A DNA stretch of 64,000 bases from Dyadobacter sp. MSC1_007 (GTDB taxonomy: Bacteria; Bacteroidota; Bacteroidia; Cytophagales; Spirosomataceae), in the NCBI RefSeq assembly GCF_023667495.1, contig NZ_JAMOZL010000004.1, forward strand, positions 434,001 through 498,000, in the 5' to 3' direction. This document shows positions 1 to 64,000 of the stretch, in pieces. The notes beneath the pieces were generated by a model. That model did no database searches, was not told where the DNA came from, and was given only the letters and a program-made list of their open reading frames with translations. Numbering within the stretch: the stretch's first letter is position 1; each line of letters opens with the position of its first letter. The translations under genes were made by a program, and so were the position numbers.

Positions 1-151
1 GCACCAGCTCTTCGGCCACTTCTTTGTTTTGAAGTTTGCGGTAAGCGACCAGGAACATGTTGTACCAATACCGATTGTAGATCGTCGTAAACGCCGCTTC
101 GTCGCCTTCCTGCAATGCCAGGAGAAGATGCCGATCTTGAAGGTCCGTCAT
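1..151 (-). CDS. RNA polymerase ECF sigma factor, 5' part only
   Basis: The reverse strand gives an open frame starting at ATG 151 and running off the left edge (50 codons visible). The translation opens MTDLQDRHLLLALQEGDE and continues with AAFTTIYNRYW and LVAYRKLQNKEVAEELV. This is the usual start of sigma-70 region 2 in Bacteroidota ECF sigma factors: a 'GDE.AF..IY..Y' helix followed by the KL.N...AEE segment. Such factors usually sit next to FecR-like anti-sigma and SusC/SusD genes; any partner would lie beyond the left edge. The gene is divergent from nothing here and lies upstream of, and on the same strand as, the cytochrome operon, whose last gene ends 66 bases away. Family call is good; the regulon is unknown. 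Confidence 0.7.
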   Translation of the reverse strand, partial: MTDLQDRHLLLALQEGDEAAFTTIYNRYWYNMFLVAYRKLQNKEVAEELV

Positions 152-216
152 GACGTTAGCGGGTTATTAAAAATAGGATTCCGGCAAATTTATATTATTT
201 ATTTTTATTATTCCAT

Positions 217-3123
217 TCACTTGAAATTCAAAAGATAGCCCGTGAGATCGGCCAGGTCCTGCTCGTTAAGTCCCAACGCGGTAGGTTCAGGCATGAGCGA
301 AGAAGGCATTTTCTCCCTTGATTTGATCTGATCGGCTTTAATGGTGTGTTGCTGACCTCCCGCATCTTTCAATACCACATTCGCGCCGTCACTCATCAGA
401 AATCCGAAATAAGTGTCGCCTTTCTTAGTCACAATAGTGTAGCTCTCATAGCCGAACACCATACTCGCCGACGGATTGACAATCGCGTCCAGAAGCCCTG
501 ATTTATCGAATTTCTTATGAATAAGGGTCAAATCCGGCCCTATTTCGGCCCCCGTAGTGCCATGCTTATGGCAGGCAGCACATGTATTCGAGAATATTTT
601 TTGTCCATGAACCAGATCCGCATTCATTCTCGAAATAAAATCCGTTTTCAAAACCTTTCCGTTTCTTGGAAAAAACTGACTGGCCACCACGCGCACATTC
701 TGATCGGGGTTCTTGAAAATAATCTCACTCACCGACTTTGCGATCGTATCCGGCAACTGCCCTTGCACACGCATATCCACGAGGATATTTCCACCATTCA
801 CATCCGGTGCCATTTGGCGTGCCGCATCGATACGGGCCGATACGGGCTGATTTTTGTCGCTAACCGTTTTTTTCATATCGAGCATACGCTTATACGCGGG
901 CGTCATCACCTGTGCGGTCGCTTGTTCCCAGTTCATAAGGTCGGCCCAGTCATTACTTTTCCTGAAATTGATCCAATAAGAAGCCTGTGAAGCCACATCC
1001 GGCAATGTCGATTTGGATAGCGCGACCATGGCTTCGGCCGCCTTTTTACTTTTGATAAAACCAATGGCTGTCAATGCTTTGCGCCTTTCAATAGCAGACA
1101 CTTTCGGATGGCCCGCCCGTGCTTTCAACTCGTCTAAAGCAATTTCCGGATGCAGGCGCCAGGCAAGGTTCGCGCGCTGTGGCTTCCAGTTTTCCGGGTC
1201 GGCCTTGAATGCTTCACGCACATTGGCATACACCTTACTTTCCTTCCCATCGGAAGCCGTCCCGATCGCTTCGAGCATCCAGCGGTCGTTTCCGTCATAG
1301 CCTTTAATCAGATTCCGGATGCTTGGTGATGCCTTTTCATAAGGTACGTCCCGCAATGCGATCCCCACTTCCCGGCGCACAGCCGGATCGGGATCCGCCG
1401 ACATTTGTTCCAAATATGGATCTGACTGATTATCAGCCTTCAATGCGCGAAAAGCAGTAAGACGATGTGAAGCATCCGGCGATTTGAGGAGTGTAACCAC
1501 TTCCGAACGGCCCTGGTCGCCCAGTTGCGCCAACAGCCAAATCGCCCGTGCCTGATAGAACGGATTTTCGGCATTCAGTAATTTCTTAACGTCCGGAATA
1601 ACCGTGCTACCCTTTGCTTTGAGTCCTTCAAAACCCAATGCACGTACATTGATCGCAGGATTTTTCAATGCATTGATCAGACCTTCCGTTGAATCGAAAT
1701 CCAGTTTGGGGACCGTGAGTTTTTTACCTTTTGGAGTAATTCTGTAAATGCGTCCGTATCCTTTTTTGTCTTTCATCGCGTGGCCGCCCACCACAGGATC
1801 GTACCAGTCTGCAATATAAATAGCGCCATCCGGTCCGACGGCCACGTCCGACGGGCGAAACCATTTCCGGTAATCCTGGTCGGTTTCATACCATTCATAA
1901 CGCTCGGAAACCTGCGGAAACGAGCTGATCAGGTCACGGCGTTTCAATGCAAACCCGGCGCCTTGCTTTTCGGGCTGATACGCGAAAATCACATTGCGTC
2001 CGGCCTCGCAGCTCAGCAATGTGCCCCGGTAATTTTTACCAAGTTCGTCTCCTTCGTAAAACACAATTCCAGTCGGCGAACCTGCGCCGGAGTTATCCCC
2101 GGCGGGCATTACACCTGGGTCCTCCTGGTGCCAGTGCGTGGTGAATATATCCTGGCCTGGCCGGCGGTCAGCCTGCCAGTAGCGGGTCCCATCGGCGGAA
2201 AAATAACCTGCATTGCCGTTTTCCTGCAAAAACGAAACGCGGCAGGTAATCACCTGGTCGTCGTTGTCATTCTGCCACATATTGCCGTAGCTATCCAGGC
2301 AAACTTCGTAGCTATTCCGGAAGTTGTGGCCCAGCACTTTCAGGCCCGTTCCGTCCGGATTAATGCGCAATGCAAGGCCTCCAACCCACACACGGCCGTC
2401 GTCCGATTTCTGATTACCCTCATTGGTTTTGTTATAAGGAGTGCCACCCGTGTACAGGCTGCCGCTGCGCAACGTCCAACCGCTTTTGTCTTTCACATGG
2501 TGTGGCCCGGCGTTGCCTGTGTTAAAATGATAGCGACCATCGGGGCCCACAATGAGCGAATGCAGCGAATGGTCGTGGTCATAACCGCCGAAACCAGTCA
2601 GAAAAACTTCGCGGGTATCCGGCTTATCGTCGCCATTGGTATCCGTGTAAATCAGCAGGTTAGGTGCGCAGGAAACGATGGTTTTGTTGCCAATTACTGC
2701 AATGCCCAGCGGAGCGGTGAGCAACGAGTCTTCCACATACACCTTGGATGATTCCGCCTTCCCATCGCCGTCTTTGTCTTCCAGGATCATTACCCTGTCC
2801 CCCTTTTGCTTATGGTTGAGCCGTTCGGCGGGTTTTGTATTGAAATCCCTGTAATTGACCGCTTCCGTGATCCATACCCGCCCTTTGGCGTCGATATCCA
2901 TGTTGGTAGGGTTGTAAAACATCGGCGCTTCGGCCCACAATGTCGCTACGAGGTCATCGGGAACGTAAAGTTTCGACGAATCTTCCGGCGCTACAACAGG
3001 TATACGGGCTTCTTCCGGCTGGACGGGCTGATTCTGATAAAATGTTAACACAGAAGCCAATACAAGACCTGCTGCGAAAAAACGACTGTACCGAAAAGCG
3101 GTTATGCTTGTAGAGAGATGCAT
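217..3123 (-). CDS. Membrane-bound dehydrogenase / HEAT / PVC-type cytochrome c fusion
   Basis: A roughly 968-residue exported protein. The first ATG in frame is at 3144, but the ATG at 3123 (MHLSTSITAFRYSRFF) puts a clean signal peptide at the N-terminus, so I prefer it. After the signal come a beta-propeller sugar-dehydrogenase-like domain (about residues 40-470, with GPDGRYHF, GSPTGIVFYEGDE and the VGPDGAIYIADWYDP blade), a helical HEAT-type region (about 490-800), and a C-terminal cytochrome c domain. The heme motif CAACH lies about 121 residues from the end and the distal Met is in SSLMPEP. Families of this build (TIGR02604/TIGR02603 type) are thought to oxidise sugars or alcohols in the periplasm and pass electrons to the attached heme; the substrate is not known. 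The gene follows the isomerase gene by about 33 bases and is probably co-transcribed with it. Confidence 0.88.
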   Translation of the reverse strand: MHLSTSITAFRYSRFFAAGLVLASVLTFYQNQPVQPEEARIPVVAPEDSSKLYVPDDLVATLWAEAPMFYNPTNMDIDAKGRVWITEAVNYRDFNTKPAERLNHKQKGDRVMILEDKDGDGKAESSKVYVEDSLLTAPLGIAVIGNKTIVSCAPNLLIYTDTNGDDKPDTREVFLTGFGGYDHDHSLHSLIVGPDGRYHFNTGNAGPHHVKDKSGWTLRSGSLYTGGTPYNKTNEGNQKSDDGRVWVGGLALRINPDGTGLKVLGHNFRNSYEVCLDSYGNMWQNDNDDQVITCRVSFLQENGNAGYFSADGTRYWQADRRPGQDIFTTHWHQEDPGVMPAGDNSGAGSPTGIVFYEGDELGKNYRGTLLSCEAGRNVIFAYQPEKQGAGFALKRRDLISSFPQVSERYEWYETDQDYRKWFRPSDVAVGPDGAIYIADWYDPVVGGHAMKDKKGYGRIYRITPKGKKLTVPKLDFDSTEGLINALKNPAINVRALGFEGLKAKGSTVIPDVKKLLNAENPFYQARAIWLLAQLGDQGRSEVVTLLKSPDASHRLTAFRALKADNQSDPYLEQMSADPDPAVRREVGIALRDVPYEKASPSIRNLIKGYDGNDRWMLEAIGTASDGKESKVYANVREAFKADPENWKPQRANLAWRLHPEIALDELKARAGHPKVSAIERRKALTAIGFIKSKKAAEAMVALSKSTLPDVASQASYWINFRKSNDWADLMNWEQATAQVMTPAYKRMLDMKKTVSDKNQPVSARIDAARQMAPDVNGGNILVDMRVQGQLPDTIAKSVSEIIFKNPDQNVRVVASQFFPRNGKVLKTDFISRMNADLVHGQKIFSNTCAACHKHGTTGAEIGPDLTLIHKKFDKSGLLDAIVNPSASMVFGYESYTIVTKKGDTYFGFLMSDGANVVLKDAGGQQHTIKADQIKSREKMPSSLMPEPTALGLNEQDLADLTGYLLNFK

Positions 3124-3156
3124 TGTTATGAATGATTGGGCCAAACCGAAGAGGTT

Positions 3157-4026
3157 TTACTTAAATGAAAATAGTCCTTCAAGATATTTGCGGTTGTGCT
3201 GGTAGCATTCGATAATGTCCGCACCTTTTGGGGTTGCGCCTTCGATTTGCATCCAGCCACTATAACCAATGTCTTTCACGGCGGCGGCAATTCTTGGCCA
3301 GTCGAGCGGACCTTCCCCGAGTCTTTGGCCGTTTTCTTTCATATGGATCTCGCAGATCATTTCTTTACCCAGCATCGGTATTTCTTTAAAAATATCATAA
3401 CCTGCATCGGCCGAATTCCTGAAATCATAATATACTTTTACCGCTGATGAGCCTACCGACTGGATAATGTCCAATTGCTCCTGTGCGCTTAGGTACGACT
3501 CTATTCCAAGGGTAATACCTTGCTTTTCTGCATGCAGGGCCACTTTTTTCAATCTGGCAATTACTTCCTTCTTGCCTGCGTCGTCATTCCGCAGATCGCC
3601 GTCGGAGAAAAAAGCCAATAGGATCACCTTCACACCTAATGCTTTGGCAGCGTCGACACTGTTCCATACCCATTCTTCGGTCCTAGGCTGTGATTTGTAG
3701 GGTGTCCGGTTGAGTTCGCCAATCGCCAGGCTCGACACTTTCACTCCGGTGCGGGCAGAAGCTTCCTGAATGCTTTGTAATGTCGCTGGAACGGAAAGGC
3801 CTTTTTCGTCCTTGCCGGTATTGTAGCTTACTTGTATGCCTTGCAGCCCAATTTCTTTCGCCCGGTCGAATGCCTCTGGATTCAACGTCTTGCCGACAGA
3901 CCAATCACACGCTCCAAGCTGAAATTGTGGCTTGGCAGATTGATTGAAACCCAAAGCTGCGGATGCCAGCAAGATCCCGCTGCTTTTGATTATTTCACGG
4001 CGGCTTAGTAGCAAGTCCTCCTTCAT
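3157..4026 (-). CDS. Sugar phosphate isomerase/epimerase family protein (TIM barrel), Tat signal
   Basis: A 289-residue protein of the xylose isomerase-like/AP endonuclease 2 TIM-barrel family. The N-terminus SRREIIKSSGILLASAALGF has a twin-arginine motif followed by a hydrophobic stretch, so export by Tat is likely. Barrel landmarks include GLQGIQVSYN, VILLAFF, the acidic metal-binding strand LGIESY, and the C-terminal CEIHMKENG and WMQIEG segments. Family members isomerise or epimerise free sugars or oxidise their derivatives with a divalent metal. Its position upstream of the periplasmic dehydrogenase-cytochrome, same strand and a short gap, suggests a joint role in extracellular sugar catabolism (inference). 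The exact substrate cannot be read from the sequence. Confidence 0.87.
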   Translation of the reverse strand: MKEDLLLSRREIIKSSGILLASAALGFNQSAKPQFQLGACDWSVGKTLNPEAFDRAKEIGLQGIQVSYNTGKDEKGLSVPATLQSIQEASARTGVKVSSLAIGELNRTPYKSQPRTEEWVWNSVDAAKALGVKVILLAFFSDGDLRNDDAGKKEVIARLKKVALHAEKQGITLGIESYLSAQEQLDIIQSVGSSAVKVYYDFRNSADAGYDIFKEIPMLGKEMICEIHMKENGQRLGEGPLDWPRIAAAVKDIGYSGWMQIEGATPKGADIIECYQHNRKYLEGLFSFK

Positions 4027-4117
4027 TATTGCCAGATTTTGAAATACTTAAGAGACTATCTTTTAAATCGGCAATGAAATCGTTTCTACTTATGGCAGTT
4101 AACTATCGCGTAGGATG

Positions 4118-4477
4118 CTATTTACTGAATGCGTCTTCGATGTGGCGAATATCTGTATTACCATTCGGAAGGATGATAATAGAAATGATGTCGAAGCGAA
4201 CGTCAAAATTCCAGTCGGTGTCGAAAATGTAGTTTTCTGCGGCTCGCATGACCAGTTTGGCTTTTGCCGCGTTCACAAATTCCTCCGGCATTCCAAAAGC
4301 GGTCCCACTTCTGGTCTTAACCTCCACGAAAATCAGCATTTTGCCTTTCTGGGCGATCAGATCAATTTCCGCCTGCCAGCTGCGGTAGTTTTTGGCGATG
4401 ATTTGATAGCCTCTTTCGAGCAGGAAGGATGCTGCGGTAGACTCGCCCCAGCGGCCGAGGTCATTGTGTTGTGCCAT
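4118..4477 (-). CDS. YraN family protein (UPF0102), nuclease-fold
   Basis: A 119-residue protein starting at ATG 4477 (MAQHNDLGRWGESTAA); the frame stays open upstream to 4612, but that extension is unlike the family and overlaps the toxin gene. The body shows the family hallmarks: G..GE..A..FL...GY at the N-terminus, then NYRSWQAEIDLIA and LIFVEVKTRSG. The E-D-EVK set matches the catalytic core of the restriction-endonuclease-like fold. The protein is nearly universal in bacteria; its role is unsettled, with Holliday-junction-resolvase-like activity often suggested. It lies 19 bases downstream of the RelE-type toxin gene, so the three genes may share a transcript. Confidence 0.88.
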   Translation of the reverse strand: MAQHNDLGRWGESTAASFLLERGYQIIAKNYRSWQAEIDLIAQKGKMLIFVEVKTRSGTAFGMPEEFVNAAKAKLVMRAAENYIFDTDWNFDVRFDIISIIILPNGNTDIRHIEDAFSK

Positions 4478-4496
4478 GATGTGTGTCGTTAAAATA

Positions 4497-4829
4497 CTAA
4501 CTGCGGTCAAGAGATGATAACAATTCTTGCAGCTCCATTGGCGACAAAGATTCCCGGTCGCTTTTGTCGAAGATGGTGAGCAGGTAAATGGTAGTCTCTG
4601 AGACGTGGACATAGTAGATCACACGTGCGCCGCCTGACTTTCCCTTACCTTTGGAGGCAATGGCAAGCCTTTTCTTGTAACAGCCTTGCCCCAACGAAAT
4701 TCCGTCCGCTGGATTCTCTGCAAGCAGTAGTACCAGTTCCTTAAATTCAGCGAACAGGGAAGGGTATTTCTTAAATAGTCTTTTAATTCTGGAATCAAAC
4801 TCGGGCGTCGTCTTTACAAAGTATCTCAT
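4497..4829 (-). CDS. RelE/ParE-type toxin of a toxin-antitoxin pair
   Basis: A 110-residue basic protein. The N-terminus (MRYFVKTTPEFDSRIKRLFK) and the C-terminal GGARVIYYV and IYLLTIFDKSDRESLSP segments match the RelE/ParE fold: two helices, then strands ending in the 'R.IY......I.LL..Y.K....' pattern. Relatives cleave ribosome-bound mRNA or poison gyrase; which applies here cannot be decided. The start overlaps the antitoxin frame by 35 bases, the classical translationally coupled arrangement. Family confidence is high; specificity is unknown. Confidence 0.82.
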   Translation of the reverse strand: MRYFVKTTPEFDSRIKRLFKKYPSLFAEFKELVLLLAENPADGISLGQGCYKKRLAIASKGKGKSGGARVIYYVHVSETTIYLLTIFDKSDRESLSPMELQELLSSLDRS

Positions 4830-5031
4830 TCAGCAGCTCATCTGCGTCCCGAGCTTCGAGTTTGCCTTCTTTGATTAGTTTCAACTCTTCCAATGCGTTT
4901 CTTGTACTATCGAGCACTTCAAACTGAAACGGTGTAAAAGGCTTTACCCTCACATATGGAAGTCTCCTGAGCAAGCCTAAGACGAATTGCGCTTTGTCTT
5001 CTTTAATTTCAAGTAAAAGCTTCATAACCAT
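4795..5031 (-). CDS. Antitoxin partner of the RelE-type toxin
   Basis: A 78-residue protein. Two ATGs, at 5031 and 5025, precede the sequence MKLLLEIKEDKAQFVLGLL. The frame is open to 5178, but that extension lies upstream of a -7 promoter box at 5050-5057 and is unlikely to be translated. The helical C-terminus (LEELKLIKEGKLEARDADELL) is typical of small antitoxins that wrap the toxin. No specific DNA-binding fold was recognised. The stop overlaps the toxin gene by 35 bases in another frame. Function is inferred mostly from gene arrangement. Confidence 0.72.
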   Translation of the reverse strand: MVMKLLLEIKEDKAQFVLGLLRRLPYVRVKPFTPFQFEVLDSTRNALEELKLIKEGKLEARDADELLNEILCKDDARV

Positions 5032-5049
5032 AGAATTTAGTTGCACTAT

Positions 5050-5057
5050 CAAATTTA
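5050..5057 (-). promoter_or_regulatory. -7 promoter box of the RelE-type module
   Basis: On the minus strand these bases read TAAATTTG, a perfect match to the Bacteroidota -7 consensus TAnnTTTG. It lies 18 bases upstream of the antitoxin ATG at 5031, so the leader would be very short. No good -33 TTTG is seen at the expected distance, which lowers confidence. Confidence 0.5.
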
Positions 5058-5207
5058 ACGAACATTTAGCTAATAAATTAGCGTTGTAAACCCGGGACAT
5101 GTGTTGACAATCTATTTCATCCAACCGAGAATCGCCGGTTTGACATTTAGACGTAGCCTCTACAAATTGGTCACGCATTTGCCCAAAAATTTTTTGAATA
5201 CATTGAA

Positions 5208-5924
5208 ATGAATACCCTGATCAATAAAAAAGTACAGTTTCAGGACCTCGGACTGATCGATTACCAGGAGGCCTGGCATTATCAGGAAAAGATTTTCGCG
5301 GAAACTATATCCGTGAAAACCCAAAATCGTGGCCTGGAAGCAGCGAACCAGCAGATGACGCCTAATTTCCTGCTGTTTTGCCAGCACCCTCATGTGTATA
5401 CTTTGGGGAAAAGCGGAAAATCAGACCATTTGCTGCTCGAAGAGGACGACCTGGCCAACAAACAGGCTAAATATTATCGCATTAACCGGGGCGGGGATAT
5501 TACTTACCATGGTCCCGGCCAAATCGTCGGCTATCCGATCCTGGACCTCGACAATTTCTTCACGGATATCCACGTGTACATGCGTACGCTCGAAGAAGCG
5601 ATCATCCTTACCCTGGCCGATTATGGCTTGCAAGCAGGTCGCATAGCGGGGCTCACAGGCGTGTGGCTCGATTTTGAGGCACAAAAAAATCCAAGAAAAA
5701 TTTGTGCGCTGGGTGTGAAAGCAAGCCGTTGGGTGACCATGCACGGGTTCGCGCTGAATGTGAATACAGATTTGTCCTATTTTGGTAACATTATTCCCTG
5801 CGGCATCGAAGACAAAGCCGTAACGTCGCTCGCAGCGGAAATGGGCCGGGAAATAGATTTACAGGAAGTTTCAGATAAATTAAAAAACCATCTGGCGCAG
5901 TTGTTCAGCATGGAGTTACAGTAA
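5208..5924 (+). CDS. lipB: Octanoyl-[acyl-carrier-protein]:protein N-octanoyltransferase
   Basis: A 238-residue LipB. It transfers octanoate from acyl-carrier protein to lipoyl domains of 2-oxoacid dehydrogenases and GcvH, the first step of endogenous lipoate synthesis in the cytoplasm. Visible signatures are HPHVYTLGKSG, the RGGDITYHGPGQIVGYPI motif, the catalytic lysine in GVKASRW, MHGFALNV, and the acyl-accepting cysteine in IIPCGI. Length is normal for the family. The next gene begins six bases after the stop, so the two are likely one transcript. Confidence 0.96.
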   Translation: MNTLINKKVQFQDLGLIDYQEAWHYQEKIFAETISVKTQNRGLEAANQQMTPNFLLFCQHPHVYTLGKSGKSDHLLLEEDDLANKQAKYYRINRGGDITYHGPGQIVGYPILDLDNFFTDIHVYMRTLEEAIILTLADYGLQAGRIAGLTGVWLDFEAQKNPRKICALGVKASRWVTMHGFALNVNTDLSYFGNIIPCGIEDKAVTSLAAEMGREIDLQEVSDKLKNHLAQLFSMELQ

Positions 5925-5930
5925 CTATTG

Positions 5931-6344
5931 ATGAAGAAGGATATCATTTTTCACCCTGTGAAAGGGATACAGGTCGCAATTGTAAAAAGCATCACGGAAG
6001 ATCATGCGGAAGAATGGAACGTGATTGTGATCAACCGGAATGACCAACCGGTTACCAGCGTTTTCGTCACCTCCAAGGGGTATGGTAACAGCGAGTCTGG
6101 CACGAATACGGATCAGCGGACTTCAACTTTAAGGCACTTTTTCCCGGAAATACCGGCTGGCGAGCATGTCGTAGTAGAGCCGATCCTGCCCGATGTATTT
6201 CATTTGAATAATGAGTTCTGGGTAAGTTATTTTATTGGCAGTCAGATATATGACAAGAAATTCATCTTCGTTCCCGACAGTATTGTGGAGGCGAATATGA
6301 TGACCATCGACCCGCCGGGGTTGGAAGGGGTGTTGCATGAGTAG
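5931..6344 (+). CDS. Conserved Bacteroidota protein of unknown function, lipB-linked
   Basis: A 137-residue protein starting at ATG 5931; the frame also offers TTG at 5928 but ATG is favoured. It has no signal peptide or membrane segment. Landmarks are EEWNVIVINRND, VTSKGYG, TSTLRHFFPEIPA and DVFHLNNEFWVSYF, followed by YDKKFIFVPDSI. I recall close relatives across Bacteroidota as uncharacterised proteins, sometimes mis-labelled as a phenylalanyl-tRNA synthetase subunit; nothing here supports that name. The tight link to lipB is the only functional hint. Confidence 0.8.
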   Translation: MKKDIIFHPVKGIQVAIVKSITEDHAEEWNVIVINRNDQPVTSVFVTSKGYGNSESGTNTDQRTSTLRHFFPEIPAGEHVVVEPILPDVFHLNNEFWVSYFIGSQIYDKKFIFVPDSIVEANMMTIDPPGLEGVLHE

Positions 6345-6524
6345 AGGGATTGAAGGGGAAAGGGAGAAAGGTTGAGGGACTACGGAGGAGGGATTAAAGG
6401 GTGGAGGCATTTATTGTTAGTTTCGTTATTTTATTTAAATTGAAAATCCTAATAACTAACCAAGCGTGACAATATCTGACCATTCCTGACAATATCTTCC
6501 ACCATAACTCTACGACACACACTC

Positions 6525-7259
6525 ATGACCGATGAATTTAAACGCCGCGCGAAAAATTTCCTTCTTCTTGACATTGAAACAGTAGCTTCTCACGCTGCTT
6601 ACGACCAGCTTCCCGAGCGCATGCAAAAGCTTTGGGACAAAAAAGCATCAGGCCTCAAAAAAGGGGACGAAATCATGACTTCTGCGGAATACTTTTATGA
6701 CCGTGGCGCGATCTATGCGGAGTTTGGCAAGATCGTCTGCATTGCCTTCGGAGCCTACTACTGGAACGAAAATGACGAGATTGCGTTTAAAGTGAGTAGC
6801 TTCTCCGGAAACGATGAAGCGAAGTTGTTGCTGCAATTCAAGGCGCTGATTGAAAAATTCCCCGCCGAACAGTTGATCCTGTGTGCCCACAACGGCAAAG
6901 AATTCGATTTCCCGTTTCTTTGCCGCAGGATGCTGATCCACTGCATTGAAATCCCCAAAGCATTACAGATTACTGGTAAAAAACCCTGGGAAGTGCTCCA
7001 CCAGGACACTATGGATCTGTGGAAATTTGGCGATTATAAAAGCTACACGTCACTGGACCTTCTCGCGGCAGTTTTTGATATTCCTGGCAGCAAAAACGAA
7101 ATGAGCGGCGACCAGGTGACAAAGGTTTACTACGAGGAAAATGATCTCACCAAAATTTCCCGATATTGCAGAGAAGACGTAGTAGTGCTGGCACAGCTTT
7201 ATCTGCGGCTACATTGTTTTGAACAAGTCCCGGAGAAAAACATCATCCGGGTCGAATAA
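6525..7259 (+). CDS. Predicted 3'-5' exonuclease, PolB-like family
   Basis: A 244-residue DEDD-superfamily exonuclease resembling the proofreading domain of family B DNA polymerases without the polymerase. Motif I is LLLDIETV (Asp and Glu metal ligands), motif II lies in AHNGKEFDFPFLCRR, and motif III in RYCREDVVVLAQLYL. These hold two catalytic metals for removing 3' nucleotides from DNA or RNA. The family is common in Bacteroidota and often stands alone, as here. The preceding 180 bases hold only a purine-rich stretch and two short copies of TGACAATATCT. Confidence 0.88.
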   Translation: MTDEFKRRAKNFLLLDIETVASHAAYDQLPERMQKLWDKKASGLKKGDEIMTSAEYFYDRGAIYAEFGKIVCIAFGAYYWNENDEIAFKVSSFSGNDEAKLLLQFKALIEKFPAEQLILCAHNGKEFDFPFLCRRMLIHCIEIPKALQITGKKPWEVLHQDTMDLWKFGDYKSYTSLDLLAAVFDIPGSKNEMSGDQVTKVYYEENDLTKISRYCREDVVVLAQLYLRLHCFEQVPEKNIIRVE

Positions 7260-7335
7260 AATACATTCGGTTGTCGGCTTTCGGCAGCTGAAATTTAAGT
7301 TTCGCGCTGAGCGGAACATTTATATTATTGAATAA

Positions 7336-9717
7336 ATGAGAGATAAAAATAGTAAAAAGAAACTCCATCCGGAAAAGAGAGAGGCGGCTTCGCCTCATCA
7401 TATCGTTTCTTACGTTGATAATTTAAAGGCGGATATCGCCGCATTTTTCGATCTGAACAGCGAGCATGCTTTTCGCCCGTTCGATGTTCACGATCATTTT
7501 GGCGTGCATGACAAAAAATTAAGACTGCTGTTCAATGAAATACTGCACGAACTGGAGCAGGAAGGCAGGCTTATCTATAACAAAAACGGCACTTACGCGG
7601 CAGGCCCGAACAAGCCAGCCAACAAGGAGCTTATCGGTCGCGTCGACAGGGTTAACAAGTCGTTTGCATTCGTCATCATAGACGGACGTGACGACGATAT
7701 TTACATCGATTCGGAGCTTCTTAATGGCGCCTGGGATGGCGACATTGTACAAGTACAGCCTCTGACGAAAAACACACGGAACACAAAATCGAGAGGTGAC
7801 TCAGGTAAAAACAGGACCGAAGGACGGGTAACCGAGATTGTCGAACGTTCCAGCGCTGAGATTGTCGGTATTATTGAGGTAAATCCACGTTTCGCGGTCG
7901 TTCAGCCGGACCATAAGAAGTTATTTGACCCAATTTTTCTGGAACCTGACGAAATAGGCGAGGCGAGACATGGAGACAAGGTGATTGTCAAAGTGACTCA
8001 ATGGCCGACCCGCAGAAGCCAGGCAGAAGGCGAAATCGTTACTGTGCTTGGCAAAGCCGGTACCAACGACGTGGAGATGCACGCCATTCTCGCTGAATTT
8101 GGGCTACCTTATCATTTCCCTGAAATCGTAGAAGCAGAGGCCCAAAAGATTCCTGACAAGATCCTGAAAAAAGAAATTACGAAGCGACGTGACATCCGCG
8201 ATGTGCTCACATTCACGATCGACCCAGTGGACGCAAAGGATTTTGACGATGCGTTGTCGGTCCGTTATCTGGATGAGGGTGTTGTGGAAGTAGGCGTACA
8301 TATTGCGGACGTGTCGCATTATGTGTTACCCGGAACGGAGCTCGAAAAAGAGGCCTACCGCCGCGCAACATCCGTTTATCTGGTAGACAGAACCGTGCCG
8401 ATGCTTCCTGAAAAGCTGTCCAATAACCTCTGTTCGCTTCGGCCTAATGAAGATAAACTTGCATTTTCGGCCATTTTTGAAATAAGTCCCAAAGGAAAAG
8501 TTTTGAAACAATGGTTTGGCCGCACGGTAATCCATTCTGACCGCCGGTTCAGTTATGAAGAGGCGCAAGCGGTACTGGACTCGGGCGAAGGCGACTTCCC
8601 CAACGAGCTGGCTACATTGAATAATCTTGCCAAAATATTCAGAAAAGAGCGGTTCAAAAATGGTGCTATCAATTTCGAAACGCCGGAAGTACGCTTCAAG
8701 CTTGATCCTGAGGGCAAACCCTTGGGAATTTACCAGAAGGAGCGGCACGATTCGAATAAGCTGATTGAAGAATTCATGCTGCTTGCCAATAAACGGGTGG
8801 CTGAATATGTGTATGCCCTTTCTAAGGGTGACGTAAAGAACACCATGGTATACCGTATCCACGAAGCGCCGGATCCGGACCGTTTGAAGACATTTGCCAC
8901 TTTTGTTGCCAAACTTGGCCTCAAATTGGAATTGGAAGAAGAAAATAAGATAGCGAAGTCAATGAACGCGATGCTGGCCAAAGTCGAAGGTAAGCCTGAG
9001 CAAAACCTGATCGAGTCACTTGCCGTGAGAACCATGGCCAAGGCCCGGTATAGCACCGAAGATCTCGGACACTTTGGTCTCGCATTCACGCGGTATTCCC
9101 ATTTTACGTCGCCCATTCGCAGGTATCCTGATGTAATGGCGCACAGGCTGTTACAACATTACCTGGACGGTGGCGGAAGCGTGGATAAGGAGGCTTATGA
9201 AGCTGCTTCCAAGCATTCTTCGGAGCGCGAACGACTGGCCGCGGAAGCCGAACGGGCGTCGATCAAATACAAGCAGGTCGAGTACATGAGTATGATGGAC
9301 CGCGATATCGAATTCGACGGTATTATCACTGGTGTGACAGAGTTCGGGATTTTTGTGGAAATCACCGAAACCGCTTCCGAAGGTCTGATCCGGATGACCG
9401 ATTTGGGAGACGATTATTATGAGCTTGATAAAGACAATTATCGCATCATCGGGCAGCGCACGAAGAAAATTTATGCTTTTGGTGATGCTGTAAAAGTTAA
9501 GGTGAAGGATACCAATCTGGCACGCCGGAGCATGGATCTTTACCTCGCAGGCACCACGCCTTCGCGCAGCCGTGAGTATAGTCGTCCCGATTTTGGCGGT
9601 GACAGAAAACCACGCGACCGTAAGCCTAAGGAGCCAAGAGGTTCAGGTAGGGTGAAGCGGAGTAGTGGGGGTGGAGGCGGGGAAAGCTCGGCGAAACCTA
9701 AACGGCGGCGGCGGTAG
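7336..9717 (+). CDS. rnr: Ribonuclease R
   Basis: A 793-residue 3'-5' exoribonuclease of the RNB family. Order of domains: a winged-helix-like N-terminal domain (about residues 30-80), two cold-shock-like OB folds (about 85-260), the RNB catalytic domain (about 275-620) and an S1 domain (about 655-735). The RNB core is shown by TIDPVDAKDFDDALSV, whose aspartates bind metal, and by FTSPIRRYPDVMAHRLL. A basic, glycine-rich tail ends the protein. It degrades structured RNA and takes part in rRNA and mRNA decay. Length and domain order are normal. Confidence 0.96.
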   Translation: MRDKNSKKKLHPEKREAASPHHIVSYVDNLKADIAAFFDLNSEHAFRPFDVHDHFGVHDKKLRLLFNEILHELEQEGRLIYNKNGTYAAGPNKPANKELIGRVDRVNKSFAFVIIDGRDDDIYIDSELLNGAWDGDIVQVQPLTKNTRNTKSRGDSGKNRTEGRVTEIVERSSAEIVGIIEVNPRFAVVQPDHKKLFDPIFLEPDEIGEARHGDKVIVKVTQWPTRRSQAEGEIVTVLGKAGTNDVEMHAILAEFGLPYHFPEIVEAEAQKIPDKILKKEITKRRDIRDVLTFTIDPVDAKDFDDALSVRYLDEGVVEVGVHIADVSHYVLPGTELEKEAYRRATSVYLVDRTVPMLPEKLSNNLCSLRPNEDKLAFSAIFEISPKGKVLKQWFGRTVIHSDRRFSYEEAQAVLDSGEGDFPNELATLNNLAKIFRKERFKNGAINFETPEVRFKLDPEGKPLGIYQKERHDSNKLIEEFMLLANKRVAEYVYALSKGDVKNTMVYRIHEAPDPDRLKTFATFVAKLGLKLELEEENKIAKSMNAMLAKVEGKPEQNLIESLAVRTMAKARYSTEDLGHFGLAFTRYSHFTSPIRRYPDVMAHRLLQHYLDGGGSVDKEAYEAASKHSSERERLAAEAERASIKYKQVEYMSMMDRDIEFDGIITGVTEFGIFVEITETASEGLIRMTDLGDDYYELDKDNYRIIGQRTKKIYAFGDAVKVKVKDTNLARRSMDLYLAGTTPSRSREYSRPDFGGDRKPRDRKPKEPRGSGRVKRSSGGGGGESSAKPKRRRR

Positions 9718-9718
9718 T

Positions 9719-9967
9719 TTAATGCTCTGCCAACTTTACTGCAACAACTCGCCGTTTCAGGTCATCGACACGTTCGGCGAGTCGTTGCATTCCTTCGATC
9801 CAAGCCGCTTTTAAGGTTTCCTGGTCTCCGTTGATTTTTCTGGTCTTCCAGAAATTCTTGCGATCCTCCTCAGATTGCAGCAATATATACTCCCTGAAAT
9901 AAGGAAGAAATATTGGGTGAACCAGAGTTTCAAGATTCAGTTTTTCAGAAGTTGTTTGACTTCCCAT
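9719..9967 (-). CDS. Small protein of unknown function
   Basis: An 82-residue, mostly helical and charged protein (MGSQTTSEKLNLETLVHPIF start; SEEDRKNFWKTRK and LKAAWIEGMQRLAERVDDL inside). I do not recognise it. There is no signal peptide or membrane segment. It overlaps the end of the preceding small gene by 31 bases in another frame, and its stop lies one base beyond the rnr stop on the opposite strand, so the locus is very compact. The overlap suggests translational coupling and a possible two-protein unit (inference). Confidence 0.55.
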   Translation of the reverse strand: MGSQTTSEKLNLETLVHPIFLPYFREYILLQSEEDRKNFWKTRKINGDQETLKAAWIEGMQRLAERVDDLKRRVVAVKLAEH

Positions 9968-10113
9968 AGTCGATCTAATATTGCGTCAATATGCTGTCCT
10001 TTGGCCTCCTCGCTCATACTTGACATTTCGTCTACGTATTTAGTATGAAAGTCGAGGAGCAATTTTAATAATCGCTCCTCGTCTTCCAGCTCTTCCCTTT
10101 CAGCATCAGACAT
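9937..10113 (-). CDS. Small acidic helical protein of unknown function
   Basis: A 58-residue acidic protein starting at ATG 10113 (MSDAEREELEDEERLLKLLL). The frame is open upstream to 10212, but that version would run close to the divergent DUF1080 gene and its extra residues look unlike the rest, so I prefer the short form. It is predicted to be almost fully helical and ends WEVKQLLKN. It is not recognised. It overlaps the following small gene by 31 bases, and acidic-then-basic small pairs of this kind can be toxin-antitoxin modules, but no family signature supports that here. Confidence 0.5.
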   Translation of the reverse strand: MSDAEREELEDEERLLKLLLDFHTKYVDEMSSMSEEAKGQHIDAILDRLWEVKQLLKN

Positions 10114-10239
10114 AAATTTAACCAATAAGCGATTAAAAGCACAGCCACGAAGGTAGAAAACCGCCTCACCCAGCTTCCATTTGTTGTGCATATGCCCTAT
10201 TTCGCTTATCAAATGGTATTACCCGCAAAAATCTCCTCC

Positions 10240-11133
10240 ATGGCTCGGAAAATTTTCCTTTTATTCTTAATCTCTTTACTATCCCTTTCAACCAAAGCAC
10301 AAAAACGTGCTGACAAAGAAGAGTGGCAATCGCTTTTCAATGGCAAGGACCTGACAGGTTGGGATATTAAAATAGCTGGTCATAAGGTCAATGACAATTA
10401 TAAAAATACCTTCATTGTTGAAGACAATATGATCCGCGTGAACTATAAAGAGTATGACAAGTTCACGACGGAATACGGCCATATGTATTACAACAAGCCA
10501 TTTTCACATTACAAAATTCGTTTACAATACCGCTTTACAGGCAACCAGGTACCAGGAGGCGCTTCATGGAATGTGCGGAACAGCGGTATTATGCTGCATT
10601 CACAATCCGCAGCAAGCCTGGGCATTGATCAGGACTTTCCGATCTCGCTTGAAATGCAATATCTCGGTGGCCTCAATGCAGGCGAACGTACCACCGGCAA
10701 TCTTTGCACGCCGGGCACTATCGTTGATATCGACGGAAAACTGGCTGAGGCCCATTGCATTAACTCTTCTTCCAAAACTTACAATGGCGACCAATGGGTG
10801 AATGCCGAAGCCATTGTTCTCGGCGACTCCATCGTTTATCATCTCATCGAAGGTGATACAGTGCTGGTGTTCACCAATCCAAAGATCGGTGGTGGATATG
10901 TGGGCAAAACCCATACTTTTAAACAGGGAAAAGTGGGGAATGAGGACGAATGGATCAAAAAAGACAATACTCCGCTCGGAAGCGGCTACATTGCACTGCA
11001 GGCCGAAAGCCATCCGATCGATTTCAGAAATATAGAACTGCTTAATCTCAAAGGCTGCATGGACCCGAAAGCGACGAATTACAAGTCGTATTACAAGGTC
11101 GCCGATAATTCTACATGTACGTTTAATAAGTAA
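10240..11133 (+). CDS. DUF1080 family secreted protein (3-keto-disaccharide hydrolase-like)
   Basis: A 297-residue exported protein. I choose ATG 10240 because it gives a signal peptide (MARKIFLLFLISLLSL, then STKAQ); the frame stays open to 10186. The mature part has the concanavalin-like DUF1080 fold: EWQSLFNGKDLTGWDIKI at the start, then DNMIRVNY, NSGIMLHSQ and the terminal SHPIDFRNIELLNL strand. DUF1080 proteins bind or hydrolyse sugars, and some act on 3-keto-glycosides. About 25 extra residues with two cysteines follow the domain. A terminator hairpin follows the gene. Confidence 0.88.
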   Translation: MARKIFLLFLISLLSLSTKAQKRADKEEWQSLFNGKDLTGWDIKIAGHKVNDNYKNTFIVEDNMIRVNYKEYDKFTTEYGHMYYNKPFSHYKIRLQYRFTGNQVPGGASWNVRNSGIMLHSQSAASLGIDQDFPISLEMQYLGGLNAGERTTGNLCTPGTIVDIDGKLAEAHCINSSSKTYNGDQWVNAEAIVLGDSIVYHLIEGDTVLVFTNPKIGGGYVGKTHTFKQGKVGNEDEWIKKDNTPLGSGYIALQAESHPIDFRNIELLNLKGCMDPKATNYKSYYKVADNSTCTFNK

Positions 11134-11147
11134 TCCGGATTCATAAA

Positions 11148-11178
11148 CCTGGCTTGACACCAAGCCAGGGGCTTTTTC
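11148..11178 (+). terminator. Rho-independent terminator after the DUF1080 gene
   Basis: A perfect 9-bp stem, CCTGGCTTG paired with CAAGCCAGG around a 4-base ACAC loop, is followed by GGGCTTTTT. It lies 15 bases after the stop codon. Confidence 0.8.
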
Positions 11179-11221
11179 CTATATTTGGTTGCATTCAATC
11201 CTGTATTAATCGAACCCAGAT

Positions 11222-12229
11222 ATGAGCATTCTTCAACGCATCAAACGCAAAACGGAATCCCTCAAAGACCAGTATTTCCCTCTTACGGAGTTTGACCCCG
11301 CCACGTTGCCCTGGATCGACAGGCCGAATCCGGATATCACTGGTTTCCTGCAAAAAAACCCGCCACGTTTCGATGTCCCTTACGACATGGCAGACAAGCT
11401 GAAAAGCTGGGAGAAAAATGGTTACGTGGTACTCGAGAATGTAATTCCTGAGGAGATGATCGACAAGTTTTGGGGCGATTTCAGGGAACTGGTTAGCAAT
11501 CCCGAAAAGTATGATCTTTCAGTCCGCATTGATCTGGAAGAGTTCAAGCCCAATCAGGAGCGTGATATCAAAGATTTTCCGAAAGAGGCACTTCAAGGTA
11601 AATATGTCAAGATTAACGACTTTCACAATTCTTCGGTTGCAGGAAAAAAGCTGATGACGCACCCGTCCATCGTTTCCTTCCTGGAAGCGATATTCAACCA
11701 GAAGGTCGTGGTGATGCAAAGCCTTGTATTTATGTACGGCAGCCAACAGCCTACGCATCAGGATTTTCCGTGGGTGACCGCCAAAATTCCCAGCCATCTG
11801 GCAGCCGCGTGGATTGCGCTGGAAGACATTAAGATCGATTCAGGACCGCTGTATTACTATATCGGGTCGCATAAGATGCCTAAATTCAATTTCGGAAGAG
11901 GTATTCTTTTCAAACCCGATTCGAACAAAACGCCTCTGGAATTCGCAGATTATCTTGACAAAACCGGAACAGGTCTGAACCTACCCAAGGAAACGTTGCT
12001 CATCAAAAAAGGGGACGTACTCATCTGGCACTCGGCCTTGGCTCACGGCGGTTCCATGATCACAAACCCCGATCAGACACGCAAATCGTTTGTCTGCCAT
12101 TATTCTACCGAACAAGCACTTCCCTATCACCGGAATTTTCCGGCGCAAGTGCCTGTGACGCAGGAATACAACGGCGTTTATATCTACAACAATCCACTCT
12201 TGCCACAATCCGAGGATGTATTGAAATGA
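11222..12229 (+). CDS. Phytanoyl-CoA dioxygenase (PhyH) family protein
   Basis: A 335-residue non-heme Fe(II)/2-oxoglutarate dioxygenase-like protein. It begins with about 60 residues of lead-in, then the PhyH core: KNGYVVLENVIPEEMIDKF, the metal-binding H-x-D in QPTHQDFPW, and the distal histidine in IWHSALAHGGSM, followed by R in DQTRKSFVCHY for 2-oxoglutarate binding. The full facial triad suggests an active hydroxylase. The substrate is unknown: family members act on fatty acyl-CoA, ectoine, mitomycin and others. It stands alone between two terminators. Confidence 0.88.
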   Translation: MSILQRIKRKTESLKDQYFPLTEFDPATLPWIDRPNPDITGFLQKNPPRFDVPYDMADKLKSWEKNGYVVLENVIPEEMIDKFWGDFRELVSNPEKYDLSVRIDLEEFKPNQERDIKDFPKEALQGKYVKINDFHNSSVAGKKLMTHPSIVSFLEAIFNQKVVVMQSLVFMYGSQQPTHQDFPWVTAKIPSHLAAAWIALEDIKIDSGPLYYYIGSHKMPKFNFGRGILFKPDSNKTPLEFADYLDKTGTGLNLPKETLLIKKGDVLIWHSALAHGGSMITNPDQTRKSFVCHYSTEQALPYHRNFPAQVPVTQEYNGVYIYNNPLLPQSEDVLK

Positions 12230-12252
12230 TGAAATAACCAATTGGTTTTTTA

Positions 12253-12260
12253 TATTTTTG
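12253..12260 (+). promoter_or_regulatory. -7 promoter box upstream of gldG
   Basis: TATTTTTG matches TAnnTTTG exactly and lies 77 bases before the gldG ATG at 12338. No convincing -33 box sits at the standard distance. The predicted start of transcription falls inside the hairpin that terminates the upstream gene. Confidence 0.4.
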
Positions 12261-12261
12261 C

Positions 12262-12304
12262 AAAAATGGACGTTCACGCAGCATCATCTGAATCGTCCAT
12301 TTTT
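12262..12304 (+). terminator. Hairpin between phyH-like gene and gldG
   Basis: A perfect 11-bp inverted repeat, AAAAATGGACG and CGTCCATTTTT, encloses a 21-base loop. It lies 32 bases after the upstream stop codon and has a T-rich right arm, so a rho-independent terminator is likely. The left arm directly abuts a -7 promoter box. Confidence 0.6.
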
Positions 12305-12337
12305 CGTTTTTAAATTTCGCTGTCTGCCATTGTGTTA

Positions 12338-13990
12338 ATGAAAAATTCGGTTCTTCGGTTTGTACTGCTCGTGGTTGTTTTGACCGGAATAAACTGGTTG
12401 GCGTCGTCCTTTTTTTTCAGACTAGACCTTACGGAGGATAAGCGTTACAGCATTTCGGATGCTACCAAGCAGCTTCTGGGCTCGTTGGACAAGGATGTTA
12501 TTGTGAATGTTTACCTGACAGGTGATTTTCCCGCAGGGTTCGAAAGACTTGAAAACGCGACCTGGGAAACTTTGGAAGAGTTTAAAAGTTACGCCAATGG
12601 TCGCCTGACCGTCAATTACTCCGACCCTTCCAATGCAACTTCCGAAGAGCAACGTCAAAAGCAATATCTCAGCCTCGTCGACAGGGGTTTGAACCCTACC
12701 AATGTATTTGCGAACGAAGATGGAAAGCGAACCGAAAAAATCATCTTCCCCGGGGTTATCGTTCAGGCTGACACCCTTTCCGTTCCCGTGCAGCTACTGA
12801 AAGGCAACAAAGCAAGCACTCCCGAAGAACAGCTTAATCAATCCTATGAAGGCGTCGAATTTGAAATTGCTTCGGCTATTCGTCTCCTGGCCAATCCTGC
12901 GCGGAAGAAAGTAGGTTTAGTTGTAAGTCATACGAAAATCCCACCCGCCCGACTAAGCGACCTCATTGCGACTATCCAACAGAGTTATGATGTCTTTTTG
13001 GACATGAACAATCCCGAATCTTATGCGGGCCTGGATGCTCTTGTCGTGATGAAGCCTGATAGCAGTTTTTCAGAGGCGGAAAAATATAAACTTGACCAAT
13101 ACGTGGTTGGGGGCGGACGCGCACTTTTTTTCGTAGACGGCGCGCGCGTGGACAGTGTGAGCCTGGACGGGAGTTATGCGCAACCGCTCGACCTGAATCT
13201 CACTGATCTGTTTTTCAAATGGGGAGTTCGGATCAATACAAATCTCGTTAAGGATTTAAATTGCGCTCAAATACTGCTCAATGTTGGGAATGTGGGTGAC
13301 AAACCTGACATCAGGCCAATGCCCTGGCGGTTTTTTCCGCTTCTTAACAATTTCGGCCCTCATACCATTACGCATAACATTAATGCGGTTTATTCCAGGT
13401 TTTTGAGCTCGATTGACACTGTGGGCGGCGCAACGGAGATTCACAAGACACCACTTTTGATGACCTCGCGTTACACACAAGTACTTAATGCTCCGGCCCT
13501 GGTCGGTTATAATGAAGCAAGAAAGGACCCTGATGCTTCTGAATATAATGCAGGCGTCAAACTGGCGGGCGTGTTACTGGAAGGCACGTTCACTTCGATG
13601 TTCCAGAACCGCATTTTACCTGGCGATCCCAGAGCTGCCGGTTTTAAGCAAAATGGCACCGGTGGAAAAGTTATAATCTGTTCTGACGGCGATTTTATTG
13701 TTAATGATTTTGACTATAAAAGAAATGCTCCCCTACCGCTCGGATATGACCGGGTTAGCAAGCAGACTTTCGGAAACAAAGATTTCGTATTGCATGCCCT
13801 TGATTACATGACTGATGCAAATGGATTGATCAATGCAAGGAACAAGCAGATTGCAATCCGGGCGCTCGACAAAATTGAGATCCAGGAAAATCGCAAGTTT
13901 TGGCAACTGCTTAACCTACTACTTCCCGTAGTACTAATTGGCATATTTGGGGGACTCAGATACTATCTAAGAATCAGAAAATTCGGTTGA
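12338..13990 (+). CDS. gldG: Gliding-associated ABC transporter auxiliary protein GldG
   Basis: A 550-residue membrane-anchored protein; ATG 12338 is used, although an in-frame GTG at 12332 is possible. An N-terminal membrane segment (VLRFVLLVVVLTGINWLASS) is followed by the typical FFFRLDLTEDKRYSIS motif, a large periplasmic ABC-transporter auxiliary domain, and a C-terminal membrane segment (LLLPVVLIGIFGGLRYYL). GldG works with GldA (ATPase) and GldF (permease) in Bacteroidota gliding, although it is not essential in all species. In many genomes gldF directly precedes it; here the upstream neighbour is a dioxygenase gene, and no gldF is in the window. Confidence 0.92.
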   Translation: MKNSVLRFVLLVVVLTGINWLASSFFFRLDLTEDKRYSISDATKQLLGSLDKDVIVNVYLTGDFPAGFERLENATWETLEEFKSYANGRLTVNYSDPSNATSEEQRQKQYLSLVDRGLNPTNVFANEDGKRTEKIIFPGVIVQADTLSVPVQLLKGNKASTPEEQLNQSYEGVEFEIASAIRLLANPARKKVGLVVSHTKIPPARLSDLIATIQQSYDVFLDMNNPESYAGLDALVVMKPDSSFSEAEKYKLDQYVVGGGRALFFVDGARVDSVSLDGSYAQPLDLNLTDLFFKWGVRINTNLVKDLNCAQILLNVGNVGDKPDIRPMPWRFFPLLNNFGPHTITHNINAVYSRFLSSIDTVGGATEIHKTPLLMTSRYTQVLNAPALVGYNEARKDPDASEYNAGVKLAGVLLEGTFTSMFQNRILPGDPRAAGFKQNGTGGKVIICSDGDFIVNDFDYKRNAPLPLGYDRVSKQTFGNKDFVLHALDYMTDANGLINARNKQIAIRALDKIEIQENRKFWQLLNLLLPVVLIGIFGGLRYYLRIRKFG

Positions 13991-14019
13991 CGAAAGGCTG
14001 GTTCATCGGTAATTTTTCA

Positions 14020-14027
14020 TACTTTTG
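14020..14027 (+). promoter_or_regulatory. -7 promoter box of dnaN
   Basis: TACTTTTG matches TAnnTTTG and lies 72 bases before the dnaN ATG. The -33 region is weak. Having its own promoter would separate dnaN expression from gldG. Confidence 0.5.
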
Positions 14028-14098
14028 TCCCCTACAAAATGATTTTTCGGAATCTTCCTACTTATAAATCTATCAACTAAACACTTACGTCACGAATT

Positions 14099-15223
14099 AT
14101 GAAGTTTGTCGTTTCGTCATCAGTTCTACTAAAACAGCTGTCTGCTATAAACGGTGTCGTTTCAACGAACCCAATTGTGCCAATACTTGAAAATTTCCTC
14201 CTGACACTGGAAGGAAATTCTCTGACGGTGACTGCCTCTGACTTACAGACGGTCATGATCACTGAGATTGAAGTAGAATCTTCCGAAAAAGGGGCCATAG
14301 CAATCCCAGCGAAACTGCTTCTGGACACCCTGCGCGGGCTTCCCGAACAACCTATTACTTTACAGGTCAATAGTGAGACTTTCGGAACCGAAATTATCTC
14401 CGACAATGGCCGGTATAAGTTATCTGGTGAAAACCCGATCGATTTCCCAAAAACACCCGCAGTTAACCGCGGTCAATCCGTCGATTTTTCATCTTCTGCA
14501 TTGGGTGCGGCGATATCTAATACGCTTTTTGCAACCAGTACCGACGATCTTCGCCCGGCGATGACAGGGGTATTTGTTCAGATGGGTGCCGAAAACGCAA
14601 CTTTCGTTGCTACTGATGGTCACAGATTGGTTCGTTACCGTCGCACGGATATCAAATCGGATATCGATACTTCGATGATCATCCAGCGCAAAGCCCTGAA
14701 CCTGCTGAAATCTTGCTTACCCTCTGACGATGTCCCCGTGAAAGCGGAGTTCACCTCGTCGAATGCATTTTTCAGTTTCGGTAATATTCGGATGATCTGC
14801 CGCCTCATCGACGAGCGCTTCCCGGATTACGAAAACGCAATTCCTACCAATAACCAGAATACACTCACGATTAACCGGATGGAAATCCTCAGTTCTCTGA
14901 GACGTATTTCCATTTACTCCAACAGGACCACACACCAGGTCCGGTTGAAAATGGCGTTGAACGATCTGGTTATTTCAGCAGAAGATCTCGACTATTCCAA
15001 CGAAGCCAACGAGCGTCTGATGTGCGAGTACAATGGCGACGATATGGAAATTGGTTTCAACGCAAAATTCCTGATCGAGGTGTTGGGTAACCTTTCCAGC
15101 AAAACAATCACCTTCGAACTTTCAGCGCCAAACCGCGCAGGTTTGATCATTCCGGTAGATCAGGAAGAGAATGAAGATATCCTTATGCTTGTAATGCCAG
15201 TTATGCTAAATACTTACGTGTAG
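14099..15223 (+). CDS. dnaN: DNA polymerase III beta subunit (sliding clamp)
   Basis: A 374-residue beta clamp. It begins MKFVVSSSVLLKQLSAINGV and shows the three-fold repeat of the family: NPIVPILENFLL in the first domain, FATSTDDLRPAMTGVFVQM and TDGHRLVRYR in the second, and NAKFLIEVLG with a terminal VMPVML strand in the third. The ring encircles DNA and tethers the replicative polymerase. It is not next to dnaA and no cluster of DnaA boxes was noticed, so this is probably not the replication origin. A strong terminator follows. Confidence 0.97.
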   Translation: MKFVVSSSVLLKQLSAINGVVSTNPIVPILENFLLTLEGNSLTVTASDLQTVMITEIEVESSEKGAIAIPAKLLLDTLRGLPEQPITLQVNSETFGTEIISDNGRYKLSGENPIDFPKTPAVNRGQSVDFSSSALGAAISNTLFATSTDDLRPAMTGVFVQMGAENATFVATDGHRLVRYRRTDIKSDIDTSMIIQRKALNLLKSCLPSDDVPVKAEFTSSNAFFSFGNIRMICRLIDERFPDYENAIPTNNQNTLTINRMEILSSLRRISIYSNRTTHQVRLKMALNDLVISAEDLDYSNEANERLMCEYNGDDMEIGFNAKFLIEVLGNLSSKTITFELSAPNRAGLIIPVDQEENEDILMLVMPVMLNTYV

Positions 15224-15248
15224 CATATTTCAAAATATAAGAATATTC

Positions 15249-15278
15249 AAAAGTCCGGCAGTAACTTGCCGGACTTTT
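15249..15278 (+). terminator. Rho-independent terminator after dnaN
   Basis: A perfect 12-bp stem, AAAAGTCCGGCA paired with TGCCGGACTTTT, with a 6-base loop, 25 bases after the dnaN stop. The right arm supplies the T-run. Confidence 0.85.
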
Positions 15279-15323
15279 GTGCTTTAATGCACTAGGAAAC
15301 AACCATTTAACTTATTTTTTGAT

Positions 15324-15401
15324 TTAACTACGAAAAAAATCGTAGTTAACACTTGCATCTACGATTTTTTTCGTAGACATTTGGTACGAAGATTATCGTA
15401 C
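15324..15401 (+). promoter_or_regulatory. Three BlaI-type operators over the blaI-M56 promoter
   Basis: Three inverted repeats with the same core, TACGA-N6-TCGTA, occur in 78 bases. IR1 (15324-15349) is TTAACTACGA-N6-TCGTAGTTAA, perfect over 10 bp per arm. IR2 (15358-15377) is TCTACGA-N6-TCGTAGA. IR3 (15384-15401) is GTACGA-N6-TCGTAC. A likely promoter overlaps them: -33 CTTG at 15352-15355 and -7 GACATTTG at 15376-15383, so IR2 fills the spacer and IR3 covers the expected start of transcription. The regulator encoded 14 bases downstream of IR3 is the obvious ligand (inference). Confidence 0.72.
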
Positions 15402-15414
15402 AAACAAAATCACC

Positions 15415-15789
15415 ATGTATATCAAGCCAACCGACTCTGAACTGGAAATTTTGAACTACCTATGGCAGGCAGGCCCCAGTACCGTCCGTTCTGTGCATGA
15501 CGCCCTTTCCGAAACTAAAGATGTGGGTTATACAACCACTCTTAAGCTGATGCAGATCATGCACGACAAGGGATTATTGTACCGCACGGAACAAGGAAGG
15601 TCACACATTTACGTTGCACTTCTCGGCAAGGAAGAGACCCAACAAAATCTCCTGGGAAAAATGGTTGAAACCGTTTTTCAGGGTTCCGCTGCGCAAATGG
15701 TCATGCAGGCATTAGGGAATCACTCGACTTCGAAAGAAGAATTGGATGAAATTCGTGAGTTATTAAATAACCTGGAAAACAATCGTTAG
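15415..15789 (+). CDS. BlaI/MecI/CopY family transcriptional repressor (module 1)
   Basis: A 124-residue winged-helix repressor. The N-terminal part, PTDSELEILNYLWQAGPSTV, then RSVHDAL and YTTTLKLMQIMHDKGLL, is the conserved DNA-binding domain; the C-terminal half carries the helical dimerisation and cleavage region. In the known systems a membrane M56 peptidase inactivates the repressor on sensing a signal such as a beta-lactam. The M56 gene follows two bases after the stop, so the two are one operon. There is no beta-lactamase nearby, so the signal and targets are open. It probably represses itself through the three operators upstream. Confidence 0.93.
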   Translation: MYIKPTDSELEILNYLWQAGPSTVRSVHDALSETKDVGYTTTLKLMQIMHDKGLLYRTEQGRSHIYVALLGKEETQQNLLGKMVETVFQGSAAQMVMQALGNHSTSKEELDEIRELLNNLENNR

Positions 15790-15791
15790 CC

Positions 15792-17651
15792 ATGAAATTA
15801 TTCTCAAACCTTTTCTCAGACTCCACAGTGTCTGCCTTCGGCTGGACATTGATCCATTCCATCTGGCAAGGAACGCTGCTTATGCTGCTTGCCGTCGCCG
15901 CATTTCATTTGCTTCGTAGACGGTCTGCCAATCTGAAATACCTAACTGGCGTCGGATTCTTGTTTGCTCAAATCCTGGTATCGGCGGGCACTTTCTTTTA
16001 TTATCAATTAAAAACAACAGCTGTCGCTACCTCCGGCAAATACCTCGCCAGTTATGTAGCATTGTCCGGCACCAATAATCTACGCACTGTTACACGCGAT
16101 CTTCCTTTGACATTTAAGGTCCAGATATGGCTCACCACCCATTTGCAGGAGCTGGTGGTTTGCTGGCTCATTGGCTCAGGTATTCTTCTGCTCAGGTTTG
16201 CGGGAGGCTGGATTTTTACAGAAAGACTTCGTTTCAAAGCCAAAATAGTAATGGATAAAGAATGGCGTGCTCGTTTTGGCGTGATTACCGCTAAAATGAA
16301 TATCTCCAAAGCCATCGAATTTCGCGAAACTGCAAAAATTGTGACGCCGATGGTGATTGGTGCGCTCAGCCCGGTCGTGCTGATACCGATTGGCTTATTG
16401 TCTGGCTTCTCGACTGCGCAGGTTGAAGCCATATTAGCCCATGAGCTTGCACACATCCGACGCAACGACTATTTGGTGAATATGCTGCAATCTTTTGTAG
16501 AAGTGATCTTTTTCTTTCATCCTGCCATCTGGTGGTTATCCGATAGGATCCGCGCCGAACGGGAGCATTGCTGCGATGATATTGCTCTGGCGGTTTGTGG
16601 AGATAAAATGTCGCTGGCTCATGCTTTGGTAAAAGTCGCCGAATGGCAGACTTCACCGGGACTGGCGATGGCTTTTGCTTCCAAAAAACCTTTGTTGTTA
16701 CATAGAGTTCAGCGAGTGTTAGGCCTTTCACCAAAGCCTGCCAGGACTTTTTCCAGTCTGCCGATTATCGTTTTTGCATTCGGACTGGCAATCGGAGTTT
16801 CGGCGTATGCAGTAGCGCAAAAGTCGGAAAAGGCGCGCGTGAAAAAGGCCACAAAGCAATTGGTTGAAAAACGGCACCCAAATAAATCCGAAATTCGCAT
16901 TGAAGAAGAAATCAATGAAGTGGCTGAAATTTCACCCATTGAAGAAGTTCAGGCAGAGATAAACGAAGTTGATTTTGACGATGTAGTGGAAATTGACTTT
17001 GGAAACGATTCCATACATGACGCAATTAATCGCAAAATACGAGCCCTTCAGGCGGAAATGGAGCCTTACCATCATCGAATGGAGGAATTGAATCTCGAAA
17101 TCGAAAAGCAACGGTTCGAAGTGGAACGTTTTCACAGAGAAATCGAGAAAATCGAATGGAAAAAGAATCGTGCGGCGGAACTACGCTCGGATCTGATGGA
17201 AAAGCGGTCAGTCCTTTTTGATCACGACGACAAACCCAACCAATCGAAACTAAGTGACAGCGAGCTGGACAAGCAACTGGCAGATTTCGAACAACAGATT
17301 AAAGCCCAGGAACAGATTATCTCAGAACTGAACGGGCAAATCGCTTCCGCACGGAAAGAGGCTTTCAAAGCCGAAGAACCGGTCAGGGCTCGTGAGCGTG
17401 AAATGGAAGAGCTGAATGAGAAAATTGATGAAATCGGTCGCAAAATGGGGCTCGAAACGTTGAGTTACCCGAGATCCGAAGGCCGGAGCGTGGCTCGTGT
17501 CGGCCGTGCCTCCCGCGGGGCCAGGTCCATCCGAAGCGTGCGCACCCCGCCGCTACCACCGCCTGCACCACTAGCCGCTCCTGCGAAGATCCGCAAGCCC
17601 ACCCCGGCTCCTGCTCCACCGAAGCCTCCAAAGGCGCCTAAAAAAGATTAA
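15792..17651 (+). CDS. M56 family (BlaR1-like) sensor metallopeptidase with coiled coil and Pro-rich tail
   Basis: A 619-residue membrane protein. Four hydrophobic segments are visible: about residues 15-40, 50-72, 115-140 and one near 325 (PIIVFAFGLAIGVSAYAVA). The zinc motif HELAH is at residues 217-221 on the segment before IRRNDYLVNML, with EREHCCDDIAL downstream. Instead of a penicillin-binding sensor domain the periplasmic part is a long charged coiled coil (about 370-560) ending in a Pro/Ala/Lys-rich tail (PPLPPPAPLAAPAK region). This architecture points to a signal other than beta-lactams (inference). It is co-transcribed with the BlaI-type repressor and ends at a bidirectional terminator. 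Confidence 0.9.
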   Translation: MKLFSNLFSDSTVSAFGWTLIHSIWQGTLLMLLAVAAFHLLRRRSANLKYLTGVGFLFAQILVSAGTFFYYQLKTTAVATSGKYLASYVALSGTNNLRTVTRDLPLTFKVQIWLTTHLQELVVCWLIGSGILLLRFAGGWIFTERLRFKAKIVMDKEWRARFGVITAKMNISKAIEFRETAKIVTPMVIGALSPVVLIPIGLLSGFSTAQVEAILAHELAHIRRNDYLVNMLQSFVEVIFFFHPAIWWLSDRIRAEREHCCDDIALAVCGDKMSLAHALVKVAEWQTSPGLAMAFASKKPLLLHRVQRVLGLSPKPARTFSSLPIIVFAFGLAIGVSAYAVAQKSEKARVKKATKQLVEKRHPNKSEIRIEEEINEVAEISPIEEVQAEINEVDFDDVVEIDFGNDSIHDAINRKIRALQAEMEPYHHRMEELNLEIEKQRFEVERFHREIEKIEWKKNRAAELRSDLMEKRSVLFDHDDKPNQSKLSDSELDKQLADFEQQIKAQEQIISELNGQIASARKEAFKAEEPVRAREREMEELNEKIDEIGRKMGLETLSYPRSEGRSVARVGRASRGARSIRSVRTPPLPPPAPLAAPAKIRKPTPAPAPPKPPKAPKKD

Positions 17652-17659
17652 GCATAAAA

Positions 17660-17692
17660 GAAAACGGGCTGTGAGATTCACAGCCCGTTTTC
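17660..17692. terminator. Bidirectional terminator between convergent genes
   Basis: A perfect 15-bp stem (GAAAACGGGCTGTGA with its complement) and a 3-base GAT loop lie between the M56 gene and the convergent reductase gene. T-runs flank both orientations, so it can serve both. Confidence 0.88.
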
Positions 17693-17704
17693 CTTTATCC
17701 TCTA

Positions 17705-18781
17705 TTATTCGACCTCGATCACCACATCATCACTCATGGGGTGGGTCACACAGGTTAGTACAAACCCTTCATTTACTTCCGCTTCCGAAAGTGCATCCTC
17801 CTCATCCATATGCACTTTCCCGGACACACACCTGCCCATACAAGCTGTACACATACCCGCCTGACATGAATAAGGCAGATCGATATCCATATTCAATGCC
17901 GCTTCAAGCACTGTTTCGTGCGGCTTCACCGGCAATTTGTATTCGGTACCTTCGTAAAAGAGTGTGATTTCCCTCGTTTTCAAGGCATCATCATCCTCTC
18001 CCTCTTCTTCCAATGTTACCTCGCCCGGTTTGGCCGCGGTAGCCGTCATAAAGCTCTCTTTCCTGATCTTGCTATCAGAAATACCTACAATAGATAGCGC
18101 CCGGTGCGATTCTTCCATCATATCTTCCGGTCCGCACAGGAAATACTCCGCTTCTTTTTTATCAAGCGTCGGAATGTTTTCCAGTATTTTCAAAAGATGG
18201 CTTTTGTTCAATCGACCTGTTTCGCCCCGCCAATCTTCTTCGGGCTGACTTAGGGTGTGGATCACTGTCAAACGGCTGCCGTACTTCATTTGCAGCGCTT
18301 CGAGTTTGTCTTTAAAAATGATTGTGCTTTCCTTACGACTTCCATAAATGAGGAAAACTTCGCTTTCCGGCTCCACCATCAAAATTGATTTCAAAATAGA
18401 AAACAATGGCGTAATCCCGCTTCCTGCGCCGATAAATACCACTTGCCTTGTCTGATCATCGGCTTGTTTTGGGAAGAAATGGCCCATTGGTTCCAGCGTT
18501 TCCAGCACATCTCCTTCTTTAATGCTATCCAAAAGAAGGTTCGACGCATAACCGCCTGGCACACGCTTAACCGTAATCGCCAGCGACACATCGGTATAAG
18601 GTGAGCTGGACATAGAGTAGGAACGCCTGATTTTTTTGTCTTCAAAAGGCAGCAACAACGTCAGGAACTGCCCGGGCCTGTATTGTACTACTTCATTAAT
18701 GGGATGCCAGAAATGTATCGTCGTAGCTTCATCGGTCTCTTTTTCGACTTCCTTGACTTTTAAAAAATAATATTTGCTCAT
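17705..18781 (-). CDS. PaaE-like flavin reductase with C-terminal 2Fe-2S ferredoxin domain
   Basis: A 358-residue electron-transfer protein. An FAD-binding barrel (about residues 1-105; RRSYSMSSSPYTD) is followed by an NAD(P)-binding domain (about 110-235; GAGSGITPLFSILKS, LIYGSR, YFLCGPEDM) and a plant-type ferredoxin domain (about 270-358). The cluster cysteines are in YSCQAGMCTACMGRC plus a distal one in VLTCVTHP. This matches the reductase of phenylacetyl-CoA epoxidase and related multi-component oxygenases. No paaABCD genes are in the window, so it may serve another oxygenase or desaturase. The start is ATG 18781; no obvious promoter was found in the 140-base upstream gap. Confidence 0.9.
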   Translation of the reverse strand: MSKYYFLKVKEVEKETDEATTIHFWHPINEVVQYRPGQFLTLLLPFEDKKIRRSYSMSSSPYTDVSLAITVKRVPGGYASNLLLDSIKEGDVLETLEPMGHFFPKQADDQTRQVVFIGAGSGITPLFSILKSILMVEPESEVFLIYGSRKESTIIFKDKLEALQMKYGSRLTVIHTLSQPEEDWRGETGRLNKSHLLKILENIPTLDKKEAEYFLCGPEDMMEESHRALSIVGISDSKIRKESFMTATAAKPGEVTLEEEGEDDDALKTREITLFYEGTEYKLPVKPHETVLEAALNMDIDLPYSCQAGMCTACMGRCVSGKVHMDEEDALSEAEVNEGFVLTCVTHPMSDDVVIEVE

Positions 18782-18872
18782 CGTTGGCGATCGGCAGTCG
18801 GCTGTCAGCGTCCGGCCTGTTATTTAAGGGATATTGGTGTGCAGGGCATAGTGTTGATCATTTTTACAACAC

Positions 18873-18905
18873 AAAAGCCTCACAGGTAACACCTATGAGG
18901 CTTTT
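18873..18905 (-). terminator. Terminator after the aminotransferase gene
   Basis: A 15-bp stem with one mismatch (AAAAGCCTCA arm against TGAGGCTTTT, extended by AGGT/ACCT) and a 3-base loop starts 17 bases after the aminotransferase stop on the minus strand. Confidence 0.7.
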
Positions 18906-18921
18906 ATGATTTCATTTCGGG

Positions 18922-20151
18922 CTATTTTAAAGTAGCTACCGCGTCTGCAATGCGTTGTACCGCCTCTCGTAGCGACTCATCAGCGGCTGCTGTTGAGATA
19001 CGAATGCATTTAGGCGCTCCAAATCCTGATCCAGCCACAGTCGAAACGTATGATTTGTTCAGTAGCCAGTTCGAAAAGTCGTCGGAGTCTTTGATAACCG
19101 TTTCTCCGTCTGATTTTCCAAAATAGTAGCTTACATCAGGGAATGCATAAAATGCGCCCTGCGGAACATTTACTTTAAATCCTGGAATTTCTTTCAACAA
19201 ACCTACAACCAGGTCACGGCGACGGTGGTAAGCTTTCGCCATTTCGATCGAAGGTTCGGTAGGACCGTTGAACGCTGCTGTTGCCGCTTTTTGAGCGATA
19301 GAGTTGGTTCCCGAAGTTACCTGACCCTGCAATTTTTCAACACCATCCGCGATCCATTTAGCGGCAGCGATGAATCCGATGCGCCAGCCGGTCATAGCAT
19401 AACCTTTTGCTACGCCATTCACTGTAATCACGCGGTCCTTCAATGCCGGAATCGATCCGATGCTGAAATGGCCTTCCTCTGTGAAGTTGATATATTCATA
19501 GATTTCGTCAGCCAGAACATAAACATCTTCATGTTTTTCAAGTACTGCCGCGATCTCTCTCAATTCTTTTTCTGAGTAAACAGCACCAGTCGGGTTGTTT
19601 GGAGAAGCATACATCACGATTTTGGTACGCGGCGTAATCGCTGCTTCGAGCTGTGCTGCCGTTACTTTGAAATCATTTTCAAAAGCTCCATCCACAATCA
19701 CCGATTTTCCTTCGGCAAGCTTCACCATTTCGGAGTAGCTAACCCAGTAAGGGGCAAAAATCACTACTTCGTCACCCGGGTTGATCAAAACCTGGATCAC
19801 GTTAGCCAGTGAATGCTTGGCTCCGGTAGAAACCACGATATTTTCCGGTTTCCAATCTATATTATTGTCGCGCTTCAGTTTGTCAGCAATTGCCTTTCGC
19901 AGATCAGGATAACCTGCTACCGGTGAGTAACCATGAAAGCCGTCATCGATGGCTTTCTTAGCAGCCTCGCAAATGTGTGCGGGCGTCTTGAAGTCCGGCT
20001 CTCCCACGCTCAGACTGATCACTTTATGGCCTTGGGCGGCCAATTCACGGGCCATTTTGGTCATCGCCAGCGTCGAAGATTCTTCGAGGGCGTTGATGCG
20101 GTCGGCCAACAACCGTGGTTCCACCTGGGTTTGCTCTGCTACTGCGGACAT
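18922..20151 (-). CDS. Class I pyridoxal-phosphate aminotransferase (aspartate aminotransferase type)
   Basis: A 409-residue fold-type I aminotransferase starting at ATG 20151 (MSAVAEQTQVEPRLLADRIN); the frame is open to 20199 but that would place the start nearer the promoter and adds an odd hydrophobic lead. Landmarks are SLSVGEPDFKTP, GYSPVAGYPDLRKAIA, the NNPTGAVYS motif, YVLADEIYE and the PLP lysine in VNGVAKGYAMTGWRIGF. The protein interconverts aspartate or a similar amino acid with its 2-oxo acid. Substrate choice (aspartate, prephenate or other) cannot be settled by eye. Confidence 0.93.
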   Translation of the reverse strand: MSAVAEQTQVEPRLLADRINALEESSTLAMTKMARELAAQGHKVISLSVGEPDFKTPAHICEAAKKAIDDGFHGYSPVAGYPDLRKAIADKLKRDNNIDWKPENIVVSTGAKHSLANVIQVLINPGDEVVIFAPYWVSYSEMVKLAEGKSVIVDGAFENDFKVTAAQLEAAITPRTKIVMYASPNNPTGAVYSEKELREIAAVLEKHEDVYVLADEIYEYINFTEEGHFSIGSIPALKDRVITVNGVAKGYAMTGWRIGFIAAAKWIADGVEKLQGQVTSGTNSIAQKAATAAFNGPTEPSIEMAKAYHRRRDLVVGLLKEIPGFKVNVPQGAFYAFPDVSYYFGKSDGETVIKDSDDFSNWLLNKSYVSTVAGSGFGAPKCIRISTAAADESLREAVQRIADAVATLK

Positions 20152-20207
20152 TGCAACAAATAATTTAGTTAAAGAAGGTACTGCTAACTGTATCAACAAA
20201 TTGCCCG

Positions 20208-20215
20208 CAAAGGTA
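20208..20215 (-). promoter_or_regulatory. -7 promoter box of the aminotransferase gene
   Basis: On the minus strand the bases read TACCTTTG, followed by CGGG, a match to TAnnTTTG. It lies 57 bases before the chosen ATG at 20151, which supports that start. The -33 box is unclear. Confidence 0.5.
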
Positions 20216-20333
20216 CGGGTTTTTTAGAAGTTGTATTGTATTATGACAAGAAAGATTTATTGGCAGGCAGTAATTAGCCGTCGGGAAGATTCACCCGATC
20301 GACTGTCGGGCATTAACTATGATATTTGTAGCT

Positions 20334-21860
20334 ATGGACACACCGATCACCATTGACGAAATCATTTTTCTGGCCAATGTGCCCGAAAATCTGCACGCAT
20401 CTTTTCTCCGCGTCGCGAACGGACTGCATGAGCGGGCCAAATATCCTAAGGACAAGGTCTTTCTGATGCTTGCCAAAATGCTGAATGACCCTAAGAAATA
20501 TGCATTTTCAAAAAATAAGGTCACTAACCTTGCCAAAACAGTCTACGACCTTAAAAAGAGTGGTGCCACAATTTCTTTGACTGAGGACGGGAAAGAGCTA
20601 CTCCTCAATGAAGAAACCGCATTGACCCTCGTAGAAAAAGAACCGCAGTCCAAAAACACTTTCAACTTGCGAGAGGAAAAGCTGCATTATGCCATTTTCG
20701 GCAAGGAACATATTGAGGAAGGGGCCTTACTGCAAATGGAAACTGCCGTTAGTTTGCCGGTTTCTGTCGCTGGTGCATTGATGCCAGACGCACATCAGGG
20801 CTACGGCTTGCCTATTGGCGGCGTGCTTGCGACAGAAGCTGATAAAGTGATTCCCTATGCCGTTGGGGTAGACATTGCCTGCCGGATGTGCATGTCGGTT
20901 TTCGATATTTCTCCCGATTATCTCAAACGTGAGCCGCATTTACTGAAAAAGATCCTGACCGAAAACACCAAATTCGGAATGGGCGGAGAAACGTCGCGGA
21001 AATACGACGAAAGTGTCATGGATAAGCCCGAATGGGAAGCAACCAAGTTGATCCGCGGCCTGAAAGACAAGGCTTACCGGCAATTGGGAACGTCCGGGAC
21101 CGGTAACCATTTCGTGGAATGGGGAATTGTAGAAGTATTTGAAAATGATGAATTGCTAAACTTACCCAAAGGCGAATACCTTTCGTTGCTATCGCATTCA
21201 GGATCACGGGGATTCGGTGGCAATGTTGCTAATTATTATTCCAAACTCGCCATGCAGAAAACTGTTCTTCCAAAGCAGGCTGCACACCTTGCGTGGCTCG
21301 ACCTGAACACCGGTGAAGGACAAGAATACTGGATCGGAATGAATCTCGCTGGTGATTATGCTTCGGCCAATCACCACGAAATCCACAATAAAATCGCGCG
21401 GGAGCTACGAGAAAAACCACTCAGGATCATTGAAAACCATCACAACTTCGCCTGGAAAGAAACGCTTGCCGATGGCAGTGAAGCAATCGTCCACCGGAAG
21501 GGTGCTACTCCTGCGGGCGTCGATGAACTGGGCATTATCCCGGGTTCAATGAGTCAGCCGGGCTACGTAATACGGGGAAAAGGGAATGCAGAATCATTAA
21601 GTTCGGCCTCACACGGGGCGGGACGCGTGATGTCCCGAACGAAGGCATTTACAAACACGACACGCAGCCAAATGAACAAAATTTTGCAGGATGCAGGCAT
21701 TCAGCTCATCGGCGGCGACCTTGATGAATCACCAATGGTCTATAAAAACATTGACGACGTGATCGCTGCGCAATCCGAGTTGGTAACAGTACTAGCCAAA
21801 TTTTCGCCTAAGATTGTGAGGATGGCGGATGCGAATAGGAAAGAAGGGAGGGAGGATTGA
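20334..21860 (+). CDS. rtcB: RtcB family RNA ligase
   Basis: A 508-residue RtcB; I use ATG 20334 (MDTPITIDEIIFLANVP), with an alternative in-frame ATG at 20319. RtcB joins 2',3'-cyclic phosphate or 3'-phosphate RNA ends to 5'-hydroxyl ends using GTP and Mn2+. Key motifs are DAHQGYGLPIGGV, the metal-binding Cys in VGVDIACRM, GTGNHFVEWG, HSGSRGFG, ENHHNFAWKE, the RKGATPAG loop and the histidine in SASHGAGRVMSR. An extra N-terminal region of about 110 residues, not part of the usual core, precedes the ligase domain. No archease or RtcA gene is adjacent. Confidence 0.93.
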   Translation: MDTPITIDEIIFLANVPENLHASFLRVANGLHERAKYPKDKVFLMLAKMLNDPKKYAFSKNKVTNLAKTVYDLKKSGATISLTEDGKELLLNEETALTLVEKEPQSKNTFNLREEKLHYAIFGKEHIEEGALLQMETAVSLPVSVAGALMPDAHQGYGLPIGGVLATEADKVIPYAVGVDIACRMCMSVFDISPDYLKREPHLLKKILTENTKFGMGGETSRKYDESVMDKPEWEATKLIRGLKDKAYRQLGTSGTGNHFVEWGIVEVFENDELLNLPKGEYLSLLSHSGSRGFGGNVANYYSKLAMQKTVLPKQAAHLAWLDLNTGEGQEYWIGMNLAGDYASANHHEIHNKIARELREKPLRIIENHHNFAWKETLADGSEAIVHRKGATPAGVDELGIIPGSMSQPGYVIRGKGNAESLSSASHGAGRVMSRTKAFTNTTRSQMNKILQDAGIQLIGGDLDESPMVYKNIDDVIAAQSELVTVLAKFSPKIVRMADANRKEGRED

Positions 21861-21898
21861 AGAAAATAATTCACTATCTTTCTTAAAATGTAATCGGT

Positions 21899-22114
21899 AT
21901 GAATGCGCTGAGACTCATTGAGAAGCCCGAAAATGGCGAATTGAAGATTTCTTTGCCAAAGTCGTTTACAGACGACTTGGTAGAAGTAATCATTCTGCCT
22001 TTAACTCAACACGAAATAAATACAGAAGCCAGATTAAAAATTGCTCAACAATACCTCAAAAGATCAAAACCAACCAATTTTGACTTAGGAGATTTGGACC
22101 CGCATGAGCAATAA
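21899..22114 (+). CDS. Antitoxin-like small protein
   Basis: A 71-residue protein: MNALRLIEKPENGELKISLP, then a strand-rich segment (DDLVEVIILPL) and a helical, charged C-terminus ending DLDPHEQ. It resembles small Bacteroidota antitoxins that precede PIN-domain toxins, but I cannot name a family with certainty. An ATG at 22104 overlaps its stop region, where a toxin would be expected to start, yet that frame ends after 18 codons. It thus looks like an orphan antitoxin whose toxin was lost (inference). Confidence 0.55.
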   Translation: MNALRLIEKPENGELKISLPKSFTDDLVEVIILPLTQHEINTEARLKIAQQYLKRSKPTNFDLGDLDPHEQ

Positions 22115-22160
22115 CTTCGGCACGAGTCGATCAAACTCATTACCTCGATATCAGATTTAG
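22104..22160 (+). pseudogene. Possible remnant of a toxin start
   Basis: An ATG overlapping the antitoxin-like gene by 11 bases opens an 18-codon frame (MSNNFGTSRSNSLPRYQI). Position and opening MSNNF fit the start of a coupled toxin gene, but no toxin domain follows in any frame before the convergent barrel gene. The call rests on gene arrangement alone. Confidence 0.2.
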
Positions 22161-22167
22161 TACATTC

Positions 22168-23418
22168 CTAAAACACCTCACCCAAATTAACAAACAGCCC
22201 GCGCGACCCATCCATGCCGAAGCCGTAATCGATACCGATGTTGGCGCCGGAGGTTTTGTTGACCTTGATGCGGATACCTAAGCCGCCTGCGGGCGCTACT
22301 TTTCGGAAGCTTTTGGAAGGCCAGTCTGAAACGCTTTGTGCGTTTGCAAAGAGTACGCCTCCGAAAAGACCGTTTTTAGTCAAGGCAAACCGGTATTCGG
22401 ATTCAAAATATAGGAGGTTGGTGCTTCTGAAACGGCCCTGAATGTAGCCGCGACCAGTATTGTTAGTTGGGTCCCAGCCGGTGGCGGGGAGATCGAGATA
22501 AGGCGGCTTGCCAATCGTCAGCCAATTGTAATTCCAGAATGCCAATGTATTCTGGCTGCCTCTTGGCAAATTAAAATACCTCCGCACATCAATCACCAGC
22601 GATTGCCAGCTATTAGTGCTGCCCAGTGACTTCATATTCGGCCTGAACTGCATATTGGTATAAAAACCCTTCAATGGGTTGATCGAATTAGTCCTGCTAT
22701 CGTAAGAAACCGTCGCGACTGGACCGGTTGACGATGATTTAGTACCCAGCCCATATTCCTCCACGTCCTTATTCAGATTGTCCTGACCATCTACTTTTTT
22801 AATGCGCCATCGCTTGTCATACGCAAAGCCCAATCCTACAAAAAACGACTTTCCAATCCGTTTCAATGCAAATTGATGCAGTCGTATGTGCCTGTATTCC
22901 AATGGCGTGGCATCCGACAGTTTAGAGTCTGATCCAAGACCGTAAGTATCTTGAGGATATTTAAAGAACCGCCAGTCCACAAGGAAGTTGTAGTTATTAT
23001 CCCTCGTCCAAATGTTGGCCTGGACTGGAATTGTCATCTGTTTATATTCCGAATAAATGAAATTGGTGGTGATACTCGAAATATTAGTGGTCTTAGGATT
23101 GCTGGTATAAAACGCGGTATTGACATTGATAGAGCCCGTTAAACCAGAAGAAAGCGTGTAGCCGCCGGCAGGCACCACCGAAAATATCGGCTTGCCCGAT
23201 CTTATTTTAGAGACCCGTACAGAAGAGTCCGACTTGTCCTTATTTTTCCATTGTCTGAATATGTCAATGATGTCTTTCTGCATCACCTTCCGGGCTGTGT
23301 CCGCCCCCGACAGGGTGTCCAAACAGGACTCTGCTATTCTTGATCCGCTCGCCAATGCACTTAAACCACTCAGGGACAGCCAGATCACAAGGGATATTAT
23401 GTATGTTGCCTTTATCAA
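22168..23418 (-). CDS. Omp85/BamA-type outer-membrane barrel protein
   Basis: A 416-residue exported protein. The only plausible start is TTG at 23418, directly after an in-frame stop, and gives a signal peptide (MIKATYIISLVIWLSLSGLSALA). The body is a chain of amphipathic strands typical of the D15/surface-antigen barrel: SVVPAGGYTLSSGLTGSIN, FVGLGFAYDKRW, DSRTNSINPLKGFYTNMQF and the C-terminal GGLGIRIKVNKTSGANIGID segment, ending in an aromatic (VF). No POTRA repeats fit in the short N-terminal part. Such barrels are autotransporter-like translocators or lipase-associated barrels (PNPLA type); the cargo is unknown. Confidence 0.8.
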   Translation of the reverse strand: MIKATYIISLVIWLSLSGLSALASGSRIAESCLDTLSGADTARKVMQKDIIDIFRQWKNKDKSDSSVRVSKIRSGKPIFSVVPAGGYTLSSGLTGSINVNTAFYTSNPKTTNISSITTNFIYSEYKQMTIPVQANIWTRDNNYNFLVDWRFFKYPQDTYGLGSDSKLSDATPLEYRHIRLHQFALKRIGKSFFVGLGFAYDKRWRIKKVDGQDNLNKDVEEYGLGTKSSSTGPVATVSYDSRTNSINPLKGFYTNMQFRPNMKSLGSTNSWQSLVIDVRRYFNLPRGSQNTLAFWNYNWLTIGKPPYLDLPATGWDPTNNTGRGYIQGRFRSTNLLYFESEYRFALTKNGLFGGVLFANAQSVSDWPSKSFRKVAPAGGLGIRIKVNKTSGANIGIDYGFGMDGSRGLFVNLGEVF

Positions 23419-23480
23419 GAGTCAGGTTCATTTTTTCAGTTCTAAGTAATATATAATAAAATAATACCTGCCACAAAAAA

Positions 23481-23510
23481 AGTCACCGGCTTCTGACAAA
23501 ACCGGTGACT
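23481..23510 (-). terminator. Terminator after icd
   Basis: A 9-bp perfect stem (AGTCACCGG/CCGGTGACT) with a 12-base interior is followed on the minus strand by a run of seven T. It starts 24 bases after the icd stop. Confidence 0.82.
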
Positions 23511-23533
23511 GAATACCAACAAATTTGGATTTT

Positions 23534-24745
23534 TTATGCTAGCGCAGCCTTCAGATTGGTGTCGATAGCTTCCAGGAACTCTTCCGTGTACAGGTAATGC
23601 TCACCATGTTTCACATCGTTTCCATAGATACCAACCGCCAAATCTTTGGTCATTTGTCCGTTTTCCACAGTTTCGATACACACTTTTTCAAGCGCATTAG
23701 CGAAATCGATCAATGGTTGGTTGCCGTCCAACTTGCCTCGGAATGCCAGACCGCGTGTCCATGCGAAGATGGAAGCGATTGGGTTGGTCGAAGTTGGCTT
23801 GCCTTTCTGGTGCTCGCGGTAGTGACGTGTCACTGTTCCGTGTGCTGCTTCTGCCTCCATGGTTTTGCCATCCGGCGTTACCAGTACGGAAGTCATCAGA
23901 CCCAGTGAACCAAAGCCCTGTGCTACGGTATCAGACTGAACGTCACCATCGTAGTTTTTACAAGCCCACACAAAGTTACCTTCCCATTTCAATGCGGAGG
24001 CAACCATGTCGTCGATCAGACGGTGCTCATAATGTACTTTTCCTTTGTATTCCTGCTCGTAAACTTCCTGGAAAATATCCTTGAAGCGTCCGTCGTATTT
24101 TTTAAGAATTGTGTTTTTAGTAGAAAGGTACAAAGGCCATCCTTTGTCCAATGCCACGTTGAAGCATGATTTCGCGAAACCACGGATCGACTCGTCGATA
24201 TTGTACATCGCCATTGCTACACCTGCACCTTTGAACTGGTACACTTCGTGCTCGATCACCTGTCCGTCTTCACCTTCAAATTTGACAGTCAGCTTACCTT
24301 TTCCGGGAACAACGAAATCCGTTGCGCGGTATTGATCTCCAAATGCGTGACGTCCTACGATGATCGGCGCAGTCCAGTTGGTTACCAGACGTGGCACGTT
24401 TTGCATAACGATCGGCTCACGGAACACAGTACCATCCAGGATGTTACGGATGGTTCCGTTTGGCGATTTCCACATTTGTTTCAGGTTGAATTCTTTTACG
24501 CGGTCTTCATCAGGAGTGATTGTTGCGCATTTGATACCCACGCCGTATTCTTTGATTGCATTAGCGGCATCGATAGTAACCTGGTCATTGGTTTCGTCAC
24601 GGTACTCAACACCCAAATCGTAGTATTTAATATCTACGTCCAGGTACGGTAAAATGAGTTTTTCTTTGATAAACTTCCAAATGATCCTGGTCATTTCATC
24701 GCCATCCAGCTCTACGACGGGATTGTCAACTTTAATTTTGCTCAT
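23534..24745 (-). CDS. icd: NADP-dependent isocitrate dehydrogenase, eukaryote-like type
   Basis: A 403-residue dimeric-type NADP isocitrate dehydrogenase. It decarboxylates isocitrate to 2-oxoglutarate in the TCA cycle and supplies NADPH. The start, [20 protein letters not shown], and the segments [43 protein letters not shown] and [12 protein letters not shown] match the subfamily shared with mitochondrial enzymes; the last holds NADP-binding residues. Length is normal. It is a single-gene transcript with its own terminator. Confidence 0.96.
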
Positions 24746-24861
24746 GTCTTAAATTCTATACAATAGTTAAAGATTTTGAAATCAGATCGTGAAAGTACGA
24801 ACAATAGAATAAAAAGGCGAAATTTCCTGAACTTGCGATCCAAAAAAGACCATTATACCTG

Positions 24862-25443
24862 ATGTTAAAGGCCGCATTGCGACAGGAATTTTTGCAGAAA
24901 CGAAAGCTCGCCGACGAGTTGTGGCTGATCGAAAAAAATGCCCGCGTAGCCGAGAATCTTGAAAAATATCTTAGAAACAATGCATTTCAGACGCTGCATA
25001 TCTTTCTCCCGCAACTGAATTCCCGTGAAGTCCACACCTTTTACATTATTGAATTGTTGCGCGTGGCATTCCCAGCGATGCGCATTGTCGCTCCTTTCGT
25101 CATTCCAGGCACGCGGGAGATGGAACATTTCCTATTGACATCTGATACTCATTTAGTTGTGAATCAATGGAGAATTCCCGAACCAGACCCGTTAACCGCT
25201 CAGAAGATTTTACCAGAAGAGCTAGACGTCGTGCTGGTTCCGCTTCTTGCATTTGATCGCAAAGGTTACCGCGTAGGTTACGGCGGCGGTTATTACGACC
25301 GATTTTTGAAGCTTGTCCGCCCGGATACAGTGAAAATAGGGCTATCGTTATTTGAGCCGGTGAATGAGATCAGCGACATTGACGAATATGACATTCCGCT
25401 TGATATCTGCATTACGCCCGACCGTTTTTACAACTTTCAATGA
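24862..25443 (+). CDS. 5-formyltetrahydrofolate cyclo-ligase
   Basis: A 193-residue enzyme converting 5-formyl-THF to 5,10-methenyl-THF with ATP, a salvage step in one-carbon metabolism. Motifs are the N-terminal KAALRQEFLQKRK, the DVVLVPLLAFDRKGYRVGYG segment and GGGYYDRFL, where the nucleotide and folate bind. Start ATG 24862 gives a normal length. It stands alone between the divergent icd gene and asd. Confidence 0.94.
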   Translation: MLKAALRQEFLQKRKLADELWLIEKNARVAENLEKYLRNNAFQTLHIFLPQLNSREVHTFYIIELLRVAFPAMRIVAPFVIPGTREMEHFLLTSDTHLVVNQWRIPEPDPLTAQKILPEELDVVLVPLLAFDRKGYRVGYGGGYYDRFLKLVRPDTVKIGLSLFEPVNEISDIDEYDIPLDICITPDRFYNFQ

Positions 25444-25537
25444 CTTTAAAATCTATCAAATAAGTCTATAATCCGGTTTACCGCTGAATTTAAATGCATT
25501 AAAAGACGAATTTTCCACATCATTGTAAATTTCGTCG

Positions 25538-25545
25538 TAAATTTG
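25538..25545 (+). promoter_or_regulatory. -7 promoter box of asd
   Basis: TAAATTTG, an exact TAnnTTTG match, lies 80 bases before the asd ATG. The transcript leader would carry a small GC-rich hairpin near 25559-25575 (CGGGG against CCCG). No known riboswitch was recognised. Confidence 0.5.
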
Positions 25546-25624
25546 CGGCACTTTTCGCCTCGGGGACTCATCCCGTTGGCAGGGAGTAAATCATATTCTA
25601 TCCATTTTTAATCTTAATGCAAGA

Positions 25625-26635
25625 ATGAAAATCGCAGTAGTAGGCGCTACCGGTTTGGTGGGCGGCGAAATCCTCAAAGTGCTCGAAGAGCGTAATTTCC
25701 CGGTAACGGAATTATTAGCCGTTGCATCTGAAAGATCTGTTGGTAAGGAAGTTACATTCAAGGGTAAACAGATAAAGGTGATCGGATTTGAGGACGCGAT
25801 TGCAGCCAAACCTGAGATTGCGATCTTCTCGGCAGGTGGCAGCACTTCATTGGCGCTCGCTCCAAAATTCGCGGAAGCCGGCATTACCGTTGTGGATAAC
25901 TCATCAGCATGGCGCATGGACCCGACTAAAAAACTGGTAGTCCCTGAGATCAATGCTTTTGAATTGACAAGAGAAGATAAGATCATAGCAAATCCAAACT
26001 GCTCAACCATCCAAATGGTAGTGGTTCTGAATCCTTTGCACAAAAAATATAAGATCAAACGTGTGGTTGTTTCCACTTACCAATCTGTAACCGGAACAGG
26101 TAAGGCGGCCGTTGACCAGCTTTTCGCTGAGCGTGCGGGCGATCATAGTAAAGGAAAGGTATATCCGCATCAGATCGACCTGAATGTTCTTCCTCATATC
26201 GACGTGTTCCTTGATAATGGTTATACCAAAGAGGAAATGAAGATGACGAATGAGACGAAAAAGATCATGAGCGACGACAGCATTGCGGTTACAGCAACTA
26301 CGGTTCGTATCCCAACGATCGGCGGTCACTCGGAAGCGGTGAATATCGAGTTCGAAAATGAATTTGACCTGGCTGAAGTTCGTCAGATTCTGAGCGAAAC
26401 AGAAGGAGTTATTGTTCAGGACGATCCGAAAAGCGCATTGTACCCGATGCCACTCACAGCACATGGTAAGGATGAAACATTCGTTGGCCGTATCCGCCGC
26501 GACGAATCTCAGCCTAAAACGCTGAATTTGTGGATTGTAGCTGATAACCTCCGCAAAGGTGCAGCTACTAATGCAGTCCAGATCGCCGAATTTTTGGCAA
26601 AACACGAACTGGTAGGTGTTGCCGCGGAAGCGTAA
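25625..26635 (+). CDS. asd: Aspartate-semialdehyde dehydrogenase
   Basis: A 336-residue enzyme that reduces aspartyl phosphate to aspartate semialdehyde, feeding lysine/diaminopimelate, threonine and methionine synthesis. The N-terminal Rossmann loop is VVGATGLVGGEIL; the catalytic cysteine lies in NPNCSTIQM; SAWRMDP, STYQSVTGTGK and the histidine in RIPTIGGHSEAV complete the active site. The start ATG 25625 is directly at the conserved MKIAVVGATG. It is followed by a terminator. Confidence 0.97.
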   Translation: MKIAVVGATGLVGGEILKVLEERNFPVTELLAVASERSVGKEVTFKGKQIKVIGFEDAIAAKPEIAIFSAGGSTSLALAPKFAEAGITVVDNSSAWRMDPTKKLVVPEINAFELTREDKIIANPNCSTIQMVVVLNPLHKKYKIKRVVVSTYQSVTGTGKAAVDQLFAERAGDHSKGKVYPHQIDLNVLPHIDVFLDNGYTKEEMKMTNETKKIMSDDSIAVTATTVRIPTIGGHSEAVNIEFENEFDLAEVRQILSETEGVIVQDDPKSALYPMPLTAHGKDETFVGRIRRDESQPKTLNLWIVADNLRKGAATNAVQIAEFLAKHELVGVAAEA

Positions 26636-26654
26636 TTTCTAGTCTATCATATTG

Positions 26655-26688
26655 AAAAAGCGATTTGGGTTTGCCCAAAGCGCTTTTT
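26655..26688. terminator. Terminator between asd and nuoD
   Basis: A 15-bp stem with one mismatch (AAAAAGCG...TTTGGG against CCCAAA...CGCTTTTT) and a 4-base loop, with T-runs both ways, separates two convergent genes. Confidence 0.85.
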
Positions 26689-26711
26689 TAATGCCTCATC
26701 GGGAGAAATGC

Positions 26712-27929
26712 TTATCGATCCACTTCGCCCATTACCACGTCGATGGAACCAATAATAGCTACCAAATCGGCTAATAATGCGCCTTTCGAAATCTCACCAA
26801 TTACTGAAAGGTTGTTGAATGAACAAGCCCGCGCCTTGCAGCGTACCGGAATGTCGGAGCGCCCGTCGGTGCGGAAGAAATAGCCAAGCTCTCCTTTCGG
26901 ATTTTCTGCACGAACGTAGAAATCCATGGCTTTGGGACGGATTTTTTTCGGAACAATGGCTTGCGGATCGAAATCGCGGGTTCGCTTGTAATCGCCGGTA
27001 AGCCGTTCCAATGACTGTTCGATCAGTTTTACCGACTCCCAGCATTCCACTACCCGCACCCACGTCCGGTCCCAACAATCTCCTACTGTACCCACTTTGC
27101 CCTCGCCAATCGGTACTTCAAAATCGAGCTCCGGGTAAACCGAATAGCCATCGACTTTCCGTAAATCATAGCGCAGCCCCGAACCTCGCAGCATCGGCCC
27201 TGTGCACCCGTAATTGATCGCTACCGGCAAAGGCAGCACCCCTACATTAGCCGTCCGTTGAATGAATATCTTATTATCAACAACAAGTTGTTGTAATTCA
27301 ATCAGTTTAGGTTTCAGATATTTAATAAACTCCGCACACCGCTCCTCGAAGCCAACGGGCAGATCATAAAACAAGCCTCCTATCCATATATAATTGTATA
27401 GCATACGCGCGCCGCATGTCCATTCGAGCAGCCGAAGAATCTGCTCACGGTCGCGCATCATCCACAGAAAGGGCGTATATGCGCCTATGTCCATTGCGTA
27501 CGTACCGAGCGCGACAAAGTGTGACGCGAGCCTGTTGAGTTCGGCCACCACGACGCGGATATATTCAATACGCTTGGGAATATCGTTTTCAATGCCAAGC
27601 ATTCGTTCAACACCCATTACATAAGCGTGTTCGGAATTCATCGCGGCCACATAATCCATCCGGTCCACATAAGGGATGATCTGGTTGAACGGCAATGCTT
27701 CGGCATGTTTTTCAAAGCAACGGTGCAGATAGCCCACATGCGGCACCACATCAATCACCACCTCGCCGTCCGTAACCACTTCCAGCCGGAGTACACCGTG
27801 TGTGGAAGGATGCTGAGGCCCCACGTTCAACACCATTTCCTCTGTACGAAGGTTTTCGGAGTTGTATTTCGTGGGTACCGATGCAATGAAATGCTCGGGT
27901 TTATATTCGTATTGTATAGAATTGCTCAT
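26712..27929 (-). CDS. nuoD: NADH-quinone oxidoreductase subunit D, solitary
   Basis: A 405-residue NuoD (49-kDa) subunit of complex I, which lines the quinone pocket at the membrane-facing end of the peripheral arm. Diagnostic segments are [57 protein letters not shown] and [14 protein letters not shown]; the C-terminus VVMGEVDR is intact. All conserved parts look functional. No other nuo gene is in the window. It starts two bases after the stop of the glycosidase gene and therefore probably rides on its transcript, an odd pairing. It may be a second copy or the sole copy split from the main operon; this cannot be told from here. Confidence 0.95.
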
Positions 27930-27931
27930 AC

Positions 27932-29500
27932 CTAAAACCTGACTAGCTTCTGATCATGCACCTCAACGCGCAACGGCCCGATCGGCCGCCCTTCGTTATG
28001 CAGGCGATCGACTGCTGTGACATAATAAACATAACGCTTGCCGGATTCGGCAGTCATGTCAACAAACTTTTCACCCTCATAACACATTCCCAATATTCTG
28101 CGGGGATCGTGCGCAGTCGCTTTTTCTTCCGGCGGAAAACGGTAAATCACATAATACCAGGCCCTGTCACCGTCCTGCGCCGCTTCGGGCCTCTCCCAGG
28201 TTAGCTCGATGCCACGCGATAGCAATGTCGCTTTGAGACTTTTAGGCGAAAGGGGTGGAATGCGGTCTTTCCAGGGCATCGTCGGCACAAGGGCAGGGTA
28301 TTTGAAAAAATCCCGCCTGAGAGAGTCCACAAACCCGAGACTATTCGCTTTCATGGACCTTGAACTGAAAAATATGGCCCCATCAATTTCATTTTCCCTG
28401 AAATATCTGATCTGGTTAGGGATTTCAAGGGGATTGGACCAGTGCGTGTCCTTATCCTTATATCCAACCCGGTAAGCACCCATTCCGACATACAGGTGGC
28501 GGTCGAAGTTGTTTTCGGTCCACCAATCCACGAGGTTCCTGTAAGGTACCCGTTGAAATCCGGACGAGAAGTACACTTGTGGTGCGATATAGTCAACCCA
28601 GCCTTCCTTAACCCATTTACGGCTATCTGCAAAGAGGTCGTCGTAAGACGCTAATGCACCGAATGTTTTAGAGCCCTCCGCGTCGCGGTCCTTATTGCGC
28701 CAAACGCCGAACGGGCTGATGCCGAATTTAAGTTTCGGATTCAATGCTTGCAGGGCGTCGTGGATCTGTTTTACCAATAAATCGACATTATGGCGACGCC
28801 AATCGGCCTTATTCGTATAACCATCAGAATATTTTCGGAACGTGCCGTCATCCTGAATAACCTGGCCTGGCGCAGCATATGGATAAAAATAATCGTCGAA
28901 ATGAATGCCGTCGACGTCGTAGTTCCTGGCGACGTTCACTGTCATGTCGGTGATGAATTTTCTTACTTCCGGAATACCGAAATCAAACAGTTTATAGCCA
29001 TCGTAAGTCAAAATCCATTCGGGATGGAGACGACTGATGTTTTCTGATGAAACACTTTTAGACGATTTGTGGACGAGCCGGTTCAAGTTCAGCCAGGCGT
29101 GAAATTCGAGACCGCGCTTATGTGCCTCACCGATCATAAAATCGAGCGGGTCCCACATCGGATCAGGCTTTCTGCCCTGCTGCCCTGTAAGCCATTCCGA
29201 CCAGGGTTCAGGGCTTTTGGCATAGAATGCATCCCCTGCCGCTCGCACCTGCACGAAAACCGCATTCATCCCAACCCTTTTATGGAAATCAAGCAATGTT
29301 GAAAACTCTTCCTGTTGTTCCTCCGGCAAAAGATTCTTGCTGCTAGGCCAGTCGATATTGTCAACTGTGGCAATCCATACCGCTCTGAATTCTCGTTTGG
29401 GAGGCAAACCAATTTCGGTTTCAGCGGATTGTGCCATGCAACTTTCCAGTAAAAACATGATCACAATAAAGGAAAGCGCAACAATTTTAATTTTTTTCAC
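27932..29500 (-). CDS. GHL10-type glycoside hydrolase, lipoprotein or secreted
   Basis: A protein of about 522 residues. The frame is open to 29620, but a -7 promoter box lies at 29551-29558, so the start must be downstream; GTG 29500 gives a signal segment ([20 protein letters not shown] followed by Cys), possibly a lipobox. The catalytic part has [47 protein letters not shown] and [11 protein letters not shown], the pattern of the GHL10/DUF187 (YddW-like) family, related to GH10/GH13 barrels. A fibronectin-III-like domain occupies the last 90 residues. The substrate is a polysaccharide or peptidoglycan-type glycan; unknown here. Confidence 0.88.
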
Positions 29501-29550
29501 TATCTGACCAATGCAAAATGTTAATCCAATCAAAGTAACGTAATTTGGAA

Positions 29551-29558
29551 CAAAGTTA
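29551..29558 (-). promoter_or_regulatory. -7 promoter box of the GHL10-nuoD operon
   Basis: The minus strand reads TAACTTTG, an exact TAnnTTTG match, 51 bases before the GTG start chosen for the glycosidase. It argues against the longer frame that starts at 29620. Confidence 0.5.
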
Positions 29559-29830
29559 GCCGACAACAGTCTTAAATTCGAGCAATAAGGGTCGCGTTTG
29601 GTTGACCGTGAAGAAATCACTGCTCAGGCTTCAATCTTGACTTAGTTATATTTTGACCCTGGAATGATGTTTTATCAGCTTCCAAAAGGCAGATAAACAA
29701 ACATTCGATTGTTGTAATTGTGAATAATTTTTCTGCATATTTATTGTGCAATAACAAGGATTTTTGTGACTTAATTAAAGCATAGCTCCCTGTCTATTGC
29801 GGCTAGTAACGTTTAAAACCGTATCCTATA

Positions 29831-31645
29831 TTGGAACCATTTGTTAAGACCACTAAGAAAAACGTCCTGTTTGAAATTGCATGGGAGGTTTGTAATCAAG
29901 TTGGAGGGATATATACTGTAATAAGGACCAAAGTACCTGCCATGGTTGAAAAATGGGAGGAGAACTACTTTCTACTCGGCCCCTATTTCGAAAAAAAGGC
30001 CTCTTCTGAATTTGAAGCTATCCAGGATCTGGACGATTCCCCGGCGGGCCGTATCGTAAAGCGGATGCGGGAAATGGGCTTTGGCGTTCATTATGGCTAT
30101 TGGCTCGTTACCGGGAAGCCCCGGGTTGTCCTATTTGACCTGGACAGTATAGCCACTCAGCTCGACGTGATTAAATTCAACCTTTGGGAGCGCAGTCGCA
30201 TTCCGACGGTTAACGTGGAGCCGCTGGTTAACCAGACCCTTTGTTTTGGAGAACTCGTACGTATATTCCTGAAAGAATATGCCGACGACAATGCCAAACG
30301 TGAGGAGATTTACGCCCAGTTCCACGAATGGATGGCCAGTAGCGGACTGCCTGATCTGAAACGTGAAAACGTGAAGATCGCCACCACATTTACGACCCAC
30401 GCGACGATGCTGGGGCGTTACCTGGCGCAAAATGTCGCCGGTTTTTACAGCAAACTTCCCTTTTTCGACTGGGAACAAGAAGCTAAGAATTACGGCATCG
30501 CGTCACAATGCTCGATTGAACGTCAGGCCGCACTAAGCGCGCATGTACTGACCACAGTAAGCGACGTAACCGCCCGTGAATGCGAAGTATTCCTGGGGCG
30601 CATGCCCGATCTGGTTACACCAAACGGCCTCAACGTGGTGCGTTTCCAGGCTGTTCACGAATTTCAAAACCTGCATTTAAAGCATAAAGAGCGTATTCAC
30701 GACTTCGTTCTGGGGCATTTCTTTCCCAGCTACTCTTTCGATCTGGATAAAACACTCTACTTCTTTACATCGGGCCGTTACGAATACAGTAATAAAGGTT
30801 ACGACCTCACGCTCGAAGCACTGGCAAGGCTGAACTGGAAAATGGTGCAGGCCAATATGGACATGACGGTGGTCATGTTTATTGTTACCAAACAGCCTTA
30901 TTTTTCTGTCAATCCGGATGTATTGCAGTCGCGGGCTGTCCTGAATGAGTTGCAGGAAACCTGTACGGCTATTGAAAAGGAGGTAGGAGAAAAGCTTTTC
31001 CTTGCTACTGCGGCCGGCGCCGATCACAAAATGCCGGATCTAAATCAATTTGTAGATGAATATTGGCGACTTCGTTTAAGAAGGACCATTCAGAGCTGGA
31101 AAACCGATAAGTTACCTGCATTCGTAACCCACGACTTGAAGGAAGAAGACGGCATTACCGATTTCTGTAAGCGTGCCAACCTCGTCAATAACGAGCGCGA
31201 CCGTGTCAAGATCGTTTATCATCCCGATTTCATTTCTTCGACCAACCCGCTTTTCGGGCTCGACTATGGTCAGTTCGTTCGTGGCTGCCATTTGGGCGTC
31301 TTCCCTAGCTACTATGAACCTTGGGGCTATACTCCATTGGAATGCGTTGTGCGGGGTGTACCGACTGTCACCAGCGACCTTTCCGGATTCGGCGATTATA
31401 TCATGCAAATCATGCGGGATTATGAGAACCGGGGTATTTACGTGATCAACCGAAAATCGCAAAACTTCTCTCAGGCCGCCGATCAGCTTGCCGACATTCT
31501 TTTCAAATTCGTAAGAATGCAACGCCGTGACCGCATTATGCAGCGCAACCGGGTTGAAAACATTTCAGACGTCTTCGACTGGATGAACTTGCGGTCCTAC
31601 TACGACACCGCGCATGATTTAGCTGCCAAGAGGCGAAAGCCGTGA
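29831..31645 (+). CDS. Glycogen synthase, GT3 (animal/fungal-like) family
   Basis: A 604-residue glycosyltransferase that extends alpha-1,4-glucan from UDP-glucose. The N-terminal FEIAWEVCNQVGGIYTVIRTK loop, TFTTHATMLGRYLA, TVSDVTARECEVFLGR followed by VTPNGLNV, and the C-terminal SYYEPWGYTPLECVVRGVPT with TSDLSGFG are hallmarks of the GT3 synthase found in animals, fungi and Bacteroidota, not of bacterial GlgA. The start appears to be TTG 29831: there is a stop at 29807, no ATG before the conserved region, and the first in-frame ATG would delete the nucleotide loop. A long perfect hairpin follows. Confidence 0.93.
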   Translation: MEPFVKTTKKNVLFEIAWEVCNQVGGIYTVIRTKVPAMVEKWEENYFLLGPYFEKKASSEFEAIQDLDDSPAGRIVKRMREMGFGVHYGYWLVTGKPRVVLFDLDSIATQLDVIKFNLWERSRIPTVNVEPLVNQTLCFGELVRIFLKEYADDNAKREEIYAQFHEWMASSGLPDLKRENVKIATTFTTHATMLGRYLAQNVAGFYSKLPFFDWEQEAKNYGIASQCSIERQAALSAHVLTTVSDVTARECEVFLGRMPDLVTPNGLNVVRFQAVHEFQNLHLKHKERIHDFVLGHFFPSYSFDLDKTLYFFTSGRYEYSNKGYDLTLEALARLNWKMVQANMDMTVVMFIVTKQPYFSVNPDVLQSRAVLNELQETCTAIEKEVGEKLFLATAAGADHKMPDLNQFVDEYWRLRLRRTIQSWKTDKLPAFVTHDLKEEDGITDFCKRANLVNNERDRVKIVYHPDFISSTNPLFGLDYGQFVRGCHLGVFPSYYEPWGYTPLECVVRGVPTVTSDLSGFGDYIMQIMRDYENRGIYVINRKSQNFSQAADQLADILFKFVRMQRRDRIMQRNRVENISDVFDWMNLRSYYDTAHDLAAKRRKP

Positions 31646-31652
31646 TTTGGTG

Positions 31653-31700
31653 ATAATAATTGTGGCCTTTGATTTCATTATCAAAGGCCACAATTATTAT
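31653..31700. terminator. 21-bp perfect hairpin between convergent genes
   Basis: Bases 31653-31673 pair perfectly with 31680-31700 around a 6-base loop (core TGTGGCCTTTGAT). It serves the glycogen synthase transcript and, on the other strand, contains the last codon and the stop of the antitoxin-like gene. Confidence 0.88.
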
Positions 31701-31942
31701 AAGGCTAGCCGCATTTTATCAAGTCGACTATTTCTTCCTAAATCCAAAGGTGCATTAAAGTCCGAAGGAATATCGTACCCCTTGCCCGCCAAGCTTCCCA
31801 ATTTGACTCCCTTTGACATATTTGTTTCGGAAATATCAGTATCCATGAAAAGCACCACGACCTCCGATTTCTCAATCGGCGGCGGTGCTTCATTGAAGGT
31901 CAATACTCCCTTCTCGTATGTTGCTTTAATCGCAGTATACAT
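31697..31942 (-). CDS. Antitoxin-like small protein
   Basis: An 81-residue protein starting at ATG 31942 (MYTAIKATYEKGVLTFNEAP). The 'K..YE.G.L.F.E..P....EVVVLF' layout is common in small Bacteroidota proteins encoded before PIN-domain toxins, a beta-hairpin DNA-binding type. The longer in-frame start at 31966 falls inside the -7 promoter box, so it is rejected. No toxin follows: the stop lies in a terminator hairpin. So it is an orphan or a solitary regulator (inference). Confidence 0.6.
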   Translation of the reverse strand: MYTAIKATYEKGVLTFNEAPPPIEKSEVVVLFMDTDISETNMSKGVKLGSLAGKGYDIPSDFNAPLDLGRNSRLDKMRLAL

Positions 31943-31963
31943 TTTGCTGTCTTTGTTCTTATT

Positions 31964-31971
31964 CAAATTTA
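31964..31971 (-). promoter_or_regulatory. -7 promoter box of the antitoxin-like gene
   Basis: The minus strand reads TAAATTTG, an exact match to TAnnTTTG and identical to the boxes of the two complete toxin-antitoxin modules in this window. It lies 21 bases before the ATG at 31942. Confidence 0.5.
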
Positions 31972-32081
31972 AGAATATTAGTGTATTAATGTTTCAGACC
32001 AGCGATATTAATCGACTTACTATTGTTCTATTTCTGAAATTTTTCAACACCTTCACTTTCTAAAATTTCCATACCGATATA

Positions 32082-32918
32082 ATGAATTACATAGAAGTTG
32101 ATGTCAGGGTTGATTCCGAGTTTTCTGAAATTTTGATGGCTGAACTGGGTGAAGTGGGTTTTGAGTCTTTTGTTGAAACGGACGAAGGCTTGCTGGCATA
32201 CATTCAGGAGGCCGATTTTGATGAAAATGTCTTGCAGGAATTGACCGCCAAATACCTGGATTTAACGACAATAGCCGCAACCTGGAAATCGTTAGAAAGA
32301 AGAAACTGGAACGAGGAGTGGGAAAAAAGCTACGAGCCGATCGAGGTGGAAGACCAGGTACGCGTCAGGGCCACATTTCATGAACCCGACCCTTCATTTA
32401 AATATGATTTACTGATTCAGCCTAAAATGTCGTTTGGTACAGGTCATCACGAAACGACGTGGCTGGTGATGAAGGAACAGCTGAGCCTGCCTCATCAGGG
32501 CCTTGCCGTGATGGATGTAGGTTGTGGAACGGGTATTTTGGCTATTCTCGCGCATAAATTGGGAGCTACCCATTTACTTGGATTCGATATTGACGAGTGG
32601 GCTGTTGAAAATACCCGCGAGAATTTCGCAATGAACGGCCTTCCAGGCGATTCGGAAGTGTTTCAGGGTACCATTCAGGATGTGCCCGTGGAAAAGGTCT
32701 TTGGAGGGGTGCTTGCTAATATTAACCGCAACATCCTGCTGGCCGAGATCCCGACTTATGTAGCGCACCTGAAACCAGGCGGCTGGCTCTTAACCAGTGG
32801 ATTTTACGAAACAGACCAGGCCGATATTGAAAAATGCTCATTGGAAAACGGTTTGAAAAAACTCAGGTCGAATACCAGAAACCAATGGGCGACAGTTGTT
32901 TTTGAAAAGATTATGTAA
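32082..32918 (+). CDS. prmA: Ribosomal protein L11 methyltransferase
   Basis: A 278-residue SAM-dependent methyltransferase that trimethylates ribosomal protein L11. The N-terminal ferredoxin-like substrate domain (YIEVDVRVDSEFSEILMAEL) is followed by a Rossmann methyltransferase domain with FGTGHHETT, the SAM loop MDVGCGTGILAILA, and LANINRNIL (the NPPY-like acceptor region). It is the shorter Bacteroidota form. The next gene begins 43 bases later behind a small tandem repeat. Confidence 0.95.
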   Translation: MNYIEVDVRVDSEFSEILMAELGEVGFESFVETDEGLLAYIQEADFDENVLQELTAKYLDLTTIAATWKSLERRNWNEEWEKSYEPIEVEDQVRVRATFHEPDPSFKYDLLIQPKMSFGTGHHETTWLVMKEQLSLPHQGLAVMDVGCGTGILAILAHKLGATHLLGFDIDEWAVENTRENFAMNGLPGDSEVFQGTIQDVPVEKVFGGVLANINRNILLAEIPTYVAHLKPGGWLLTSGFYETDQADIEKCSLENGLKKLRSNTRNQWATVVFEKIM

Positions 32919-32930
32919 ACAAAGTCCATA

Positions 32931-32958
32931 GCTAACTGCTAAAAGCTAACAGCTAAAA
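32931..32958 (+). repeat. Tandem 14-mer before the giant secreted protein
   Basis: Two near-identical units, GCTAACTGCTAAAA and GCTAACAGCTAAAA, lie directly upstream of the ATG at 32962, three bases before it. They fall where a ribosome-binding site would be. Confidence 0.7.
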
Positions 32959-32961
32959 CCC

Positions 32962-35900
32962 ATGAAGATATTTCGCTTTGCCGTACTTTTTTACCTGCTG
33001 ACTTTTTTCGGAAAAAATGTAACCGCCCAGAACATCAAACTTTCGGATGAGCCAGGCCAGTTTATGGTGCAGCTCAGGAAACTGATGGATGGTAGCCGCA
33101 ACCCGCAGTTTATCCGTTCCACTGCCCAGCTCGACAGTGTATGGATGTCAGCGATAAGCGCTCCGCAGCAAGCGAAATTCATTGGGATAGTTAAAACCCA
33201 GATTGCCAAAGGACAGAAGGCGGGCCCGTTGCTGGCGCTTTTGATCCGTAATACGCAATCGCTGGCCAAAAAATCGCCCGAAAAGCTGGACGGATTTCTG
33301 GATGTAACGACCAATGCAGGGGAGAAATATGACGCCAAGACTTTCCAGAAAGTGCTGCAAACCTCTCTGCCGATCACGGAAAGCAACAAATTGTACGTGA
33401 GCAACTACAACACGCTTTATTTACTGGGTGGGAATTTTAAATACAGGTTTGATGCAAAAGCCGATTCTACTGTGGCCAAGGAAACTGCGGTGGCCAATGA
33501 TGGCTGGGACACGCCGGTCGACTCCAATTTAGTGATCGCACCGAAATCCAATCCTATTCCAGTGATTTCCGGCCCATTGATGGACCTCGAAAACGCAACT
33601 TTTGCGATGGTAGCAGGTGGCGATTCCGTCGTTTTCGGGCCGGCCAATGGCAGCGTATCGCTGAGAGATGGTGTATTTGTGGGAAAAAACGGCAAGTTTA
33701 CGTGGCAAAGTGCAGGCGATTCGAGCATATTCGCGGATCTGGACAGCTATTCTTTCAATATCAATCACCCCAAGCTCGTCGCTGAAAATGCTACCCTGCA
33801 TTCCGACACCTATCTGGCGGCGCCGATCAAAGGAACTGTTGAATATCGGGGAATCAAGCGGATAAAGGGCCAGCCGGCATTGTATCCGCGTTTCGCGTCC
33901 AACGACATTGATGCCAAACTCAAAGAAACGCGTAAGAATATCGATTACAAAGGTGGTTATTCGCTCATCGGGCTCGACCGGTATAGTTCGGCGCTCAATG
34001 ACAAGTATTCTACGATTAAGGTCAAATACCAGGAGAAACCTGCATTTACAGCCCGCAGTAAAAGGTTTGCATTGAAAGACTCTGTATTTACTGCCGATTT
34101 TGCATTGTATTCGATGCCGTTGGGTGGTGATTCGCTTATTCACCAGGGCGTTACTTTCAAATACAACGATGATGAGGGGCTTGTAAAGCTCGGCCGGATG
34201 GATAAGACAGATTACGGGCCGTTGCCATACCGCGATTCTTACCACAAAATGAATATCTGGGCACAGGCAATGCGCTGGCGCTTCCTTAACGATAAGGTTG
34301 AATTCCTGCGCATCAATGGAAAGCAGGATGTACCCGTTCGGCTCGAATCTTTCGATTATTTCAAAAAAGAACGTTTTCGGGAAATTAGTAAGGAATACGG
34401 GTTTCAACCGTTGATCATGGCCGCAAGCTATGCGCAAGCGACCAAAAAAACGGCGTTCCTCCCGGAAGAACTGGCGCTGCATTTCAAGAAAAATCCTACC
34501 ATCATACGCAATGCATTGCAGCGGCTGGCCCTTGATGAGTATTTCATTTATAATAAGGCCACAGATGAATATGGATTGAGCAAAAAGGGCGTGCTATATG
34601 TGCTAGCAAACATGGACAAGGCCGATTATGACAATTTTCAGGTTAGCGGCCAGTTTGCGGCGAATGATGAAGTAGCCAATGCGACGATATACATGCCTGA
34701 TACATTGCTCACGGTGCTGGGCGTGTCCAGATTTATCGTCAGCGATTCACTGAAAATATATGCCATCCCGTCGGACAAAAAACTGATCATTGGTAAAAAC
34801 CGCAATTTTACCCTGAATGGACAAATGGTGGCGTCCAACTACCAGTTTCGCGGCCAGAATATCAAATTTGACTATAATCAGTTTTTTGTAAATGTAGCGC
34901 CTTCGGATTCGATCACTTTTACGCCGCGTGACAAGTTTGCAAAAGGGCAGAAGGGCGAAGTCGGCGGGCATGTGAAGTATGAAAAGGGAGGTACATTCTA
35001 TCTCAGCGACCCGAAAAACAAATCGGGGATCCAGAAAGGCATCAAAAAATCGCCAAGACTCGTCGTCCCGGACGGTATGATCGTCTATTTCGATCAACCC
35101 GAACGCGGTACGTTGCTTTATCCGCGAGAAGTCTTTTTCAAGATCCCAAAAATCGATATGGATGGCCTCGACCAGCGGGATGTGATTTTTGAGGGTACAT
35201 TCAATTCCAATGGCATTATTCCGCCGATCCAGACGGTGCTGAAAAGTATGCCGGATAACTCGCTTGGTTTCGAATACAAGCCGCCGGTGACGGATATGAA
35301 GCTGTACGAAGGAAAAGCGTTGGCAAAATTCACCGACACCCTGACAATGGATAACACCGGTCTGCATTCCAAAGCGGTGTTGAAATACCTCTCGGCGTCA
35401 ATGACAGCCAAAAACATCCTGCTTACTTCCGATTCGTTGATGGCTACCGGCGAAGTCGCAAGCATTAAAGAGGCCACTATCGGCAAAGGCTATTTCCCGA
35501 ACGTTGTTTTGAAAGATTATGCTTTGAAATGGTATCCCAATGCCGACAGCATGTTCATCAACACCCAGGGCAAATCCTTCTCCTTCCACCAGGGAACCAC
35601 CAGCCTGGAAGGAAGCCTTTTACTGCGTTCAACGGGTTTGTATGGTAATGGAAAACTGAAAAGAGCTGATTCAGAGCTGTCTTCTCCTGATATTAAGTTT
35701 AATAAGGACGGGTTTCTGGCTAATAAATCGTCGTTTGCGATCAATAGCGGCGATGTGAAATCGACCCAGAAGTTGCTGACGGGTAATAATGTCAATGTAG
35801 ATTTTAACTTCAAAACGGGTATCGCCAATTTCGTGACCGACGAATCGGGATTCGGGAATGATTCTTCCGGTATGCAAATCCCGACAGCTTCGTACCAAAC

Positions 35901-37647
35901 CCTCATCGGAAGCGCTAAATGGGACATGACTAAAAAAACCATCCTGATGAAAGGATTGGGCGAGACGTCGTCTTACACCTCTATGGATCCCGATCAGGAA
36001 GGTCTGACTTTCAACGGTTCGGAGGCTATTTATGATATTGCCAAAGTAACGCTGAATATCAAGGGTGTACCATTTATCCAGACCGCCGACGTCAAGATTA
36101 TCCCCGATGGAGGCCTCGTGAGTGTGGATAGTAAAGGCAAAATCGCCCCTATGAAGAAAGCCCGCATTGAAATAGACACATTGAATGTCTCACACCGGAT
36201 GCGCGACGCTGATATCCGAATCGATTCCCGTAACCATTTCGAAGGGTCGGCTACTTACCAGTACATCACGGCGCGGAAAGATACATTCAACATCAAAATG
36301 CAGAATTTTGAGCTCGTTGAGGTTGGGGCAGGGGAAGAAGCGAAACGTACACGGGCAAAAGACAAACCTGCCGCGGCCGGTGTTAAATATTACACCACAG
36401 CACGCGCCGATATCAAGGAAACGGAGAACCTCTTCCTTTCTCCACGCATTCAATACAAAGGCGGCATTAACCTCGTCGCTTACGAGCCTTCGTTGAAACT
36501 GGATGGTTTTGTAAAGCCGGTTATCAAATTCAGGAAAGATTTCCAGAGCTCGTGGATCGTGTACCAGGATTCGCCCGGAGAATCGGTTTCGATTAAAATT
36601 AATAAAGACCTCAAAAACGAGCACGAAATACCGCTTTCCGTTGGCTTACATTACAATGAAGCGAAAGGCATGTACATGAGCTTCCTGTCGCCGAAAGATT
36701 CCGACGGGGACGAGGACATTTACCTGGCCCAAGGGGCATTAAACTATGATGAGGACAACAAAGCCTTCAAAGTAACGCCTCCGCCAGGCCCCGACGGCCT
36801 GATCGATGAGGGAAATGCACTGACGTTTGACGACAAAACCGGACTAGCGACCTTTGCCGGGCCATTTAAACTTACCTCAGCCGAGTGGCTGCAAACCGTA
36901 GGCAGCGCGGAAGTTCAGGTAGATAGTGCCAAATTCCGCTTCAATACTATGCTTTTGCTCAAAATGCCCGCGCTTGAACCTATCATGCAGCCATTGGTAG
37001 CCAAAATCGTAGAGACCAACCTGGAAGAGCAGAATAGTACTGCCGCCGACGATGATCCCGAGCAATTGAACCGGAAATTATCCGCGCTCATCGGCCCGAA
37101 GGCGACTGACGCCTACCTGAAACTGACGGCAGGCGGCTATAAACCATTGTTTGAAGCATCCCCGTTGCTGGACGTTCCCATGGTGCTTTCGAACGTCAAT
37201 CTGCATTGGTCGCCCCAGCACACCGCATATTACTCGCAGGGACCTATCGGAGTTGCGCATTTTGGCCGCAATAATGTCAATGCACAAATGGACGGCGTAT
37301 TGGAAATCCGCCGGGGCGTGGAGGGTGACGAATTCAGCCTTTATTTGCAGGCATCGCCCGATATCTGGTATTATTTCGATTATAAAGCCGGCGAACTGGG
37401 CGTGGTTTCTTCGCAGTTGGATTTCAATGACGAGATCACTGCGAAATCTAAAAACGTGAAATCCAAAGACATGACTTTGGTGAGCATTGGAACTGAAGAG
37501 AAGGATATGTTTGTTAACCGCTTCGACGATTTTTATCAGCCTGCCCTTAAGAAAGCGAAACTTGTAAAAGCTGCTGCGAAGAAGAAAGCCACCACCTCCC
37601 CTACTCCTGAAAAGAAGAAAAAAGTTGAACCGACAGAAGGATTCTGA
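32962..37647 (+). CDS. Giant secreted protein of unknown function (1561 aa)
   Basis: A 1561-residue protein with a clear signal peptide (MKIFRFAVLFYLLTFFGKNV, then TAQ). I do not recognise a named family, but I believe such long proteins are conserved in Cytophagales. The chain is strand-rich with recurring patterns of the type 'DGVFVGKNGKFTW', 'GTVEYRG', 'NGQMVASNYQFRGQN' and 'LEGSLLLRSTGLYGNGKL', suggesting a long beta-solenoid or stacked beta-sandwich. Residues about 463-550 are different: helical, with a winged-helix-like pattern (FLPEELALHF, TIIRNALQRLALDEYFIY, GLSKKGVLYVLAN). The C-terminus is a Lys/Pro/Thr tail with no T9SS domain. A periplasmic or cell-surface structural role is a guess. 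Confidence 0.8.
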   Translation: MKIFRFAVLFYLLTFFGKNVTAQNIKLSDEPGQFMVQLRKLMDGSRNPQFIRSTAQLDSVWMSAISAPQQAKFIGIVKTQIAKGQKAGPLLALLIRNTQSLAKKSPEKLDGFLDVTTNAGEKYDAKTFQKVLQTSLPITESNKLYVSNYNTLYLLGGNFKYRFDAKADSTVAKETAVANDGWDTPVDSNLVIAPKSNPIPVISGPLMDLENATFAMVAGGDSVVFGPANGSVSLRDGVFVGKNGKFTWQSAGDSSIFADLDSYSFNINHPKLVAENATLHSDTYLAAPIKGTVEYRGIKRIKGQPALYPRFASNDIDAKLKETRKNIDYKGGYSLIGLDRYSSALNDKYSTIKVKYQEKPAFTARSKRFALKDSVFTADFALYSMPLGGDSLIHQGVTFKYNDDEGLVKLGRMDKTDYGPLPYRDSYHKMNIWAQAMRWRFLNDKVEFLRINGKQDVPVRLESFDYFKKERFREISKEYGFQPLIMAASYAQATKKTAFLPEELALHFKKNPTIIRNALQRLALDEYFIYNKATDEYGLSKKGVLYVLANMDKADYDNFQVSGQFAANDEVANATIYMPDTLLTVLGVSRFIVSDSLKIYAIPSDKKLIIGKNRNFTLNGQMVASNYQFRGQNIKFDYNQFFVNVAPSDSITFTPRDKFAKGQKGEVGGHVKYEKGGTFYLSDPKNKSGIQKGIKKSPRLVVPDGMIVYFDQPERGTLLYPREVFFKIPKIDMDGLDQRDVIFEGTFNSNGIIPPIQTVLKSMPDNSLGFEYKPPVTDMKLYEGKALAKFTDTLTMDNTGLHSKAVLKYLSASMTAKNILLTSDSLMATGEVASIKEATIGKGYFPNVVLKDYALKWYPNADSMFINTQGKSFSFHQGTTSLEGSLLLRSTGLYGNGKLKRADSELSSPDIKFNKDGFLANKSSFAINSGDVKSTQKLLTGNNVNVDFNFKTGIANFVTDESGFGNDSSGMQIPTASYQTLIGSAKWDMTKKTILMKGLGETSSYTSMDPDQEGLTFNGSEAIYDIAKVTLNIKGVPFIQTADVKIIPDGGLVSVDSKGKIAPMKKARIEIDTLNVSHRMRDADIRIDSRNHFEGSATYQYITARKDTFNIKMQNFELVEVGAGEEAKRTRAKDKPAAAGVKYYTTARADIKETENLFLSPRIQYKGGINLVAYEPSLKLDGFVKPVIKFRKDFQSSWIVYQDSPGESVSIKINKDLKNEHEIPLSVGLHYNEAKGMYMSFLSPKDSDGDEDIYLAQGALNYDEDNKAFKVTPPPGPDGLIDEGNALTFDDKTGLATFAGPFKLTSAEWLQTVGSAEVQVDSAKFRFNTMLLLKMPALEPIMQPLVAKIVETNLEEQNSTAADDDPEQLNRKLSALIGPKATDAYLKLTAGGYKPLFEASPLLDVPMVLSNVNLHWSPQHTAYYSQGPIGVAHFGRNNVNAQMDGVLEIRRGVEGDEFSLYLQASPDIWYYFDYKAGELGVVSSQLDFNDEITAKSKNVKSKDMTLVSIGTEEKDMFVNRFDDFYQPALKKAKLVKAAAKKKATTSPTPEKKKKVEPTEGF

Positions 37648-37726
37648 TGTAATTACGGCAATTACAATAGGTTCTGCTGGCTTTTGAAAATTCGTCTACT
37701 GGATCTTAGTTTTGTAGCACTTTAGC

Positions 37727-37756
37727 TTGTAAAATCGTCCAAGTATCGTATTTTTG
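37727..37756 (+). promoter_or_regulatory. Promoter of plsY
   Basis: TTG at 37727-37729 and TATTTTTG at 37749-37756 are separated by 19 bases, the standard spacing for Bacteroidota -33/-7 promoters. The plsY ATG lies 44 bases downstream. Confidence 0.65.
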
Positions 37757-37800
37757 AGAAAAACTGATTGTAATTTAAATTAATCATTGAATAGTACAAA

Positions 37801-38451
37801 ATGAGTATTGCCTTATTAATAGTTGCTATTGTTGCTGCATATTTGCTGGGTTCTATCCCAAGTTCAGTTTGGTACGGCATTGGATATTTTGGGATTGATG
37901 TCAGGAAACATGGTAGCGGTAACGCGGGTGCCACCAACACGTTCAGGGTATTAGGCAAACGCGCAGGAACAGTTGTGATGCTCATTGATGTACTGAAAGG
38001 CTGGACGGCTACTTGCCTCGCTTCTATGCTTTTCTATATGAACGAGATCGGGGAAACCGAGCTGCTGATGTACAAGATCATCTTCGGTATCATCGCAATC
38101 ATCGGTCATATTTTCCCTGTTTTTGTCAATTTCAAAGGCGGAAAAGGCATCGCTACCCTGCTTGGAATGGTACTTGCGATCCACCCTGAGCTTGCATCTG
38201 TTTGCATCACCATATTTATTCTGACACTAATAGCATCACAATATGTATCGTTAAGTTCGATACTGGCAACGCTGGCATTTCCGGTACTTTCATGGGCTGG
38301 CGTTTTCGGGCATCCCGAACCGCTGCTGGTCGTTTTTGGATTTACAATGTTTATTCTGGTTGTATTTACCCATCAGAAAAATATCGTCCGGCTATTGAAA
38401 GGAAACGAAAACCGTGTCAATATTTTCGGAAAATCGAAACACCGTCATTAA
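37801..38451 (+). CDS. plsY: Glycerol-3-phosphate acyltransferase PlsY
   Basis: A 216-residue integral membrane enzyme that acylates glycerol-3-phosphate from acyl-phosphate, the first step of phospholipid synthesis. The three conserved loops are visible: GSIPSSVWYG, KHGSGNAGATNTFRVLGKRAG (20-residue motif region) and NFKGGKGIAT. Several membrane helices alternate with them. Length is typical. It has its own promoter and terminator. Confidence 0.96.
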   Translation: MSIALLIVAIVAAYLLGSIPSSVWYGIGYFGIDVRKHGSGNAGATNTFRVLGKRAGTVVMLIDVLKGWTATCLASMLFYMNEIGETELLMYKIIFGIIAIIGHIFPVFVNFKGGKGIATLLGMVLAIHPELASVCITIFILTLIASQYVSLSSILATLAFPVLSWAGVFGHPEPLLVVFGFTMFILVVFTHQKNIVRLLKGNENRVNIFGKSKHRH

Positions 38452-38476
38452 AAAAATAATCTAACCTGTTAATCCA

Positions 38477-38504
38477 AACCCCTTAGGAGCAATCCTTGGG
38501 GGTT
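38477..38504 (+). terminator. Terminator after plsY
   Basis: A stem of AACCCC...AGG against CCT...GGGGTT with a wobble and small bulge, followed by ATTTTTTAT, 26 bases after the plsY stop. Confidence 0.7.
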
Positions 38505-38562
38505 ATTTTTTATCTTGCCAGCCATTTCTGTAAATTAATCCGATCAACAACAACGAGACACA

Positions 38563-39924
38563 ATGTTGGAATATATTGATAAAAACCGCGACAGGTTCTT
38601 GAATGAGCTTCTTGATCTGCTCAGGATCCCGTCGGTAAGTGCTGATTCCAAGTTTAAAAACGACATGCTGAAAGCCGCGGAATATGTCCGCGACCGCATC
38701 CTGGAAACCGGCGCTGACCGTGCAGAAATCTACGAAACCGCCGGACATCCGGTAGTTTACGGGGAAAAGATCATCGATCCTGCATTACCGACCGTGCTCG
38801 TGTACGGTCATTACGATGTGCAGCCTGCCGATCCTTACGAGCTCTGGGATTCTCCCCCATTTGAACCCGTCATCAAAAATGATCGCATTTACGCACGCGG
38901 GGCCTGCGACGATAAGGGGCAGTTTTATATGCATATCAAAGCCCTTGAAACCATGCTTGCCACAGATTCGCTTGCGTGTAATGTGAAAATAATGATCGAA
39001 GGCGAAGAGGAAATTGGCTCGTCGCATTTGGGTACGTTTGTCAAAGAACACCGCGAAATGCTGCAATGCGACACGATCCTGATCTCCGACACCAGCATTA
39101 TTGCCAACGACGTCCCATCGATTGAAACCGGCTTGCGCGGGTTAACCTATGTAGAAGTAGAAGTGGTAGCAGCCAACCGCGATTTGCACTCAGGCGTGTA
39201 CGGCGGCGGTGTAGCCAACCCGATCAATGTGCTGTGCGAGATGATCGCTTCTCTCAAAGACGAGAACGGCCACATTACCATTCCTGGGTTTTACGACAAA
39301 GTGGAAGAACTCACTTCCGAGGAACGCGCCGCATTAAACGCGGCGCCGTTCGATCTGGAAGAATATAAAAAAGACCTTGGTATCGACGATGTTCAGGGAG
39401 AAACCGGCTATACAACCATTGAAAGGACATCCGTAAGGCCTACCTTGGATGTTAATGGCATTTGGGGCGGTTATATTGGTGAAGGCGCCAAAACCGTGTT
39501 GCCTTCGAAAGCAAATGCAAAAATCTCCATGCGCCTGGTTCCGGACCAGAACGATGATGAGATCTGCGCATTATTTACCAAACACTTCGAATCCATTGCA
39601 CCAGCCTCGGTGAAAGTGAAAGTAGTGCCTCACCACGGCGGCTTACCTTACGTAACGCCAACAGATTCAGTGGAATACCGTGCCGCTGAAATGGCGATGG
39701 AAGAATCATTCGGGAAAAAGCCGATCCCAACACGCGGCGGCGGAAGTATCCCTATTGTCGCGCTATTCGAGCAGGAACTGGGGTGCAAAAGCATTCTGAT
39801 GGGTTTCGGCCTGGATATCGACGCATTGCATTCACCGAATGAGAGTTATGGTTTGTTCAACTACTACAAAGGCATTGAAACAATTCCGTTGTTTTTCAAA
39901 CACTATGCGGAATTGAAAAAATGA
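38563..39924 (+). CDS. M20 family dipeptidase/metallopeptidase
   Basis: A 453-residue zinc peptidase of the M20 family (dipeptidase/carnosinase-like). The first metal His lies in LVYGHYDVQP, the bridging Asp in ARGACDDKGQ, and the general base and metal Glu in EGEEEIGSSHL; the dimerisation lid domain follows (DLHSGVYGGGVANPI), with the last His in MGFGLDIDALHSPNE. No signal peptide, so cytoplasmic. It probably hydrolyses dipeptides. It is a single gene, followed by an inverted-repeat patch. Confidence 0.93.
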   Translation: MLEYIDKNRDRFLNELLDLLRIPSVSADSKFKNDMLKAAEYVRDRILETGADRAEIYETAGHPVVYGEKIIDPALPTVLVYGHYDVQPADPYELWDSPPFEPVIKNDRIYARGACDDKGQFYMHIKALETMLATDSLACNVKIMIEGEEEIGSSHLGTFVKEHREMLQCDTILISDTSIIANDVPSIETGLRGLTYVEVEVVAANRDLHSGVYGGGVANPINVLCEMIASLKDENGHITIPGFYDKVEELTSEERAALNAAPFDLEEYKKDLGIDDVQGETGYTTIERTSVRPTLDVNGIWGGYIGEGAKTVLPSKANAKISMRLVPDQNDDEICALFTKHFESIAPASVKVKVVPHHGGLPYVTPTDSVEYRAAEMAMEESFGKKPIPTRGGGSIPIVALFEQELGCKSILMGFGLDIDALHSPNESYGLFNYYKGIETIPLFFKHYAELKK

Positions 39925-39945
39925 AGAAAACATGTGCGGGATGTC

Positions 39946-40121
39946 AATGTCATCCTGAGCGCACGGGGCCGCCCGGCGGTCGAAGGGGTTAGCGAAGAGC
40001 CTTTACATCATGCCACCACCCTTCGACTGCGCTCAGGATGACAGGCGTAGTATTCGCTCTGGATGACGGCGCAGTATTCGCTCAGGTGACAACGTAAAGT
40101 CATGCTGAGCGCAGTCGAAGC
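39946..40121. repeat. Cluster of inverted REP-like repeats
   Basis: At least three copies of the motif GTCATCCTGAGCGCAGTCGA or its degenerate forms occur between the M20 gene and the convergent TPR gene: one forward copy at 39948-39987 interrupted by a 15-base GC-rich insert (39964-39978), one reverse copy at 40021-40043, and one forward copy at 40099-40120. Degenerate fragments lie at 40057-40067 and 40081-40090. Forward and reverse copies can fold into long hairpins. Motifs like this are scattered between genes in many Bacteroidota genomes. Confidence 0.75.
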
Positions 40122-40140
40122 ATCGAGCGATAACGCATTC

Positions 40141-41367
40141 CTACCTCTTTCTTCTCTGCTCCCTTTTCATCTTTTTCAAGTTCGCAATCGCGGCCTTTGC
40201 CTCTTTATCCTGGCTGGATTTTTTTTCGGCCCGGTCGTCGGCTAGTTTGTAGTATTTTAATGCTTCGTCGTAATCCTTTTTCTGTTCGGCGATTTTGCCC
40301 AGCCCTAACAACGACGAAACATAATAACCCGCATTCAACGAATTAGTCTGGGTTGAATAATCGATTGCTTTCTTGTAATACTCCGCCGCCTTCTCGTAGT
40401 TGCGGTGGTAATTCATATTATAATAGGCAAGCACATAGGCGGCGTTTCTGCCGCTTACGCCTTCATAGCCAGGCATTCCTCGGCTGATTTTATCGATGAT
40501 ATTCTGCGCTGCCTGCTCGGCTTCGGCCATTTTGCCGGTTACGAAAGCCGTCCGGCAAAAATACCTTTCAAAATAGGGGTTATTAGGAAACGTCTGCCAC
40601 ATGTATTTGGCCATTTCATAGGCTTTACTGTACTCGTTTTCCATGCTGTAAATCTGCAAAAGGAAATATCTCGCCTCAACCCGTGTGTAGAATGCATTGT
40701 TCCCCACTTTTTCAAGCTGCTGTTCGCCGAGTTTTTTATTTCCCTTCGGAAAAAGCGCCAGAACGGGCTTCAAAATAGGATATTCCTTTGGAACCCATTC
40801 CGCATAATAATTATAGAGGCCGTCGCCAAAGAGCAACTCGGGAGTTAAATCGCCATTACCCTTGCATTCTTCAAAATATTTAAGCGACTTTTTCCCGGCA
40901 AATGCGGCCTTAGCCCAACTTTCGCGCTCCGCGTACAAGCGCCCTTTGAACGCATATGCAGCCGCCAGGAAAAACGCCGGCTCGATTTTATTTTTTTCGT
41001 TATCGTATAATTCCTCAGCCAGATTGATAGTCGAATCCATCTGCGCCAGGAAAGTTTTGTCATAAGATTCATTATCTGTATTCGGCACGATCTTCCACCA
41101 TTCGGCCAGGCCCATTAGAAAATGGGGCATAGGATGCTTTGGGTAACGGTGTTTGAGCCACCGGAACTCTGCGTCTGCCTCGTAAAACTGGTAATTGTAG
41201 AGCTTATTGATCGCCTCTGTCGATTCTATCTGCACGCTTGGATTTTTCAGGACCATATCGTAATTCTTGTCCAACTCGGCCGAAGAATACAATTGAGCAG
41301 TGGCAATATGGCTTGTTACGACAGTTAGGAAGCAGAATGTAAAAATGTTAGCGATTAAACTTTTCAT
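40141..41367 (-). CDS. Exported tetratricopeptide-repeat protein
   Basis: A 408-residue protein with a signal peptide (MKSLIANIFTFCFLTVVTSH, then IATAQ). Helical TPR-like pairs run through the whole chain, for example INKLYNYQFYEADAEFRWLK, EYSKAYEMAKYMWQTFPNNP, YEKAAEYYKKAIDYS and YDEALKYYKLADDRAEKK. The C-terminus is lysine/arginine-rich. It is likely a periplasmic scaffold, but no partner can be named. It stands alone and is divergent from hpt. Confidence 0.85.
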   Translation of the reverse strand: MKSLIANIFTFCFLTVVTSHIATAQLYSSAELDKNYDMVLKNPSVQIESTEAINKLYNYQFYEADAEFRWLKHRYPKHPMPHFLMGLAEWWKIVPNTDNESYDKTFLAQMDSTINLAEELYDNEKNKIEPAFFLAAAYAFKGRLYAERESWAKAAFAGKKSLKYFEECKGNGDLTPELLFGDGLYNYYAEWVPKEYPILKPVLALFPKGNKKLGEQQLEKVGNNAFYTRVEARYFLLQIYSMENEYSKAYEMAKYMWQTFPNNPYFERYFCRTAFVTGKMAEAEQAAQNIIDKISRGMPGYEGVSGRNAAYVLAYYNMNYHRNYEKAAEYYKKAIDYSTQTNSLNAGYYVSSLLGLGKIAEQKKDYDEALKYYKLADDRAEKKSSQDKEAKAAIANLKKMKREQRRKR

Positions 41368-41547
41368 AGCAGGGGTAAATCTGTCCTAATTAACGCCGGA
41401 ATCATATTTTACGTTTGTCATCAGCCGGGTTTTTGAAAAAAGAGTTAATATTGATCCTCAGACGATTTGACGTATTTCAAATCCTGCATTTTAGGTTTCA
41501 ACGTTCTGATAAACACGGAAACTTCGATAAAGTGACACCTCAAAATT

Positions 41548-42078
41548 ATGATTAACATTCTGGATAAAACGTTTGTCCCCTTTATTTCCCAGGAAAAGAT
41601 TGAACACCGGATTGCGGAGCTCGCTTCCCTTATTACAAAAGACTACGAAGGCTGCTGCCCTGTTTTCATCGTGGTTCTGAATGGTTCCTTCCTCTTTGCC
41701 AGCGAATTAGTAAAAAAAATACCCCTTTCCTGCGAGATCAATTTTATACGGCTATCCTCCTATTCACAAACTACTTCAACGGGGACGGTCCGCGAAATCA
41801 TTGGAATGGACGAAAATATCCAGGGCCGGGATGTCATCATCATTGAAGACATTGTCGATACCGGCCTCACAATGTCACAGTTACTCAACAAAATAAAGGC
41901 CCTTGAACCTAAATCTGTGGAAGTGGCTACGCTTCTCCATAAACCGGAAGCATTGAAAACGCCAGTGAATATGCGTTACGTCGGCTTTGAGATTGCCAAC
42001 CGGTTCGTGGTCGGATATGGGCTCGATTACGACGGCATCGGCCGTAACCTCGACGCTATTTACGTTTTGGCGGAATAG
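41548..42078 (+). CDS. hpt: Hypoxanthine phosphoribosyltransferase
   Basis: A 176-residue purine salvage enzyme that makes IMP/GMP from hypoxanthine/guanine and PRPP. The PRPP-binding motif is VIIIEDIVDTGLTM; the upstream VVLNGSFLFASELV and IRLSSYSQTTSTG segments form the hood and loop II; VGYGLDYDG is the C-terminal base-binding part. Length is normal. Confidence 0.94.
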   Translation: MINILDKTFVPFISQEKIEHRIAELASLITKDYEGCCPVFIVVLNGSFLFASELVKKIPLSCEINFIRLSSYSQTTSTGTVREIIGMDENIQGRDVIIIEDIVDTGLTMSQLLNKIKALEPKSVEVATLLHKPEALKTPVNMRYVGFEIANRFVVGYGLDYDGIGRNLDAIYVLAE

Positions 42079-42119
42079 CCGCTATTTCTCTCAACATTCA
42101 ACTACTAACAACCTCTATT

Positions 42120-43520
42120 ATGCTGATCCAATTTTTTGGCGCCGCCAGAACCGTTACCGGCAGCAAGCACCTCATTACCACCGAAAAAGGCACAAAAATC
42201 CTGCTGGATTGCGGGCTTTTTCAAGGCATTCAGACAGATGAGTTCAATCAGGAATTTGGTTTCAAACCTTCTGAGGTAGATTATCTGGTCCTTTCACATG
42301 CGCACATTGACCATTCCGGCCTCATTCCGCGGCTTGTCAGAAAAGGCTTCAAAGGACCCATTTACTGCACTTCAGCCACCGCCGACCTCTGCCGCGTGAT
42401 GCTGCTCGACAGCGCCCATATCCAGGAAAAAGACTTGGAACGGATCAACCGCCGCCGCCAAAAACAAGGCAGGCCGCTCCTGGAAGAACTTTACAATGCA
42501 GAGGATGCCGCTCATGCATTGAACTTATTCAAACCCGTTCGGTATGGACAGACATTTTATCTCGGCCAGGACAATGAGGTTGCCGTGGTCCTTACCGATG
42601 CGGCGCATTTGCTAGGAAGCGCTGCCGTACATTTGAGCATTCCGGACGCAGGCACATTCAAACAAGTGACTTTTACTGGTGACATTGGTCGCCCCGAAGA
42701 CCGCATCCTTCGTAAACCGGAGGTTTTTCCACAAGCGGATATTATCATTTGCGAGTCGACTTATGGGGATCGTTTGCATGAAAAGGAAACCGATATGCAC
42801 GCGCATTTGCTTGAAATCGTGCAGGAAACCTGCGTCCGTAATCGTGGGAAGCTCATTATCCCTGCATTCGCCATTGACCGTACGCAGGAATTGATCTATG
42901 CTTTGGACCAGCTTTCGAGCTCCGGAAAGCTGCCCCAACTACCGGTCTATATCGACAGTCCGCTAGCCATTCGCGCCACGGCCATCATGAAAGAGCACGA
43001 CGAATGCTTCAATCCTGAAATCCTCGATTATATTGAAAAAGACGGCGACGCATTCGCATTCCCCTACCTGCATTATGTTTCCGACGTGGAGCAATCCATC
43101 GCTTTGAACGATAAAAAGGAGCCTTGCATTATCATTTCAGCATCCGGCATGGCGGAAGCGGGGCGGATCAAGCACCATATCAAGAACAATATCGGTGATC
43201 CAAATTCCACCATCCTCCTCGTAGGTTATGCCTCCGCGAATACCCTCGCAGGCGCGCTCAAACGCGGGGACAAGCAAGTGAATATTTTTGGTGAACAGTT
43301 CGAGGTAAAATGCCGGGTAGCCTCCATGGATTCATTCTCTGGTCACGGGGACTACAACGAAATGCTCGATTTCCTTTCCTGCCAAACGCCCGCACGCGTC
43401 AAAGACGTGTTTCTGGTGCATGGCGAATATGAAACACAGATTGCATTCAAGCTGAAACTGGAAAAGGCAGGCTATCAGCGGGTTCACATTCCGGCTTTGT
43501 ATGAAAGCGTAAAAATTTGA
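42120..43520 (+). CDS. Beta-CASP metallo-beta-lactamase-fold RNA hydrolase
   Basis: A 466-residue protein of the MBL-fold RNA specificity (CPSF/YSH1-like) family. Motif 2 is LSHAHIDHSGLIP; further metal ligands lie in LTDAAHLLGSAAVH and FTGDIGRPEDRIL. The beta-CASP insert carries IIPAFAIDRTQEL and IIISASGMAEAGRIKHHI, and the C-terminal RNA-specificity histidine is in DSFSGHGDYNEML. Relatives are endo- or exoribonucleases. It follows hpt by 41 bases and may be co-transcribed. Confidence 0.93.
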   Translation: MLIQFFGAARTVTGSKHLITTEKGTKILLDCGLFQGIQTDEFNQEFGFKPSEVDYLVLSHAHIDHSGLIPRLVRKGFKGPIYCTSATADLCRVMLLDSAHIQEKDLERINRRRQKQGRPLLEELYNAEDAAHALNLFKPVRYGQTFYLGQDNEVAVVLTDAAHLLGSAAVHLSIPDAGTFKQVTFTGDIGRPEDRILRKPEVFPQADIIICESTYGDRLHEKETDMHAHLLEIVQETCVRNRGKLIIPAFAIDRTQELIYALDQLSSSGKLPQLPVYIDSPLAIRATAIMKEHDECFNPEILDYIEKDGDAFAFPYLHYVSDVEQSIALNDKKEPCIIISASGMAEAGRIKHHIKNNIGDPNSTILLVGYASANTLAGALKRGDKQVNIFGEQFEVKCRVASMDSFSGHGDYNEMLDFLSCQTPARVKDVFLVHGEYETQIAFKLKLEKAGYQRVHIPALYESVKI

Positions 43521-43559
43521 GTTTTTCGTACTTTTTAGTGTTTTGAAAGATCGAAAAGC

Positions 43560-43591
43560 TTGTAAAGTCCGGAACAATATTACTATTTTTG
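43560..43591 (+). promoter_or_regulatory. Promoter of tRNA-Leu
   Basis: TTG at 43560-43562 and TATTTTTG at 43584-43591, spaced by 21 bases, lie 13 bases before the tRNA 5' end. Confidence 0.65.
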
Positions 43592-43604
43592 CCGACCGGT
43601 TCGA

Positions 43605-43688
43605 GCCGAAGTGGTGAAACTGGTAGACACGCACGTTTCAGGGGCGTGAGGGAGCAATCCTGTGCGGGTTCGAGTCCCGCCTTCGGCA
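43605..43688 (+). tRNA. tRNA-Leu (anticodon CAG)
   Basis: An 84-base class II tRNA. The acceptor arms GCCGAAG (43605-43611) and CTTCGGC (43681-43687) pair fully, with discriminator A at 43688. The anticodon loop TTCAGGG places CAG at 43639-43641; a long variable arm and the T loop GGTTCGAGTCC follow. The 3' CCA is not encoded. It reads CUG codons. A terminator hairpin follows directly. Confidence 0.96.
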
Positions 43689-43689
43689 C

Positions 43690-43724
43690 AAAACGCTGTT
43701 TCTGTTATCAGGAACGGCGTTTTT
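43690..43724 (+). terminator. Terminator after tRNA-Leu
   Basis: A 14-bp stem with two wobble pairs (AAAACGC arm against GCGTTTT) around a 6-base loop, ending in a T-run, immediately after the tRNA. Confidence 0.8.
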
Positions 43725-43757
43725 GGTTTTCGGGACAAAAAATCAATGTGCATTAGA

Positions 43758-44087
43758 TTAGATTAGTTTGTGCTTTGCATCCAGCTCGGCTTTCACATCT
43801 TCCCAAGGAATACGCTCTTCACTTTTTAACTTCTCAACCAACAATCCGTCGTAGTAGTCTTCGAGCAAATCTTCCAATTGGGCATTCGGTTCAAGTTCTC
43901 CATTGATGATGACGGTCATTAAGAAGATACACTCATCAAGAGTTTTCGTAATCGTCTTATTGTTACTGCTTCCCGATATTGTCGCTGCCTTCAATGCGTT
44001 CTCATATCGCATTCTTTCCCGCAATGCTTGCGCCGGCGAGAAATGAAGAATTTCATTATAAGTCCAAAGAGGTTCTATTTCTTTCAT
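43758..44087 (-). CDS. Protein of unknown function, antitoxin-like C-terminus
   Basis: A 109-residue protein starting at ATG 44087 (MKEIEPLWTYNEILHFSP); the frame is open to 44105. It is helical and charged, with no signal or membrane segment. The last 30 residues (LKSEERIPWEDVKAELDAKH) resemble the end of small antitoxins such as RelB-like proteins ('IPWEDVKAEL'). No toxin gene follows; the next element is the tRNA terminator on the other strand. It starts 14 bases after the barrel protein gene, suggesting co-transcription. Function unknown. Confidence 0.6.
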   Translation of the reverse strand: MKEIEPLWTYNEILHFSPAQALRERMRYENALKAATISGSSNNKTITKTLDECIFLMTVIINGELEPNAQLEDLLEDYYDGLLVEKLKSEERIPWEDVKAELDAKHKLI

Positions 44088-44101
44088 GCCAATACTGATG
44101 A

Positions 44102-44731
44102 TCAAAAAGACCGGCCGACAAAAGCGGCAAATTGTGGAAACAGAATGTCCCCATTTGTATCGGCCTGGAATCCGGTGTTTAAGCCAAACAAATATTTGTT
44201 GTTTGGAGTATAATTAAAGAAAAGTCGAATAACGCCCCCAGGCGAATAGGTGTTCTGAGGTTCAACATTTTCGATCAGCATTACCGGAAAAGACAAATTG
44301 GTTCCCGCCGGAAAATATGTTGCCAGGCTACTAGGAGCAGACGATGATTGATAGCGAAAAAGAGCTCCGGCCTTTATGCCAAAATTTAACGATTTAGACC
44401 TTGCAAGGCAATATCCTATTGTTCCCGCGACCTGAAATCCCGCAACCGTGTATCGGTACGAGATGTCATGCTCTTTTTGCTTCTCATCTATGTACGTCTG
44501 AGGATACCTTCCGTTATGAATACTACTCCCGGCTTCAACCGACCAAGAGACCCTTTTACGGAAATATTTTTCAAACTCAAATCCCTGAATTATTCCTTTA
44601 ATATCTCCGCTTCCATGCCGGGCAACTCCAAGAGTCGCCTTAACGGATCTGACCGGATGAATGTCCACGCCCTGAGCATTCACAAGAATTGCGGTGCCCC
44701 ACAGCATTGCTATTAAAAGTCCTGTTTTCAT
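44102..44731 (-). CDS. Predicted outer-membrane beta-barrel protein
   Basis: A 209-residue exported protein. ATG 44731 gives a signal peptide (MKTGLLIAMLWGTAILVNAQ); the frame extends to 44788 but the extra residues do not look like a leader. The mature chain alternates amphipathic strands (SVKATLGVARHGSGDIKG, YTVAGFQVAGTIGYCLA, LNFGIKAGALFRYQ) and ends in GRSF, an aromatic C-terminus typical of barrels. No family name can be given. It lies in the tRNA-proximal group of unrecognised genes. Confidence 0.65.
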   Translation of the reverse strand: MKTGLLIAMLWGTAILVNAQGVDIHPVRSVKATLGVARHGSGDIKGIIQGFEFEKYFRKRVSWSVEAGSSIHNGRYPQTYIDEKQKEHDISYRYTVAGFQVAGTIGYCLARSKSLNFGIKAGALFRYQSSSAPSSLATYFPAGTNLSFPVMLIENVEPQNTYSPGGVIRLFFNYTPNNKYLFGLNTGFQADTNGDILFPQFAAFVGRSF

Positions 44732-44875
44732 ATATGGAGTTTTAGTCGCAGGACCAACGTATGTCGTTGGCCCTGCATTTGTACGCATTTTATTATAGCG
44801 GTCGTCTCTTGAAATTCAAATAACTAATATTGTACACTTGATTGTCAGAATCTGTCTTTTGAACAATTGATTTCC

Positions 44876-45919
44876 CTAAATTATCGTCATTTTGCCGTAA
44901 TTGATCGTATAAGAAAAAGCGGGGAAACCGTTAGATGCGGGTTGTGAGATAGTGCTTGACGAAGTGCCTCCGCCATCCTTTTCCCACCAGTTTTCAATCA
45001 TATATGCGCCAATCACGGGTGTATTCCAGTTGGCCACAAATGTATTATAGTCGTACCATGCTTGGTCTCGAAAGTACTTTCTCTTTACTTTTGGAAAAGA
45101 TTTATTACTTATCTCAATTCCGGTCGCACTGTGAATTACGACTTTCATTTCAAGCTTACCGGAGGTCCAATGCTCGATTGAATTCAAGTTTGTAACTTGG
45201 ATCAATCCTGCGTACTCAGGACCACCTTCGGTTCTTAATAACTCACCATATTTCTCGACATTTTCATCACTGCCGATTACAAAAACATCGTTTTCCCAAG
45301 CAAACTCCTCGGATACAGTCGTCGTGGCAATCCAAACTCCGTTGGATTCATATTGATATCCTGGAAGACTTGGATCCCAAGGTTCAACCGGTGGTGGTGC
45401 AGGTTGCCCATCACTTGCCAATCTTCCAGTTGCTGGTCCTGGACCAGCCATAACGCTATCAGCATCCGCCTGAAGAACTCCTATGGGTTCTCCCAGTTCG
45501 AGATCTGCAATACGTGCTCTCGGGTTTGCGACTATATCATCTTCAATAGTTTCTGCCCTTGGGTAAAAAACAATTGGTTCGTTATCATCTTGCTTAGGTT
45601 TTATAAGTCTTACTAGGTTTTCGAGTCGTGATACAGGGCCCCTGAAACGCTCGACTTCCCGATAAGATTCAATAATATCTTTCACAAAAACGTCGTACTC
45701 CCCTCTCTTTTGTTTAAGGCACTCGGATAGAATGAATCGTCGAACTTCCTCGTCTTGCGCGAGCGTCAAGATTTCTTGCATAATTTTGAACTGTAATTCC
45801 CGGACAGAAGCATTCGAGCTAACCATGGTTTCGGCTTTTTCAAACAACGGAGAGGCGCATTGGCCGAAAAAGCCCAAACAAAACGATCCTACAAGGAAAG
45901 ACGTGAACATTTTTTTCAT
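44876..45919 (-). CDS. Exported protein of unknown function, probable lipoprotein
   Basis: A 347-residue protein. The N-terminus MKKMFTSFLVGSFCLGFFGQ followed by Cys fits a lipoprotein signal, although the residues before the Cys are not ideal. The first third is helical (RELQFKIMQEILTLAQDEEV), with RRFILSECLKQKRGEY. A Pro-rich linker (SDGQPAPPPVEPWDPSLPG) leads to a strand-rich C-terminal domain (KLEMKVVIHSATGIEISNK, AYMIENWWEKDGGG). I do not recognise it. The two-part build with a linker suggests a cell-surface binding module (inference). Confidence 0.65.
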   Translation of the reverse strand: MKKMFTSFLVGSFCLGFFGQCASPLFEKAETMVSSNASVRELQFKIMQEILTLAQDEEVRRFILSECLKQKRGEYDVFVKDIIESYREVERFRGPVSRLENLVRLIKPKQDDNEPIVFYPRAETIEDDIVANPRARIADLELGEPIGVLQADADSVMAGPGPATGRLASDGQPAPPPVEPWDPSLPGYQYESNGVWIATTTVSEEFAWENDVFVIGSDENVEKYGELLRTEGGPEYAGLIQVTNLNSIEHWTSGKLEMKVVIHSATGIEISNKSFPKVKRKYFRDQAWYDYNTFVANWNTPVIGAYMIENWWEKDGGGTSSSTISQPASNGFPAFSYTINYGKMTII

Positions 45920-46365
45920 AAATTCACAAAGGTTTAATTAAGAGAATAGTTAAACTGACCTTGACCTACCCCAACGGTGTCCAGCCTGGGGTGGGTTTTT
46001 TTTAAAGATTGCGGAAGGTAGAAAACAAAAAATCCCCCACTTGTAGTAGCCAACCGATGAATGTTCAAATGGTACCGTTCAATTATCAAGGGTCCACTTT
46101 TGCTAAAAATCAAGCGATTTGGAGTCGATCCAGTAGAGTTTTTACTACGCCACTATCACTTTGCCAATTATCATGTGATTTGCTTTCCTCCAAAATCCTC
46201 AGAATATTCGCATTCCTTTAAATTAAACGCGGTTAAAATGAACAAACTAAGACGAAACGCCCTGTTATGGTGCGGGATCGGTGAAAACTCCCCGGATGCT
46301 CCAACCGCGTGCATTAAGGACACCTTAGACAGGGCCTTTAATTCATCCTTTAAAGACGCGGTTTT
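45920..46365. other. 446-base stretch without a convincing gene
   Basis: It holds a plus-strand terminator-like hairpin (45964-46003, listed separately) and a small GTTTAA/TTAAAC inverted repeat at 45932-45955. A frame at 46061-46429 could encode 122 residues, but it overlaps the better small gene at 46366 by 64 bases, its residues have no recognisable pattern, and there is no promoter; I do not call it. Nothing else was seen. Confidence 0.5.
45964..46003 (+). terminator. Plus-strand terminator with no gene upstream on that strand
   Basis: A 10-bp stem with one wobble, ACCTACCCCA against TGGGGTGGGT, and a 13-base loop is followed by a run of eight T on the plus strand. All coding genes between the tRNA and this point are on the minus strand, so the transcript it ends is not explained by a protein gene. 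Confidence 0.7.
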
Positions 46366-46608
46366 ATGTACACACCTATTGCCAACGAATCTCCGGATTC
46401 GTCACGGCTGGCGCATTATGGCCAGTTAGTTCAGGATTTGCTTTCTCAAACCAGCTCAGAGCATTGGGTCGATGATTTATGGTCGATTTACAGCGGCTAT
46501 ATGGTCTTTGAGAAAGAGGCGGGTTACAACCCACGAGGAACGGAAATTTTCGAGAGTTTCAGGGAATTGGTCTTCTTTTTCCAAAAGGCTCAGAAGCTGA
46601 ATGCTTAA
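46366..46608 (+). CDS. Small protein of unknown function
   Basis: An 80-residue helical protein (MYTPIANESPDSSRLAHYGQ start; HWVDDLWSIYSGYMVFEKE and FESFRELVFFFQKAQKLNA). It has the look of small conserved Cytophagales proteins that I have seen only as hypothetical. It has no signal peptide or membrane segment. A GGCAA...TTGCC hairpin with a T-run follows at 46625-46648. Function unknown. Confidence 0.6.
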   Translation: MYTPIANESPDSSRLAHYGQLVQDLLSQTSSEHWVDDLWSIYSGYMVFEKEAGYNPRGTEIFESFRELVFFFQKAQKLNA

Positions 46609-46624
46609 CAATGAAAGGGCAATC

Positions 46625-46648
46625 GGCAATGGCGCTGGTTGCCTTTTT
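46625..46648 (+). terminator. Short terminator after the small gene
   Basis: GGCAA and TTGCC pair around a 9-base loop, followed by TTTTTCTTTC, 17 bases after the preceding stop codon. The stem is short. Confidence 0.5.
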
Positions 46649-46711
46649 CTTTCTTGAGTTTTGGCAATGTCACCGTGAGTAAACGCCTTATTCGCAAAGC
46701 TTTTTAAGCGC

Positions 46712-47641
46712 ATGCGCGTCAATCCAAACTATCTCTTAAAACTCAAACGCATTCTTATCCCCTTTGCAATCGTTGCCTGGGGCACATTGCTGACATTGGC
46801 TTTCATCCGCTGGTGGCTTTTCCTCGACAAACACCCCATTCTTGAACTGAGCGAAGATCTCTGGCAGTATTGGATTCCGGCGATTTTTCCATGGTTACCG
46901 ATTCTGGTCTGGCTAAAACCACGGTTTGATACACTTGAATATAAGGCTGGTAAAAACCACGGCAGCTGGCAAATGCAGTGCATTGCCTGGATTGGGATGA
47001 TTGCAATGCTCATACCTTCCCAATATTACCTGACCACGTTCAACGCCAAACTCCTGGAAGTCAAAAATGTTAAGGAAATCAGTAAGCAGGAGCGTGTGCG
47101 GTATTACCGGATCAACGAATTCGCCGTCTACAAATTCATCGGCGGCGTGCATTATACGCTTTGGAAAAACGGCAAGTTCAACCAAAACCTGGATATTGAT
47201 ATTTACTTCGTAAACCCGATTCTCACGCATAAAAAGCAGTTTATTACGATGACGCCACGCTATTGGTATGGTGTCACATTCCACAAGCGAATCAGCAACC
47301 TGAACAACCAACAGACGAAGCAAAGGCGCATCAAAGCTTTTTTTGATGAATGCGTTAAGAAAATGCAGACTTATGATTACTACAAACTCGATTACTTCGA
47401 ACACAAACCCGCTTCGGATGATCGCAAACATTTCCGAATAGCCGTTCAATATGCATTGCGGAAACCTGTGAATAACGATTTCGTGATCCTCCAACCGCGT
47501 AAAGGGCCTTTGGAATTGCGTGGTAGCGGCAAAATTGCCTGGACTTTCGGAGGCTTTGCTTTTGGAGTTATGCTTTTCATGCTTGCATTGATTAAACCCC
47601 GTTTGGAAAACCCTCCCATGGACGAGCAAACTTTGTCCTGA
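46712..47641 (+). CDS. Membrane protein resembling the N-terminal region of a rhomboid-protease family
   Basis: A 309-residue protein with three or four membrane segments: about residues 14-36 (ILIPFAIVAWGTLLTLAFIRW), about 50-68 (YWIPAIFPWLPILVWL), about 85-105 (MQCIAWIGMIAMLIPSQYYL) and about 280-300 (WTFGGFAFGVMLFMLALI). Between them is a soluble domain of roughly 170 residues (EISKQERVRYYRINEFAVYK). From memory, this layout matches the N-terminal half of a Bacteroidota membrane protein family whose C-terminal half is a rhomboid serine protease. Here the protein stops right after the last helix (PRLENPPMDEQTLS), with no rhomboid domain. It could be a truncated or a natural protease-free form. 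Confidence 0.65.
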   Translation: MRVNPNYLLKLKRILIPFAIVAWGTLLTLAFIRWWLFLDKHPILELSEDLWQYWIPAIFPWLPILVWLKPRFDTLEYKAGKNHGSWQMQCIAWIGMIAMLIPSQYYLTTFNAKLLEVKNVKEISKQERVRYYRINEFAVYKFIGGVHYTLWKNGKFNQNLDIDIYFVNPILTHKKQFITMTPRYWYGVTFHKRISNLNNQQTKQRRIKAFFDECVKKMQTYDYYKLDYFEHKPASDDRKHFRIAVQYALRKPVNNDFVILQPRKGPLELRGSGKIAWTFGGFAFGVMLFMLALIKPRLENPPMDEQTLS

Positions 47642-47771
47642 TTACACACCAAATCCGTCGCTTCTGACCCTTTCAAGAAGGCAGTCTAAAGGGTAAATTT
47701 ACACTTGCAATTAACTCGCAAATTTGATTCCGCAGAAATGTGGATTTCGATCTAAAAACAACCTTTTCATC

Positions 47772-48149
47772 ATGGAAGATATCAAACAGATCAGCCTTGA
47801 CAGTGAATGCGCGGTCATCAGCGCCAACTCTGTAATGCTCTCTAATTCAACATTCAACGATGTGAATATGAGCAATATATCGATTGTGGATGCCAATCTA
47901 AGCGATCTCAGCATCGAGGGCGCCCAGCTGGGCGGGGCCAGGTTCACGAACATAGGCATGGCCCCGCCCGATCACCCAATGTACGACCCGAATGCCGAGC
48001 AACGTCCCTTGCATTTCGAGGATTGCGACCTGCATAAGAGCAAGTTTATCAACTGTGACCTCAGCGGTGTGGAATTATCCGACTGCAATATCGACGGACT
48101 GACGATCAATGGCGTATTGATTTCAGAACTGCTCGCAGGCCGGAGCTAA
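47772..48149 (+). CDS. Pentapeptide-repeat protein
   Basis: A 125-residue protein; ATG 47772 (MEDIKQISLDSECAVISANS) is chosen over the in-frame start at 47724. It shows five-residue periodicity of the A(D/N)LXX type: SNSTFNDVNMSNISIVDANL, SDLSIEGAQLGGARFTNIG and later FEDCDLHKSKFINCDLSGVE. This forms a short right-handed quadrilateral beta-helix. Some pentapeptide proteins mimic DNA and protect gyrase, but this one is short and its role is unknown. It is cytoplasmic by lack of a signal. Confidence 0.85.
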   Translation: MEDIKQISLDSECAVISANSVMLSNSTFNDVNMSNISIVDANLSDLSIEGAQLGGARFTNIGMAPPDHPMYDPNAEQRPLHFEDCDLHKSKFINCDLSGVELSDCNIDGLTINGVLISELLAGRS

Positions 48150-48185
48150 ATATACCTATTCTACTCCAACCCACGAGCAATGCAA

Positions 48186-51100
48186 TTACCTGGTTTTAAG
48201 TATTTTAAACTGCCGCACGCCACCTTCCAGATCAAGCTGAATGCTGTAAATGCCATCGGAAAGCGACGATCGATTTAAATCCATTGTCATTTCACCATTC
48301 CTTACATTGAATGCCTCCTTGCGGACCGTTTCACCGGCAGCATTAACGAGTTTCAGCGTTCCATTTTTACCATCGTAACCCGGCAGCGAAATCTTGAAAT
48401 GGTCCCTCACCGGATTAGGATATACGTAGGCAATGCTATTACCGCCCGACTGTACATCCACAATCTTGCTGTAAGCATAGCTTTCGTCCTTATCGACCAT
48501 TTTCAGGCGGTAATATATCTGGCCGTCCGCATTAGGTTGCGGCCGAGCGTCTGTCGACGAATAACTTTCCTTGGTTTCTTCAAAACTCACTTTCCCTAAA
48601 TATTCAAATTGCTTCGCGTTAGCGCTTCGCTCGACTTCAAAATGTCTGAAATTGGCTGCATCTGCTATTTGCCAGTTCAATTTGACAGTACTTTGCTCAG
48701 CTTTTGCAGTGAAAGAAACCAGCCGCACAGGCAGCGGGGCCGTGCTCGTCTGCACAACGAAACCGCTGAAACCTTCTGTGTCGAAAGTCACTTCCCAACG
48801 TTTGAATGTATCATTCCAGACGATATCGTTGTCGTCTGGATCAATTATCGTCGACAAAATGGACGGATAACTGCTCGGCAAACCGCTGCCGTCACTGCTG
48901 ATACCGGCATATTTTCCGATTCTCAGATTGCTTTTACCCACGGCGTCAGCGGGATTTGCAGGCAAATCCAGCGTGCTGCCTGGCACTGCGTTGAAAGCAA
49001 TGAATTCTGGCTCCGAAAAGTATAACGTTACGCGGCCGGTTGCCGTTGCGGCATTCTGGGCAGGTGTTATTTCATAATGCCTGGCTACAAAAGGATCTCC
49101 GCCAAAAGTCGGGATGGCAGTTTCAACCCACGTCTTTGCATTTACATTGCCTGTAACCGGATTTGCCCCCTGTGAAGCTACCGTCGCGATAATGCGGCAG
49201 CCGCCGGTTCCGCCCATAAGCGAGGCCGCTTGCGAAGGGTTAACGGTCGCAGAACCTGTATCAGCATTTTTGGACAGGAAAGGGCCACCTGTTGGATAAT
49301 ACAATACAAGCTTGGTTCCCCCTGCCTTATAGGTAATAAGATAATTATAAGTCGAATTGTAGACGACCAGCGTGCTTCCGGGTGGACCGATCGGGTTTCC
49401 AAGCATACTGTTACAATCATTGACCTCTCCCGATGTGCCATCTGCACTGTTGACCCATGTAACGGCGCCGACATTGTTGTTCCAGGAACTATTGGCAACA
49501 AAGAAATTACCATCGGGCAGCACCTGGACGCCTTGCAGCCCCAGGCGATCGCCATAGTAAGTTCCAACCAAAGAATTGGAGCTGCTCACGGCGCCGCTGA
49601 CCCCGGTCGACCCATTTCCGAGTGTGATAGCACCGGTGTTCGCAGCAGTACCACTCCAGGTATTGGCTATTGCTAAATAATCTCCATTTGCCATAGGGAT
49701 AGTAAGCGTTCCAACAAGGTCCATCGGATGTGTACCATAAAGAGAGTTCGTGGCGTCGGGGTTACCGACAAGTTCCGCCGAACCATTTGCAAAAGTGGAC
49801 AAGCCAGACATTTCGACACCATTGAAACTATGCACGTCGCTTTGTATCACATAATTTCCATTCGTCAATGCCCTGGCGGAATTAGATCCAATGAAGTCAT
49901 CCTGTTTCGTTCCTGTAAATGAATTGGCAGCCGTTACATCCCCCACTCGTCCTGTGGCCCCATTGCACCAGGTTACAGCACCCGCATTCAATATTACACC
50001 ATTGCTCCACATCGGACTGGCTACCACATAATGCCCATTGGTCAGAGCAGTCACTCCCAAATGGCCTATGCGGTCCATACTCACCGTTCCGACCAATGAG
50101 TTGGCCGGGGTTACGGCACCGGTTGTTCCGGTTACTCCATTTCCCCAGGTAACCGCGCCCGCCCATTTCAGCCCGTTTCTATTCCAATTACGACTTACAA
50201 CTACATAATTCCCGTTTGTCAGTGGTACAACGGTTTGCGCAGGGCCCCTGCTTTCCATGGAAAAAAAATTCCAGTTGATAGGCTGTATTCCACCAACATA
50301 ATCAGCTCCATCGGTTCCTACCAGCGAGTTGGACACGCTCACCAGTCCGGTTGCTCCTGTAGCGCCATTGCACCAGGTGACCGCACCCGCATTATCCGCG
50401 GCACCGTTTTTCCAGAATGGACTGCTTACGACATAGTTCCCGTTTGTGAGCGCCACCGGCTTAAAGTATCCTATCTTGTCTTTCGCACTACCTCCTACTA
50501 GCGAGTTCGCTGCACTTACCACCCCTACAAGCCCTGTTGCCCCATTGCACCAGGTTACAGCGCCTGCGCTGTCGAGGCTTCCGTTTTTCCAATGCTGGCT
50601 TCCTACCAGATAGTTACCATTCGCAAGTGCCACAAGTCTTGAGTCGCCGTCCCCAAAACCTTTGGAAATCATATCCCCGGCGCTACTTCCTATAAGAGAA
50701 CTAGCTGCACCAACTACACCCGTTCTGCCGGTTGCGCCATTGCACCAGGTCACAGCCCCTACATTTTTCGCTGCGCCATTATCCCACGAAGGCGCACCTA
50801 CAACGTAATTTCCATTGGCCAGAACCAACACCGGATCCCAGCCTACGTAATCGCCATCGCTCGCCCCTACCAGCGAATTGGCGGCGCTTACTTTATCCAC
50901 CAGGCCCGTATTGCCGTCGCACCAGGTTACAGCTCCCAGGTTATTCTTCCCGGAGCTTCGCCAGGCATAACTCCTCACTAAATAGTTGCCATTTGGGAGA
51001 ACAGTTATACCATTTACCCCGATCGCATCGCCATTTGTGCTTCCTGTCAGTGAATTGGCGGTACTCACGACACCATTAAGTCCGGTGACACCATTTACCC

Positions 51101-51458
51101 AGGTGACGGCCCCGACATTATAGGTCGCCCCATCGTCCCATGACGTACTGACGACCACAAAGTTACCATTCGGCAATGGTACGACATCCGTTCCAACCGC
51201 GTCTCCTGCTTTGGAACCTTTTAGCGTACTGATCAGCTGCTTTGTATTTCCATCGTATAAAAATACAGCTCCGATATTACTTACTCCTCCTTCGCTGTAG
51301 CCTGAACTTTTGACCACAAAGTTTCCATTGGTCAGGACAACCGGCCACAGAAAACTCCCATCTGCGGGGACTTGGATCTCCTCCGTTTGTGCAGCAGCTT
51401 CGAAGAGACGAAGACCGGCAACGAGCAGTAATGAAATGAAGCGTATCCATTTTCTCAT
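48186..51458 (-). CDS. Secreted repeat protein with T9SS type A sorting domain
   Basis: A 1090-residue surface or secreted protein. After a signal peptide (MRKWIRFISLLLVAGLRLFEAAA) come about eleven repeats of roughly 60 residues, each with a GAVTWCNGATG block, an AANSLVG block, a D.IG step and an LTNGNYVV block followed by 'S..W.NG'. The repeats fill residues about 35-690 and probably form one or more beta-propellers. A domain with GGTGGCRIIATVASQGANPV follows, then a fibronectin-like part (LVSFTAKAEQSTVKLNWQI) and the C-terminal T9SS signal: YPNPVRDHFKISLP and GIYSIQLDLEGG, ending QFKILKTR. It is exported by the type IX system, which in gliding species shares parts with the Gld machinery. 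Ligand unknown. Confidence 0.9.
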   Translation of the reverse strand: MRKWIRFISLLLVAGLRLFEAAAQTEEIQVPADGSFLWPVVLTNGNFVVKSSGYSEGGVSNIGAVFLYDGNTKQLISTLKGSKAGDAVGTDVVPLPNGNFVVVSTSWDDGATYNVGAVTWVNGVTGLNGVVSTANSLTGSTNGDAIGVNGITVLPNGNYLVRSYAWRSSGKNNLGAVTWCDGNTGLVDKVSAANSLVGASDGDYVGWDPVLVLANGNYVVGAPSWDNGAAKNVGAVTWCNGATGRTGVVGAASSLIGSSAGDMISKGFGDGDSRLVALANGNYLVGSQHWKNGSLDSAGAVTWCNGATGLVGVVSAANSLVGGSAKDKIGYFKPVALTNGNYVVSSPFWKNGAADNAGAVTWCNGATGATGLVSVSNSLVGTDGADYVGGIQPINWNFFSMESRGPAQTVVPLTNGNYVVVSRNWNRNGLKWAGAVTWGNGVTGTTGAVTPANSLVGTVSMDRIGHLGVTALTNGHYVVASPMWSNGVILNAGAVTWCNGATGRVGDVTAANSFTGTKQDDFIGSNSARALTNGNYVIQSDVHSFNGVEMSGLSTFANGSAELVGNPDATNSLYGTHPMDLVGTLTIPMANGDYLAIANTWSGTAANTGAITLGNGSTGVSGAVSSSNSLVGTYYGDRLGLQGVQVLPDGNFFVANSSWNNNVGAVTWVNSADGTSGEVNDCNSMLGNPIGPPGSTLVVYNSTYNYLITYKAGGTKLVLYYPTGGPFLSKNADTGSATVNPSQAASLMGGTGGCRIIATVASQGANPVTGNVNAKTWVETAIPTFGGDPFVARHYEITPAQNAATATGRVTLYFSEPEFIAFNAVPGSTLDLPANPADAVGKSNLRIGKYAGISSDGSGLPSSYPSILSTIIDPDDNDIVWNDTFKRWEVTFDTEGFSGFVVQTSTAPLPVRLVSFTAKAEQSTVKLNWQIADAANFRHFEVERSANAKQFEYLGKVSFEETKESYSSTDARPQPNADGQIYYRLKMVDKDESYAYSKIVDVQSGGNSIAYVYPNPVRDHFKISLPGYDGKNGTLKLVNAAGETVRKEAFNVRNGEMTMDLNRSSLSDGIYSIQLDLEGGVRQFKILKTR

Positions 51459-51755
51459 AGTATTGTGTGTTAAGCGTAAAACAGGAATAATAGTGTATTC
51501 AAAAAGGCGTTGTAACCTTACAAATACACTCCGAAGTTAACACAAAACACTAATGCTCCCAATCATTTATTGACAACGAGGCATGCCGGAAGAATTAACG
51601 GTTTTTGGAGCAGGAATTTGTACGATTCAAAATAACATCACGCGCATTATTTATATCTTGTGAAAGGACACAGGCTCGCGTTGTCGTGCGCAAGATGTTT
51701 AATCGTTGCATGACATTACAGTTTATACTTACCTTTCTCTATTTAAAATACTACG

Positions 51756-52361
51756 ATGCAGATCTCTGAAGATATCAAACCATTGAGCCACCTGCTGGAA
51801 GCCTCCAAATTCATGGTTTCGGAAGAAATCAGGGAGAAATTTCAGCAGAACCTGAAAAGGTTTATGATCCCGAAAGGCCGGGTGCTGGTGGATTTAGGAC
51901 AGATCAGTCCTTCCCTTTATTTTATTGAAAAGGGCGTTATGCGCACCTATTATCTGCGCGGATCGGAGGATATTACTTCGCTATTGGTTTCGGAAGGGGA
52001 TATTGTTTGCATTGCCGAAAGTTTTCTATTGCAAAAGCTTTCAAATGAAGTGCTGGAAACGCTGGAAGACACGACGGTTTACGCCATTTCCTATGATTCT
52101 TACCGAAAATTAGTGGAAGAAGATTCTTATATGGGCAAATTGGCGGTAAAACTGCTCGAACAGCATTTGATTAATTTTACGGATAAAGTTAAGGTATTCA
52201 AATACCTGTCGGTGGAAGAACGCATTGCGCATTATATCAATCAGCCATCGTCGCTTTTTCGCCGCATTCCCGATCATTACATTGCTACTTATCTCGGCAC
52301 TACGCCCGCTACTTTCAGTCGTTGCCTGAAAACGGTTCAAATGGATAGGCATCGCCCTTGA
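51756..52361 (+). CDS. Crp/Fnr family transcriptional regulator
   Basis: A 201-residue regulator. The N-terminal cyclic-nucleotide-binding-like domain has KGRVLVDLGQISPSLYFIEK and VMRTYYLRGSEDITSLLV, ending in the C-helix. The C-terminal helix-turn-helix is visible in YIATYLGTTPATFSRCLKT, close to the end, with little beyond the recognition helix. It is one of the many Bacteroidota Crp-like proteins; the ligand is unknown. It lies 62 bases upstream of a flavoprotein gene that seems to have its own promoter. The upstream 297 bases hold a weak TATCTTG element near 51654 and nothing else recognised. Confidence 0.9.
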   Translation: MQISEDIKPLSHLLEASKFMVSEEIREKFQQNLKRFMIPKGRVLVDLGQISPSLYFIEKGVMRTYYLRGSEDITSLLVSEGDIVCIAESFLLQKLSNEVLETLEDTTVYAISYDSYRKLVEEDSYMGKLAVKLLEQHLINFTDKVKVFKYLSVEERIAHYINQPSSLFRRIPDHYIATYLGTTPATFSRCLKTVQMDRHRP

Positions 52362-52387
52362 CAGCAGGGTTTGGAGTCCGTACTTTG
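52358..52387 (+). promoter_or_regulatory. Promoter of the flavoprotein gene
   Basis: TTG at 52358-52360 and TACTTTG at 52381-52387, 20 bases apart, resemble the -33/-7 boxes with a one-base-shorter -7. The ATG lies 37 bases downstream. Confidence 0.45.
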
Positions 52388-52423
52388 CATTAATTTGCAA
52401 TCACCCCTTTCCCAAATATCGCT

Positions 52424-53092
52424 ATGGCCGATTATTCCGTCAAACTGCTCGCGAAAAAGCCTGTAACGCACAATGTAAACTCATACACCGTTGAAAAACC
52501 GGAGGGTTTCACTTATACACCAGGCCAGGCTACCGACTTTTCGATCCTGAAAGACGAATTGGCTACCGAGAAACGGCCGTTTACTTTCACTTCTTTACCG
52601 TCAGACGACACGCTGGAATTTACCATCAAATCCTACACCGACCACGACGGCGTTACGAATGCATTGACCAAAGTTCAGCCCGGCGACAGTTTTGAGATCA
52701 GCGATGCCTGGGGAGCCATTGAATACGAAGGCGAAGGCGTTTTTCTGGCGGGTGGAGCGGGAATTACACCGTTTATAGCCATTTTCAGGGATTTATATGC
52801 ACAAGGAAGGATTAGCAATAACCAGCTTTTCTTCTCCAACCGGACCACCGCCGATATCATTCTGAAAGAAGAACTCGAACGAATGCTAGGCGACGGTTTC
52901 TTCAACCTTATTTCGGGAGAGCTCGCTAAAGACTACTTCCACGGCAGGATTGATAAAGATTTTCTTCTCAAACACATCACAAATTTCGACCAGCCATTTT
53001 ACGTCTGCGGGCCGGATGCTTTCACTGAGGCTATTCTGGAAGCATTGCAGGGGCTCGGAGCCAAAGCCGACACGCTTGTTTTCGAAAAATAA
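52424..53092 (+). CDS. Ferredoxin-reductase-like FAD/NAD(P)-binding oxidoreductase
   Basis: A 222-residue flavoprotein. The FAD barrel (about residues 1-100) carries KRPFTFTSLPSDD in place of the usual RxYS motif, followed by GDSFEISDAWG. The NAD(P) domain has GVFLAGGAGITPFIAIFRDL, LFFSNRT and FYVCGPDAFTEAILEAL. There is no iron-sulfur domain, in contrast to the PaaE-like protein at 17.7 kb. It moves electrons between NAD(P)H and an unknown partner. Its neighbour is a Crp-type regulator. Confidence 0.88.
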   Translation: MADYSVKLLAKKPVTHNVNSYTVEKPEGFTYTPGQATDFSILKDELATEKRPFTFTSLPSDDTLEFTIKSYTDHDGVTNALTKVQPGDSFEISDAWGAIEYEGEGVFLAGGAGITPFIAIFRDLYAQGRISNNQLFFSNRTTADIILKEELERMLGDGFFNLISGELAKDYFHGRIDKDFLLKHITNFDQPFYVCGPDAFTEAILEALQGLGAKADTLVFEK

Positions 53093-53145
53093 TAACGCAT
53101 TAACTGATTAACTCCCAGATTTTTAAATTTTTAACGAAAAATAAG

Positions 53146-53175
53146 TTTGATAACTAAATTTTAGTTATACATTTG
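53146..53175 (+). promoter_or_regulatory. Promoter with embedded operator of the second blaI-M56 module
   Basis: The -33 box TTTG (53146-53149) and the -7 box TACATTTG (53168-53175) are 18 bases apart. Between them lies a perfect 19-base palindrome (53150-53168), ATAACTAAA-T-TTTAGTTAT, which fills the spacer. The blaI ATG at 53179 is only three bases after the -7 box, so the transcript is probably leaderless. Confidence 0.72.
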
Positions 53176-53178
53176 AAT

Positions 53179-53547
53179 ATGGAAGAATTGAACAGCTCGG
53201 AAGAAAGTATCATGAGGATCCTGTGGGACCTTGGCGAAGGTGTCGTTCATGACATAATTGAGAAACTGCCAGCTCCCAAACCACCCTACACGACGGTATC
53301 CTCGGTGGTGAGGCTGCTGGAAAAAAAGGGATTTATCGACCATAAGGCGTATGGCAAAACGCACGTCTACTTCCCGACTATCAGTAAGGAAGAATATGCC
53401 CGAAAATCGTTTTCCAATCTGGTTAAGCACTATTTTGAAGGCTCGCCAAAGAACATCGTTTCTTTTATAGTCCAGGAAAATGCGCTGAAACCGGACGAAG
53501 TGGACGAATTAAAACAACTCATCGACTCTTACTACACTAAATCCTGA
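53179..53547 (+). CDS. BlaI/MecI/CopY family transcriptional repressor (module 2)
   Basis: A 122-residue winged-helix repressor. I use ATG 53179 (MEELNSSEESIMRILWDLGE); an in-frame TTG lies two codons earlier inside the -7 box and is unlikely. The helix-turn-helix segment YTTVSSVVRLLEKKGFI is clear, followed by the dimerisation part (VKHYFEGSPKNIVSFIV). It is expected to bind the palindrome between its own promoter boxes and to be relieved by cleavage through the M56 peptidase, whose gene starts four bases after the stop. The signal is unknown. Confidence 0.93.
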   Translation: MEELNSSEESIMRILWDLGEGVVHDIIEKLPAPKPPYTTVSSVVRLLEKKGFIDHKAYGKTHVYFPTISKEEYARKSFSNLVKHYFEGSPKNIVSFIVQENALKPDEVDELKQLIDSYYTKS

Positions 53548-53551
53548 ACCG

Positions 53552-54820
53552 ATGAACGTCACATATGTGCTGGAAGTAAATCTCTGCCTGACGCTCTTCA
53601 TAGTGTTGTACCAGGCCGCATTCCAGCGCCTGACATTCTTTACTTTTAACCGTTTCTATTTACTCGGTGGACTCATTATCAGCCTCTTACTTCCGGCCGT
53701 ATTCGTTCCGTCTCTCGGCCAGGTATGGATCGAGCCGGTGAAAGAAGTAATGCAAGTCAGTCGAAATCCTTTCATTACACATTCCAACAACTATACAACA
53801 ACGCCCGGTCCGTGGATCGCCTGGACGGAAGTTGTGGCCATTGTAGTCGCCTCAGTTGCCGTTTTCCGTTTAATGCGCCTTGTGCTGGACATTCTCGCAG
53901 TAATAAGGCTGATCCGGAAATACCCACATCAAAAAGCAGGCCCATACCGCATTATCGATGTCTGGAATGAGGTCCCTACCTCTTCGTTTTTCAAATACAT
54001 TTTTATCGACACCACACAATGCAGCAGCACGGAGCTTCGTCTGTGCGTTGCGCATGAGCAAGTTCACGGCAGACAATATCATACCGCCGACTGGCTGCTC
54101 GTACGGTTTTTACGTGCCATTTTCTGGTTTAATCCCTTCATGCGGATGTGGGAAAAGGCAATAACTGCCAATCATGAATTCATTGCCGATGCCAAAACCG
54201 CCGAAGTGAGCGATACCTACGCGTATTCGCAACTTCTCGTGCAACTGGCATCTTCTGTCAGGATCCCAACGCTACATTATTTTTCATATGGTCAAATCAA
54301 AACACGGATTATCATGTTACATCAAACACCTTCGGCGGCTGTGAAACGATTGCGTTTTCTGGCAGTCGTCCCGCTTATCGCATTCATGCTTACCATCATT
54401 TCCTGTGAAAAATATGCCAATCCTGAGGCATCAGGCAGTGAATATTTGTATAAGGAGCTCGTCGGCAGGTGGGAAAATATGAACAGGACCACCATTAATG
54501 ACAATGATGGCAAAACGCCAAGAGACTTTCCCGAACGGTCGGGTATGGTACGTGCGTGTTTGTCCAACCTGCAACTCGATGCGGACGGTCGCTTTCAAAT
54601 GCACGATTCCAAAAGCGGTGAACACGTGTCCGGAACCTGGCAAAGCAACAGGTTAGGTAATGAAGTGCTCCTTCGTTTCAAGGATGAAAAAGCTGGGCCA
54701 ACCGCCATTTCGCTGCAAATCGCAGATTTTGATAAACAAAACATGGGCGCCTGGCAACGTTATGCCGCCGATGAAAAACTCTCATCTGGCAGCGTTTATT
54801 ACGAATATAAGAAGCTGTAA
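53552..54820 (+). CDS. M56 family (BlaR1-like) peptidase with C-terminal lipocalin-like domain
   Basis: A 422-residue membrane peptidase. Hydrophobic segments lie near residues 8-25 (LCLTLFIVLYQAAF), 33-52 and 92-112 (VVAIVVASVAVFRLM), with another near 270-288 (LRFLAVVPLIAFMLTIIS) just before a Cys. The zinc motif HEQVH is at residues 168-172 and HEFIADAKTA follows. The C-terminal 130 residues look like a small lipocalin-type barrel (LVGRWENMNRTTINDNDG, LDADGRFQMHDSKSGEHVSG). It differs from module 1 in its sensing part, so the two modules likely answer different signals (inference). Confidence 0.9.
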   Translation: MNVTYVLEVNLCLTLFIVLYQAAFQRLTFFTFNRFYLLGGLIISLLLPAVFVPSLGQVWIEPVKEVMQVSRNPFITHSNNYTTTPGPWIAWTEVVAIVVASVAVFRLMRLVLDILAVIRLIRKYPHQKAGPYRIIDVWNEVPTSSFFKYIFIDTTQCSSTELRLCVAHEQVHGRQYHTADWLLVRFLRAIFWFNPFMRMWEKAITANHEFIADAKTAEVSDTYAYSQLLVQLASSVRIPTLHYFSYGQIKTRIIMLHQTPSAAVKRLRFLAVVPLIAFMLTIISCEKYANPEASGSEYLYKELVGRWENMNRTTINDNDGKTPRDFPERSGMVRACLSNLQLDADGRFQMHDSKSGEHVSGTWQSNRLGNEVLLRFKDEKAGPTAISLQIADFDKQNMGAWQRYAADEKLSSGSVYYEYKKL

Positions 54821-54890
54821 AATTTTTTATATTGATCTACTAAAATTTCGTTACAAAACGATTTAAAAGTAGAAAGGGTTGGGATATGTA

Positions 54891-54923
54891 AAAGCCTCCG
54901 GAATGCATTGCGCCGGGGGTTTT
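54891..54923. terminator. Bidirectional terminator between M56 and hemJ-like genes
   Basis: An 11-bp stem with two wobble pairs, AAAGCCTCCGG against CCGGGGGTTTT, and an 11-base loop sits between two convergent genes. Confidence 0.7.
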
Positions 54924-54928
54924 CATGT

Positions 54929-55477
54929 TTACGACCCGCCAGCCTTTTTTTCCCTGATCCGCTTCACTATTCGCACAGCAGTCATGATCAAAACAGCAAA
55001 TGCAATCAACCCCAGCACACCCCACAGCCAGTCGACTGTGTTTTTCAATACAACCAGGAAAACAATGGAGAACAGAAAAATCGTGGCTACCTCATTAAAA
55101 AGCCGCAATTGGAAGGAGCTGAACCTGAATTTACCCTCGCGCAATTCCAGTAATATCTTTCGGGTGAATGAATGGTAAGCGAGTAATCCAAGTACAAAAA
55201 GTAGTTTTAACCGCATCCAGCCCTGGTCAAGCCAGGCCGGAGTGATATACAGCATGGCAGTCCCACATATAAGTGCAAGCCAGCATGCGGGTGTCATGAT
55301 CGCGTTCCAGAGCAACTTCTCCATTTTGGTAAACTGCGCAAAAAGGATTTCCCGCTCAGGGCTTGGCTTATCTTTGGCCTCGGTATGGTATACGAAGAGT
55401 CGCGGCATATAAAAAAGCCCTGCAAACCAGCTTACAACGAAAATAATATGAAGGGCTTTAAAATGAAGATAGGTCAT
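54929..55477 (-). CDS. HemJ-like protoporphyrinogen oxidase (UPF0093 family)
   Basis: A 182-residue integral membrane protein; ATG 55477 is used, as the longer frame begins with TTG. The heme-ligand histidine lies in the first helix (YLHFKALHIIFVVSWFAGLF), followed by MPRLFVYHTEA and the second conserved lysine/histidine segment GWMRLKLLFVLGLLAYHSFT. Four membrane helices are evident. HemJ oxidises protoporphyrinogen IX to protoporphyrin IX in heme synthesis and is common in Bacteroidota that lack HemG/HemY. Length fits. Confidence 0.88.
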   Translation of the reverse strand: MTYLHFKALHIIFVVSWFAGLFYMPRLFVYHTEAKDKPSPEREILFAQFTKMEKLLWNAIMTPACWLALICGTAMLYITPAWLDQGWMRLKLLFVLGLLAYHSFTRKILLELREGKFRFSSFQLRLFNEVATIFLFSIVFLVVLKNTVDWLWGVLGLIAFAVLIMTAVRIVKRIREKKAGGS

Positions 55478-55624
55478 GAGCAAAACAATCGGTTGGCCGT
55501 CAGCCAGTTTATTGAAGTATATCTGATCTTTCGGTTCTCAAATTTCGTAAATTATATACGAATACAGAGATAAAACTTTCTTTGTATTCCAATCGTTACC
55601 GAAACAGTAATAACCCGTATTGTC

Positions 55625-56314
55625 ATGTTAAGAACCACCATCCCGATTTTCACGTTTATATTTTTGTGCTGCCTGGTTGTTATATCTTGCGCACAGTCTG
55701 ACAAAAAACACAAGAGCAAAATGGAGAAAGAAACAGCCTCAACCGCATTGGACGAAACGAACGTCAATACCGCGAATACTGAAATCGCTACATTTGGAAC
55801 AGGATGTTTCTGGTGCACAGAAGCAGTGATGGAGTCACTGGACGGGGTTAAAAAGGTAGTTTCCGGCTATGCAGGCGGTCACGATCCTAACCCGAACTAC
55901 AAAGCGGTGTGCACAGGTACTACCGGTCACGCCGAATGCGTGGAGGTTACCTACGACCCCAAAGTGATCAGTTATGCAGACCTTTTGGAAGCATTCTTCC
56001 GCAGCCACGACCCTACCTCACTGAACCGCCAGGGCAACGATGTCGGTACGCAATATCGTTCGGTGATATTCTACCACAATGATGCGCAGAAGCAGCTGGC
56101 AGAACAGGCTAAGACAGAATTGGACAAGTCGGGTGCTTACGGCAATCCGATCGTGACGGAGATCACAAAGGCACCGAAGTTTTATCCCGCGGAGGATTAC
56201 CATCAGAATTATTTCGCCAACAATCCAGACCAGGGATATTGCGCATTCGTGATCGCTCCAAAATTGGATAAATTCAAAAAAGTGTTCAAGGACAAGCTCC
56301 GGAAGCAGATCTGA
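55625..56314 (+). CDS. msrA: Peptide methionine sulfoxide reductase A, exported
   Basis: A 229-residue MsrA that reduces the S-form of methionine sulfoxide in proteins. A lipoprotein-type signal precedes it (MLRTTIPIFTFIFLCCLVVI, then SCAQ, a good lipobox), followed by a 30-residue charged linker. The catalytic motif is FGTGCFWCTEAV, with SGYAGG, the E-D-Y-H motif in AEDYHQNYF and GTQYRSVIFYHN. The enzyme is thus predicted to repair oxidised proteins in the periplasm. No MsrB is adjacent. Confidence 0.94.
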   Translation: MLRTTIPIFTFIFLCCLVVISCAQSDKKHKSKMEKETASTALDETNVNTANTEIATFGTGCFWCTEAVMESLDGVKKVVSGYAGGHDPNPNYKAVCTGTTGHAECVEVTYDPKVISYADLLEAFFRSHDPTSLNRQGNDVGTQYRSVIFYHNDAQKQLAEQAKTELDKSGAYGNPIVTEITKAPKFYPAEDYHQNYFANNPDQGYCAFVIAPKLDKFKKVFKDKLRKQI

Positions 56315-56387
56315 ATTCAGGCGAAAAAAGGCCCCGGGGCCACATATAAAGTATAAACACCCGGATAATAACTATAAATGGCACAAG

Positions 56388-56419
56388 TTTTGAAGCATTG
56401 AAATAAAGGCTTTAATTTG
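56388..56419 (+). promoter_or_regulatory. Promoter of the barrel protein gene
   Basis: TTTTG at 56388-56392 and TTAATTTG at 56412-56419, 19 bases apart, resemble the -33/-7 pair (the -7 has TT in place of TA). The ATG lies 36 bases on. Confidence 0.4.
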
Positions 56420-56454
56420 TGCCATTATTATTTAACAATAACTAATCTATTACG

Positions 56455-56985
56455 ATGAAAAAGACTCTATTCATGCTTGTCGTTGCGGCTCTTTTCAGCG
56501 CAGCTTCACAGAAGGCTTTTGCCCAATTTGAAAAAGGAGATAAATTATTGAATGCAGGTATTGACCTCGGTGGAACCTATGGCGGCGGTGGAGTCGGTGT
56601 GGGTGCATCTTTCGAAGGCGGTGTACATGACTTCATCAGCGTGGGTGGCCAGGCTGACTTCACAACATGGGATTACGGTTATGTTGGTTACAAATGGAGA
56701 TATAACTTCTTCACAATAGCAGCCAGAGGTTCTTACCACTATGGAAAGCACTTTTTGAAAATGGACAATCTGGATCTATATGCTGGTCCTGCGCTTGGAT
56801 ACCGTGCTTCATCATTCAGCGATCCGGATGGCTGGTCAGGTTCTTACAATGATGGCTACGGCAGCGGCGTATTCTTCGGCGTTTTTGCAGGAGCGCGCTA
56901 CTATTTCAAGCCTAATATGGGCGTGTTTGCAGAAGTAGGTCACAATGCAGCCTTTTTGAAAGCAGGTATCGCATTCAAATTCTAA
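56455..56985 (+). CDS. Outer-membrane beta-barrel protein
   Basis: A 176-residue exported protein with a signal peptide (MKKTLFMLVVAALFSAASQK, then AFAQ). The mature protein is rich in Gly and aromatic residues and alternates strands: GIDLGGTYGGGGVGVGASF, ISVGGQADFTTWDYG, FFGVFAGARYYFKP, and ends GIAFKF with an aromatic terminus. It resembles the small eight-stranded barrels (OmpA/OmpW-like, 'porin family') of Bacteroidota. Function unknown; single gene with a promoter and a strong terminator. Confidence 0.8.
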   Translation: MKKTLFMLVVAALFSAASQKAFAQFEKGDKLLNAGIDLGGTYGGGGVGVGASFEGGVHDFISVGGQADFTTWDYGYVGYKWRYNFFTIAARGSYHYGKHFLKMDNLDLYAGPALGYRASSFSDPDGWSGSYNDGYGSGVFFGVFAGARYYFKPNMGVFAEVGHNAAFLKAGIAFKF

Positions 56986-57004
56986 GAGATATATTTCGAT
57001 ATGA

Positions 57005-57038
57005 AAAATGGCCTGGAATGTTCGTTCCAGGCCATTTT
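57005..57038. terminator. Terminator after the barrel gene
   Basis: A perfect 14-bp stem, AAAATGGCCTGGAA against TTCCAGGCCATTTT, with a 6-base loop, between convergent genes. Confidence 0.9.
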
Positions 57039-57053
57039 CTATATATATTAATG

Positions 57054-57848
57054 TCAGAATCTGACGCTTAACGTCAAGTATCCAACCTGGTGAACAGGAT
57101 TAAATCCCGGTCCGATCCTAAATGTAAGCGGCTCACCACGGCGAATCAGTTCTCTCCTGATCCGGCTCGCTTTTGAACCGTTTTTACCCGCTTTCACAAA
57201 CCCCACAGTACCAAATGTGGCAGCGCCTGCAAAGCCACCGATCATCATCCAGGCCCCTTTAATGGCCCTTTGCTCATCCTGATAACTCTTGTAATTGCCA
57301 TTGGCATCCACTGCGCTGGCAACTATCCCTGTACCGATGCCGGCTACAAGCACGCCCACGGCAGTACCGGCGATACCCATGATCATCCCGCCTTTTGACC
57401 GTGTTTTATAATACGTGTACATAGTCCGCAAGTGATCGGGCGAAGCGGTGCGCACATCTTCGATAAATTTCTGCGATGGCTTCATCGGAACCGTGGAATG
57501 CTGCCTTTCGGCTTGGCGGGGCGATTCGGCTTGTTTGGGTACGGAAGGCGTATAGTAGCTCGGTACTTCCAGCACTGCCTCAAACGTTTCAACCTCTCCG
57601 TTACCGTAGCGGATCGAAGCGATCTCGGATTTTTTCACGGAAAAAAGCGGTCCCTCAGGATCAGTCAATTTTTTGTACTTGACTACATTTTCTTCTACTT
57701 CCTGGATCAAAACTTCGAGTTTGGAATCATCACGAAGCACAATTACATCCGGCTTCCGCTGCGTTTGCGCATACGAGGTGCCGACAATGCATAATATCAT
57801 CAACATGGCTAAAAGCTGAATTTTCAGCTGTGGTAAAACTACTTTCAT
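57054..57848 (-). CDS. Exported membrane protein of unknown function (paralogue A)
   Basis: A 264-residue protein with an N-terminal signal or membrane segment (LLAMLMILCIVGTSYAQ). A small strand-rich domain follows (PDVIVLRDDSKLEVLIQEV, VVKYKKLTDPEGP, SEIASIRYGNGEVE), then a linker, a pair of Gly/Ala-rich helices (GGMIMGIAGTAVGVLVAGIG; GGFAGAATFGTVGFVKAG) and a charged tail ending GYLTLSVRF. The domain order matches the next gene, so they are tandem paralogues. The N-terminal 'D.I.LRDGS.....V..V....I.Y' pattern is common in Bacteroidota exported proteins. Function unknown. Confidence 0.75.
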   Translation of the reverse strand: MKVVLPQLKIQLLAMLMILCIVGTSYAQTQRKPDVIVLRDDSKLEVLIQEVEENVVKYKKLTDPEGPLFSVKKSEIASIRYGNGEVETFEAVLEVPSYYTPSVPKQAESPRQAERQHSTVPMKPSQKFIEDVRTASPDHLRTMYTYYKTRSKGGMIMGIAGTAVGVLVAGIGTGIVASAVDANGNYKSYQDEQRAIKGAWMMIGGFAGAATFGTVGFVKAGKNGSKASRIRRELIRRGEPLTFRIGPGFNPVHQVGYLTLSVRF

Positions 57849-57906
57849 TGCGGAAGGATTGTTAATTAACTGTTTGACTCCTATGAAAGTAGTAAATTTA
57901 CCGTTA

Positions 57907-58632
57907 CTAAAAAGACATCCTTAGCGCAAGATGGGCTGATTTATTGAACGGATCGATGCTTGGGCTGATTCTCAAACGGCTCAACGGCTGATTTCGCCTT
58001 TCAAGCTCGGTTTTGATCTTTGCGGCCTTTTTGCTGTGCAGCTTATAATTTTTAAACCCTACAAGCCCAAGCACCACGCCTACCGCAGGTCCTGCAATGG
58101 CAAGCGAAGTACCGATGGTCTTATTATCTGGGCTATCGCCTGTACTCGCTATAATGAGTCCAGACACCAGGGAAGCCACCGCTACGGAGGTAAATACGAT
58201 TGCGCCCGTCTTACCGTCAATTGAACGGTCGTGGTGGTAACGGAACTTGTCGCGAAGTTGGTCGGAATTCGCCATTACGACACTTTTTTCAAACGGATCT
58301 GTAGGAAGGTTGTTCAAATCGGCGTATTGCCCTACGCTGTCAGGCGGAATGCGCCCAGCCAGCACCGAATCGCGGACATTGATCGTTTTACCGTTTTTCA
58401 GCAAAACTCTTGCTACCTGATCGAGGTAAATGTAGGTTTTGGCGCTATCGGGCGTCCCGAGGTCACGGTAGTTGATCTTTTCGTAGCTCATCTGGGTGAT
58501 CAGCGCCTGTATCCTGGAACTATCCCTTTTGACGATTACATCGTTTTTACGACCGGTTTGCGCAAGGGCAACCTGCACCAGTAACAGGAAGAATATCCCG
58601 AAGGATAACTTTTGTAATGTGTGTAACTGCAT
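57907..58632 (-). CDS. Exported membrane protein of unknown function (paralogue B)
   Basis: A 241-residue protein with a signal peptide (LQKLSFGIFFLLLVQVALAQ). It shares layout with the protein encoded 58 bases downstream: NDVIVKRDSSRIQALITQM, YEKINYRDLGTPDS, a QVARVLLKNGKTI strand, the SDQLRDKFRYHHDRS helix (compare PDHLRTMYTYYKTRS in paralogue A), a Gly/Ala-rich helix pair (IVFTSVAVASLVSGLIIAS; LAIAGPAVGVVLGLVGF), and the ending SAHLALRMSF. It is clearly a duplicate. It precedes paralogue A on the same strand, and the two may be co-transcribed. Confidence 0.75.
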   Translation of the reverse strand: MQLHTLQKLSFGIFFLLLVQVALAQTGRKNDVIVKRDSSRIQALITQMSYEKINYRDLGTPDSAKTYIYLDQVARVLLKNGKTINVRDSVLAGRIPPDSVGQYADLNNLPTDPFEKSVVMANSDQLRDKFRYHHDRSIDGKTGAIVFTSVAVASLVSGLIIASTGDSPDNKTIGTSLAIAGPAVGVVLGLVGFKNYKLHSKKAAKIKTELERRNQPLSRLRISPSIDPFNKSAHLALRMSF

Positions 58633-58707
58633 GTTGTTCTGGGTTATGATGAAAAATAAAGTCGTTTAAACGTACGCAACTTTTATCTTTCATCAAAAAC
58701 CATGCTA

Positions 58708-59430
58708 TTACATGCCGAATTTGTTCAACTGTTTTACCAGCACGTCAAAATCCTTAGGATAAGGCGCCTCAACACGTATAGGATCGCCGTTCATAAGCGC
58801 AAATGAAAGCGACCGTGCATGAAGCGCAACGCGTTGAATAAGAGGCTGTTCTTCTGTATCCTTTTTCAGATTAAACTTCCTTTTCAGGCTCGAAAGGAAT
58901 ATCGGTTCGCCACCATATTGCGGGTCGCAAACTATCGGGGCTTTGAGGCACGAAAGGTGAATGCGGATCTGGTGCATACGACCGGTTATGGGTATACATT
59001 CCACTAACGTATAGCCGCGGTACACTTGCAACGTATTAAATATCGTTTCCGCTTCCTTCCCCGCCGCCCTGTCGATCTTGACGACAGTACCGTTTTTCAA
59101 TGGAAGAATAGGGAGATATACCGAGATACTATCCAGATTATGGATTCCGGTGGCAACGGCGTGGTAACGCTTTGTCACCTGCCTGTGTTCAAACTGCATA
59201 GCCAGATGTCGGTACGCGGCCGGATTCTTGGCAAATGCAAGCACCCCGGATGTTTCCTTATCCAGCCGATGTGCGGCCTGAAGCTCCGGGTTATATTCTT
59301 TTGCAAGCCTCAGCACGCTTCCTCCGCGGTCTGCTGTCCGTTCGTCCAGCGTCGCCAGGTGCGGTGGTTTGTTTACCAGCAAAAAATCATCATCCTCAAA
59401 TAAAATGATGTCCTTAAAATTGATTTTCAT
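58708..59430 (-). CDS. RluA family pseudouridine synthase
   Basis: A 240-residue enzyme starting at ATG 59430 (MKINFKDIILFEDDDFLLVN). The catalytic aspartate lies in AAHRLDKETSGVLAFAK; further motifs are NKPPHLATLD, VTKRYHAVATG and RMHQIRIHLSCLKAPIVCD. It lacks an N-terminal S4 RNA-binding domain, so it is the short form. It isomerises uridine in rRNA or tRNA; the target site cannot be read from sequence alone. Gene order suggests separate transcription from the antitoxin-like gene upstream. Confidence 0.92.
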   Translation of the reverse strand: MKINFKDIILFEDDDFLLVNKPPHLATLDERTADRGGSVLRLAKEYNPELQAAHRLDKETSGVLAFAKNPAAYRHLAMQFEHRQVTKRYHAVATGIHNLDSISVYLPILPLKNGTVVKIDRAAGKEAETIFNTLQVYRGYTLVECIPITGRMHQIRIHLSCLKAPIVCDPQYGGEPIFLSSLKRKFNLKKDTEEQPLIQRVALHARSLSFALMNGDPIRVEAPYPKDFDVLVKQLNKFGM

Positions 59431-59526
59431 ATGTTTCAATAAAAATAATCCGGATGATGTGCCTACTTGGCCATTCATCCGGATTGTCTCGGCCACTGGC
59501 CTGTATCCGCTACAAAGATAACTATG

Positions 59527-59712
59527 TTATTTGTTTTTGCGTGCTTCTTCCCAATCGACTGAACCTTCATCTTTCCTGGCCTCAATAGCAACTGCGTCTT
59601 CTATATCTTCCAAGATGTCAGCAAGGTTTTCGCGTTGTTTCAGCAATTCCAAATCTATAACGACGGCCTTCCTTTGCCCTATTTCGTCTGTTAGATAACT
59701 TACCCCTTTCAT
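59527..59712 (-). CDS. Antitoxin-like small protein
   Basis: A 61-residue acidic protein: MKGVSYLTDEIGQRKAVVID, then LELLKQRENLADILEDIEDA and the tail SVDWEEARKNK. From memory this matches a very common Bacteroidota antitoxin type ('MKG.S..TDE...K.V.ID') that normally precedes a RelE/ParE-like toxin gene. Here no toxin follows; the next gene, 96 bases away, is the pseudouridine synthase. It is therefore probably orphaned. Confidence 0.65.
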   Translation of the reverse strand: MKGVSYLTDEIGQRKAVVIDLELLKQRENLADILEDIEDAVAIEARKDEGSVDWEEARKNK

Positions 59713-59755
59713 AGCAAGACTGATAAAATTTTACACAATTTACTTAAAATCAGTC

Positions 59756-60466
59756 TCAAACCAATGCACTCACCTTCGTAGGATTCGGGTTGATCGTATC
59801 CGATTCTACCAGACCGTCGCGGAGACGTACGACCCTGTGTGCGTAATGCGCGATATCCTCTTCGTGCGTCACCATTACGATCGTATTTCCTTTGCTGTAA
59901 AGCTGGTCGAAAAGGTCCATGATCTCGTAGGAAGTCCTGGAATCGAGGTTACCGGTAGGTTCGTCGGCGAGCAGGATACTTGGGTCATTCACCAGCGCTC
60001 TGGCAATGGCGACGCGTTGCCGCTGCCCACCCGAAAGTTCATTGGGTTTGTGGCCGGCGCGGTTTTCCAGACCTACATTTTTCAGCGACAGCATCGCCTT
60101 CTCCTTCCGATCCGACTTGCTCAAACCTGCATAAATAAGCGGAAGCGCCACATTATCGAGCGACGACATTCTGGGCAGGAGGTTAAATGTCTGGAAAACA
60201 AAACCGATCTCCTTGTTCCTGATCTCGGCCAATTCACTCTCCGTCATATCGCTGACGTCCTTAGTATTTAAGATGTATTTTCCCGTAGTAGGCGTGTCAA
60301 GACAACCGATAATATTCATCAAAGTCGATTTTCCCGAACCCGAAGGTCCCATAAACGCTACATACTCACCCTTATTCACCGAAATGGTCACCGATTTAAG
60401 CGCCTCGATGATCTCACTTCCCATTACATACCGCTTCGCAATTTCACTGGTTTCTATGATCTTCAT
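59756..60466 (-). CDS. ABC transporter ATPase, LolD/MacB type
   Basis: A 236-residue ATPase. Walker A is [15 protein letters not shown], the Q-loop [18 protein letters not shown], the signature [15 protein letters not shown], Walker [13 protein letters not shown], and the H-loop VTHEEDIA. This is the compact subunit used with FtsX/MacB-like permeases for lipoprotein sorting, peptide or antibiotic export. No permease gene is in the window, so the partner must be encoded elsewhere. The gene lies 50 bases downstream of the large membrane/TPR gene on the same strand. Confidence 0.94.
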
Positions 60467-60516
60467 GAAAGAGAATTTTTTCTGTTGGGAAAAATCTTAA
60501 AAGCTAAAATATCAAA

Positions 60517-63180
60517 TCACTGAAATTCTGCCCTTTGTTTTTCGATAAGTGCCCGCATAGGCTGATAGCGATCCAGAAATCGCTGATAGTCGGCAGGTAA
60601 CGCATATTGCTTCACTTTGGCTTCTCCTTCACTCCCTTGTCCCAGCAGGCCCTGTTCCAGGCTTAAAAAAGCATATTGTTCCCAAAGCTGCGGCGCAAAT
60701 TCATTATATCTCAATGCGTCCAACACCATTTGATATGCCCGCGGCCCCTGCTTCTTTTTCCTAAAATATTCCGATGCCGAAGCAACCATACCAGCGTCAA
60801 ACGGATTGGCCCTGACTGCATTTGAATAGTTCGCGTCAGAAGGTGACTTTGCGGCTACCGTAAACAGCGAATCTCCCAACGGTTTCGGTTTAGCGGCGGT
60901 GAATAATGTCTGTTTCAGTTGGTCGATCGCCACATTCTTTTCACTATTCTGAATTTTATCCAACAGAACCACCGCTACTTCTTTCTTATCCGAAAGTGCA
61001 TTTGCGACCGCCATTCCGATGGTTCCTTCTATCCCTTCTACCACGGACAACGTCTGGATAGCTTTATCGTAAAGGCCAAGTTGTAACAGCCAGTGCCCAA
61101 GGATTTTGTCATACAATTCATTAGGTTCGCCATCCTCGACAGACCAACTATTCAAAATTTCCAACGCTTTTAGCTTATTACCACTATAAAACTCGGGGTA
61201 AAGTGCTGCAAGGGACAAGTCTCTTGATAAAACCGGGTTCTTAGCCGCCAATAAGGGCAACAATTTCGCCGGAGTACTGTCATTCCGCGCCTGGTTAGTC
61301 GCGTAATTCAACAAATAGGCAAACGCAGCAACACTAAGCAGCGAATCGGCCGGAACCGAAGATGCGTTGAATGCTTCCTTTGAAAAATTTTGCCGTAAAT
61401 TCTGAACCGCGAGCCAATTGGCTTGCCACGAAAGGTATGAATGCTTGTCGCTGCTGAACGCCAGGGAATCGAGCAAGCCTGAATCCGTGCTTTTGGCAAA
61501 AATTGCAAGCAAGTTGGTGGCTGGTATTTCCGGACGACTCGAACTGGCTTGCGCTTTGTCCAAATAGTAATACGCAGAATCCGCCACATTTGTTTTGGAA
61601 TACAGCATGCCCAGGTTATTCAAGAGCTCGCCGTTGCGGGGAAACCTGCGAATGCCTTCCTGCAAACTATATACAGCGTCAAAAAACAGGTTTTCCTCCA
61701 CTAATATGCCGCTCAGCCCGGCATAGGCTTGCGGAGATGGGTTTTTAAGCAACGCTTGCCTGAAATAATAGGCAGCCGCATTCCGGTCGCCCTGCTTCAA
61801 TGCCAGTGAAGCGAGGGAATAGTTGGATTTATGATTTTGAAATTCCTGCTGCAATGCCAGTTTATAATATTGTTCTGCCAAAGCAAACTCTTGCGTTCTC
61901 GCATGAAGATCACCCAAGCCATTAAAATATCCTGCAATGGCTTGATTAACAGGCAACAGTTTTTGGATAGAAAATAAAACTACTACACCTGCGAAGCCAA
62001 ACAATCGCGTTTGCGTCAAACCGAAACGCAATGGTTTGTACAATACCTTATATACAGCCAGTTTTTGTTGAAAAACTTCGTAAAAATTGACCAATACATA
62101 AAAAAGGAACAGCACTCCCATCGCAAGTTGTCCCTGCACGACCACATCTTCCAATGCTTCTAGCACCGGGTCGTTTGCAGCGGCGGCCGCAAAACCTGAA
62201 AATGACACCGCTATGATGAACAGGCCTAAATACAGCCAAAAACCCGTGCTCCGGAAAGGAATTAGTCCCTGTGTAGAATCTGCACGCCTTCTGAAACCCC
62301 AAATCCCCAGAATTCCGGCTGCTAATGCAAGAAAAACAGGGTTGATAAGGGTTACATTCCAATCTATTCGTTTGGTGTTTTGAAGATAGATTAGCAGCAA
62401 TACCAAAAGGTACAGTACACTCACAACTATGAATTGCACCAGCCCCGACCTTCCCTTGCCCGTTGAACCGCTGGTACTAAGCCAAACAAGTCCAGCCATG
62501 ATCTCCGTGGCCGAAACAAGCAAAAAAAGCGCTGTAAGAAAAAACCAGAGGGGAAATGAGTACGCAGAAGCTGCGAGAGCAGGAACCGGAGCAGCAGCAC
62601 CCACCGCAACGATCACCGCAAGCAGCGCCGAAACACCCGATATGCCCATTATCCGCATGCTAATGCCCAGATCCGGCCGGAAAGCCTGAAAATAATAGGT
62701 CACGCCCGCATACAGCACAACTGCGATCAGGAACAATGCGCGGTTCTCCGTCCCGAATACGCTCAAAGTTTCGAGCCTGGCGAATGCGAGGAACATGATG
62801 AAAAGGATCATCCCGGCCAGATACCAGAATCGCGACAGGGTCGTCAGCGCGGCCAGGATCAGCGACAAACCCACCAACCCACCTATCCAGAATAGATTGA
62901 CTGTCCACAAATTGATTTCCATCACCGACGAGACAAAACTCTCCGTCACCAGATGCGACGGCGTTGAAATGCCATATTGCCATTGACCAATACGCAACAC
63001 GTCCACCACGGCGGTAATATCGGATAATTCGCTGACGACATTCCAGCGGATGACATTTGCCAGCGGATCAATACATTGAATGATAAAGAACGTTAATGCC
63101 AGAACAAGTATAAGGAAAGCAGCAATGGTCATGCGCCGCTCAGAGGGCGACCATACTTTCCAGAAAAAGAATTCCTTCAT
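60517..63180 (-). CDS. Large membrane protein with C-terminal TPR domain
   Basis: An 887-residue protein. The first 420 residues contain about ten to eleven membrane helices, for example MTIAAFLILVLALTFFIIQ, VNLFWIGGLVGLSLILAAL and LYLGLFIIAVSFSGFAAAA. The rest is a TPR solenoid: DLHARTQEFALAEQYYKLAL, DRNAAAYYFRQALLKNPS, NLFFDAVYSLQEGIRRFPR and ELLNNLGMLYSK, followed by a longer helical part. I do not recognise a family with a known role; the layout recalls O-antigen-ligase-like or glycosyltransferase-adjacent membrane-TPR proteins, but no such motifs are seen. It follows a toxin-antitoxin pair by 27 bases and precedes an ABC ATPase. Confidence 0.8.
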   Translation of the reverse strand: MKEFFFWKVWSPSERRMTIAAFLILVLALTFFIIQCIDPLANVIRWNVVSELSDITAVVDVLRIGQWQYGISTPSHLVTESFVSSVMEINLWTVNLFWIGGLVGLSLILAALTTLSRFWYLAGMILFIMFLAFARLETLSVFGTENRALFLIAVVLYAGVTYYFQAFRPDLGISMRIMGISGVSALLAVIVAVGAAAPVPALAASAYSFPLWFFLTALFLLVSATEIMAGLVWLSTSGSTGKGRSGLVQFIVVSVLYLLVLLLIYLQNTKRIDWNVTLINPVFLALAAGILGIWGFRRRADSTQGLIPFRSTGFWLYLGLFIIAVSFSGFAAAAANDPVLEALEDVVVQGQLAMGVLFLFYVLVNFYEVFQQKLAVYKVLYKPLRFGLTQTRLFGFAGVVVLFSIQKLLPVNQAIAGYFNGLGDLHARTQEFALAEQYYKLALQQEFQNHKSNYSLASLALKQGDRNAAAYYFRQALLKNPSPQAYAGLSGILVEENLFFDAVYSLQEGIRRFPRNGELLNNLGMLYSKTNVADSAYYYLDKAQASSSRPEIPATNLLAIFAKSTDSGLLDSLAFSSDKHSYLSWQANWLAVQNLRQNFSKEAFNASSVPADSLLSVAAFAYLLNYATNQARNDSTPAKLLPLLAAKNPVLSRDLSLAALYPEFYSGNKLKALEILNSWSVEDGEPNELYDKILGHWLLQLGLYDKAIQTLSVVEGIEGTIGMAVANALSDKKEVAVVLLDKIQNSEKNVAIDQLKQTLFTAAKPKPLGDSLFTVAAKSPSDANYSNAVRANPFDAGMVASASEYFRKKKQGPRAYQMVLDALRYNEFAPQLWEQYAFLSLEQGLLGQGSEGEAKVKQYALPADYQRFLDRYQPMRALIEKQRAEFQ

Positions 63181-63207
63181 AGGTTTTTGTTGATAGGGAA
63201 TAGGAAA

Positions 63208-63540
63208 CTAATGTCCTGTGATTTCCACAAGATCATTTGTTCGAAGTAAATCCAGTGCCGAAGCGAGATTATTTGTGAGAATTTGTTTTAGCCTGTCTTT
63301 TGATGTGTTACCGCAAGTAAGCCATATCACTTTCGGCGGGCTTCTGTGCCGCTCTAACAGTGTGATAAAATCGTCATCCTTTGTGATAACGATGGCATTT
63401 CGCGTCCGGCAATCGAAAAAGATTTCTTCGTCCCTGGCATGCTGAAGATCAAGGAACTTTGCTGAAAAACACGGAATATTAAAATTTTCTGTGATCCATC
63501 TCGACAGGCCGGGAGGTAGGTGCGCATCCAGGATAATCAT
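63208..63540 (-). CDS. DUF5615 PIN-like toxin
   Basis: A 110-residue PIN-like nuclease-fold protein. The start MIILDAHLPPGLSRWI holds the first acidic residue, the next lies in LQHARDEEIFFD, and AIVITKDDDFITLL carries the conserved Asp cluster typical of DUF5615. It is the presumed toxin, an RNase, of the pair. Its ATG overlaps the stop of the DUF433 gene by one base, which implies coupled translation. Confidence 0.9.
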   Translation of the reverse strand: MIILDAHLPPGLSRWITENFNIPCFSAKFLDLQHARDEEIFFDCRTRNAIVITKDDDFITLLERHRSPPKVIWLTCGNTSKDRLKQILTNNLASALDLLRTNDLVEITGH

Positions 63541-63773
63541 TATGCAGCCTGTAAAACCGGGTGATTAAGCTTCACCGCGGCGTATAAAAGACACGCGGTA
63601 ATATCTTCCGGTTCAAGATCAGGCAGTTCTTCTGTTGTGATCTGCTCGGGGGAGAGTCCGGCCGCTAACAGCTCGATTACGTCTGTTACCCTTATCCGCA
63701 TATTTCTGATACACGGCTTTCCTCCACACTGTTCCGGATTGAAGGTAATGCGCTCTAAAAGTTGCATATTCAT
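63540..63773 (-). CDS. DUF433 antitoxin
   Basis: A 77-residue antitoxin. The DUF433 pattern is clear: ITFNPEQCGGKPCIRNMRI, then RVTDVIELLAAGLSPEQI and ITACLLYAAVKLNHP. DUF433 proteins bind DNA through a small helical domain and pair with DUF5615 toxins. Two ATGs, at 63773 and 63767, are possible starts. A well-spaced promoter lies just upstream. Confidence 0.9.
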   Translation of the reverse strand: MNMQLLERITFNPEQCGGKPCIRNMRIRVTDVIELLAAGLSPEQITTEELPDLEPEDITACLLYAAVKLNHPVLQAA

Positions 63774-63795
63774 TTTAATATCCCGAAGATGAATT

Positions 63796-63827
63796 CAAAT
63801 TTACCCTATTTACACCATTTACTCAAA
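63796..63827 (-). promoter_or_regulatory. Promoter of the DUF433/DUF5615 module
   Basis: On the minus strand TTTG (63827-63824) and TAAATTTG (63803-63796) are separated by 20 bases, the best -33/-7 pair in the window. The ATG at 63773 lies 22 bases downstream. Confidence 0.7.
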
Positions 63828-63964
63828 CTGGTTTTGTTCTCAAAAACCCTCCAAAAAGTTCCCTGACCGTCTTCCGAAATCCATTTTCAGGGAATATTAA
63901 ATACAGTTTTCGGGAAAAACGGGTGATTTTCTAAAAAATATCCAATAAATCGATCCTTCTGCTA

Positions 63965-63995
63965 TTGGTACTGACCAAATTATCTCCTACTTTTG
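63965..63995 (+). promoter_or_regulatory. Promoter pointing out of the window
   Basis: TTGG at 63965-63968 and TACTTTTG at 63988-63995, 19 bases apart, match the -33/-7 pair. It faces right, so it should drive a gene just beyond the right edge. The rest of 63830-64000 shows nothing else. Confidence 0.55.
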
Positions 63996-64000
63996 CGGTC

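Follow-up and report, generated by a model that had tools for sequence, protein, structure and literature searches.

The dyad array and its promoter

Does an array of inverted repeats in front of a blaI-type gene serve as the operator of the repressor encoded immediately downstream, or does it have another binder or another role? The window, meaning the whole 64,000-nucleotide stretch analyzed here, contains three perfect dyads of the form TACGA-N6-TCGTA. Direct reading of the sequence places all of them between blaI and the end of the upstream gene, identified by Pfam as dnaN, with start-to-start distances of 31 (IR1 to IR2) and 25 (IR2 to IR3). The features of the region are listed below.

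15248..15279, plus strand: probable terminator hairpin between dnaN and the array (-22 kcal/mol, z -7.7)
15329-15344, no strand: IR1, TACGAAAAAAATCGTA, perfect dyad upstream of the -33 element
15353..15355, plus strand: predicted -33 element TTG, inside CTTG at 15352-15355, conserved 5' of IR2
15360-15375, no strand: IR2, TACGATTTTTTTCGTA, perfect dyad in the -33/-7 spacer
15376..15383, plus strand: predicted -7 element GACATTTG, family consensus nAnnTTTG
15385-15400, no strand: IR3, TACGAAGATTATCGTA, perfect dyad spanning the predicted start of transcription
15415..15789, plus strand: blaI-type repressor gene (124 aa, PF03965), predicted recognition helix at residues 39-51
15792..17651, plus strand: M56 membrane metalloprotease gene (619 aa, HELAH motif, PF05569)

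Three perfect matches in 64 kb compare with 0.03 expected, and none of 100 shuffled sequences reached three. When up to two mismatches were allowed, the window held 16 sites versus 19.25 expected; as this relaxed motif shows no excess, the signal is confined to the perfect sites. The three perfect inverted repeats and their spacing, first described in the initial annotation, are therefore confirmed, and the array is real.

Promoters of Bacteroidota carry -33 and -7 elements, with the start of transcription expected shortly after TTTG, and on the basis of this consensus we take the TTG upstream of IR2 to be the -33 element. The gap between TTG and the GACATTTG octamer is 20 bp, 16 of which are filled by IR2; IR3 spans 2 to 17 bp downstream of TTTG, and the blaI start codon follows at 15415. 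Among 46 promoters taken for alignment, 45 could be anchored on IR2, and in these the TTG sits at -7 to -5 from IR2 (T 100%, T 84%, G 84%), with the -7 octamer retaining its A in 96%, TTT in 96-100% and G in 76%. Across the 45 promoters the TTG, both dyads and nAnnTTTG are fixed and the flanks drift, so the conserved order TTG-IR2-nAnnTTTG-IR3 bears out the earlier placement of IR2 in the -33/-7 spacer and IR3 at the predicted start. This layout agrees with a Bacteroidota promoter in which occupancy of IR2 would obstruct the spacer and occupancy of IR3 the start. In some species of another genus (g28) no perfect IR2 is found, and there the promoter remains bracketed by IR1 and IR3, which are 54-56 bp from each other.

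The repressor and its M56 partner

The protein encoded by blaI matches the Penicillinase_R domain PF03965 with 98.7 bits versus a cut-off of 22.6. Its AlphaFold2 model, from which the recognition helix was located, has a mean pLDDT of 73.1, with values of 88-94 in blocks over residues 11-60 and low values in the C-terminal half. In structure comparison, the top seven rows were MecI and BlaI chains, aligned across 87-88 residues with Z 12.4-13.1, followed by 2g9w (Z 11.7) and then by other winged-helix families, none of them above 10.8. The model is offset from MecI by three residues, such that residue 40 corresponds to MecI position 43. The cleavage pair N101-F102 of MecI and BlaI aligns to Q98-A99 in the window repressor, and cleavage at this position thus cannot be assumed. 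The 124-residue protein contains no cysteine and hence no CxC metal motif, and it scores 54.2 bits on the CopY_TcrY model versus a cut-off of 121.95; the TACANNTGTA operator core of BlaI, MecI and CopY occurs in none of the three sites of the window. A second blaI paralogue lies elsewhere in the window (53194-53526; G000:C4:487194-487526, locus L002), with an AACTA dyad that has a five-base spacer.

The partner protein matches PF05569 with 107.3 bits versus a cut-off of 31, and the gene after it is convergent and encodes reductase domains. Among the clade I loci whose downstream sequence was long enough, the gene next to blaI is of the M56 type with an HExxH motif in 81 of 87 (14 more loci were too short); three of the remaining six have HExxH in some frame further on, and in two (L036 and L122) the next gene encodes a long hydrophobic protein with no HExxH in the stretch examined. 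At locus L031 (G064:C3:156221-159589), from a genome of the same genus, a reductase gene directly follows blaI and the M56 gene is missing there, with M56 matches elsewhere in that genome at most 33% identical. One perfect site is left in its array, which has no perfect IR3 and carries a mismatch in IR1. Decay of the array beside loss of M56 fits a joint function, as a single case.

Taken with the conservation and the correspondence between helix and half-site described below, we consider it very probable that the downstream BlaI uses the three dyads as operators, through which it would repress its own blaI-M56 promoter. With one BlaI dimer lying across the -33/-7 spacer on IR2 and another over the transcription start on IR3, RNA polymerase would be excluded from the promoter; IR1 would be a further site just upstream, and the sites may act together. 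The M56 protease would inactivate BlaI on a signal, relieving its own operon and a few other promoters.

The combination of BlaI (PF03965) with an M56 protein (PF05569) is also how the beta-lactam resistance switches of Staphylococcus and Bacillus are built, and we judge it unlikely that this module is a switch of that type. Within the 619 residues of the M56 protein no penicillin-binding or transpeptidase domain was found, Pfam matching only PF05569 and PF01435, and blaR1_generic reached 92.8 bits versus a cut-off of 400. The NCBIfam models for BlaR1, MecI, BlaI and CopY were all under their cut-offs on the blaI-M56 pair, no beta-lactamase was recognized by eye among the open reading frames of 10000-22000, and the further targets that were found are outer-membrane beta-barrel genes.

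Conservation and probable recognition of the sites

Protein similarity, and in no case the motif, decided which loci entered the conservation counts; those retrieved by motif (L061-L107 and L226-L244) were excluded, and 58 further rows of the family and phylum listings were picked by hand for identity spread, again not by motif. Exact duplicates were dropped before counting (9 in one pass, 5 in the larger table), as were L010, L170 and L171, which had no BlaI match; L131 shows one site once its start codon is reset, the initial start having lain 43 residues too far upstream. The family search covered 150 genomes, 143 with a match, and in the best 44 places, window included, we found three perfect dyads in 28, two in 15 and one in a single case. 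A pair exactly 25 bp apart is present in 40 of these 44; the four others have an IR3 shortened by deletion (L022), a 24-bp spacing (L053), one mismatch in IR2 (L033) or come from the genome without M56 (L031). A perfect IR1 stands 30-32 bp before IR2 in 30 of the 44 and is absent from 14, which indicates that IR1 is not required everywhere. The phylum search covered 296 genomes, also with 143 matched, from which 30 loci were taken (the window, two of the same family and 27 of other families). Orthologous modules lacking the repeats had earlier been named as an outcome that would count against the operator reading, and the opposite was seen: at least one perfect site was present at all 44 family loci and at all 29 phylum-search loci besides the window, some loci outside the family having just one.

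Grouped by helix type, repressors with YTTxLK have at least one TACGA-N6-TCGTA in 105 of 105 distinct upstream regions, versus an average of 0.01 of 105 in shuffles. Over all five-mers and spacers of 0-12, TACGA/TCGTA at N6 is the commonest pair in these regions, and the spacings between dyads peak at 25 and 31. The three-fold array of the window is not universal, with three sites in 42 of the 105 regions, two in 44 and one in 19. A stricter motif, TACGAANNNNTTCGTA, has a match in 58 of 81 family genomes, although the window's own array is not matched by it; among 75 listed sites out of a larger number, hand comparison with the places from the family search puts 63 at blaI loci, 6 at the g28 second target described below and 6 elsewhere.

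Paralogous blaI genes provide the main evidence on the identity of the binder. Their dyads mostly keep the same 16-bp frame; the half-site is TAAGA in 7 of 7 YMST paralogues, AACTA in 13 of 13 with YNTxST and TACTA in 8 of 10 with YTTxMT, and the Y[SAT]ST class has an asymmetric TACGA/TAGGA site in 19 of 22. Exceptions to the frame are L006 (TACGA) and L002 (AACTA), each with five central bases, and no symmetric five-base dyad with N6 was found at L005, L189 and L190. Because the half-site follows the helix type at paralogous blaI promoters, the neighboring BlaI is indicated as the binder. That some other DNA-binding protein uses the sites appears very improbable: one perfect site does stand 26 bp before an Xre/RES toxin-antitoxin pair, and antitoxins of this type bind DNA, but the site recurs at 29 of 29 blaI loci taken from the phylum search, and the altered half-sites at paralogous promoters match the helix type of their own repressor.

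Least credible is a reading of the repeats as hairpin structures in RNA or DNA (a terminator, attenuator or cruciform) instead of protein sites. We disfavor it even though IR1 and IR2 are reverse complements able to pair into an 18-bp stem around a 13-base loop (15328-15376) and the 91-base stretch folds at -30 kcal/mol (z -8.3), since both repeats lie upstream of the predicted start and would be absent from that transcript, and since exact complementarity of the N6 cores is confined to 11 of 28 triple arrays (9 of 13 where BlaI is >80% identical, 2 of 15 among the rest), the other 17 having 1 to 4 mismatched bases beside an unchanged TACGA/TCGTA.

With BlaI as the probable binder, we compiled 235 distinct loci into a table of helix residues and operators, including 80 added via alignment of eight second-clade proteins; the pass before these were added looked cleaner for a recognition code. 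For 121 YTT-LK proteins the site was TACGA/TACGA in 108, TACGA/TAGGA in 8 and none in 5. The 48 YTS proteins had the asymmetric site in 38, a symmetric one in 4, another in 1 and none in 5, and YSS proteins had the asymmetric site in 28 of 28. On a quick tree, built from 120 columns and 169 of the 235 rows and with many of its forks left open, the asymmetric site tracks the second clade. Met40 occurs with TAAGA in 9 of 9, all of one clade, and Ala40-Ser41 with TAGGA in 2 of 2, which are not sisters on this weak tree; a third Ala protein, L291 (YATT), did not match the pattern. The tree requires at least 18 operator changes and at least 12 changes of residue 40. Two second-clade YTTTLK proteins (L303 and L317) have TACGT-N6-ACGTA upstream of blaI in place of TACGA.

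A simple code of residues 40-41 was partly rejected, as the sites do not distinguish Thr from Ser at position 40. Given this overlap and the 8 asymmetric and 5 unmatched sites among the 121 YTT-LK proteins, we treat the code as a hypothesis and not as a result. We tentatively suggest, with considerable doubt, that residue 40, which follows the conserved tyrosine opening the recognition helix, determines the third base of the half-site (C with Thr, A with Met, G with Ala) in a fixed 16-bp frame of Bacteroidota BlaI, and that TACGA-type pairs are an envelope-sensing control of outer-membrane beta-barrel proteins and not of antibiotic resistance. If the code is true, operators and targets of many uncharacterized BlaI-M56 pairs would be predictable from sequence. 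The natural helix-operator pairs form a small set in which it is directly testable, and we see this as the most valuable extension of the work.

Further candidate targets

The 7.45-Mb genome of the window contains 10 perfect sites, three of them in the array, versus 8 matches to a backwards control pattern. Among the seven outside the array, five are inside open reading frames, one precedes a paralogous blaI and one an Xre/RES pair. A large regulon in this genome was accordingly rejected, and with non-array sites at the control level the regulon looks tiny. Of the regulon proposed to be findable by this motif, the promoters of the paralogous blaI and of the toxin-antitoxin pair remain. At the first (L043, G000:C5:319500-325000), the paralogous blaI has the same operator and is followed on the same strand by M56 and OMP_b-brl_3 genes, and the BlaI proteins of the window and of L043 may cross-regulate. 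At the second, a perfect site that may be a chance match or a functional one (L041:2182-2197; G000:C1:74181-74196) lies 26 bp before the Xre-type antitoxin and RES toxin genes.

A scan of 13 genomes of the genus gave 6 to 13 perfect sites per genome versus 3 to 10 for the control. One recurrent extra site, TACGAATGATTTCGTA, is inside an open reading frame (aspartokinase by eye), and we attributed its recurrence to coding conservation. In genus g28, 7 of 11 genomes have a second pair of sites; all seven pairs precede a reading frame that contains MKNLLLV close to its beginning, and OMP_b-brl_3 was found in all four of the seven proteins run through Pfam. An outer-membrane beta-barrel gene is thus the predicted second target in this genus. 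The window's genome encodes a relative of it, 71% identical, with no site of up to two mismatches in the 420 bp before the gene, which indicates that this outer-membrane target is not general. The link to beta-barrel genes in one genus offers a lead on BlaR-like proteins that lack a penicillin sensor.

Among the top-ranked titles of a literature search that covered few subscription papers, we recognized no study on BlaI operators in Bacteroidota. Passages of PMC12578637, PMC12584681, PMC4757040 and PMC2658668 yielded no usable information about operators, nor did PMC8265638 return any passage on a term search. The locus adds a candidate operator, strongly conserved, for a regulator pair that is common in Bacteroidota.

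A close parallel in operator geometry is CopY. Passages of PMC7253601 give the CopR-CopY operator as RNYKACANNTGTMRNY, 16 bp long, and the window dyad has the same 16-bp frame of 5-mer, N6 and 5-mer. The same passages describe an inner ACANNTGT that CopY requires, whereas the window type fixes the outer TACGA and leaves the inner six bases A/T-rich and variable. The half-site had been described as different from the usual one; it does fix other bases, outer and not inner, but it is less foreign than supposed, its 16-bp dyad being in register with RNYKACANNTGTMRNY. A known frame is thus kept while other bases are fixed. In CopY, two operators are proposed to cover the -35 element and occlude polymerase, and pneumococcal CopY shows no cooperative binding despite close operators (passages of PMC7253601). 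CopY repressors also carry a C-terminal CxC metal motif, in contrast to the cysteine-free window repressor.

In Bacillus licheniformis, the dimeric repressor BlaI has operators OP1-OP3 and a BlaR1 partner, as given in passages of PMC3305447, and by our reading the OP1 oligonucleotide shown there fits the same 16-bp frame with the center CATATG; like the CopY operator, it has its inner bases fixed. Those operators lie between the two operons of a divergon, serve a beta-lactamase and have another half-site (PMC3305447, in part), whereas all three sites of the window are in one promoter and the window partner, unlike BlaR1, has no detected penicillin-binding domain. Passages of PMC8457756 report that BlaI_0696 and BlaI_1845 of Clostridium thermocellum have two ordered dyads at their own promoter and very small regulons, with DAP-seq and gel-shift support. 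Their half-sites, GTCTAT/GACTAT in two dyads, differ from those here, AACTA and TACTA being the nearest classes (PMC8457756, in part). The best sequence match with a solved structure is BlaI of Mycobacterium tuberculosis (Rv1846c, PDB 2g9w; E 1.3e-11), which also has YTT at the start of the helix. Since the frame is common to CopY and OP1 and multiple operators are known, the array belongs to a known kind, in which its specificity and layout are new: it is ordinary in kind and unusual in its depth of conservation and its specificity.
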